Assembly: GCA_015233495.1 (NCBI GenBank) | Contig: JADFXQ010000016.1 | Span: 1-36,519, forward strand | Source of the DNA: Candidatus Omnitrophota bacterium | GTDB lineage: Bacteria; Omnitrophota; Gorgyraeia; Zapsychrales; Zapsychraceae | Direction of reading: 5' to 3' | Length of the DNA: 36,519 nt | Shown: positions 1 through 36,519 of the stretch, piece after piece | Layout of the letters: each line of letters opens with the position of its first letter | Position numbering within the stretch: position 1 is the first letter of the stretch | Notes under the pieces: model-generated | The model's input: only the letters and a program-made list of their open reading frames with translations | What the model was told of the DNA's origin: nothing | Databases searched by the model: none | Position numbers and translations under genes: made by a program

Positions 1-290
1 CTACGGGCCGGCGATTGGCTGTAAAATTCACCCGGCAATCCCCGGCATTCCGAACGTTCATCGCCGGCCATTTTCACATACCCGCCCAGCGGAATCAAAC
101 AAAGCATAAATTCCGTTTCGGCGCGTTTCCAAGAAAATAATTTGGGCCCAAATCCTAAGGCAAAACGTTCAACTTTCACGCCCAACCGCCGCGCGGTGAT
201 AAAATGTCCCCATTCATGTACTAAAATCAACACGCTCAACACTCCGGCAAAAACCCCGGACACTTTAAGATTGGCTAATAAATGTTCCAT
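1..290 (-). CDS. rseP: RseP-type site-2 metalloprotease, N-terminal fragment
   Basis: The first 96 codons of a membrane zinc protease of the RseP/RasP (S2P, M50) family; the rest lies beyond the left edge of the window. The fragment has a hydrophobic first helix followed by HEWGH at about residues 25-29, which is the HExxH zinc-binding and catalytic motif. The family segments [10 protein letters not shown] and [13 protein letters not shown] follow. In characterised bacteria RseP cuts anti-sigma factors or leftover signal peptides inside the inner membrane. The ATG at 290 lies 17 bases after the dxr stop, so it is the last visible gene of a uppS-cdsA-dxr-rseP run, an arrangement common in many bacteria. 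The family call is firm; the substrate is unknown. Confidence 0.93.
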
Positions 291-307
291 AAAATTCCTA
301 AAATTAT

Positions 308-1486
308 TTACAACTGCTGTTTACAAATCCATTCTTCGGCTTTAATTCTGGCCCAAACTTCCGCGGCTAGCACCTCCTCCAAGCTGGGATTGTTGCGCTT
401 GCGGTGGCGGGAAACAACCGCTTCTCCTACAGAATAAATATCAACAAAACGCATCCGCCGCTCCAAAAAAGCCTTTACCGCGGCTTCATTCGCCGCGTTC
501 AACACCGCCGGGAGCGTTCCGCCCTGTTCACCAGCGGACAGCGCCAACCCCAGGCAAGGAAATTTCTTATAATCGGGGGGGGAAAAATCCAACTTCCCAA
601 TTGTCCCAAAACGCAAAGGTTGAAGTCCTGTCGACCAGCGTTGCGGATACGATAAAGCGTATTGAATCGGCAGACGCATATCAGTGATCCCCAACTGAGC
701 TAAAACCGCGCCATCCACAAACTCAACCATCGAATGGATGATCGCTTGCGGATGAATAACGACCTCAATATCCGGTATAGGAACGTCAAAGAGCCAGCGG
801 GCTTCGATAACTTCAAACCCTTTATTCATGAGCGTAGCTGAATCCACCGTGATTTTCGCGCCCATTTTCCAACGCGGATGCGCCAAAATCTGTTCAACCT
901 GCACTTGCTTTAATTGCCGGGTCGGCCAATGCAACAAAGGTCCGCCCGAAGCAGTTAAATGCACCCGCTGGACCCGACGATCAGCCGCCCCGTCCAGACA
1001 TTGAAAAATCGCGCTTTGCTCACTGTCAACCGGAATAACGGTTGCGCCATATTTTTTCACTACGGCCATGATCAAATGGCCTGCCGCCACCAAAGCTTCT
1101 TTATTCGCCGGGGCAATAATTTTTCCTGCCCGGGCAGCAGCTAAAAACGGCCGCAAAGCCGCGCTGGAACTCATGCCAATCACCACGGTTGTCACATCGG
1201 TCCGGCTCACCAGCTCTTCGAGATCGTTTTCCACATCGAACACGCGAGCGCGGCCGCCGGAAATCGCCTGAGTCAACTGTTCCCGTTTATCCCGGCGCAC
1301 TGCGACAAAACGCGGACGAAACCGTTTAACTTGCCGGGCTAAAATCTCGACATTATTCCAGGCGGTTAAGCCAACAACTTCAAACCGGTCGGGAAACCGC
1401 TCAATGACTTTGAGCGTGTTCATTCCAATCGAACCGGTTGAACCGAGAATAACCACTTTCTTCCGAGCGCCAAAAGCCTTGCCCAT
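308..1486 (-). CDS. dxr: 1-deoxy-D-xylulose 5-phosphate reductoisomerase
   Basis: Catalyses the NADPH-dependent rearrangement and reduction of DXP to 2-C-methyl-D-erythritol 4-phosphate, the committed step of the MEP isoprenoid pathway, in the cytoplasm. The 392-residue length is normal. Visible motifs are the nucleotide-binding GSTGSIG at residues 15-21, [10 protein letters not shown], the metal-binding [11 protein letters not shown], then [37 protein letters not shown] and the C-terminal [13 protein letters not shown]. It sits 21 bases after cdsA. Its product feeds the isoprenoid supply used by UppS, encoded upstream in the same run. The start is the ATG at 1486; a Shine-Dalgarno sequence is weak. 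Confidence 0.97.
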
Positions 1487-1507
1487 AAAATCCGCACCGA
1501 AAATAAT

Positions 1508-2332
1508 TTAACGCAATTTATCCATCAAGGCCGCGATATAAAAATAAAATGTCGGCGCGGTAAATAATAAACTGTCAATCGTGTCTAAAATACCGCCCAA
1601 ACCGCGGAACATTTTTCCGGAATCTTTGACATTGCAATCCCGTTTGATTAAAGATTCGGACATATCTCCAATTTGTCCAATGCCGCCGATGCATAACCCG
1701 GCTAAACCCACTTGCCATAAAGGAATATGTAAAACTGCCGGCAGCCAATTCCGACAAACAAAAGCCGCGGTCATGCTGAATAAAAAGCTCCCAATACTCC
1801 CTTCAATGGTTTTATGCGGACTAACCCGCGGCAAAAGCGGATGCCTTCCCCACATACTCCCGACCATCAAAGCCCCGATATCACCGCATTTCGTCACCAC
1901 CAAAATAAACGCCACCAACCCAACCCCTTCCATCCCATCCGCGAGGTAACGGATTTTAATCAAAAAACTAAACAACCAAGAAACATACAAAACCCCAAAG
2001 AGCGTGGTAGATATGCCAATGATCGCGTTGGTATTCTCGCGCCGCAAAAACTGCATAAAAAAAATCGCCAACAGCACTAAAACAATGAACAACAATTCCC
2101 AACCCTTTGTCGGCTGAAAGCGCATAAACGTCGTCAAAGGGATCATGACGCCGATCGCAATCCCGGTATAGCTGTAAATCGGGATCCCTTTCTTGTGAAT
2201 CAAATAAAAAAACTCGTACAATCCGCCAATGGTCAAAATCAACAACAACGCTAAAAACGAATAGGCGTGTAAGAGCGCCAACGAAACTAAGCCAATCATG
2301 AGGGAAGAACTAATCAATCTCTCGCGATTCAT
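1508..2332 (-). CDS. cdsA: Phosphatidate cytidylyltransferase
   Basis: Integral membrane enzyme making CDP-diacylglycerol from phosphatidate and CTP, the entry to phospholipid synthesis. The 274-residue chain has about seven or eight hydrophobic segments. The C-terminal family signature is recognisable in the stretch LIKRDCNVKDSGKMFRGLGG followed by ILDTIDS. It departs from the usual form: the common PGHGG is RGLGG and the common LDR is LDT, while the KRD, KDSG and D-x-x-D positions are kept. The ATG at 2332 has AGAGGAA about seven bases upstream and lies 12 bases after uppS, so the two genes are probably co-transcribed. The signature changes lower certainty on activity, not on family. Confidence 0.9.
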   Translation of the reverse strand: MNRERLISSSLMIGLVSLALLHAYSFLALLLILTIGGLYEFFYLIHKKGIPIYSYTGIAIGVMIPLTTFMRFQPTKGWELLFIVLVLLAIFFMQFLRRENTNAIIGISTTLFGVLYVSWLFSFLIKIRYLADGMEGVGLVAFILVVTKCGDIGALMVGSMWGRHPLLPRVSPHKTIEGSIGSFLFSMTAAFVCRNWLPAVLHIPLWQVGLAGLCIGGIGQIGDMSESLIKRDCNVKDSGKMFRGLGGILDTIDSLLFTAPTFYFYIAALMDKLR

Positions 2333-2344
2333 GAATTGTTTCCT

Positions 2345-3070
2345 CTAACCAGCGACACTTCCATATCTCCGTTCCCGCGTTTGAAAATCTTGGATCGCGC
2401 AATCAAAGTCTGCCGGAGAAAAATCCGGCCAAAATTTATCCGAAAAATAAAATTCCGCGTATGCCAATTGCCACAATAAAAAATTACTGATCCTTTTTTC
2501 CCCGGAGGTCCGGATAAGCAAATCCGGGTCCGGCAAACCCTCGGTATACAAAGCGCGGCTGATCAAGGCTTCATCAATCTGTTCAGCCGTAATTTTTCCG
2601 GATTGCGCTTGGGTTGCGATTTTTTTTACCGCATCCAGGATTTCTAACCGGCCGCCGTAATTGAAGGCTAAGTTTAAAATCAACCCGGTGCAAGACGCCG
2701 TCTCTTGTTTCGTTGTTTCGATCGCTTTTAAAATCGGCTCCGGGATCCGATCCGTTCGGCCGATCGTTTGAAAACGGATATTCCCCTTCTTAAATTTTTG
2801 GCCTTTTTGCGACAAAACCCCAGCTAAAAGATTCATCAAAACGGAAATCTCTTCCCGGGGCCGTGACCAGTTCTCGGTTGAAAAAGTAAACAGGGTTAAA
2901 ACCTCAACGCCGATCTCGCCGGCATACTGGGCAATTTCTTCGGCCCGTTTCAACCCTTCCATATGCCCTTGGGTTCGAGGCAACCCGCGTTGCTTTGCCC
3001 ACCGACCGTTGCCATCCATGATTACCGCGACATGCCGGGGAATGCTCCCTAACGACGCATCATTACGCAT
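2345..3070 (-). CDS. uppS: Undecaprenyl diphosphate synthase (cis-prenyltransferase)
   Basis: Condenses isopentenyl units onto farnesyl diphosphate to give the C55 lipid carrier for peptidoglycan and surface polysaccharides. Family motifs are present: HVAVIMDGNGRWAKQRG near the start (catalytic Asp in MDGNGRWA), GHMEG, TLFTFSTENWSRP, LNLAFNYGGR, and the C-terminal DLLIRTSGEKRISNFLLWQ and YAEFYF. I start it at the ATG at 3070 (241 residues), the normal family length. The longer open frame back to 3169 would begin upstream of the hairpin terminator and encode an unrelated tail. An AAGGAA stretch lies about 11 bases before this ATG. It is the first gene after the terminator at 3115-3139. Confidence 0.95.
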   Translation of the reverse strand: MRNDASLGSIPRHVAVIMDGNGRWAKQRGLPRTQGHMEGLKRAEEIAQYAGEIGVEVLTLFTFSTENWSRPREEISVLMNLLAGVLSQKGQKFKKGNIRFQTIGRTDRIPEPILKAIETTKQETASCTGLILNLAFNYGGRLEILDAVKKIATQAQSGKITAEQIDEALISRALYTEGLPDPDLLIRTSGEKRISNFLLWQLAYAEFYFSDKFWPDFSPADFDCAIQDFQTRERRYGSVAG

Positions 3071-3114
3071 AAAATTTGAATTTCCTTCCCACCTGTCCGG
3101 AAAAATGACCCGAT

Positions 3115-3139
3115 AAAAAAAATGGGGGTATCCACCCCC
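3115..3139 (-). terminator. Rho-independent terminator
   Basis: Read on the minus strand, a perfect six-pair stem GGGGGT / ACCCCC with the four-base loop GGAT (3124-3139) is followed by A and eight T residues (3115-3123). This is a textbook intrinsic terminator. It lies 36 bases after the stop of the coiled-coil gene and 45 bases before the uppS start, so it should end the OmpA-lipoprotein transcript. Confidence 0.9.
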
Positions 3140-3175
3140 TTCACGATACAACCCAACACAACGCGGCAAAAAAAA

Positions 3176-3556
3176 TTATCTCATAGGTTCCGAACCTTGT
3201 GAAGCTGCGGCTACCGGCGCGGCAACGGTTTGCATCAATTCATTGATCTTTTTTTCCATATTATCTTTGGTCTGAACCGCCCGATCCAAACGTGATTTAT
3301 ACTCCCCATTCACCGTCTTGGCCTGATCCAGAGCGCGTTCCGTCACCGTGAGTTTCTGCCGCAGCCGTTCCATCTCCGATTCCAAGGCATCCATTTTACG
3401 CCGGGTTTTTTCTAAACTTTCCTCCGCGACCATCCGGTTATAACGTTCCTCATTCAAGGAATACCGAGACTCGGCCGACACGTTATAAAAATAATACGCG
3501 GCCCAGGCCCCGCAAACAATCATCACAATGATTCCCGCGACCCCTAAAATGCGCAT
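3176..3556 (-). CDS. Small membrane-anchored coiled-coil protein
   Basis: A 126-residue protein with one N-terminal hydrophobic segment (about residues 4-24, GVAGIIVMIVCGAWAAYYFY). A long charged helix with heptad-like spacing follows to about residue 110, and then an Ala/Pro-rich tail. I do not recognise a named family. The layout suggests an inner-membrane protein with a coiled coil on one side of the membrane. It starts 26 bases after the OmpA-family lipoprotein, with TGAGG seven bases before the ATG, and is followed by a terminator, so the two form a two-gene unit. A role with the lipoprotein in envelope organisation is inferred from context only. Confidence 0.7.
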   Translation of the reverse strand: MRILGVAGIIVMIVCGAWAAYYFYNVSAESRYSLNEERYNRMVAEESLEKTRRKMDALESEMERLRQKLTVTERALDQAKTVNGEYKSRLDRAVQTKDNMEKKINELMQTVAAPVAAASQGSEPMR

Positions 3557-3582
3557 GAATAAACCTCAAGCGGGCCTGTGGA

Positions 3583-4194
3583 CTATCGGCCTTCTTTTTT
3601 TGCTTCCGGGATGATCACGATTTCCACCCGACGATTCTTTTGCCGGCCATCCTTGGTGTCATTTGACGCAACCGGGTGATATTCCCCATAGCCAATAGCC
3701 GCCAACCGTTTCGGGTCAACCTGATAACTATCTTCCAAATAATGCAGCACACTTAAAGCGCGGGCCGTGGAAAGTTCCCAATTTGATTTCCATCCGGAAT
3801 ATTTGATCGGCACATTGTCCGTGTGGCCTTCAATTCCGATATTCAAATTTTTCACCGTTGTCTGCACCACTGTCGCAACCTTGCCCAATTTTTCCAAAGA
3901 ATCCGGCAAAAGCTCGGCTTTCCCAGAATTAAAGAGCACTTCCGCGACAAACGTGATCACTAAGCCTTTGTCTTCCATTCCGACTTTGACTTGTTTATCA
4001 GCGATTTCTTTTTTTAATTTGTCTTCCAGTTCGGCCTTAGCGCGTTCCAAATCGGTTAATTCATTTTTTAATTTCGAAATCCTCTCGACGTCAACCCGGC
4101 GGCCTTTTTGAAATATGACGGTGCATCCGCTTAATGTCATCCCCAGAGCGCTTAAAAACAAAATTGACGAAACCATGATAAATTTCGACCGCAT
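3583..4194 (-). CDS. OmpA-family peptidoglycan-binding lipoprotein
   Basis: A 203-residue secreted lipoprotein. The N-terminus has a basic start, a hydrophobic core and a lipobox LSGC with the acylated Cys at position 24. A short coiled coil follows (about residues 38-70). The C-terminal OmpA/MotB-like domain contains LFNSGKAELLPDS, IEGHTDNVPIK, NWELSTARALSVLHYL and AAIGYGEYHPVASNDT, ending in NRRVEIVI. This domain binds the diaminopimelate of peptidoglycan in studied relatives, so the protein probably links a membrane to the cell wall. It is longer than Pal because of the coiled coil. It has its own promoter, and AAGGAGGG sits just before the ATG at 4194, which predicts strong translation. 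Confidence 0.88.
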   Translation of the reverse strand: MRSKFIMVSSILFLSALGMTLSGCTVIFQKGRRVDVERISKLKNELTDLERAKAELEDKLKKEIADKQVKVGMEDKGLVITFVAEVLFNSGKAELLPDSLEKLGKVATVVQTTVKNLNIGIEGHTDNVPIKYSGWKSNWELSTARALSVLHYLEDSYQVDPKRLAAIGYGEYHPVASNDTKDGRQKNRRVEIVIIPEAKKEGR

Positions 4195-4248
4195 ATCACC
4201 CTCCTTAAGACGGATATAAAAATTACGTATATAATAAAACTTTTATGA

Positions 4249-4277
4249 ATGTTAACTCACCTGTTTTTTAAAGTCAA
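4249..4277 (-). promoter_or_regulatory. Sigma-70-like promoter of the OmpA-lipoprotein unit
   Basis: On the minus strand, TTGACT (4277-4272) and TAACAT (4254-4249) are separated by 17 bases. The match is five of six for -35 and four of six for -10. The transcript would start about 45-50 bases before the ATG at 4194, just after the purA stop at 4307. The very strong ribosome site TTAAGGAGGGTGAT precedes the gene. Confidence 0.6.
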
Positions 4278-4306
4278 GTCTTTTTTCCCCAAGAACTTAC
4301 GTAAAA

Positions 4307-5578
4307 TCACCGCACAATAATTTCGTCGCGCTGAGCGCCAACGGAAATATATTTCACGCCTACCTTGAGCAATTTTTCCAAGCGCAAAATATAACGGCGG
4401 GCGTTTAACGGCAGGTCTGTAAATGTCCGGGCGTTTTTCGTGGAAGTCTGCCAGCCATCCCATTCCTCATAGACCGGTTCCGCGTCGCAAACCACTTCGG
4501 AATCCATAGGAAATTCCCGATAAATTTTCCCCCGGTATCGATATCCCACCGCGATTTTAATTTTGGGCAGTTCGTCTAAAATATCCAACTTCATGATGGC
4601 CAATTCGGAAATGCCGTTGACGATCACCGCATATCGAACCAAGAGACTATCAAACCACCCGCAACGGCGCGGCCGGCCCGTAGTCGCGCCGAATTCATTG
4701 CCTTTGGTGCGGATCCGCTCCATCAAATCATCCGAAAATTCCGTCGGGAAAGGACCTTCGCCGACCCGCGTGGTATAGGCCTTGACACAGGCAATGGCTT
4801 TAGCAATCGCCATGGGAGGAACTCCGGCTCCGGCGCAGGCTCCGCCGACAATAGAATTAGACGATGTTACAAAAGGATACGTTCCAAAATCAATATCCAA
4901 AAACGTCCCTTGCGCGCCTTCAAACAAGATAGTTTTTTTGCGCTGCATCGCCTCGTACAAAAATATAGCCGTGTCGGTGATGTAGGGTTTTAATTTTTTT
5001 CCGTAAGCCAAATATTCTTGATAAATCGCGCTAAAACCAAATCCCTTTTGCCCGTAAACCTTATGAAAGGTGTCGTTTTTTTCCGATAAATTGTCTTCTA
5101 ATTTGGCCTTGAGCACCCGCGGATTAAGTAAATCAACCATACGGATCCCGCAACGGGTCACCTTGTCCGCGTAACACGGCCCGATCCCGCGTCCGGTAGT
5201 TCCGATTTTATTTTTCCGTTTGGATTCCCGCAACCCGTCCAGAATGCGGTGGTAGGGCATAACCACGTGCGCCCGCCCGGAAATTTTCAGCCGGTTGGCC
5301 GTGACTTGCAATCCCTTAGCCGAAAGCTCTTTAATCTCGGCTAACATGGCCTGAGGATCAATTACCACGCCGTTGCCGATCACGCACACTTTCCCCGGAT
5401 GCAGAATCGCTGAAGGCAGCAGATGAAACACGTACACTTTATGATTGACCACCACCGTGTGTCCCGCGTTGTTTCCGCCTTGATAACGGACGGTGATATC
5501 CGCGTCTGCGGAAAGTATATCGATTAGCTTGCCTTTCCCCTCATCCCCCCATTGCGCGCCAATAACAGCGATGTTCAT
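4307..5578 (-). CDS. purA: Adenylosuccinate synthetase
   Basis: Cytoplasmic GTP-dependent enzyme joining IMP and aspartate to adenylosuccinate, the first step from IMP to AMP. The 423-residue length is normal and all family blocks are visible: GAQWGDEGKGK at the N-terminus (catalytic Asp and P-loop), QGGNNAGHTVVV, TTGRGIGPCYADK, FEGAQGTFLDIDFGTYPFVT, TTRVGEGPFPTE and GATTGRPRRCGWFDS. The ATG at 5578 has AAAGGATG upstream. It follows serA after a 179-base gap that holds an inverted repeat, so its coupling to serA is uncertain. Confidence 0.98.
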   Translation of the reverse strand: MNIAVIGAQWGDEGKGKLIDILSADADITVRYQGGNNAGHTVVVNHKVYVFHLLPSAILHPGKVCVIGNGVVIDPQAMLAEIKELSAKGLQVTANRLKISGRAHVVMPYHRILDGLRESKRKNKIGTTGRGIGPCYADKVTRCGIRMVDLLNPRVLKAKLEDNLSEKNDTFHKVYGQKGFGFSAIYQEYLAYGKKLKPYITDTAIFLYEAMQRKKTILFEGAQGTFLDIDFGTYPFVTSSNSIVGGACAGAGVPPMAIAKAIACVKAYTTRVGEGPFPTEFSDDLMERIRTKGNEFGATTGRPRRCGWFDSLLVRYAVIVNGISELAIMKLDILDELPKIKIAVGYRYRGKIYREFPMDSEVVCDAEPVYEEWDGWQTSTKNARTFTDLPLNARRYILRLEKLLKVGVKYISVGAQRDEIIVR

Positions 5579-5608
5579 AATTCATCCTTTTGAGCGGTAC
5601 GCGGTACG

Positions 5609-5756
5609 CGGTATACGGCATACAGTAAAACTGTTTGTGTCTGACAAAATGAATATCCTGTCTATCAAAATTTCTGCGTTACACGGAGGACAAAATCAGA
5701 CTCACAAAACATCCTATTTGTCCGGCATAAAAAGAATTACCGTATGCCGTATACCG
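5609..5756. repeat. Inverted repeat in the serA-purA gap
   Basis: Arms at 5609-5628 and 5737-5756 are reverse complements at 19 of 20 positions; the core is CGGTATACGGCATAC. They are separated by 108 bases. The left arm is preceded by the related direct copies GGTACGC GGTACGC at 5596-5609. The right arm ends one base before the serA stop codon. There is no U-tract, so it does not look like an intrinsic terminator. It fills most of the 179-base intergenic region and may be a small non-autonomous repeat or an RNA hairpin element. Confidence 0.85.
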
Positions 5757-5757
5757 T

Positions 5758-7341
5758 TTAGACATTAAGAAATTTCACAAACAAAACATCTTTAGTTTTG
5801 CGGATTTTTTCCAGGGCCTTTTCCGACACATCGCCGTCGACATTGACGACGCTGATGGCCATGCCGCCTTTATTCTCCCGGCCGAAGGTGATCGCCGCGA
5901 TATTGATCCCTTCTTCCGCTAAGGTCGTGCCAACCGCGCCGACGACACCCGGACGGTCATTGTTATTGATAAATAACATCCCGCCTTCCGGCAAAGCCTC
6001 GACATAAACATTATTGATCCGCACGATACGCGGCTGTTTATTCGCCGATAAAGTCCCCCAAACGCGCCAGGAATCTTTATCCGTAATCACTTCCAAATGA
6101 ACGCAATGGGTGAATTCTTCCTCTTTTTCCGAATTGATGCTTTGCACTTCAATGCCGCGTTCTTTAGCCACGTCCAAGGCATTGACAAAATTGATTGTCG
6201 CCCCCAGAATCGGCTTGAGCAAACCATTGACCAACGACAAAGTTACCGGCGCTGTTTTATGTTTGGTTACTTCGCCGCTATAGATGATTTTTACCGCCTG
6301 AATGCGGCCATTGATGAGCTGACCGGTGAATTTTCCCATTTGAGTCGCTAAACGAATATAGGGCTGCAGCGCCCGGTGCGCTTCCGCATCCACGGTGGGA
6401 TAATTCGCCGCGTTGACAATCCCTTTTCCCAATAAAGCGTCGCGGATCGCATAAGCGATTTCAATGGCGACGTTGATTTGCGCCTCCGAAGTCGAAGCCC
6501 CGAGATGCGGCGTAGTCACGCAATTGTCCAAATGAAAAAGTTTGGAATTAAAGTCCGGCGGCTCCGGTTCATATACGTCGAAGGCCGCTCCGGCGATCAA
6601 TCTTTGTTCCAGCGCCCGGACCAGCGCCTCTTCATTCACGATCCCGCCGCGGGCGCAATTGATTACCCGGGCGGTTTTTTTCATTAACTTAAATTCTTTA
6701 TCCGACAACAAGTTTTCCGTTTCCCCGCTTTTGGGAATATGGATCGTGATATAGTCCGCTTCCTTGACCAAACGTTCCAGGTCAACCATTTCCGCGCCTT
6801 TTTGCTCCGCCACCTCTTTGACGAGATAGGGATCATAGGCGAGAATTTTCATCCCGAACGCCTTGGCATAATGCGCCACAGTCGATCCGATACGGCCGAA
6901 TCCGATAACCCCCAAAGTTTTGTTATACAGCTCCACTCCCTGAAATTTATTGCGTTCCCACGCGCCGGAACGCATCGAAGCCACGGCCTGGGGTATATTG
7001 CGCGACAAAGCTAAGATCATCGCCATGGTATGTTCAGCTGTGGACGTAGTGTTTCCGGCCGGGGTATTCATCGCGATGATTCCCTTGCGGGTCGCGGCTT
7101 CCAAATCCACATTATCCAAACCAACGCCGGCGCGGCCGATGAATTTCAAACTATCCGCGGCTTCAATGATATCCGCTTTGAATTTTGTCGCGCTGCGCAC
7201 AATTGCCGCGTCATAATCTTTAATCATTGCTTTCAGCTGCTCGGGGGTTTGATCCGTCTTAACATCAACCTGAAACTCCTTAACCGCTTTCAGGATGTCG
7301 ACTCCTTCGTTGGCCATTTTGTCACAGATGAGAATTTTCAT
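5758..7341 (-). CDS. serA: D-3-phosphoglycerate dehydrogenase, long form with ACT domain
   Basis: NAD-dependent oxidation of 3-phosphoglycerate to 3-phosphohydroxypyruvate, the first step of serine synthesis. The 527 residues match the long type: substrate and nucleotide-binding domains, then an allosteric substrate-binding (ASB) domain (about 320-450), then an ACT domain (about 455-527, FINNNDRPGVVGAVGTTL). The Rossmann motif GFGRIG is at 147-152 with the acidic strand end at D170. The catalytic residues R231 (NCARGG), E260 (YEPEPP) and H279 (TTPHLG) are present. AAGGAG lies seven bases before the ATG at 7341. The preceding gene is a class V aminotransferase, a plausible partner for the next serine step. 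The ACT domain suggests feedback by serine. Confidence 0.97.
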   Translation of the reverse strand: MKILICDKMANEGVDILKAVKEFQVDVKTDQTPEQLKAMIKDYDAAIVRSATKFKADIIEAADSLKFIGRAGVGLDNVDLEAATRKGIIAMNTPAGNTTSTAEHTMAMILALSRNIPQAVASMRSGAWERNKFQGVELYNKTLGVIGFGRIGSTVAHYAKAFGMKILAYDPYLVKEVAEQKGAEMVDLERLVKEADYITIHIPKSGETENLLSDKEFKLMKKTARVINCARGGIVNEEALVRALEQRLIAGAAFDVYEPEPPDFNSKLFHLDNCVTTPHLGASTSEAQINVAIEIAYAIRDALLGKGIVNAANYPTVDAEAHRALQPYIRLATQMGKFTGQLINGRIQAVKIIYSGEVTKHKTAPVTLSLVNGLLKPILGATINFVNALDVAKERGIEVQSINSEKEEEFTHCVHLEVITDKDSWRVWGTLSANKQPRIVRINNVYVEALPEGGMLFINNNDRPGVVGAVGTTLAEEGINIAAITFGRENKGGMAISVVNVDGDVSEKALEKIRKTKDVLFVKFLNV

Positions 7342-7416
7342 GCTCCTGCTCCTTGTGTGACCCGATCCCTGAGAGGATCAGTGTCATGTTGATTAACCCG
7401 TTCTCAGCGGATTTGC

Positions 7417-8556
7417 TTAAGCGTTCAAAACTTCCTGTGCCGCTTTGACTCCCGCGCCCATGGCAAATTTATGGCCCAATTGCTTGAGCACTTTTTCTAA
7501 ACAACCGATGCCCGCTAATAAATCGAATTCGTCAATCGCGCCCATATGGGCGATGCGCACCACTTTGCCTTTCAATTCGTCCTGGCCGCCCGCCATGGTT
7601 ACGCCATAAGTGTCGCGCATGATCTTAACTAGTTTCTCGCCGTCGACACCCGCGGGGACTCGCAAAGCGCTCAAAGCGCTGGAGCAGCATTCCGCGTCGG
7701 GAAAAGCCTCCATGCCCAAGGCCTGACCCGCGGCTCGTGTAGCTTGTGCCAAGCGGGCGTATTCCGCCAGCATTTTGTCCAAGCCGGCTTCGCGGAATTT
7801 TTTCAAGCTTTCCGCTAACGCGATAATGATCCCAATCGCCGGCGTAAACGGTGTGTCAGTTTGCGCCAAGGCTTTTTTTGATTTGCGAAAATCGAAATAA
7901 TACCGCGGACTCGCGCATCTTTCAACCAATTTAAAGGCTTTTTCATTCACCGCCACAAACCCCAAACCCGGCGGCAGCATAAACCCTTTGTGCGAGGCCG
8001 AAGCCACGACATCAGCGCCCCATTCATCCATTTTCAATTCCATCGCGCCCAAACCGCTGATCGCGTCAACCACCAAGACCGCGTCGGTCTTCCGGGTAAC
8101 CTCGGCAATGGCCTGTATATTCGTTGACACGGCCGTGGAGGTTTCATTCAAGGTCACGAACACCGCCTTGATATCTGGTTCCTTGTCGAGCAAATCTTTG
8201 ATCTGTTTGGCTTGGGCGGCCTTGCCCCAAGTGACTTTAACCACCCGGATATCCCCGCCATAGACCTGGCATAATTCCGTCCAGCGTTCGCCGAATTTTC
8301 CGCCCTCTACGGTAATCACTTTATCGCCGGGCGAAACTAAATTGCAGACCGCCGCCTCCATAGTGCCGGTTCCCGAACAGGCTAAAAGATAAACATCGCT
8401 CTGAGTTCCTAAAACATATTGCAAGCCTTGTTGCACTTCCTTCAGTACTTGCTGAAATTGCGGCGTGCGGTGATGAATAATCGGGCGTCCCAATGCCGCG
8501 CATAAATCCGCGGGTATTTGCGTGGGACCCGGGGTTAACAAAAGTGTCTTTTTCAT
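7417..8556 (-). CDS. Class V aminotransferase (serine-pyruvate / alanine-glyoxylate type)
   Basis: A 379-residue PLP enzyme of fold type I, class V, of the alanine-glyoxylate / serine-pyruvate aminotransferase group. It has LTPGPTQIP at the N-terminus, ACSGTGTMEAAV, the PLP-binding VDAISGLGA, and the Schiff-base lysine in SASHKGFMLPPGLG. A C-terminal RIAHMG completes the pattern. It lies directly upstream of serA (75-base gap), and no serC is visible in the window. Similar pairs in other bacteria and archaea have been linked to the phosphoserine route, so it may make phosphoserine or interconvert serine, glyoxylate and pyruvate; that choice is inference. The ATG at 8556 has GAGGGAA about nine bases upstream. 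A short repeat lies between it and clpP. Confidence 0.88.
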   Translation of the reverse strand: MKKTLLLTPGPTQIPADLCAALGRPIIHHRTPQFQQVLKEVQQGLQYVLGTQSDVYLLACSGTGTMEAAVCNLVSPGDKVITVEGGKFGERWTELCQVYGGDIRVVKVTWGKAAQAKQIKDLLDKEPDIKAVFVTLNETSTAVSTNIQAIAEVTRKTDAVLVVDAISGLGAMELKMDEWGADVVASASHKGFMLPPGLGFVAVNEKAFKLVERCASPRYYFDFRKSKKALAQTDTPFTPAIGIIIALAESLKKFREAGLDKMLAEYARLAQATRAAGQALGMEAFPDAECCSSALSALRVPAGVDGEKLVKIMRDTYGVTMAGGQDELKGKVVRIAHMGAIDEFDLLAGIGCLEKVLKQLGHKFAMGAGVKAAQEVLNA

Positions 8557-8602
8557 TACAGTTTCCCTCTTTTTTGTAAATTGAATTTTGTCATTCCATC
8601 AT

Positions 8603-8621
8603 TTTGTCATTTGTCATTACT
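8603..8621 (-). repeat. Short ATGACAAATGACAAA repeat after clpP
   Basis: This 19-base stretch is identical to 32392-32410. On the minus strand it begins inside the stop codon of clpP and reads AGTAATGACAAATGACAAA; a further ATGACAAA follows at about 8589-8596. It is an internally repetitive octamer-like motif in the gap before the aminotransferase gene. Confidence 0.8.
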
Positions 8622-9216
8622 TAGTGTGCACAATCACCTCATCCACCAGTCCATATTCCTTCGCTTCCTGGGCGGACATGAAAAAATCCCGGTCGCAATC
8701 TGCCGCGACTTTTTCATAGGTTTGACCGCTGTGTTTCGCCAGAATCTTGGTTAATTCTTCTTTCATGCGTAAAATTTCTTGCGCCTGAATCGAGATATCG
8801 CTAGCCGTGCCTTCCACGCCGCCCCAGGGCTGATGGATCATAATCCGCGAATAGGGCAAGGCAAACCTTTTGCCTTTTGACCCGGCCGCCACCAAAATTG
8901 ACCCCATGCTCGCTGCCTGGCCAATACAATAAGTGCAAACCGCGGGTTTAACAAAACGCATGGTATCATAAATTGCCAGCCCGGCCGTGACTGACCCGCC
9001 CGGAGAATTGATATACACATTGATATCCTTGGTAGCGTCCTCGCTCTGCAAAAACAACAACTGCGCGATGATCAGGTTCGCGACATTGTCGTCAATCGCG
9101 GTGCCGATAAAAATAATTCGTTCTTTTAACAACCGAGAATAAATATCATAAGACCGCTCGCCATGGCTCGATTTTTCAACCACAATCGGAACAAGAAGCT
9201 GATTATTTTCTATCAT
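8617..9216 (-). CDS. clpP: ATP-dependent Clp protease proteolytic subunit
   Basis: Serine peptidase (S14) that forms the tetradecameric chamber working with Clp ATPases. The catalytic triad is visible: S103 in GQAASMGS, H128 in MIHQPWGG, and the Asp in the CDRDFFMS segment (about D177). [16 protein letters not shown] is the conserved handle region. I start at the ATG at 9216 (199 residues), which has AAAGGGAC close upstream and gives the usual length; a longer frame to 9255 would overlap tig. It follows tig by 14 bases, the classic tig-clpP pairing, although no clpX is present here. Confidence 0.97.
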
Positions 9217-9230
9217 AACTGTCCCTTTCT

Positions 9231-10130
9231 TTATTTTGCTTTTTCCGTGGTCCATTGCGCTTCTTTTCTTAAAAATTCCATCACCTTAGCCGGCATATTT
9301 TCACCTTCGCTAATTTCTAATTTTTCCTCAGTAGCAATCTTATCCAAGATAAAGTAAACTTTGACTTCTTTTTCCACGGGTTCCTTCAACTCCACGCGCA
9401 ACGCTTCTTCGCGCTTTTTGATCTCGTCCTCTTTCGTGCCTTGTTTTTTTAAGCGCGCCTTAATCTCGTCGATCCGGCGTTCCATTTGCTTGGCGATCAA
9501 ACTTTTCGGGACCAGCAGTTTAGCTTTTTTAACCAATGCTTCAATGATCTGATTTTCGATGTCCAGACGGCTCTGGCGGTCTTTATCCATTTCCATATTA
9601 CGGACGAGTTGTTTTTTAAATTCTTCCAAGCTGGCGTATCCCAAGCCGCGGGCAAACGCGTCATCCACCGTCACCGGCTTGTCTTCTCCTTGCGCGGTTT
9701 TAAAATATTCCAAGGTTTTATTGATTTCGTCTTCCGTCACTTCCGTGGTTTTTTTCGTGATCGTAATCCCTTTATAATCCTTGATCGTGACTTCCGGCTT
9801 GACCTCGAACGTCGCTTTAAAAACCACTGCCCCGTCTTTAAAGTTAACGTCGTGTATTTCCGGCATATCCAACGGCGTCACTTGCTCCTGAGCCAATCCC
9901 TCTTGATAAACTTCCGGAATCAGTTTTTTCAAAACTTCTTCTTTGGCGACGTTGGCGTAATTCGCCTCAATCATTTTGCGCGGCACTTTTCCCGGGCGAA
10001 ACCCCGGCAGCTTCGCGACTTTCTCGAAATCGCGGTAAACTTGCTCTAACTTATCATCTACCCGCTCTTTGGCTATTTCAAACGACATTTCCCGCTTAGT
10101 CGGGTCGATTTTTTTCATTTCAATTTTCAC
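9231..10130 (-). CDS. tig: Trigger factor lacking the PPIase domain
   Basis: Ribosome-associated chaperone. The N-terminal ribosome-binding domain is complete, with the signature [10 protein letters not shown] at residues 43-52. At about residue 145 the chain goes from [16 protein letters not shown] straight to [20 protein letters not shown], the start of the C-terminal helical arm domain. The roughly 90-100-residue FKBP-like peptidyl-prolyl isomerase domain found in most trigger factors is absent, and the total is 299 residues instead of about 430. The frame is continuous, so this is a domain loss rather than breakage. The start is GTG at 10130, chosen because AAGGAGG lies about nine bases upstream; the in-frame ATG at 10118 is too far. 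clpP follows by 14 bases. Confidence 0.93.
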
Positions 10131-10186
10131 GATGTATTTCCTCCTTGATGTTGTTTATGTAATTCGGTGACATACAGGTCATCGAA

Positions 10187-10915
10187 CTACATCTTAAACT
10201 TCTCGCCTAAATAAATCTTCCGCGCCTCCGGATCGTTGATCAGATCCGCGGCAGTGCCGGAAATCAAGACCCGCCCGTCTGCCACCAAGTAGGCCCGGTC
10301 GGTAATGGATAAAGTTTCCCGAACATTATGATCCGTCAATAATATCCCTAGACCGCGGGCTTTCAAATCCCGGATAATCTCCTGTGCCTCGGCCACCACA
10401 ATCGGATCAATGCCGGAAAAAGGCTCATCCAGCAACAAAAACGACGGGTTGGTCACCAAAGCCCGGGTAATTTCCAAACGCCGGCGCTCGCCCCCGGATA
10501 AAGTATAAGCCTTGCTCTTGGCCAGATGGGCAATATTCAATTCTTCCAACAGCGAATTCAAACGTTTGCGCCGTTCCCGCGGGCTTATCCGCAAGGTTTC
10601 TAAAATCGCTAAAATATTTTCTTCCACCGTTAATTTCCGAAATATGGACGGCTCTTGCGCCAGGTACCCCATCCCCAAACGACAGCGCTCGTGAATCGGT
10701 TTTTGAGTGATATCTTCATTATCAAATAAAATCTGCCCTTCGTTCGGTTTGACAATTCCGACCGCCATATAAAACGTCGTGGTCTTCCCGGCCCCGTTGG
10801 GTCCCAAAAGCCCGACGATCTCCGAACGGCCGACGGTAATGCTCAACCCGTCAACCACCCGGCGGCTGCCGTAAACCTTAATTAGATTTTTTGTTTCCAA
10901 CAGATGCAATGCCAT
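10187..10915 (-). CDS. lptB: LPS export ABC transporter ATPase LptB
   Basis: Cytoplasmic ATPase that powers extraction of LPS from the inner membrane with LptF/LptG. The 242 residues contain Walker A GPNGAGKTT, the Q-loop region, ABC signature LSGGERRRLEITRAL, Walker B LLLDEPFSGIDP and the H-loop TDHNVRETL. The D-x-x-V-V-x-EAQ-type segment after Walker B is typical of the LptB branch. The ATG at 10915 has GAGGGG five bases upstream. The gene overlaps the upstream lptCA reading frame by 38 bases, which suggests translational coupling. lptF and lptG are not in the window. Confidence 0.96.
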   Translation of the reverse strand: MALHLLETKNLIKVYGSRRVVDGLSITVGRSEIVGLLGPNGAGKTTTFYMAVGIVKPNEGQILFDNEDITQKPIHERCRLGMGYLAQEPSIFRKLTVEENILAILETLRISPRERRKRLNSLLEELNIAHLAKSKAYTLSGGERRRLEITRALVTNPSFLLLDEPFSGIDPIVVAEAQEIIRDLKARGLGILLTDHNVRETLSITDRAYLVADGRVLISGTAADLINDPEARKIYLGEKFKM

Positions 10916-11726
10916 TATTCCCCTCAGTCATCAGAATCAGCTTGGGCCGGCCGGAAAGCGTCAATCTTTGGGCGATTCCGTCGTAAGTCGCTTTATCCGC
11001 ATAGGTCCTGTTTTCACCTTGCTCGATCACCACATTGCCGTAACAGATCATTTGCTTGACGCCTTTCATGTTTTGGTCAAAATAGACTTCCATAATGTCT
11101 GCCTTCAAGGTGCGGCCAACTTGGGTTGCCAAGACATTTTGCCGAAAAATCGCCACGGACTTGGCTTGATCGATTACCATCGGCCCATCCGAGGTGATCA
11201 CCAATTTCGTCGCGTCCGTCAGCGGGGCATTTTCCTGCCCGGTATTGACCATCACGGTAACGTCCTTCTCGATCTTGGCGTTCTTTAAAGAAGGATGCGC
11301 CTGCATACCTTTGCCCGTTGCTGTCATGCGCTTATCGGTAATCATCACATCAGCGTCCGTCGTGACAATATCCGCGGTCCGGTTCCAATCCAGAGAATCC
11401 GTGGTCAATTGCGTCCCCTGGTCGCTGGTGACCGTGACGTCTTTTTCCAAACGCATATTGCCATTCGCTTGATCCAGCGTTCCGGTCTGGGCCTTGACGT
11501 TCATTTTCTGATCGCCATAAGCGTTCGCATCAACATTCGACAACTTCACTTTGGAGCCGCGCACATCCGCGGTGTCGCCGTTAACATCCCAAGATTTTTC
11601 GCCGTCCTCTTTATACCCCTGTAGATTGAATCCCTGAAACTTCTGTTCCGGCTGAAGCGGCTGCTCCGCCGCAAAGGATGCAGCGCTGAAAAATAAAATT
11701 AAAAACCCGACGATAATTTTTTGCAT
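10878..11726 (-). CDS. LptC-LptA-like periplasmic LPS transport protein
   Basis: A 282-residue exported protein that seems to combine two LPS bridge components. Residues 1-19 (MQKIIVGFLILFFSAASFA) look like a cleavable signal peptide. An LptC-like beta-jellyroll region follows (about 35-160, with GYKEDGEKSWDVNGDTADV and LEKDVTVTSDQGTQLTTD). After it comes an OstA/LptA-like region (about 175-275, with AIFRQNVLATQ, ADIMEVYF and GNVVIEQGENRTYADKATYD). Ordinary LptC is held by an uncleaved N-terminal helix and LptA is a separate soluble protein. I start at the ATG at 11726, with AAAGGTG close upstream, rather than at 11762, because only this start exposes the signal peptide. It lies between kdsC and lptB, as expected. 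Confidence 0.85.
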   Translation of the reverse strand: MQKIIVGFLILFFSAASFAAEQPLQPEQKFQGFNLQGYKEDGEKSWDVNGDTADVRGSKVKLSNVDANAYGDQKMNVKAQTGTLDQANGNMRLEKDVTVTSDQGTQLTTDSLDWNRTADIVTTDADVMITDKRMTATGKGMQAHPSLKNAKIEKDVTVMVNTGQENAPLTDATKLVITSDGPMVIDQAKSVAIFRQNVLATQVGRTLKADIMEVYFDQNMKGVKQMICYGNVVIEQGENRTYADKATYDGIAQRLTLSGRPKLILMTEGNNGIASVGNKKSN

Positions 11727-11763
11727 AATCACCTTTGGGAAACATCCTCTTCTATCGAACAAC

Positions 11764-12282
11764 TTATGCCGTCAATAACGCATCCCAACGACCCTGCGTT
11801 TTTAAAATCAACTCCACCACTTCCCGCACCGCTCCCCGGCCGCCGTGCGCCTTCGTCACATAATCCGCGGCCAACCGGACTTCCTGTACCGCGTTGGATA
11901 CGGCCACGGCAAATCCGGCTTGCCGCAAAACCGGCAGATCCGGCAAATCATCACCGACATAACATACCTGCTCATCAGAAACTTGCAATGTTTTTTTTAA
12001 AGCTTCATAAGCCGCGATTTTGGGATAAGCATCCTGATAAATCTTATCAATCAATAAGTCCTTGGCCCGGGCCTTAACCGCCGCCGACGCGCGGGCCGAG
12101 ATTATCGCGGTTTTATATCCCGCCCGCCGCAATAAAACCATGCCAAATCCGTCGTGGACATCAAAACTTTTAATCTCCTGCCCCAATTCGTTCAAATTGA
12201 TCCGGCCGTCAGTCAAAACTCCGTCGACATCCATCACGAACAGGTTGATGCTTTTAATTTTATCTTTAAGCTTTTTTGTCAC
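11764..12282 (-). CDS. kdsC: 3-deoxy-D-manno-octulosonate 8-phosphate phosphatase
   Basis: HAD-family phosphatase releasing Kdo from Kdo 8-phosphate. The 172 residues carry the nucleophile motif DVDGVLTDG (D18 nucleophile, D20 general acid), the IISARAS motif II, the lysine region AYPKIAAY, GDDLPDLPVL as motif IV, and AHGGRGAVREV, which is characteristic of KdsC. There is no large cap domain, as normal for this tetrameric subfamily. Its start overlaps the kdsD stop by four bases (ATGA), indicating translational coupling. Confidence 0.95.
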   Translation of the reverse strand: MTKKLKDKIKSINLFVMDVDGVLTDGRINLNELGQEIKSFDVHDGFGMVLLRRAGYKTAIISARASAAVKARAKDLLIDKIYQDAYPKIAAYEALKKTLQVSDEQVCYVGDDLPDLPVLRQAGFAVAVSNAVQEVRLAADYVTKAHGGRGAVREVVELILKTQGRWDALLTA

Positions 12283-13247
12283 AACAACCCGGCTTTCAAT
12301 AAATCCTGAATATCCAATAATCCCGCCAAATTCCCTTTGCCGTCTAAAACCGGGAGTTCGTCAATTTTCCGGTCCTGTAAAATTTTCAAGGCTTCGGCCG
12401 CCAGTTTGTCTTTCTGGACCGTGATCGGATTCACGGTCATTACGTCTTTAACTTGGCAACGCAAAATATTCGCGTGCGTTTCCATGTGCCGCCGCAAATC
12501 ACCATCCGTAAAAATTCCGACGAATTTCTCGCGCGCGTCCACGACACAGGCCGACCCGCAGCGGGCCCGGGTGATCGCGAACAAAACGTCCTTCACGTGA
12601 CTGTTGTCGCGGACGCGGGCGTATTGCCGGCCGGTGCGCATGATATCCCCCACAGTCAACAAAAGCCTGCGCCCCAAAGCCCCGCCGGGATGATAAAAAG
12701 CGAAATCTTCCCTCCGAAATTTTTTGCGGACAATCAAACTCGCGGCCAAAGCGTCCCCAAAAACCAAGGCCGCGGTAGTCGAAGCCATGGGGGCCAGTCC
12801 CAGCGGACAGCCTTCTTCCTCTACCGATATATCCAAGATCACATCACTGAACCGCGCCAAACTCGACTGTTTCTCCCCGGTCATGGCAATAACCGGCGCG
12901 CCAATTTTTTTAATCAAAGGGATCAAACGCTTGGTTTCATCCGTCTCGCCGCTGTAAGAAATAAGGATAAGCACATCGTCTTTCGTTACCTGGCCCAGAT
13001 CACCATGCGCCGCTTCCGCCGGATGCATATAGAGACTCGGGGTGCCGGTGGAAGAAAATGTCGCGGAAATTTTTCGGCCGATGATCCCCGTCTTGCCCAT
13101 ACCGGAAACAATCACCCGGCCGCGGCAGCTTACGATCAACTCAATCGCTTTTAAAAAATCGGCATTGATCCGCTTCTGCAGCCGCTTGACCGCAGCCGCT
13201 TCAATGGCAATGAGTTGTTTGGCTTTTTTTATTGAGGTTGCGATCAT
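12279..13247 (-). CDS. kdsD: D-arabinose 5-phosphate isomerase (SIS plus two CBS domains)
   Basis: Converts ribulose 5-phosphate to arabinose 5-phosphate, the first Kdo step. The 322 residues have an N-terminal SIS sugar-isomerase domain (about 30-170, with VSGMGKTGIIGRK, STGTPSLYMHPAEAAHGDLG and SYSGETDE) and two C-terminal CBS domains (about 205-322; GDIMRTG, FVGIFTDGDLRRH, VKDVMTVNPITV, LLDIQDLLKAG). Domain order and length match KdsD/KpsF. The start at 13247 lies directly downstream of a TCGAG-type repeat and has no clear Shine-Dalgarno sequence. It precedes kdsC with a four-base overlap. Confidence 0.95.
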   Translation of the reverse strand: MIATSIKKAKQLIAIEAAAVKRLQKRINADFLKAIELIVSCRGRVIVSGMGKTGIIGRKISATFSSTGTPSLYMHPAEAAHGDLGQVTKDDVLILISYSGETDETKRLIPLIKKIGAPVIAMTGEKQSSLARFSDVILDISVEEEGCPLGLAPMASTTAALVFGDALAASLIVRKKFRREDFAFYHPGGALGRRLLLTVGDIMRTGRQYARVRDNSHVKDVLFAITRARCGSACVVDAREKFVGIFTDGDLRRHMETHANILRCQVKDVMTVNPITVQKDKLAAEALKILQDRKIDELPVLDGKGNLAGLLDIQDLLKAGLL

Positions 13248-13250
13248 ATT

Positions 13251-13276
13251 GGGTCCAGGCTCGAGACTTAAGGGTT
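13251..13276. repeat. TCGAG-type degenerate repeat, copy 1
   Basis: GGGTCCAGGCTCGAGACTTA followed by AGGGTT lies in the kdsA-kdsD gap and includes the last codons of kdsA. It matches 28749-28771 at about 20 of 23 positions, and its second half matches 26590-26604 at 13 of 15 positions, all in the same orientation. Confidence 0.75.
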
Positions 13277-14104
13277 AATTTTTTTGATAATTTTGTCAAG
13301 TTGTTTAAGCGCGCTTAATAGTTGCTCCAGATCTTTTAAGGCCAGTGTGTTCGGGCCGTCACTCAATGCTTTTTTCGGATCCGGGTGAATCTCGACGAAA
13401 ATCGCGTCGCAGCCTGCCGCGACCGCGCAGCGGGCCAGCAAAGGCACAAACTCGCTGCGGCCTCCCGAGGCGTGCCCCAACCCTCCGGGCTGCTGCACGC
13501 TGTGCGTCGCGTCAAACACCACCGGACAGCCGGTCATTTCCCGCATGATCGCCAAAGCGCGAAAATCGCTGACCAAATTGTGATAGCCAAAACTAACCCC
13601 GCGTTCGGTAAGCAAAATTTTCTTATTGCCGGCAGACTCGATTTTTTGGGTAAGCGGCAGCATATCTTCCGGCGCGAGAAACTGGCCTTTTTTCACGTTC
13701 ACGACTTTTTGGGTTTTTCCCGCGGCTGACAGAATATCGGTTTGCCGGCATAAAAAAGCGGGAATTTGAATGATGTCCAAGACTGCCGCGGCTTGCGTCA
13801 TATCCGCGGCGGAATGCACATCACTTAAAACCGGAACTTGCAATTTACTTTTCACTTGCGCTAAAACGTCCAAACCCTCGTCAAGCCCCGGGCCGCGAAA
13901 AGACTGAATCGACGTGCGGTTTGCCTTATCATAACTCGCCTTAAAAATAAACGGCACCCCAACCTTAAGGCAAATTTTTTGCGCAGCCGCAGCGATTTCC
14001 AGCGTCAATTCCCGGCTCTCAATCACGCAGGGTCCGGCAATCAGCACAAACGGTTTCCCGCCGCCGATCTTTATATCCTGAATTTGGATTGTCCGTGACT
14101 GCAT
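13268..14104 (-). CDS. kdsA: Kdo 8-phosphate synthase (metal-dependent type)
   Basis: Condenses phosphoenolpyruvate with arabinose 5-phosphate to Kdo 8-phosphate in the cytoplasm. The 278-residue TIM barrel shows IAGPCVIES at 22-30, FKASYDKANRTS, RGPGLDEGL, VPVLSDVHSA, FLCRQTDIL, LTERGVSFGY, DATHSVQQPGG and EIHPDPKKALSDGPN. In this family a Cys in the first motif (here C26) marks the metal-dependent class known from Aquifex, whereas E. coli-type enzymes have Asn there. The last codons fall within a TCGAG-type repeat. It is preceded by kdsB with a 57-base gap that carries a small hairpin. Confidence 0.97.
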   Translation of the reverse strand: MQSRTIQIQDIKIGGGKPFVLIAGPCVIESRELTLEIAAAAQKICLKVGVPFIFKASYDKANRTSIQSFRGPGLDEGLDVLAQVKSKLQVPVLSDVHSAADMTQAAAVLDIIQIPAFLCRQTDILSAAGKTQKVVNVKKGQFLAPEDMLPLTQKIESAGNKKILLTERGVSFGYHNLVSDFRALAIMREMTGCPVVFDATHSVQQPGGLGHASGGRSEFVPLLARCAVAAGCDAIFVEIHPDPKKALSDGPNTLALKDLEQLLSALKQLDKIIKKINP

Positions 14105-14145
14105 AATTTTTCCGGGAAAGGTTCGAGAGCTGTTGGAGTCCGCCC

Positions 14146-14161
14146 ACCCGGCTATCCGGGT
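14146..14161. other. Perfect short hairpin after the kdsB stop
   Basis: ACCCGG CTAT CCGGGT forms a perfect six-pair stem with a four-base loop, starting at the base next to the kdsB stop codon. On the minus strand it is followed by GGGCGG and not by a U-tract, so it is not a standard terminator. It could be an RNA-stability or pausing structure within the operon. Confidence 0.6.
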
Positions 14162-14893
14162 TTAGCGCGTATTGATAATATGTCTAATTTTTTCTAAATC
14201 TTCTGCCGTATCCACCCCCATCGACTCCATATCCGTGATAACCGTCTTGATTTTATATCCCGCTTCGATGGCCCGCAATTGTTCCAGCTTCTCAGTTTTT
14301 TCGAGCAAAGACTCCGGCAGATTTTTATATCCTAACAAAAAATTCTTTTGATATGCGTAAATTCCCAAATGTTTGTACGCCGTGACCGGCCCGCCATCCC
14401 GATTAAACGGAATCGGCGACCGGGAAAAATAAACCGCTTCCTGCCGCTGATTTACGACAACCTTGACAACATTCGGGTTTGAATAATCTTTTTCATCCAT
14501 GATCCGCTTGATCACCGTCGCCATGTCCACGCCCGGGTGTAGGGAAAAAAGCCCGGCCAAGGCATCAATTACCCGGGGATCAATCAATGGTTCATCGCCC
14601 TGAATGTTGATAATGCCGTCCGCGTCCCTGCCTTGCACTGCCTCAGCAATCCGGTCGGTTCCGGACGGGTGATTCGGATCAGTCATTACCGCCTGCCCGC
14701 CGAACGCCTTAACCGCTTGTTCAATCCTTGAATCATCACACGCGACTAAAACCTCGTTCAACCGCCGGCTTTTTTTCGCCTGTTCCCAAACCCGCTGAAT
14801 CATCGGCTTACCCGCGATATCCGCCAAAGGCTTACCCGGCAAACGGGTCGACGCCCAACGCGCCGGAATAACGCCAATAATTTTAATCATCAA
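14162..14893 (-). CDS. kdsB: CMP-Kdo synthetase
   Basis: 3-deoxy-manno-octulosonate cytidylyltransferase, activating Kdo with CTP before transfer by WaaA. The 243 residues begin with GVIPARWASTRLPGKPLADI, the nucleotide-binding signature, followed by CDDSRI, TDPNHPSGTDRIAEA, NIQGDEPLI and YFSRSPIPF, all typical of KdsB. The start overlaps the hldE stop by four bases (ATGATG; the second ATG at 14890 is also possible). All four Kdo genes occur in order within this operon. Confidence 0.97.
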   Translation of the reverse strand: MMIKIIGVIPARWASTRLPGKPLADIAGKPMIQRVWEQAKKSRRLNEVLVACDDSRIEQAVKAFGGQAVMTDPNHPSGTDRIAEAVQGRDADGIINIQGDEPLIDPRVIDALAGLFSLHPGVDMATVIKRIMDEKDYSNPNVVKVVVNQRQEAVYFSRSPIPFNRDGGPVTAYKHLGIYAYQKNFLLGYKNLPESLLEKTEKLEQLRAIEAGYKIKTVITDMESMGVDTAEDLEKIRHIINTR

Positions 14894-15912
14894 CTTATCC
14901 TTTTCAAAGCGTCTGTCAATTCCGCCCGTGTCACCGCCACCGCGCCCATCCGGCCGACCACGATACCGGCGGCAAGATTGGCTAATTCCGCGGCTTGCCG
15001 CTTATTTGCGCCGGCGGCTAAGGCTAACGTAAACGTTGAAATCACCGCGTCGCCCGCGCCAGTCACGTCAAAAACTTCCTGGGCTTTGGTATCAATTGCG
15101 TACGGTTTTCTCCCTTTTTCAAATAGTTTCATGCCCTGTTCGCCCAGGGTGATCAAAAGCGAATCCAGCTTCAAATAATCCAATAATTTTTCACCTGTCC
15201 GATCAACATCTTCCGGAGTCTTGAGCTTATCTGACAGCAGACCCAGCTTACTGCCGTTCGGGTCTTGAATTTTAATATTCCGGATGGCGTTTTCAGTTTC
15301 CTTACGATTGGGGGTAATGCAAGTCGCGCCTTTGTAAGAAGAAAAATGCTCCACTTTCGGGTCCACTGTAACCGGGATCCGAAAACTCAAAGCTGTGGTC
15401 AAAATCATCCGTACCAATTCCGGGATAATCAATCCCTTGCCATAATCGGATATAATCACCGCGTCAATTTCCGCGATTTTTTTCCGTGTCAATCCTGTGA
15501 TCCTTTCCATAATCACTGCCGAAACCGGCGCGCCCACCTTCTCCCGGTCTATCCGCACCACTTGTTGATGCTGCGCAATCACCCGGGTTTTTGTGATGGT
15601 CGGGACATTCGGGTCAGTTAGCAAGCCGCTGACGTCGATCTGACGGCGTTTGAGCTCCAATTTTAGCCGTTTGCCTTCAAAATCATTGCCGATCTTGCCA
15701 ATCTGCACCACTTTAGCGCCCAAAGCCGCCAAATTGCACGCCACATTAGCCGCGCCGCCCGGCAAATAGAACGACTTCTCTTCCAGAACAATCGGCACCG
15801 GCGCTTCCGGAGATATGCGCGAGACATGGCCCTGAATATAGCGATCTAAAATCACGTCACCGACGACCAGAACGGTTTTCTTCGCAAATTTGGCAATGAT
15901 TTTATGATCCAT
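14890..15912 (-). CDS. hldE: D-glycero-beta-D-manno-heptose 7-phosphate kinase
   Basis: PfkB/ribokinase-family kinase of the ADP-heptose route that supplies heptosyltransferases. The 340 residues contain VGDVILDRYIQGHVSRISPE, then PGGAANVACNLAALGA near the N-terminus, SDYGKGL, DPKVEHFSSYKG, TPNRKE, and the catalytic VTGAGDAVISTF near the C-terminus. It corresponds to the kinase half of HldE (RfaE1 domain) only. The adenylyltransferase half (RfaE2/HldC) is missing, so a separate hldC should exist elsewhere. As the first gene of the Kdo-lpt operon it has its own candidate promoter at 15966-15995. The related PfkB enzymes are excluded by the RISPEAPVP motif. Confidence 0.9.
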   Translation of the reverse strand: MDHKIIAKFAKKTVLVVGDVILDRYIQGHVSRISPEAPVPIVLEEKSFYLPGGAANVACNLAALGAKVVQIGKIGNDFEGKRLKLELKRRQIDVSGLLTDPNVPTITKTRVIAQHQQVVRIDREKVGAPVSAVIMERITGLTRKKIAEIDAVIISDYGKGLIIPELVRMILTTALSFRIPVTVDPKVEHFSSYKGATCITPNRKETENAIRNIKIQDPNGSKLGLLSDKLKTPEDVDRTGEKLLDYLKLDSLLITLGEQGMKLFEKGRKPYAIDTKAQEVFDVTGAGDAVISTFTLALAAGANKRQAAELANLAAGIVVGRMGAVAVTRAELTDALKRIS

Positions 15913-15965
15913 ATTCCCATCTTGTCACGGACGATTCATAAACCGCCCAATTTAAATGAAGGCTC

Positions 15966-15995
15966 ATCTTAACATAATTGTTTTTGAAATGCCAA
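15966..15995 (-). promoter_or_regulatory. Candidate promoter of the hldE-kds-lpt-tig-clpP operon
   Basis: On the minus strand, TTGGCA (15995-15990) and TAAGAT (15971-15966) are spaced by 18 bases, with TG one base before the -10 (an extended -10, TGTTAAGAT). Transcription would start near 15959, leaving a leader of about 47 bases before the hldE ATG. The 155-base gap between higA and hldE holds nothing else clear apart from a short CTGTC-T-GACAG palindrome at about 16031-16041. Confidence 0.5.
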
Positions 15996-16067
15996 AGTTT
16001 TCTCCGGGGGCTGTTGTCCAAAGGCGTGGACTGTCTGACAGGTGCAATAATTATACACACGTCGATT

Positions 16068-16364
16068 TTAATTCACAGCGTAGGCGTGGACCTCTTGAGC
16101 AATTTTTGATCCGGATGCGTCCATCCAAACATCCAAATCATAATCCGCTTGCAGGTTCATCCAAAATTGAGGCGAGGTATTCAAATATTTAGCGAGACGC
16201 AAGGCCGTATCCGCGGTAATCCGGCGTTTGCCCAAAACAATTTCATTGATCCGCCGCGGCGGAACCATGAGCGACCGCGCCATCTGATTCTGACTGATCC
16301 CCATAGGATCAAGGAATTCCTCGTTCAACACTTCTCCGGGATGAATGGGACGTAATTTTTTCAT
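16068..16364 (-). CDS. higA: HigA-type antitoxin (HTH, XRE family)
   Basis: A 98-residue DNA-binding antitoxin. It starts with MKKLRPIHPGEVLNEEFLDP, the hallmark of VapI/HigA antitoxins, followed by a helix-turn-helix (about residues 22-60; GISQNQMARSL, RRINEIVLGKRRITADTALR) and the C-terminal SPQFWMNLQADYDLDV. I start at the ATG at 16364, which is 16 bases after the higB stop and has AGGAG upstream; the longer frame to 16433 would overlap the toxin. Family members bind the toxin and repress the shared promoter, here probably at the palindrome 16673-16689. Confidence 0.94.
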   Translation of the reverse strand: MKKLRPIHPGEVLNEEFLDPMGISQNQMARSLMVPPRRINEIVLGKRRITADTALRLAKYLNTSPQFWMNLQADYDLDVWMDASGSKIAQEVHAYAVN

Positions 16365-16380
16365 GATTTTTGACTCCTGT

Positions 16381-16662
16381 CTAATGATAATCAACAATCT
16401 CAACGTCATAAGCGTCATTGTCTTGCCAAACAAAACAAATTCGCCATTGATCGTTAATACGAATACTATATTGACCTTGCCGCGCCCCTTTCAATTTTTC
16501 CAGCCGATTATTGGGCGGCGACAGTAAATCATTCAAATCCATGGAGCGATTCAGCATACGTAGTTTACGCAAAGCGATTTGCTGAATACTCTCAGGTAAT
16601 TGCCGCGAAAAAACCCGGCTAAAAATCCTAGCGGTTTCTTTACACTTGAATGTTTTGATCAC
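16381..16662 (-). CDS. higB: HigB-type toxin (RelE/ParE superfamily)
   Basis: A 93-residue toxin of the HigB family, ribosome-dependent mRNA interferases in characterised systems. The pattern is typical: MIKTFKCKETARIF at the start, LRKLRMLN, the Arg/Lys-rich RLEKLKGARQGQYSIRIN, then DQWRICFVW and the terminal VEIVDYH. The start is GTG at 16662, fixed by family alignment (the usual MIKSFKHK-like start). It lies where the predicted transcript begins, so the message may be leaderless. Toxin before antitoxin is the normal hig order. The pair is inserted between the heptosyltransferase block and the Kdo operon. Confidence 0.95.
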   Translation of the reverse strand: MIKTFKCKETARIFSRVFSRQLPESIQQIALRKLRMLNRSMDLNDLLSPPNNRLEKLKGARQGQYSIRINDQWRICFVWQDNDAYDVEIVDYH

Positions 16663-16667
16663 AATTT

Positions 16668-16696
16668 AATATATAACGTATGACGTTATGTGTCAA
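16668..16696 (-). promoter_or_regulatory. higBA promoter with embedded palindromic operator
   Basis: On the minus strand, consensus -35 TTGACA (16696-16691), a 17-base spacer and -10 TATATT (16673-16668). The region between the two boxes is filled by a perfect palindrome ATAACGT-CAT-ACGTTAT (16673-16689). This is what an autoregulated toxin-antitoxin operon would show. The predicted start site, about 7 bases after the -10, coincides with the GTG start of higB at 16662. Confidence 0.8.
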
Positions 16697-16779
16697 GAAA
16701 AAACACCCCCTTGACAATCTGGTGAAAAATAAGGATGGAAAGGCTGTTTCAGGAAAGCGTGTTCTTGAGTAGGTAAGAC

Positions 16780-18816
16780 TTACGCTAACCGAGTCTGGCA
16801 AACTTGAAGAACCGAGTAAACTGAAACGTGGTTTAAATCTGCCGGGATGAAATTTTTCGCTTTTTTGAAATCGCTGTGCGCGTCCGGCGCCGGGCTGATT
16901 ACGCTGGAATAGGCGTGAAACGGCCGCCAGCGTTCGGGGTTAATTCCAGGCTGATTGCGGGTGAATATGGAAACCACTGGCGTGCCTATGGCATCGGCAA
17001 TATGCACCGGGCCGGAATCATTGGAAACCAGCATACGGCAGTGTTTTAAAACAGCAGTCAATTGCCGTAGATTGGTTTGTCCGGTCAAATCCAAAATCCG
17101 CGGCCATTTTTGACCAAACCGCTCCAGGATATACGCGGCGGAAGCCGAAGCCCGGCCGGATCCGACAATCAGAAAATCCGCGCCGGTTTCCCGGGCTAAA
17201 CCATCGATCAATTTGACAAAATTCTCAATCGGCCAGCATTTGGCGGGATCGCTGGCATCGGGGTGGATCGCGATCAGCCTGTCTGGGGTCAAATGTTTCT
17301 GCCGCAGAATAGCCTGCGCCCATTCTTCCCCATCGGACTGAATCGGCACGAAGGTTTCCGGTTCACTGATCTGCAAACCCAAATGCCGCAAAATATCCAA
17401 ACAATATTCTGTCTCGTGTTTCTTACCCAGATAACGTTCATCCTTGACCGGGTCATTTAAGAGGAAGCCCCATTTGCGATCACGAAACCCAACGCGGCGC
17501 GGGATGCCGGCCAAACATCCCAAGGCATTGGTGCGGCGTTTGGTGTGATAAACCAGGGCCAAGTCGAATTTCCGGGAGCGAATTTGCCGAATCAATTTAA
17601 TGAAACCGAAAAATCCTTGGTGTTCGTTTTTACGATCATCCACCATGACCGCGTCGATATCGGGATTTCCGGCAACCAAGTCTTTTGTCTGGGCGGACAA
17701 CAACGCGGTGATTTTCGCGCCCGGGAAATTCTCGCGTAAAATTTTGAACACGGGCGTAGTCAACACCACATCGCCGATGCGGTCGGTGCGGATGATAAGG
17801 ATATTTTTATAAGCGTTACTGCCTGCAACATAGTTTTGTGTCGGAGCGCCCACTAGGGGCGCCCCGACAAAGGAGAATACATCTTCTACCTTGATCGCTT
17901 CCATGCAGGAATGCTTCTCCTCCAGCTTCGCGTCAGCGCACTTGCGGCAATTTTCATTGCGTCGGATCGCCGCTCCGTCCTTGCCCCAAGGGCCGTATTG
18001 ATCCGGTGATTTTGGGCCGAACAATCCGATCAGCGGAATGTTAAAATAGCTAGCGATATGCAAGGGGCCGCTGTCATTCCCGACGACAAATTTGGCATTT
18101 TGAATAACGGCCGCCAATTGCCGCAGAGTGGTTTGGCCGCATAAATTGACATAGGTCGCTTTTTTTAACGACTGACACGCGGCATCCACAACCGCTTTAT
18201 CCGTTGATTCTCCGATAAAAACCGTTTTCACGCCGGTAGTTTCATAAATCCGCCCGGCCAAGAAACCGAAATTTTTCGCCGGCCATTGTTTTTCCGCGCT
18301 GGCCGCACCCGGAGCCATCACGCAATATTGTTCCGCCGCGTTCAACAATCCCCAGAGGAGAATTGCAATAAAATTTTGATCCTCTTCGGATATCCAGAGG
18401 GCAACCCTGGGCGGTGTTCCGTTGGAAAACGGATGAACCTTTCGCAAGCGGGCCAAATGTTTATCCAGCATATGGCCGGAGAATTTCCGGCCAAACACCA
18501 CCGGTGTACGCCGGCGGCAGGCCAGCAGCAACGGAATCGCGGTACAGCGCAGATCAACCACTAGGTCATAAACATCCCGCCGCAAGCCCATGATCCATTT
18601 CAAGGTTTGCGGCCCGGTCCAATGTTTATCAAACACCATCACGTATCGAAAATACGGATTGCCCTCCAGCAAAGGATAGGCTTTCGGCCCGACCACAACA
18701 TCCAAATCCGCAGACGGAAAATCCCGTTTCAAAATATCAATGACCGGCAAAGTCAAGACCACATCACCGATATTGGACAAGGAAATCACCAAAATTTTTT
18801 TAATTGTCTCTGACAT
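16780..18816 (-). CDS. Tandem GT9 (heptosyltransferase-like) fusion protein
   Basis: A 678-residue protein with two complete glycosyltransferase family 9 units. Unit 1 (about 1-315) starts KKILVISLSNIGDVVLTLPV and holds NDSGPLHIASYFNIPLIGLFGP plus a Cys-rich tail (ENCRKCADAKLEEKHSC). Unit 2 (about 335-678) starts KNILIIRTDRIGDVVLTTPV and holds SNDSGPVHIADAIGTPVVSIF. GT9 enzymes transfer heptose from ADP-heptose to LPS core, so this protein may add two sugars. The linker VGAPLVGAPT (about 317-326) is encoded by an almost perfect palindrome at 17839-17869. The ATG at 18816 has only a weak ribosome site but a good promoter upstream. Acceptors and sugar identity are not predictable. Confidence 0.93.
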   Translation of the reverse strand: MSETIKKILVISLSNIGDVVLTLPVIDILKRDFPSADLDVVVGPKAYPLLEGNPYFRYVMVFDKHWTGPQTLKWIMGLRRDVYDLVVDLRCTAIPLLLACRRRTPVVFGRKFSGHMLDKHLARLRKVHPFSNGTPPRVALWISEEDQNFIAILLWGLLNAAEQYCVMAPGAASAEKQWPAKNFGFLAGRIYETTGVKTVFIGESTDKAVVDAACQSLKKATYVNLCGQTTLRQLAAVIQNAKFVVGNDSGPLHIASYFNIPLIGLFGPKSPDQYGPWGKDGAAIRRNENCRKCADAKLEEKHSCMEAIKVEDVFSFVGAPLVGAPTQNYVAGSNAYKNILIIRTDRIGDVVLTTPVFKILRENFPGAKITALLSAQTKDLVAGNPDIDAVMVDDRKNEHQGFFGFIKLIRQIRSRKFDLALVYHTKRRTNALGCLAGIPRRVGFRDRKWGFLLNDPVKDERYLGKKHETEYCLDILRHLGLQISEPETFVPIQSDGEEWAQAILRQKHLTPDRLIAIHPDASDPAKCWPIENFVKLIDGLARETGADFLIVGSGRASASAAYILERFGQKWPRILDLTGQTNLRQLTAVLKHCRMLVSNDSGPVHIADAIGTPVVSIFTRNQPGINPERWRPFHAYSSVISPAPDAHSDFKKAKNFIPADLNHVSVYSVLQVCQTRLA
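17839..17869. repeat. 31-base palindrome forming the GT9-GT9 linker
   Basis: A hairpin-forming palindrome with a 13-position stem (12 pairs, one mismatch at 17845/17863) and the five-base loop ACTAG, GC-rich. Read in frame on the minus strand it encodes VGAPLVGAPT. It sits exactly between the two GT9 units of the surrounding gene. It resembles a dispersed REP-like palindrome that happens to be open in this frame. Confidence 0.85.
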
Positions 18817-18856
18817 GAAAGCTGCTCTTATTTATATTGATAAATAATCAAAAATA

Positions 18857-18907
18857 ATTATAATTTAAATTAACAATTTGACAACCCTGACTCAGCCATG
18901 CTAAATT
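18857..18907. promoter_or_regulatory. Overlapping divergent promoters
   Basis: Minus strand: TTGTCA (18884-18879), 16 bases, then a perfect TATAAT (18862-18857), driving the GT9-GT9 gene that starts at 18816. Plus strand: TTGACA (18878-18883), 18 bases, then TAAATT (18902-18907) with TG at 18899-18900 (extended -10), driving the small gene at 18923. The two -35 boxes share five bases, so RNA polymerase should not occupy both at once. Confidence 0.65.
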
Positions 18908-18922
18908 AATGAAAAGATTTTT

Positions 18923-19198
18923 ATGACAGTAATCGCTATTCCACAATCTCTTAGGTCAAAACTCGGAGATGACGCGATCCAGGATCTTATTCGTCTCCTT
19001 GACACAATCGAAACCGGATCACAAGCCATGACCGTGCAAACCGTTGAAAACAAATTCGAAAAACGGCTCATTGAAGAAACCGAAAAACTCCGCGTTGAGT
19101 TCCATGGATTACGAGCCGATATCGTCCGCTGGATGTTTTTATTTTGGATCGGACAATTTGCCGGCGTGGCCGGTCTCTTATCCTGGTTTAAACATTAA
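18923..19198 (+). CDS. Small tail-anchored coiled-coil protein
   Basis: The only plus-strand gene, 91 residues. It opens MTVIAIPQSLRSKLGDDAIQ, has a charged helical middle (about 25-68, KFEKRLIEETEKLRVEFHGL) and ends with one hydrophobic segment (about 69-88, WMFLFWIGQFAGVAGLLSWF). This layout resembles the DUF1640-like small coiled-coil membrane proteins found in many bacteria; function is unknown. Its promoter overlaps that of the divergent GT9 gene, and its last 11 bases overlap the 3' end of the convergent GT9 gene at 19188. The ribosome site is weak (GAAAAG). It is a single-gene unit inside a glycosyltransferase block, perhaps a later arrival. Confidence 0.8.
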   Translation: MTVIAIPQSLRSKLGDDAIQDLIRLLDTIETGSQAMTVQTVENKFEKRLIEETEKLRVEFHGLRADIVRWMFLFWIGQFAGVAGLLSWFKH

Positions 19199-20216
19199 TC
19201 GATTCTTTCAATAAACTACTAACCGCTTCCCAGACACTTCCGACTTTAACCGCCTGCATACATTCATTATCCCGGCAGTCCAAACGATAACAAGACTGCT
19301 GATTACACGGCACTGATTCCCTCAATATGATTTTCCGTCCCCAGCCGGCCGGGCCGGTAATTTCCGGGACCGTGGGGCCAAAAATTCCGACTACTGCCGT
19401 GCCTACCGCGTTAGCTATGTGGATCGGGCCGGAATCATTCGATACCACCACAGCCGCGGCCTCCATCAGCGCGATCAATTCTTTTAAATTTAATTCCCCG
19501 GCAAAACTAACCGGCCGAACCGGCAAATTTTTAACCACACCTTCGACAAGCGGCCGATCCTTGTCCGCCCCGGAAACAATCACTCTAACCCCGGGAACTG
19601 CCATCAGCCTTTTGATCAATTCCGTAAAATTGTCTGCCGGCCAGCGTTTGAGGTCCCAATTGCCGCCGCAGTTGACAATTACAATTTTATCTTTATCCGT
19701 CACCCCGCGCTGCACCAATTTTTTCCGGATTGATGCGCGGGATTCTTCCCCGACTAAAAGACGATTAGTCCGGTCACTCACCCGTATCCCGAAGTTTTCA
19801 ATCACCTTTAAATAAAAATCACCGCGATGCAGATTCCCGGCGGGAACCGGATAGCGATGGGTCAAAAATATTCCCCGATTTTTTGTGTCGTATCCAACCC
19901 GTACGGGAATCCCCGCGAAAAACGGCAATAAAGCACGGGTCAAAGAACGGTGCAAAATAAACGCAGCGTCAAATTTTTCCTGCCGTAATCGCCAGATCAA
20001 CTGTAATTTTGCGGATAAACTTTTATGCGCGCCTTTTTCATCATAAACGATAACGTTATCAACGCCCGGAACACATTCCAAAATTTCTTGGACCCGGGAC
20101 GGCGCTAAACAGGTAAGCCGAGCTTGCGGATATTGCGTTTTCAACGCTGGAAAAATCGGCGAGGAAAAAATCACATCCCCCAGCCAATTGACGTTGATGA
20201 CTAAAATGTTTTGCAT
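19188..20216 (-). CDS. GT9 heptosyltransferase-family protein
   Basis: A 342-residue single-unit family 9 glycosyltransferase, probably adding heptose or a related sugar to the LPS core at the inner face of the inner membrane. It has QNILVINVNWLGDVIFSSPI at the N-terminus, VIVNCGGNWDLKRWPADNF, SFAGELNLKELIALM and VVSNDSGPIHIANAVGTAVV, then IFGPTVPEITGP. The C-terminus has several Cys residues (VPCNQQSCYRLDCRDNECM), as in WaaF-like enzymes. Its first 16 bases overlap the preceding GT4 gene, where CGGAGG is only two bases from the ATG. Its 3' end overlaps the small plus-strand gene by 11 bases. Confidence 0.93.
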   Translation of the reverse strand: MQNILVINVNWLGDVIFSSPIFPALKTQYPQARLTCLAPSRVQEILECVPGVDNVIVYDEKGAHKSLSAKLQLIWRLRQEKFDAAFILHRSLTRALLPFFAGIPVRVGYDTKNRGIFLTHRYPVPAGNLHRGDFYLKVIENFGIRVSDRTNRLLVGEESRASIRKKLVQRGVTDKDKIVIVNCGGNWDLKRWPADNFTELIKRLMAVPGVRVIVSGADKDRPLVEGVVKNLPVRPVSFAGELNLKELIALMEAAAVVVSNDSGPIHIANAVGTAVVGIFGPTVPEITGPAGWGRKIILRESVPCNQQSCYRLDCRDNECMQAVKVGSVWEAVSSLLKESINV

Positions 20217-21301
20217 AACCTCCGATACACCCCTTCCACCTTCTCCACCATCTCCTGATCCGAATATTCTCTTAACGCTTTTTCGCGGGCTGCCGCGCCC
20301 AGAGACCGCGCCAGATCTCGATCTTTTAATAAAAGCAATAAGGCCTGCGCCAAAGTTTGGGGGTTTTCTTTCGGGACTAAAATACCGGTTTGCCCGTCTT
20401 CAATCAAATCCACAATTCCGCCGACCGCCGCGGCGACCACTGGCAGCCCGGCGGCTTGCGCGTCCATCAGGGACAGGCCTAAACCTTCTTCCCGGGACGG
20501 CATGACAAAAATATCCAAGCCAAACAACGTTTGGGCCATGTCGCCTGCGTCCCGTTTAAAAATAACCTGGCTGCTCAATTTCTTTTTTTCTGCCTGTTGC
20601 TTCAAATCGCTTTCCGTCTTTCCTTCGCCAAACAAGATCAGCCGGCACGTCGGAAACTCCTTAACCACCAGACTCATTGCGTCGATTAAAATATCCTGTC
20701 CTTTAACCGAGGAAAGCCGCGCCACCATGCCGATGACAGGTTCTGTGCCTACTCCCCAATGATGGCGGATCTTATCTCGTTGTCCTTTGTCACCCGCCAA
20801 AAAAGGGTTTAAATCAATCCCCGATCGAATCAGACAAATCTTGCGCTGCGGGACCCGAAAATCTTTGCATAAATGCGCGTGGACCGCGGAACTGATCGCG
20901 ATGGCCGCATCGCCCCAAGCCGGGACGAGTTTCCGGCCGAAGCGGGCTTTAAAAAAACCATGACAGGTAGTCACGCTCGGCCGGCCAGTTAAATGTTTTA
21001 ACATCAAAGCCAGGACTTGGGTTACCCGGGTCTGCGAATGAATGACATCAATTTTGTGCTTTTTTAAATAGCGGCATAAAGACGGCAGAGATAGAAAAAT
21101 CCGCGGTGATAATTCCGACTTTGTCTGGATATTGATGCGTTTGATTGTCGCGCCGCACGCCTGAAACGCGGCTTCTTTATCGCCGCCCGATGACAAAATA
21201 TATACTTCATGCCCCCGGCCAACCAGCCCGCGGGTCAAGGTCAGAACATAACTGGTAATGCCGCCGGTGTTCATATGCGTGGTTAATAAAAGGATCCTCA
21301 T
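20201..21301 (-). CDS. GT4 family glycosyltransferase
   Basis: A 366-residue GT-B glycosyltransferase of family 4. The N-terminal half shows TTHMNTGGITSYVLTLTRGL and DVIHSQTRVTQVL. The C-terminal nucleotide-sugar half shows IGMVARLSSVKGQDILIDAM and the E-x7-E-like segment REEGLGLSLMDAQAAGLPVV, in which the second acidic residue is Asp instead of Glu, then GGIVDLIEDGQTGILVP. It probably adds a hexose to LPS core or O-chain; donor and acceptor are unknown. GGGAGG lies about six bases before the ATG at 21301. The downstream GT9 gene overlaps it by 16 bases. Confidence 0.93.
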   Translation of the reverse strand: MRILLLTTHMNTGGITSYVLTLTRGLVGRGHEVYILSSGGDKEAAFQACGATIKRINIQTKSELSPRIFLSLPSLCRYLKKHKIDVIHSQTRVTQVLALMLKHLTGRPSVTTCHGFFKARFGRKLVPAWGDAAIAISSAVHAHLCKDFRVPQRKICLIRSGIDLNPFLAGDKGQRDKIRHHWGVGTEPVIGMVARLSSVKGQDILIDAMSLVVKEFPTCRLILFGEGKTESDLKQQAEKKKLSSQVIFKRDAGDMAQTLFGLDIFVMPSREEGLGLSLMDAQAAGLPVVAAAVGGIVDLIEDGQTGILVPKENPQTLAQALLLLLKDRDLARSLGAAAREKALREYSDQEMVEKVEGVYRRLCKTF

Positions 21302-21356
21302 CGCGAGCCTCCCGATCTGATCGTCTCTGCGTGGATTTTAAAAAGAACAAAATAAC

Positions 21357-23477
21357 TTACTCTGCCTTGTCGACTAAGAGCGACAAAATTTCTTTCAAGA
21401 CTTCTTCCGGAGTTATCGCGGCTAAACACGCCCGCGTATGAATCCGACAATGCGCATTATAACACGGAGCGCATTTTAAATGTTTATCTAAAATCTTTAG
21501 ATTACACCCCGGTGGAACATGCCTTCGGGAATCGGTTGGGCCGAATAAAGCTATACAAGGAGTCCGCAGTGCCGCGGCGATATGCAAAGGGGCGGAATCC
21601 GGCGTCACAAACACATTGCAGCGTTTGATCAAAGCCGCCAATTGCATGACGTCGGTTTTTCCGGTCAAATTCGCGGGTTTCGCCCGCGTGATCTGCAAAA
21701 GCTGAAAAGCGCGCAGTTTATCTTTTTCTGTGCCGGTGATCACGACCCGGATATTTTTCGCGGATAAAAGATCACAAAGCCGGGCTATTGATTCAATCGG
21801 CCAATTTTTGGTCTCCCATTTTTCCGAAGCCGCCACATTGATCCCTACGACACGTCGACAATTGCCCAGCCATTCCGCGTCTAACAAATCCTCAATATAA
21901 CGCTGGTCTTTCGCGGAAGGCCACAATTCCAATTCTTCCTGTTCCGACGGCGAAATCCCCATCTTTTTCAAAATTTCAAATTGATGCAAAACCGCGGGCA
22001 AGGGTGTCGGGTTTTTTTTCAAGCCATGGTTCAATAAAAATCCCCATTTTCCATTGTCATACCCATAACGCTGCTGGGACAAGGTTAAAAAAGCCAACAA
22101 ATGGGTGCTCCGGTTATTTTGAAAATCAATGACTTGATCAAAACGCAGATGGCGCAAATACCGAGCCAGCCGCAAAAATGCCGGCAAACCTTTGTCTTTA
22201 TAAGAACGGTCATAGACAATCAATTCATCCACATACGGACAATTCTGCAAAATAGGACGCGCTTCTTTTCCTACCAGACAATAGATTTTCGCCTGCGGAT
22301 AGTGCCGACGAATCAACCGCAAAGACGCGGTGATCAAAACCACATCTCCCAAAGAACTGATTTTGATCACTAAAAGGTTAAGCGCATCTAAAAGCTCCTG
22401 ATAAACCGCCAAAGTCCGCTTTGCCATATGCTCAATCGTGTATTGTTCCCGAATTTTCTTCTGGGCCGCCTGCGTCAGTTGCCGTCCTAAAGCCCGGTCA
22501 TGATAAAGACGGAGCACGGCTTTCGCGATCGCGTCGGAGTCTTTCGACGGCACCAAAAGGCCGGTTTTGTCAGCCTCGATAATATCCACAACTCCGCCGA
22601 CATTAGTCGCTACCACCGGCACTCCCGCGGCTTGGGCTTCAATAATGACCCGGCCAAATGATTCCGGGGTTACCGAAGCAAAAACCAAGACGTCGGTTTT
22701 GCCTAATAGCTCCGGAATATCGGCACGACTGCCTAAAAATTCCACGGCCGGGTTTAGACCCAATTGCCGGGCCAGAACCTCAAGTTCCCGCCTATATGAT
22801 TGTTTGTCCGCCGGCGCGTCCCCCACGATCCAAACCTTCAAATACGGCATCTGCCGGATAACCTTAGCCATCGCGCGGATAAAATATATGTGCCCTTTCA
22901 GAGGCGTAATCCGGCCAATAATCGTGACCACAAAATCTTTTTGCGTTTTTTCTTCGCGGCGAACCCGCTCTTGTGCCACAGCGGCAAACCTTTCCACATC
23001 CACACTGCGGGGAATTTTCCTTATGCCATGCGCCGGAACTTTGTATTCCTGGACCATATAACGGCCAATCGCCTCGCTGGGCACAATAACCAATTTCCCC
23101 CATCCCATAATTTGGCTGAACCAAGGCGTTTTATAATACCCGTGGCACGTCGTAATGAATTGGGCATTCGTGCCGCGGCAAGCGAAAAACGCGATCCAGG
23201 CTGGAACGCGGGACCGGGCGTGAACTATATCAATTTTCTCGCTCAAAATGATCTGCCGCACCCGCCGGATCATCGCCAATATAGTGAATAAAGATTTTTC
23301 ATGAACCGGCAGGGAAAAATGTTTCGACCCGTTCAATTCCAAATCCACAACTAAACGGCCGCCGTTCGAAATCACGACGGATTTATGCCCGTGTTGAGTT
23401 AAATATTTGGCGAAATCCACTGTGCCGGTTTCAACCCCGCCGACATTTAATTCTGGGAGTACCTGAAGAATGTTCAT
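21357..23477 (-). CDS. GT4-GT9 bifunctional glycosyltransferase fusion
   Basis: A 706-residue protein. Residues 1-362 form a GT4 unit (LPELNVGGVETGTVDFAKYL, VVTIIGRITPLKGHIYFIRA, SVTPESFGRVIIEAQAAGVP, GGVVDIIEADKTGLLVP). Residues about 366-706 form a GT9 unit (NLLVIKISSLGDVVLITASL, GINVAASEKWETKNWP, VTPDSAPLHIAAALRTPCIA). In the GT9 unit the usual NDSGP motif reads PDSAP. The two meet without any linker at about residue 364. At that point an AGGAG seven bases before an out-of-frame ATG (22387) survives, as if two formerly separate genes were fused by a small frame change. It probably adds two consecutive core sugars. Confidence 0.9.
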   Translation of the reverse strand: MNILQVLPELNVGGVETGTVDFAKYLTQHGHKSVVISNGGRLVVDLELNGSKHFSLPVHEKSLFTILAMIRRVRQIILSEKIDIVHARSRVPAWIAFFACRGTNAQFITTCHGYYKTPWFSQIMGWGKLVIVPSEAIGRYMVQEYKVPAHGIRKIPRSVDVERFAAVAQERVRREEKTQKDFVVTIIGRITPLKGHIYFIRAMAKVIRQMPYLKVWIVGDAPADKQSYRRELEVLARQLGLNPAVEFLGSRADIPELLGKTDVLVFASVTPESFGRVIIEAQAAGVPVVATNVGGVVDIIEADKTGLLVPSKDSDAIAKAVLRLYHDRALGRQLTQAAQKKIREQYTIEHMAKRTLAVYQELLDALNLLVIKISSLGDVVLITASLRLIRRHYPQAKIYCLVGKEARPILQNCPYVDELIVYDRSYKDKGLPAFLRLARYLRHLRFDQVIDFQNNRSTHLLAFLTLSQQRYGYDNGKWGFLLNHGLKKNPTPLPAVLHQFEILKKMGISPSEQEELELWPSAKDQRYIEDLLDAEWLGNCRRVVGINVAASEKWETKNWPIESIARLCDLLSAKNIRVVITGTEKDKLRAFQLLQITRAKPANLTGKTDVMQLAALIKRCNVFVTPDSAPLHIAAALRTPCIALFGPTDSRRHVPPGCNLKILDKHLKCAPCYNAHCRIHTRACLAAITPEEVLKEILSLLVDKAE

Positions 23478-23519
23478 AATCTCTATTCCAATAAGCGACT
23501 AATCCGGAAAACGAATTTC

Positions 23520-25490
23520 CTATACCACCCGCTCCACGCCTTCAGCAATGATCTCTTGATCGTGTAAACGCTGCAATACAATTTTGTGGTTAATCACATC
23601 CTCCACGGCTTGGCAAATTAAGGAGCAATCAGTCTCGAGAATATATCCTTGGTTGCGCAGTGCATCCATCACCTTTTTATGTTTATTCCGGAAAGCAAAA
23701 ATCCCTGGGCGAATTTTCGGAGCAAACACAATGGCGGGCTTCCCAGAACTGGCGGCTTCCGAGATCATGGAAATACTGTCGCCGGAAACGATGACGATAT
23801 CCGCTATGCCTAAAATGCCGCCCACAGCATGCGGCACATCATCTTGATTTGGTAAAATCAATACCGGACAAATCCCCGCGCCTGACAACTCGCTTGCCAC
23901 ATACCGATCAATCTCCTGAGGAGTCCGGCGTGAAGTTGTGACCAATATCCGGGCGCCGCGCTTTTGACAGACATCTTTCAGCTGCTGTACCAGCTCGCGG
24001 ATCTGCGCCAAGTCAAGATAAACCTGGGCCGAATCTCCTCCGATAAAAACCCCGACTTTGCAACCCGGCATATCCTGCAACTGGGGATATTGCGGGAGAA
24101 AATGTTCGGTTTCTTCCTTTAGATAGTCTGCCGAAATTAAATTGGGCGCGGCTTTAGTCCAAATCACATTCTTGCGGTCTACCCAGCCTTTCGGCCGATC
24201 ATGCTCCGGAAGAATCACCAGCTCAAAGTTATTCCAAGACAAAAGTCCGGGCTTCAAGACAACCATACTGCGCGCCGTATGGTCTAAAGATAACAGATAA
24301 TTTACCGTCGCTACCGAAGACCCGGTGGAAATAATAAAATCCGCTTTCACGGCAGTGATGGCTTTAAAACAGTCCGGTGATAAAATCCATTTTAAATATT
24401 GCAGCCGCCCCTGACAAACCACCGGATGCAAAAAAATACTGACCCAAGAAAACAAACGCCCTGCCAGCGGACTGCGAAATTCCACCCGGATGATTCGGAC
24501 CGACCCGGCAATCTTCCTCCGCAATAATGCCTGCTGCGTCAAGAACGCTACCGTTTGAGATTGCCGCAAATGTCCAGTTTTACCGTCAGAAAAAACCGCG
24601 ATATGCGCTTGATCGGAATATTTCCAGATTTTGTAAAACCACATATACTCCGAAGGATAACGGGAAACGTAACGCTCCAGTAACGGCATAACTTTTAATA
24701 AATTATGACGCACATCCGCAGCTTCATCGCCCGTTTGCGTCAAATCCAACGCCGGATGAATAATCATCCGGTGTCTACCTTGTTTTCCGGTTTGACGGAT
24801 CATGACCGCGAAGCAAACCGGCACGCCCATTTTAAGCGCCAAACGCATCGCGCCAACCGACATCGCTGCTGGACGGCCTAAAAAAGGAATCAATTCACCG
24901 TCCCTTCCCCCCTGATCCATGACCATGCCAACGACCTTATTATCTTTCAAACTTTTAATCATATCCCGCGTGCCCCCGCCCCGGGTCAAAACCACTGAGC
25001 CGCCGCAAGTGCGGTAGGAATTCAGTAGTTCATCCAAACGAGAATTGCGTTCCTGATTTCGCACAAACATCCGGTACGGCAGCCCCATCAAAGAACACGC
25101 GGCGCTGGCCATTTCCCAACTACCGAAATGTCCCGCTAATAAAATACATCCTTTGCCTTGCTTTAACGCCTGCGTAACGTGTTCTTTCCCATCAACTTTA
25201 ACCAAACGCTCAAAAGCGGCCTGATTTAAAAGCGGCAGGCGTAAAAGCTCCACAATATTTTGCCCGTAATTATAAAATACTTTTTTAGTGATCCGCTGCA
25301 ATTCCCGCAGCGACCGGTTCGTTGAAAACGCGATTTTCAAATTCGCGTAAACTAACGCGCGGTGCCGCACATCAAACAAATAGACAAACCATCCTGCCGC
25401 GCGTCCCAGGCTAAGCGCCAATCGCAACGGCAGAAGCCGAACCAGCCAACCGCTGAATTTAACGAGATAATACAACCCGAAGTCGTTCAA
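23520..25490 (-). CDS. Lipid A acyltransferase (LpxL-like) fused to ELM1-family domain
   Basis: A 656-residue fusion. Residues 1-290 form a LpxL/HtrB-type lipid A biosynthesis acyltransferase: an N-terminal hydrophobic region, the catalytic H-x4-E as H121-E126 in AGHFGSWEMA, MDQGGRDGELIPFLGRPAAM, and EYMWFYKIWK. Residues about 296-656 form a mitochondrial-fission-ELM1-family domain (IAVFSDGKTGHLRQSQ, FIGGDSAQVYLD, PHAVGGILGIADIVIVSGDS, SMISEAASSGKPAIVFAP), a GT-B-like fold of unknown biochemical role in bacteria. The start is TTG at 25490, chosen because AGGAGG lies six bases upstream; it overlaps the end of waaA-lpxK by 32 bases. A joint role in finishing lipid A or core is inferred from neighbours. 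Confidence 0.9.
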   Translation of the reverse strand: MNDFGLYYLVKFSGWLVRLLPLRLALSLGRAAGWFVYLFDVRHRALVYANLKIAFSTNRSLRELQRITKKVFYNYGQNIVELLRLPLLNQAAFERLVKVDGKEHVTQALKQGKGCILLAGHFGSWEMASAACSLMGLPYRMFVRNQERNSRLDELLNSYRTCGGSVVLTRGGGTRDMIKSLKDNKVVGMVMDQGGRDGELIPFLGRPAAMSVGAMRLALKMGVPVCFAVMIRQTGKQGRHRMIIHPALDLTQTGDEAADVRHNLLKVMPLLERYVSRYPSEYMWFYKIWKYSDQAHIAVFSDGKTGHLRQSQTVAFLTQQALLRRKIAGSVRIIRVEFRSPLAGRLFSWVSIFLHPVVCQGRLQYLKWILSPDCFKAITAVKADFIISTGSSVATVNYLLSLDHTARSMVVLKPGLLSWNNFELVILPEHDRPKGWVDRKNVIWTKAAPNLISADYLKEETEHFLPQYPQLQDMPGCKVGVFIGGDSAQVYLDLAQIRELVQQLKDVCQKRGARILVTTSRRTPQEIDRYVASELSGAGICPVLILPNQDDVPHAVGGILGIADIVIVSGDSISMISEAASSGKPAIVFAPKIRPGIFAFRNKHKKVMDALRNQGYILETDCSLICQAVEDVINHKIVLQRLHDQEIIAEGVERVV

Positions 25491-27843
25491 AAAATTCCTC
25501 CTGCTCTGTTTTAAAACCCAACCGCATTTTTAGGTTTAATATTTGCAAATCATCGGGGATCAGCGCGATCAACTTCTCCAGTTTCACCGCGTCTTTGTGA
25601 GTCGTAATTAATGTTTTTATCCCGACCGTCTGGCAAAAAGACACAATCTCTAGAATGTCCTGCTCCTGATAGGAATGATGATCCAAAAATGAAAAAAGCC
25701 GCGCGATTTTAACTCCAGTTTCCGCCAGAGTATTCTCAAAAGACGCCGGATCCGCGATCCCGCAAAACCCGACCGCTGTTTTTCCTTTCATACTAGTCAA
25801 GGGTATGTCCTTGCCCGAACGCAAATCCGCAAATGCCTCCGCAATATGATTTGTCTGATAAACCGGACGACCCGGTGCCAACCCAGCCAACCAGGAATAA
25901 ATCTCTGGAATATTATTTTGGCCGGCAGCGCATTTCGTTAGAACAAAACAATCCGCCCTTTTCAGCCCAGATAGCGGCTCCCGTAACAAACCCCGGGGAA
26001 TCACCGCGCCGAATCCCCAGGGATTGGTCGCGTCAATCACCACAATATCAAAATCCCGGCACAAACGCCAATGCTGAAATCCATCATCTAAAAGAAAAAC
26101 ATCCGGTCTGGCTTCCCGCAAAAAACCGGCGGCTTGACCCGCGCGGTCCGGCCCGACTAAAACCGGAACGCCCGGCAATTTTTCCCGCAACATCCGCGCT
26201 TCATCCGCTTCGCGGTCAGCATCGTGACCCGGCCCCTGATAACCCCGCGTCAAAATAACCGGCTTCAATCCGCGATTTTTAAATTCCGCGGCTACCAAGG
26301 CGACTAAAGGGGTTTTTCCCGTCCCGCCCATGGTCATATTCCCTATACTGATGACCGAACAAGGAATCTTTTGTTTACGCAATAATCCCCAGCCATATGC
26401 TAAGAGAATCAAACGCACCGCCAACGTGTATCCCCAAGAACAAAACAGCAAAAATAATTTTATAATCTCGATCCCTGGCCCGGCGCTTTCGCCCTTGACA
26501 ACTTGCAATAAAAAGCCCATCCCTTTATCCTGCTTACCCTCGCGCCTTGAGCTCCGAGCCTTACGCCAATCCTCCCCCTTGAACCTTGAGACTCTAGACT
26601 TAAGCAAACTATCCAATTCTTGCAGGGTTCTTTCCGTAGCCCCGCGGTTGTCGCAAATCGTTTTTACCGCGGATTGCCGAACCCTTGCATAAAGGTTTTT
26701 ATCGCTTAAAATCTGCGCCATTTTCCAAAAGAGTTCTTCCGGGGAATTGACCTGAATAACCGCCTGATTCGCTAATAAAACCCGCATCACATCTTTAAAA
26801 TTGCCCGTAAGCGGGCCAACGAAAGTCGGCTTTCCCAAAGCGGCCGGTTCAATCATATTCTGCCCGCCTCCTACCATGAATGTCTTACCGATAAACACAA
26901 TGTGACTAATCGCGTAAAAATCCTTCAGAACCCCGATTTGATCAACCACCAAAACATCCGCCGGATCCAATGACCCCGCCCGTTTGGAAAACAGCGCCGG
27001 ATTGTATCCGCATTTGCGGACTATATCAGCAACCGCAGCCGCGCGTTCAATGTGGCGCGGAACAATCACCAAGCGCAGCCGGCCAAATTTACCAACCAGA
27101 TTTTTAAAAACCGACAGAACGATCTCTTCTTCCCCGGGATGCGTGCTGCCCGCCGTAAAAATTTGTTCGCCGGGCGCATAGCCAAAATCCGCCAAAGCGG
27201 CCGGCCGCGGTTCAGGCGGAAGATCGAATTTCAGATTCCCCGTCACCAAAACTTGACCGGGGTTCGCGCCTAAAGTCATAATTCTGCGCCCGTCTTCTTC
27301 GCTCTGCATACAGAATTTCGCGACCTCACCGATTATTCCTTGAAACAAAAACCGCCAGCGGCGATATCCTTGATAAGTTTTATCGGAAATCCGGCCATTA
27401 ATCTGCGCAATCGGAATTCCCGAGCGATGCAACGCCCAATAAAGGTTTGGCCAAATTTCCGTTTCTGCGGCAATGTAAATCACTGGACGGATACGGCGGA
27501 TAAATATACGGACAATCAAGCTCAAATCCAAAGGGCTGTATATAACCACGGCCTCATCTTTAAAATGCCGGCAGGCGATTTCGTGTCCCGTCCGGGTGAC
27601 GGTCGACACTACCAGCCCGTACTCGGGATATTTTTGCTTGATAGCGCGGGCCAATTGAATCACCGCCGTTACTTCCCCGACGCTTACCGCGTGAATCCAA
27701 ATGTTCTCCTTCTGGAGAAAAACCCCGGGGGAAAAACAACCCAACCTTTGCATATATCCCTTATGCCATTTACGCTTAATCAGAATGTACGGGAAATAGG
27801 CAAGGGCAAAAATCCCGAAAAGCATATCGTAGATAATAAACAT
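25459..27843 (-). CDS. Kdo transferase / lipid A 4'-kinase joined reading frame
   Basis: One open frame of 794 residues holding two LPS enzymes. Residues 1-412 are WaaA (KdtA, Kdo transferase): an N-terminal membrane helix, IHAVSVGEVTAVIQLARAI, VVSTVTRTGHEIA, AAETEIWPNLYW, INGRISDKTYQGYRRW, VTGNLKFDLP and FTAGSTHPGEE. Residues about 442-794 are LpxK: SVISIGNMTMGGTGKTPLVA (P-loop), LTRGYQG, FLLDDGFQHWRL, IPRGLLREPL and TTHKDAVKL. The 29-residue basic linker is coded by a TCGAG-type repeat. An ATG at 26520 with AGGA seven bases upstream could start LpxK separately. I begin WaaA at the ATG at 27843, since the frame back to 27894 overlaps the xer stop and lacks homology. Confidence 0.92.
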   Translation of the reverse strand: MFIIYDMLFGIFALAYFPYILIKRKWHKGYMQRLGCFSPGVFLQKENIWIHAVSVGEVTAVIQLARAIKQKYPEYGLVVSTVTRTGHEIACRHFKDEAVVIYSPLDLSLIVRIFIRRIRPVIYIAAETEIWPNLYWALHRSGIPIAQINGRISDKTYQGYRRWRFLFQGIIGEVAKFCMQSEEDGRRIMTLGANPGQVLVTGNLKFDLPPEPRPAALADFGYAPGEQIFTAGSTHPGEEEIVLSVFKNLVGKFGRLRLVIVPRHIERAAAVADIVRKCGYNPALFSKRAGSLDPADVLVVDQIGVLKDFYAISHIVFIGKTFMVGGGQNMIEPAALGKPTFVGPLTGNFKDVMRVLLANQAVIQVNSPEELFWKMAQILSDKNLYARVRQSAVKTICDNRGATERTLQELDSLLKSRVSRFKGEDWRKARSSRREGKQDKGMGFLLQVVKGESAGPGIEIIKLFLLFCSWGYTLAVRLILLAYGWGLLRKQKIPCSVISIGNMTMGGTGKTPLVALVAAEFKNRGLKPVILTRGYQGPGHDADREADEARMLREKLPGVPVLVGPDRAGQAAGFLREARPDVFLLDDGFQHWRLCRDFDIVVIDATNPWGFGAVIPRGLLREPLSGLKRADCFVLTKCAAGQNNIPEIYSWLAGLAPGRPVYQTNHIAEAFADLRSGKDIPLTSMKGKTAVGFCGIADPASFENTLAETGVKIARLFSFLDHHSYQEQDILEIVSFCQTVGIKTLITTHKDAVKLEKLIALIPDDLQILNLKMRLGFKTEQEEFFERLRVVLSR
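26541..26604. repeat. TCGAG-type degenerate repeat, copy 2, between waaA and lpxK coding parts
   Basis: CGCGCCTTGAGCTCCGAGCC at one end and GACTCTAGACTTAAG (26590-26604) at the other resemble the intergenic repeats at 13251-13276 and 28735-28788. Here the repeat is translated as the linker of the WaaA-LpxK frame (SRVSRFKG...RKARSSRREG). Confidence 0.65.
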
Positions 27844-27868
27844 ATTTAACCAATTTTGGATGACCTGT

Positions 27869-28729
27869 TCAGGCCCGCGGGTGCGCCGCGTCATAAACTT
27901 TTTTCAAATGTTCTGTGGTCATATGCGTGTAAATTTGCGTGGTGGACAGACTCGCGTGGCCCAGCAATTCCTGGACGCCGCGCAAGTCCGCGCCCCGGTC
28001 CAATAAATGCGTAGCAAAAGAATGCCGCAGCGTATGCGGCGAAACATTTTTTTGCACCGCGGTATGCAGGATATGCTTATGGACAATCATCCGGACGCCG
28101 CGATCAGTTAACCGTCCGCCATGATTATTCAAAAATACCGCCGCGGATTCGCCCCGGCAACCCTCGAGATAAACTTTGATCGCTTCCACCGCTTGATTGC
28201 CAATCGGCACGAGCCTCTCTTTTTTTCCTTTGCCGCGGACCTTGACAATATTGCCGATCAAATCCACGTCTTCTTGATTTAAGCCTACCAACTCACTGAC
28301 CCGGATCCCCGTGCTGTACAGCGTTTCTAAAATCGCCCGATCGCGTATTCCGCCGGGCTGAGCGGCGTTCGGGGTTTCGATAAATTTTACCACATCTTCC
28401 TCCGATAAAAATTTAGGAAGTGATTTATCTAATTTGGGAGTCAAAAGCAACACGGCCGGATTATTTTTGATCAGGCCTTCTTTTTGAAGGAATTTGAAAA
28501 AACTCCGTAAGGCAGAAGATTTCCGGGCTAAGGTGCGGGGTTTATGGCCGCGGTCACGCAAATGCGCCAGAAAACGGCGTAACAACAGATAATCCACTGC
28601 CTCCATTGTCTCAATGTTCCCAAACGCGAAAAATTCTTCGAGATCAAGCCGGTAATTTACAATAGTGTGAACGGAATAATTCTTTTCTACCTCGAGATAA
28701 CGGATAAATTTTTCAAGGTAGCGGTTCAT
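27869..28729 (-). CDS. Xer-type tyrosine recombinase
   Basis: A 286-residue site-specific recombinase of the XerC/XerD type, which resolves chromosome dimers at dif. The N-terminal SAM-like core-binding domain covers about 1-90. The catalytic residues are all present: R143 (STGIRVSEL), K167 (GKGKKERLVPI), H232 and R235 (PHTLRHSFATHLL), H258 (ELLGHASLSTTQ) and Y267 (IYTHM). I start at the ATG at 28729; the frame extends to a TTG at 28741 that lies inside repeat DNA. No clear ribosome site is present because the repeat is directly upstream. XerC and XerD cannot be told apart here. With topA and dprA upstream it forms a DNA-processing run. Confidence 0.94.
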   Translation of the reverse strand: MNRYLEKFIRYLEVEKNYSVHTIVNYRLDLEEFFAFGNIETMEAVDYLLLRRFLAHLRDRGHKPRTLARKSSALRSFFKFLQKEGLIKNNPAVLLLTPKLDKSLPKFLSEEDVVKFIETPNAAQPGGIRDRAILETLYSTGIRVSELVGLNQEDVDLIGNIVKVRGKGKKERLVPIGNQAVEAIKVYLEGCRGESAAVFLNNHGGRLTDRGVRMIVHKHILHTAVQKNVSPHTLRHSFATHLLDRGADLRGVQELLGHASLSTTQIYTHMTTEHLKKVYDAAHPRA

Positions 28730-28734
28730 AAATA

Positions 28735-28788
28735 GTCTCAAGGGTCAAGGGTCCGGGCTCGAGACTCGAGGCTCTAGGCTCGAGGGGA
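28735..28788. repeat. TCGAG-type degenerate repeat, copy 3
   Basis: A low-complexity stretch built from CTCGAG, CTCTAG and TCAAGGG units fills the topA-xer gap (GGGTCAAGGGTCCGGGCTCG, then AGACTCGAGGCTCTAGGCTC). Its left end offers the TTG extension of xer. Its right end encodes the last residues of TopA (SSPRA and stop). It is related to 13251-13276 and 26541-26604. Confidence 0.8.
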
Positions 28789-30762
28789 ACTTGCTTCGTC
28801 CTCTGCTTTCTTGGCAGGGAGATCATTTGATATGAAAGTGCATTCCGGATAACGGCTGCATCCGTAAAAATATTGTCCCCATTTCGACCGGCGGCGGATC
28901 AATTCGCCCGCGCATCCCGGATTTAGGCATTTCACGCCGGAGGTTAAAGCCTCCGCGTGGCGGCAGGCCGGAAACCCGGAACAACTTAAAAATTTACCGC
29001 GGCGTCCCCATTTCTCAACCAGGGGACGCTCGCATAAAGGACATTTTTTATCCAAAAAGTTTTCCGTCTTCACAATTCCCGCGTCAGCGCGTTTCAACTC
29101 TTCTTGAAACGGCGCATAAAATTCTCCCAGTAATTTGGGATAGAGAACCGCTCCGGACTCTACCTCATCTAAATTCTCTTCCATTTTCGCGGTAAACCCC
29201 ACATCCATTTCCCGTCCAAAATGCTGAACGAGCAAATCACACACCGTAATTCCCAACTCGGTCGGCGTAAAATACCCGCGGTCGCGCAACACATAGTTGC
29301 GCAGCACCAAAGTTTGAATAATCGAAGCATACGTGCTCGGCCGGCCAATGCCGTATTCTTCCAAAATTTTAACCAAACTCGCGTCGGAAAAACGCGGCGG
29401 CGGCTTCGTGAAATGCTGGGTGGGTTTAACCTCCAATAAAGTCAAGCGGTCATCTTTTTCATAATGGGAAAAATCAATGCGGGTCTCTTCCTCGCGCGCT
29501 TCGCGGTCCACGGTTAAAAAACCGTCAAAAACCAAGGTAGAACCCGACGCGCCTAAGCCGTATTTTCCGGCCTCGATTTCGATTTTCTTCTGCTCATACA
29601 CCGCCGGGGTCATCTGGGAGCAGACAAAACGCGCGAAAATCAAGCTATAGAGTTTATATTGATCCTCATCCAAATATTTAGCGATGTCCTTCGGTTTTAA
29701 CAAAATATCCGTCGGACGAATCGCTTCGTGCGCTTCCTGCGCGCTTTTGCGGGATTTATATTGATTGGGTTCCGCTGGGCAATAATCCGCTCCGTAAGTT
29801 TTGTCAATAAATTCCCTAAGTTTAATCAGCGCCTGCTGCGAAATGTTCACCGAATCCGTACGCATATAGGTGATCAAACCAAATACTTCCCCGCCGCCTA
29901 ACTCAATACCCTCATACAATTCCTGAGCTACCCGCATAGTCCGGGCGGCGTTAAACCGCAATTGGTTGAACGCTTCCTGCTGCAAAGTGCTGGTAATAAA
30001 GGGAGCAGACGGATTACGCTTCACACTGCGGCTGGTGACTTTAGAGACGACAAATTCCGCTTCTCGCAAATCCCCGGCTATGGATTGGGCTTGGGCCGCG
30101 TCGACCATTTCGATCTTGGCCCCATCCGATTTTTCCAAACTCGCGGTCAAGATATCGTCATACCCTGATTTTTTCAGGTCAACGGCAATTTGCCAATATT
30201 CTTGCGGATTAAACGCCTTGATTTCCCGTTCCCGTTCGACCAAAATCCGCAAAGCCACGGACTGCACCCGGCCGGCGCTCAAGCGCGACCCCACTTTTTT
30301 CCATAACAACGGGCTGATCTGATAACCAACGATCCGGTCGAGAATACGGCGCGCAACTTGGGCGTTGATTTTGTTTTCATCAAAATCCCGCGGCGTTTTA
30401 AACGCCTCCAAAATCGCGTCTTTAGTGATCTCTTGAAAGCTCACCCGGTAAATTTTTTTATTTTTTCCGATATGCTGAACTAAGTTCCAGCCGATCGCTT
30501 CTCCTTCCCGGTCAGGATCGGTAGCCACAAAAATGTCCTTCGCGGTTTTTGTCTCCGCCTTCAATTTTGACATCAACTTCATCTTACTGCGCACCACGAT
30601 AAAATCCGGCGCGAAATTGTTGTCAATGTCCACGCCCAGACGCGCCTTGGGCAAATCGACCAGATGTCCCATCGAAGAAAGGACTTTAAATTTGCTCCCC
30701 AAAATTTTGCTGATGGTCTTCACTTTTGTCGGAGATTCGACAATAACGACAGACTTAACCAT
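28774..30762 (-). CDS. topA: DNA topoisomerase I (type IA)
   Basis: Relaxes negative supercoils. The 662 residues begin with the TOPRIM domain (VVIVESPTKVKTISKIL, SSMGHLVDLPK, DPDREGEAIGWNLV). They continue with LSAGRVQSVALRILVEREREI, then LITYMRTDS, QEAHEAIRPTD and the active-site tyrosine in GIGRPSTYASIIQTL. Two C-terminal four-Cys zinc ribbons follow (CPLCERPL...CSGFPAC and CLNPGCAGEL...CSRYPEC). The final SSPRA comes from a repeat. The start overlaps the dprA stop by eight bases. Confidence 0.98.
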   Translation of the reverse strand: MVKSVVIVESPTKVKTISKILGSKFKVLSSMGHLVDLPKARLGVDIDNNFAPDFIVVRSKMKLMSKLKAETKTAKDIFVATDPDREGEAIGWNLVQHIGKNKKIYRVSFQEITKDAILEAFKTPRDFDENKINAQVARRILDRIVGYQISPLLWKKVGSRLSAGRVQSVALRILVEREREIKAFNPQEYWQIAVDLKKSGYDDILTASLEKSDGAKIEMVDAAQAQSIAGDLREAEFVVSKVTSRSVKRNPSAPFITSTLQQEAFNQLRFNAARTMRVAQELYEGIELGGGEVFGLITYMRTDSVNISQQALIKLREFIDKTYGADYCPAEPNQYKSRKSAQEAHEAIRPTDILLKPKDIAKYLDEDQYKLYSLIFARFVCSQMTPAVYEQKKIEIEAGKYGLGASGSTLVFDGFLTVDREAREEETRIDFSHYEKDDRLTLLEVKPTQHFTKPPPRFSDASLVKILEEYGIGRPSTYASIIQTLVLRNYVLRDRGYFTPTELGITVCDLLVQHFGREMDVGFTAKMEENLDEVESGAVLYPKLLGEFYAPFQEELKRADAGIVKTENFLDKKCPLCERPLVEKWGRRGKFLSCSGFPACRHAEALTSGVKCLNPGCAGELIRRRSKWGQYFYGCSRYPECTFISNDLPAKKAEDEASSPRA

Positions 30763-31882
30763 GATCGATTCCCTTTAATTTTATATAATAGTTCCCGGGC
30801 CGCGCCTGGATGATTTTTTTGCGTTCCAAAGACAATAACGTCAACGCGATCTCTCCCGCGGCTTTACCCCGCTGCGCCGCCAAAAATTCCAATGATAACG
30901 GCTGCTTCCCCAACAAAGCGCACAGCGCCTGCTCCTCAGCCGATAATTGCGGGGTCCCATCAATACCGCAAGTTGGATCCGGCGCCAAAAACGCTGGAGC
31001 CCCGCTGTGCAAATGCGGCTGTAAATCTTCCAAAATATCCTCAACACTCGTGGTAAGTTTCGCCCCTTCTTTAATTAAACGGTTCGTGCCCTTGGCAAAT
31101 GGATTATCCACGGTGCCGGGAACCGCATAAACTTCCCGGCCTTGCTCCAAAGCGGTATCAGCCGTGATCAAAGCGCCGCTGCGATCTGCCGCTTCGACAA
31201 CAATCACCCCTAAAGACAAACCGCTGATGATCCGGTTGCGCCGCGGAAAATTCCCAGGAAGCGGTTCCCGGCTCATCGGAAATTCTGAAATCACCGCGCC
31301 TTGTTTCATGACCGCGGAGAATAATGCCGCGTTTTCCGGCGGATAAATATGCGACAGTCCACAGCCCAGAACACCTACCGTAAATCCTCCGGCCGCTAAA
31401 GCCCCGCGGTGAGCCGCGCTGTCCACGCCGCGCGCCAAACCGGAGACAACCGCAATCCCGCACTCCGCCAACCGTCCGGAAAATTGCCGGGCCATGGACA
31501 AACCATACACCGACGCGCGGCGTGACCCGACCACCCCGACCGCTGGCGCAGCCAAATCCAAAGATTTTCCGCGCACATAGAGCACCGGCGGAAAGTCAGG
31601 AATTTCCCGCAATATCGAAGGATATTCATCGTCCAGATACGTGACAACGCGGGCGGAAAAACGATTGATAAGATTATATTCGGATTTTAAAAAATTGTCT
31701 TGTGAAAACTTGAGAATATTAGCGGCAATTCCCGACGGCAGAATCGCGGCGTCGGCTAATTCTGGCAGGGTCAAATTGAAAACACGGACAGCCGATCCGA
31801 AATGCTCGCTGAGCTTACGTATCCGCGCGCTGCCTAACCCGTCCACCGCATTTAATGCGACCAAAGCTTCCTGTTCCGTCAT
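30755..31882 (-). CDS. dprA: DNA processing protein DprA/Smf
   Basis: Loads RecA on incoming single-stranded DNA during natural transformation. The 375 residues include an N-terminal helix-hairpin-helix-like region (NAVDGLGSARIRKLSEHFGS), the Rossmann-like core (GVVGSRRASVYGLSMARQFS, VVSGLARGVDSAAHRGALAA, LGCGLSHIYPPEN, FPRRNRIISGLSLGVIVVEA, SGALITADTALEQGREVYAV) and a C-terminal winged-helix-like region. I start at the ATG at 31882, which shares one base with the aroK stop (TGATG) and has GAAGG upstream; the frame back to 31918 lies inside aroK. With the nearby prepilin peptidase it hints at type IV pilus-linked competence, which is inference. Confidence 0.95.
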   Translation of the reverse strand: MTEQEALVALNAVDGLGSARIRKLSEHFGSAVRVFNLTLPELADAAILPSGIAANILKFSQDNFLKSEYNLINRFSARVVTYLDDEYPSILREIPDFPPVLYVRGKSLDLAAPAVGVVGSRRASVYGLSMARQFSGRLAECGIAVVSGLARGVDSAAHRGALAAGGFTVGVLGCGLSHIYPPENAALFSAVMKQGAVISEFPMSREPLPGNFPRRNRIISGLSLGVIVVEAADRSGALITADTALEQGREVYAVPGTVDNPFAKGTNRLIKEGAKLTTSVEDILEDLQPHLHSGAPAFLAPDPTCGIDGTPQLSAEEQALCALLGKQPLSLEFLAAQRGKAAGEIALTLLSLERKKIIQARPGNYYIKLKGIDHG

Positions 31883-32385
31883 CAGCAAATAACCTTCAAA
31901 ATTTCCTGGGTGATCCATTCGATCGAACGACGATCCGTGTCTAATATAATATCAGCTTTTTCGTAAAATGGCTGTCTTTTTTTCAAGAGCTCCCGGATGG
32001 CCGCCAAAGGATCAGCGACTCTCAATAAAGGCCTGTGAGTCTGGCCTTTAACACATTCATAAATAAATTCCGCTGACGCCTTCAGATAAATTAATGTCCC
32101 CTTACCCTTAAGCGCGGCCACATTTTCCGGATCCAAAACCACCCCGCCGCCGCAGTCAATGATACGGCCCGGACAACCGGAAATCTCCCGCACCACCTGA
32201 GATTCAACCAAGCGAAAATACGGTTCCCCGCGCTGCGCGAAAATATCCGCAATTTTTTTGCCTTCCCGGGCCTCGATCAAATCATCGGTTGATACCAACT
32301 CCCGCTTTAAAATCCCGGCAAGTTGACGCGCTACGCTTGATTTCCCGGCGCCCATAAAACCAACCAGAACGATATTTTTTGTCAT
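31882..32385 (-). CDS. aroK: Shikimate kinase
   Basis: Phosphorylates shikimate at O3 in aromatic amino-acid synthesis. The 167 residues start KNIVLVGFMGAGKSSVARQL (P-loop), then STDDLIE with the shikimate-binding Asp, FRLVESQVV, IIDCGGGVVLDPEN, and the lid region QTHRPLLR, ending RQPFYEKADIILDT. I prefer the ATG at 32385 because residues further upstream (starts at 32406 or 32424) are coded by the ATGACAAA repeat and precede the family's normal N-terminus. Its stop overlaps the dprA start by one base. The gene pairs functionally with aroE, encoded two genes upstream. Confidence 0.95.
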   Translation of the reverse strand: MTKNIVLVGFMGAGKSSVARQLAGILKRELVSTDDLIEAREGKKIADIFAQRGEPYFRLVESQVVREISGCPGRIIDCGGGVVLDPENVAALKGKGTLIYLKASAEFIYECVKGQTHRPLLRVADPLAAIRELLKKRQPFYEKADIILDTDRRSIEWITQEILKVIC

Positions 32386-32391
32386 TTGAGC

Positions 32392-32410
32392 TTTGTCATT
32401 TGTCATTACT
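32392..32410 (-). repeat. Short ATGACAAATGACAAA repeat after pilD
   Basis: Identical over 19 bases to 8603-8621. It begins on the base directly after the prepilin peptidase stop codon and runs to just before the aroK ATG; a further ATGACAAA overlaps that ATG. It supplies alternative in-frame ATG codons for aroK. Confidence 0.8.
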
Positions 32411-33436
32411 TTATCGTATTCCATATCCGCTCAAAATCCAAGCGATGAGGAGTTCACCATAAAAAAGACTGATCAGCGCGCCCAACACCAAAAACGGGCC
32501 ATAAGGGATCGCCGTATCTTTAGTACGCATTTTTTCAATTAACCCGAATACCGCGCCAAACAACGGCGCGATAAAAAAAGTCAAGACCGCCAACTTCCAG
32601 CCTAAAAACGCGCCCACCATGGCCAAAAGTTTAACATCGCCTCCCCCCATGGCTTCTTTCCGAAAAAGGATATATCCGATAAGACCCATCAAATAAATAA
32701 TCGCGCCGCCCACCAATGCGCCAATCAGCGCAGCGTCGACACTGGTCAAATAAGGAACAATCCAATCCCCGGTGGTGAAAACTTTGGTTGCCGCATAATA
32801 AAGACCCGCCTCCAGCGCGAACATTAAGGCAATCAGCAAGAAAAAACTCAAACTTTCCTGCCAAGAAGCCGGCGCGTCACCCGCATTTTCCTCTGAGCGA
32901 AAAAAACGTTCCACCCCAAACTCGATTACCACAACCGCGGCGCCCAAAATCCACATAAATACCCGGCCCCCGGATAACTGAGATGCTTCCATATGCATAT
33001 CCGGAGTCACCGCGCTGAACAGCAATCCTAAAATCATTCCACCTACGCTCACTTCATCCGGAATGATCCGATGACTGAAATCGACAAACGTAGCGACAAT
33101 AAAACACGAAATCATGAATAGATACGGCAAGAGTAACGGCGAAACCCCAAAACAACGAAAAATAAAAACAAACGCCGCCGCAGTGAGGAATTCAACAAAA
33201 AAATACCGGAAAGAAATCGGCGCCCGGCAATAACGGCATTTGCCTCCCAGCAAAAGATAACTCACGAACGGAATATTATCAAACCAAGGAATAAATTTTT
33301 CACATTGCACGCAATGCGACCGCGGCGCCACCACGGATTTTTCGCGGGGCAGTCGAACAATGCACACATTCAAAAAACTGCCGATCGCCGCGCCGAGGAT
33401 AAACATTGCAGTGTCGATAACTGTCCAATTCATCAT
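32411..33436 (-). CDS. pilD: Prepilin peptidase (type IV leader peptidase family)
   Basis: Membrane aspartic protease that cleaves and usually N-methylates type IV pilin or pseudopilin precursors. The 341 residues show an N-terminal helix (FILGAAIGSFLNVCIVRLP) and a zinc-type cytoplasmic loop with two CxxC pairs (CVQCEKFIPWFDNIP, CRYCRAPISFRYFFVE). The two catalytic Asp motifs are FVDFSHRIIPDEV and MGGGDVKLLAMVGAFLG. It is longer than usual because of an extra loop and helix in the middle (about 165-215). I start at the ATG at 33436, overlapping the aroE stop (ATGA) with GGAAGG four bases upstream; the frame back to 33508 is aroE shadow. Confidence 0.93.
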   Translation of the reverse strand: MMNWTVIDTAMFILGAAIGSFLNVCIVRLPREKSVVAPRSHCVQCEKFIPWFDNIPFVSYLLLGGKCRYCRAPISFRYFFVEFLTAAAFVFIFRCFGVSPLLLPYLFMISCFIVATFVDFSHRIIPDEVSVGGMILGLLFSAVTPDMHMEASQLSGGRVFMWILGAAVVVIEFGVERFFRSEENAGDAPASWQESLSFFLLIALMFALEAGLYYAATKVFTTGDWIVPYLTSVDAALIGALVGGAIIYLMGLIGYILFRKEAMGGGDVKLLAMVGAFLGWKLAVLTFFIAPLFGAVFGLIEKMRTKDTAIPYGPFLVLGALISLFYGELLIAWILSGYGIR

Positions 33437-34296
33437 ATAGCCTTCCCCTTCTCCAAAGCCTCCCGCATTAACTTCTTCACCGAGTCGTCCAACTGTAAAT
33501 CCGCCCAATGCTGGAAAGCCAACACGCCCTGATAATACAGCATGCCTAAACCATCCGCAGTTTTCGCGCCCCGGGCCTTGGCCATTTTCAACAATTTGGT
33601 TTCCCGGGGATTATAAATCAAATCATACACCAACATACCCGGTTGCATCATATCCGCTTCCACTAAAACCGGGTCAGTTGGTTTTAAACCGATCGGCGTG
33701 GCGTTGATTAAAAGATCCGCGTCCGGAATATTTAAATCATCGATCGAATGCACGACCTCAACCCTATCCATTTTTATCCGTCCACCCAAATCGCTGACCA
33801 ACATTTCCGTTTTTGCCGTGTCAACATCATACACGGTTAACCGCCGCGGCCGTTTTTCTAATAAACCCAATGCTCCGACAATCGCCCGGGCCGCGCCTCC
33901 CGCTCCGAGCAACGCGATCCGCCTGTCTGCAGGTTCAAATCCCAATTCCTGCAAATGCGCCAAAAACCCCGGCGCATCCGTATTATGCGCCGCCAAAGTC
34001 CGCTTTGGCGTAACCACCACCGTATTCACAGCCCGAATCTTCTCAACTAAGGGCGACACATGATCCATATATTTCAAAACCATCTCTTTATAAGGAACAG
34101 TCACATTAAACCCAAAAATCGGACTTTCCGCATCCTTTACCGCGGCAAAAAATCCCTCCAACTCGCTTTCCCTTAAAGGAAAAAGCTCATAACGCGCTTC
34201 CACACCCAAGGCCTCAAAAGCCGCGTTATGCATCAGCGGTGATAAACTGTGCCCGAGTGGATAACCCACTAATCCATAAGTTGTCCTATGTTCCAT
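33433..34296 (-). CDS. aroE: Shikimate dehydrogenase
   Basis: NADPH-dependent reduction of 3-dehydroshikimate to shikimate. The 287 residues carry GYPLGHSLSPLMHNAAFEAL, the catalytic-Lys motif NVTVPYKEMVL, NTDAPGFL, the nucleotide-binding GAGGAARAIVGAL, NATPIGLKP, DLIYNPRETKLL and GLGMLYYQGVLAFQHW. The ATG at 34296 has AGGAAAGG upstream. The gene is followed by pilD with a four-base overlap, then aroK. The 210-base region before it holds an inverted-repeat element. Confidence 0.97.
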   Translation of the reverse strand: MEHRTTYGLVGYPLGHSLSPLMHNAAFEALGVEARYELFPLRESELEGFFAAVKDAESPIFGFNVTVPYKEMVLKYMDHVSPLVEKIRAVNTVVVTPKRTLAAHNTDAPGFLAHLQELGFEPADRRIALLGAGGAARAIVGALGLLEKRPRRLTVYDVDTAKTEMLVSDLGGRIKMDRVEVVHSIDDLNIPDADLLINATPIGLKPTDPVLVEADMMQPGMLVYDLIYNPRETKLLKMAKARGAKTADGLGMLYYQGVLAFQHWADLQLDDSVKKLMREALEKGKAI

Positions 34297-34349
34297 TTAA
34301 TAACGCCTTTCCTCGAAGACCTCTCCTATAGCCAAGCCGCGCGCCACAA

Positions 34350-34450
34350 GCCGGTAAGGAAGTGGTTCCGCGCGAGTTTAGCGAAGCTTTCAATTATTTT
34401 CAGATAAGGGCCGAGCGTATGTTTAAGCCCGAAACCACTTCCTTACCGGC
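34350..34450. repeat. Inverted-repeat element in the leuA-aroE gap
   Basis: Perfect 18-base arms at 34350-34367 (GCCGGTAAGGAAGTGGTT) and 34433-34450 enclose 65 bases. Outside the arms GC-rich GCGCGC tracts lie at about 34338-34344 and 34452-34458. The interior has its own pairing (GGGC/GCCC at about 34408-34430 and the GAAGCTTTC palindrome near 34383-34391). It has no protein-coding content and no U-tract terminator. It is the main content of the 210-base gap; the flanks 34297-34349 and 34451-34506 show nothing else clear. Confidence 0.85.
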
Positions 34451-34506
34451 CCGCGCGCTTTTAAACGATTGCGTTACCTAAGTCTATGGCAGCTACTCCC
34501 AAATAT

Positions 34507-36027
34507 CTACCTTGTCCTTTTACCGATCGCCTTATTGACCGCGTTCACATACGCCTTGGCGGACGCCTCAACAATATCCGTGCTGGCGCCTAAAGCGATA
34601 TAACTCACGCCCTCGATTTCCACCTTCACCGTGGCTTCGCCGATCGCGTCCTCACCGCGGGTCACGGACTGGATTGAATAATCCAATAAAGCGCCTTTAA
34701 TACCGGTGATCATTTCAATCGCCTTATAACACGCATCTACCGGTCCGTCACCCGTAGCTTTTTTCACAAACGTCTTGCCTTTCGACTTCAATGTCAATTC
34801 AACGCTGGGTTCCACAGCTGTCCCGCTTTGATAAACCAAACGTTCCAAAGACCACACCTGATCCGCGGTTTGCGCCTCATCGTCAACAATCGCCAGTAAA
34901 TCCTCGTCAAATACCTGCTTCTTTTTGTCCGCGACCGCCTTAAACCGCTCAAAAGCCTTATCCAACTCGTTTTCTTTCAATTCAATACCCAAAACCTTCA
35001 ACCGTTCCTTAAACGCGTGCCGGCCGGAATGTTTGCCTAAAATCAAACTTGTGCCGACAAACCCGACGTCATCCGGAGACATAATCTCATAAGTCGTGCG
35101 TTCTTTTAAAACTCCGTCCTGATGAATGCCGGATTCATGACGAAACGCGTTATGCCCGACGATCGCCTTATTCGGCGGCACTAAAAAACCCGTGGCTTTG
35201 CTGACCATCCGGGACACACGCAAAATTTCCTTGGTGTTAATCCCAGTCGTTACGCCAAAATAATCCGCCCTGGTCTTCAGGGCCATGACAATCTCTTCCA
35301 TAGACGCGTTGCCGGCGCGTTCGCCGATGCCGTTGACCGTACACTCCACCTGCCGCGCCCCGTTCTTCACCGCGGCCAAAGAATTCGCCACGCTCAATCC
35401 CAGATCATCGTGGCAATGAACGGAAATCACCGCCTTATTTATATTAGGGACGTTATTTTTAATATCCGCAATCAATTGACCATAAACCTCCGGGATACTA
35501 TAACCTACCGTATCCGGGATATTCACCGTCGTGGCGCCCGCCTTGATCACTGACTCCAATACCCGGTATAAAAATTCCCGTTCCGTGCGCGACGCGTCTT
35601 CCGGCGAAAATTCAATATCCCCCATCAACCCCCGGGCCAGCTTCACTGAATCCACGGCCATAGCTAAAATTTCATCCTGACTCTTGCGGAATTTAAAATC
35701 CAAATGGATTTTGGAAGTCGCCAAAAACACGTGGATCCGGCCGCATTTCGCCGCTTTCAAAGCCGCGTGCGCCGCCTCAATATCCTTCTTGATCGACCGC
35801 GCCAACCCGCAGACGATCGACTTCTTGATATTTTTCGCAACCGCGACCACCGACGCGAAATCCCCCGGAGAAATCACCGGAAACCCCGCCTCAATGATAT
35901 CCACCCCCAACCGCTCCAAAGCAAAAGCGATCTCTAATTTTTCGCGGTCATTCATGCTGGCGCCCGGCGCCTGCTCCCCGTCGCGCAAAGTCGTGTCAAA
36001 AATCAAAACCCGGTCCTGTTTTTTCAT
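34507..36027 (-). CDS. leuA: 2-isopropylmalate synthase
   Basis: Condenses acetyl-CoA with 2-oxoisovalerate, the committed step of leucine synthesis. The 506 residues contain a DRE-TIM barrel (FDTTLRDGEQAPGASM with catalytic Arg and metal-binding Asp; IPDTVGYSIPE; SVHCHDDLGLSVANSLAAV; VECTVNGIGERAGNASMEE). After it comes the linker with HESGIHQDGVLK and LILGKHSGRHAFKERL, then the C-terminal regulatory domain (about 380-506) that gives leucine feedback in studied enzymes. Citramalate synthase is a close relative, but the length and the N-terminal FDTTLRDGEQAPGASM favour LeuA. AAAGGTGG precedes the ATG at 36027. No leader peptide or T-box was seen upstream. Confidence 0.94.
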   Translation of the reverse strand: MKKQDRVLIFDTTLRDGEQAPGASMNDREKLEIAFALERLGVDIIEAGFPVISPGDFASVVAVAKNIKKSIVCGLARSIKKDIEAAHAALKAAKCGRIHVFLATSKIHLDFKFRKSQDEILAMAVDSVKLARGLMGDIEFSPEDASRTEREFLYRVLESVIKAGATTVNIPDTVGYSIPEVYGQLIADIKNNVPNINKAVISVHCHDDLGLSVANSLAAVKNGARQVECTVNGIGERAGNASMEEIVMALKTRADYFGVTTGINTKEILRVSRMVSKATGFLVPPNKAIVGHNAFRHESGIHQDGVLKERTTYEIMSPDDVGFVGTSLILGKHSGRHAFKERLKVLGIELKENELDKAFERFKAVADKKKQVFDEDLLAIVDDEAQTADQVWSLERLVYQSGTAVEPSVELTLKSKGKTFVKKATGDGPVDACYKAIEMITGIKGALLDYSIQSVTRGEDAIGEATVKVEIEGVSYIALGASTDIVEASAKAYVNAVNKAIGKRTR

Positions 36028-36042
36028 AAGTCCACCTTTATT

Positions 36043-36519
36043 TTACCCGAATTTTTTCCCTAACTCCACAGCCAGCTCATAAATCCCGGGTTGTTTAACT
36101 ATCTCTCCCGAAACCCCGGCGTTTTTGACGACCAACGAAGCATACGACATTCCTGAGTATTCAGCGGTCAATTGAAACGGTTTTTCAAACGTGTCAAATC
36201 CCGCGTCTTCGTAGCCGCTTCCTAAAAAAACAAGGGTCTTGCCCTTGAGCGGCGTTGTCATGGTGTGGGCCGCGTTGTCCCATTTATAAAGAGAAAACAT
36301 CCGGTCGATCACTGTCTTTAACTGGGCGCTCGGCCCGAAAAAATAAAGCGGCGTGGCCATGACAATCACGTCCGCGGATATCATCTTAAGCAGTACTTGC
36401 GCCGCGTCATCTTCGATCACGCATCCATAACCGGTTTTTTTCTGACACTGCCGGCACGACGTACATCCGGGATGTTTATACTTTAAAAAAGCCGCGGATA
36501 TAATTTCCACACCCGCATT
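36043..36519 (-). CDS. NADPH-dependent FMN reductase / iron-sulfur flavoprotein, 5' end missing
   Basis: A flavodoxin-like redox protein whose N-terminal phosphate-binding loop lies beyond the right edge; the frame stays open to the window end (158 residues visible). The visible part starts NAGVEIISAAF and has a compact cluster CTSCRQCQKKTGYGC, i.e. C-x2-C-x2-C-x7-C. That spacing is known for the [4Fe-4S] site of iron-sulfur flavoproteins (Isf). Next comes the FMN-binding ATPLYFFGPSAQLKTVIDRM and LVFLGSGYEDAGFD. It lies 15 bases before leuA on the same strand. Its electron partner is unknown. A GTG at 36510 is in frame but too far into the fold to be the true start. Confidence 0.85.
   Translation of the reverse strand, partial: NAGVEIISAAFLKYKHPGCTSCRQCQKKTGYGCVIEDDAAQVLLKMISADVIVMATPLYFFGPSAQLKTVIDRMFSLYKWDNAAHTMTTPLKGKTLVFLGSGYEDAGFDTFEKPFQLTAEYSGMSYASLVVKNAGVSGEIVKQPGIYELAVELGKKFG

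Follow-up and report, generated by a model that had tools for sequence, protein, structure and literature searches.

GTAG REPs are described as elements with a GTAG tag, a short stem and a 5-nt loop that also form inverted dimers (Di Nocera et al. 2013, PMC3733652); according to the same text, their ends supply TAG stop codons to flanking open reading frames (ORFs), and copies are also found inside ORFs. Rickettsia palindromic elements (RPEs; Ogata et al.), approximately 150 bp in length (PMC10969869), are in-frame palindromic inserts in conserved genes (PMC2229807, PMC10969869). In enterobacteria, a copy of RU-1 (ERIC) removes the normal stop codon of ECA3499 and extends the protein (Delihas 2007, PMC2759123). 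A search of the openly licensed literature found nothing on point for gene fusions made by REPs or for GT9-GT9 fusions. The usual explanations for gene fusion are a deletion or the loss of a stop codon, and overlapping or nearly touching genes are common in operons.

Here, we describe a GT9-GT9 fusion in a 36,519-nucleotide stretch of DNA (the window) from the genome of a Candidatus Omnitrophota bacterium (G000). The fused ORF (678 aa) occupies positions 16780–18816 of the minus strand and is matched twice, in two separate stretches, by Pfam Glyco_transf_9 (PF01075; 217 bits). Unit 1 (residues 1–316; 17869–18816, minus strand) contains the motifs SNIGDVVLTLP and GNDSGPLHIAS, while unit 2 (residues 336–678; 16780–17811, minus strand) starts with YKNILIIR and contains TDRIGDVVLTTP and SNDSGPVHIAD; GDVVLT and NDSGP.H are kept in both halves. 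The protein aligns with relatives over its full length at 43–47% identity. The GT9 units matched both WaaF and WaaC, and residue 3 of WaaF (1psw) aligned to residue 339 of the window protein, in agreement with the assigned start of unit 2. Judged from the sequence, the two halves are putative heptosyltransferases of GT9, each a complete unit, presumably translated as a single chain in which both are active. The same locus holds a further GT9, a GT4, a PfkB-family kinase and a GT4-GT9 fusion of 706 aa (21357–23477). Many relatives have open frames of ~700 aa that match the GT9 half of this second fusion.

The junction between the two units is occupied by a 31-bp REP-like palindrome (17839–17869, no strand assigned), TGTCGGAGCGCCC-ACTAG-GGGCGCCCCGACA, in which two 13-base arms, paired but for a single A/C mismatch, flank a 5-base loop. 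Its predicted DNA folding energy of -14.7 kcal/mol (z = -5.4) was equalled in none of 200 shuffles. In the minus-strand frame used by the 678-aa ORF, it encodes VGAPLVGAPT (residues 317–326). The first-pass annotation is thereby borne out as to the palindrome, its mismatch and loop, and its in-frame reading. That annotation also had the palindrome separating the units exactly; it does lie between the two GT9 units, but nine more residues, QNYVAGSNA (327–335; 17812–17838, minus strand), precede unit 2, and relatives start their second gene a few codons before YKN. The linker as a whole covers approximately residues 314–335 (~20 residues), of which the palindrome encodes ten, about half. An out-of-frame TAA on the minus strand at 17816–17818 stands in the same relative frame as in the sister genome G015 and may be a fossil of the gene 1 stop.

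The ATG of the second gene is lost in the window, and the QNYVAGSNA stretch contains no in-frame ATG, GTG or TTG. The sole nearby start-like codon, and the closest in frame 5' of unit 2, is a GTG inside the palindrome (V322; 17851–17853, minus strand), with a GGGG eight bases upstream. It is a speculative start, yet one on which unit 2 could be initiated separately, leaving no true fusion; alternatively, an assembly error could conceal a stop codon, given that strong hairpins are places where assemblies can err and that this genome, 91% complete, is assembled in 111 contigs. We consider it very improbable that there is no true fusion: the frame runs uninterrupted through all 678 codons, neither unit appears damaged, unit 2 has lost its usual start, and the arms of the palindrome match a repeat family, which makes a random error unlikely.

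This repeat family is dispersed throughout the G000 genome, even though a search for repeats across the window turned up no other instance of the palindrome. The 13-mer GTCGGGGCGCCCC, at up to one mismatch, has 63 genome-wide matches versus four for a reversed control pattern, and the 22-mer GGGGCGCCCCTNGTGGGCGCCC has 52 versus none. The proposal that the palindrome is a dispersed repeat was thereby upheld, and the window copy is not a unique site. At up to two mismatches, 45 copies were found in G000, as compared to 0–6 in other genomes of the family. The typical element, present on many contigs, is an inverted dimer of ~74 bp, GTAGGGGCGCCCCTYGTGGGCGCCCGTT...AACGGGCGCCCACRAGGGGCGCCCCTAC, in which two GTAG-tagged hairpins lie in opposite orientation (GTAG...CTAC), each arm consisting of an 8-bp stem and a 5-nt loop. 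The GTAG tag is found at the foot of the stem in most copies. The copy in the window is shorter, consisting of one hairpin closed by GTCG/CGAC with no dimer. Some copies contain a nested CTGCC...GGCAG palindrome (G000 C36:7467–7504, C11:30022–30113 and C76:5860–6014).

REPs are usually mobilised by a RAYT-type Y1 transposase. PF01797 (RAYT Y1 transposase) is present in 27 of 32 genomes searched in the family, but had no match in G000, at 91% completeness. The RAYT may be encoded in sequence absent from the assembly or may have been lost, or a mobiliser may act from another element. As PF01797 is unmatched, the element is here called GTAG-type REP-like, a label distinct from that of a proven RAYT-driven REP. 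There is good support for the derivation of the linker from this repeat.

Copies inside other ORFs are frequent. In G000, 21 of 59 repeat clusters fall within ORFs of at least 250 aa, a mechanical count that includes some ORFs truncated at the edge of the retrieved sequence and some clusters that belong together in a single element. Seven ORFs overlap an element only by its 4-base GTAG end, and the TAG of the element is therefore their stop codon. Elsewhere, the repeats would be translated in several frames, to give peptides such as VGAPLVGAR, RGAPRGRP, APTRGAPT and TGAHEGRPY; GTAG REPs and RPEs are described as behaving in this way, and the copies within open frames are in-frame intragenic insertions as in RPEs. 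Seven related ORFs carry the repeat at the same loop, between LKVMLEEDY and an EIIIPEI segment, and this loop is hypervariable in relatives and paralogues. The seven (L114, L107, L108, L109, L120, L102 and L101, on G000 contigs C14, C89, C93, C18, C90, C44 and C40) differ in the frame in which the repeat is read and belong to a paralogous family with 34 matches in G000; a scanned member had no Pfam match, and two REP matches of genome G003 also lie inside family members. On G000 contig C16 (L099, L111, L122), one stretch contains a 4499-codon frame, open at both ends, with three in-frame REP copies, and two further stretches are likewise open and hold more copies. G000 also illustrates the extent to which REPs can be accommodated within coding sequence.

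Among 81 genomes of the same order, a stop-free ORF across both GT9 units was found only in G000. Two adjacent but separate GT9 genes are present in 67 of the ~74 genomes tabulated, while three relatives (G010, G017 and G021) have the pair in frame with a single stop codon between, and the four remaining show no adjacent GT9 pair among the rows listed. All 20 junctions read in the family have a gene 1 stop and a gene 2 start, often as an ATGA overlap. No fused match was found in the 31 other genomes of the family or in six further families of the order. The first-pass annotation had asked whether relatives lacking the palindrome keep two genes. Those of the same order do, and none has such a linker, so neither a unique palindrome nor a linker shared with these relatives speaks against a repeat insertion.

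The effect of an insertion was modelled by placing the 31-mer within 45 bp 5' of the gene 1 stop in relatives. A stop-free, in-frame fusion resulted at 183 of 920 positions (20%); among the 12 junctions belonging to one frame class, 11 yielded such a fusion. In sister G015, the genes are so phased that joining them would take an insert whose length is 2 modulo 3, for which the bare 31-mer is insufficient. No genome from the genus of G000 was found, and the insertion may have come before or after the fusion. Ordinary stop loss could have fused the genes first, with the REP later entering a tolerant linker. The single stop between in-frame genes in G010, G017 and G021 is compatible with such a history, as are the many fused linkers in the class that are free of the window repeat and the gathering of G000 REPs in the tolerant loop of another family. 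Nonetheless, a stop loss that came first would require two events rather than one, and no palindrome-free fused relative is known among the 81 genomes of the order; we regard it as unlikely, though the most credible of the alternatives.

Inverted repeats with at least 12 bases per arm were detected at three of 69 junctions examined (G000, G019 and G142), and it therefore seems that the GT9-GT9 junction has received repeats more than once. In G019, the two GT9 genes (L080, contig C32) are unfused and have between them another palindromic insert, GGAATGCGAAGCATTCC, of which the G019 genome contains two exact copies. In G142, from another order, a fused GT9-GT9 protein (L205, contig C5) has a linker of GAATTCA repeats (NSEFRIQNSEQ) that is perhaps repeat-derived.

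The GT9-GT9 architecture itself is widespread and ordinary. In a sample of the phylum, ~50 genomes from other orders of the class proved to contain single GT9-GT9 ORFs, and the idea of an architecture found nowhere else in the phylum was dropped on this evidence. These fused proteins have the same domain order, mostly open frames of 650–730 aa and comparable unit spacing. The window repeat was absent from all 25 linkers read, which are 17–39 residues long and unrelated in sequence to the window linker. The broader suggestion, that new bifunctional LPS enzymes arise in this lineage through the insertion of repeats, was not supported: only one such fusion was found, and those of other orders are common and have linkers without the repeat.

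Trees of both GT9 units (FastTree and a quick tree) placed the window protein as sister to the split genes of G015 (SH-aLRT 97) and its own order, G000 included, apart from a fused outgroup of other orders (support 99). The distribution of the fusion on the tree amounts to two state changes and fits a secondary re-fusion in G000. It may instead be asked whether the fusion was ancestral for the class and survives in G000 alone, the gene having been split in all other members of the order and the repeat inserted later. Fused proteins are indeed common in other orders, and an AU test did not reject a grouping of G000 with them (p = 0.34). The best tree, however, nests G000 among split genes and beats the alternative grouping by lnL 13, no fused match exists in the 31 other genomes of the family or in the order's six further families, and retention in G000 would require several separate splits. 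An ancestral fusion retained in G000 alone seems very improbable. Since the AU test is not significant, the case for a re-fusion also rests on the position of G000 within a family and an order in which no other member gave a fused match.

We favor, as the probable though by no means certain history, that a short GTAG-type REP copy inserted at a tandem GT9 junction, rephased and joined the two frames, and that the start codon was lost, giving one chain. A short copy of the dispersed palindrome would have landed at the gene junction, near the stop codon of gene 1. The element is stop-free in the frame used and may be of a length not divisible by three; it could therefore push the gene 1 stop out of frame and join the two reading frames, and the start codon of the second gene would then be lost. 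Both enzymes would be read as one chain with a ~20-residue linker, ten residues of which are repeat-encoded. The out-of-frame TAA at 17816–17818 would fit such a rephasing, in which the inserted length may differ from 31. The sequence of these events is itself something we infer. The first-pass annotation held that an insertion would explain both the fusion and the odd linker: the repeat does supply linker residues, and its causal role, as opposed to landing in a pre-existing linker, is likely. More tentatively, and with greater doubt, a single REP insertion may have both made the putative bifunctional enzyme and supplied its linker, with repeats that recur at this junction perhaps marking a way in which fusions arise more generally. 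A non-autonomous repeat of a length not divisible by three would provide a one-step route, and one insertion position in five would fuse the genes in the relatives tested. The fusion in the window reveals no new enzyme architecture.

Compared with known systems, the repeat of G000 resembles the GTAG REPs in the GTAG tag of most copies, in its 8-bp stem and 5-nt loop, both within the ranges given in PMC3733652, and also in forming inverted dimers, donating TAG stops and occurring inside ORFs. It differs in that the window copy, a lone short-form hairpin, is closed by GTCG rather than GTAG, and in that no RAYT was found in the genome; the passages of that source consulted make no mention of a REP joining two whole genes. 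Like RPEs, the palindromic repeats of G000 are found in frame within ORFs, but they are shorter (31–74 bp), whereas RPEs come from Rickettsia and are described within single genes, not bridging two; the repeat works like an RPE without being classed as one. Like RU-1, the window repeat would have removed the stop codon at a gene end, although RU-1 adds only a tail and joins no second full-length enzyme. The GT9-GT9 proteins of other orders share the domain order and similar length of the window protein, but have different linkers and form a separate branch of the tree. What the window displays is ordinary REP- and RPE-like biology with one unusual gene-joining outcome.
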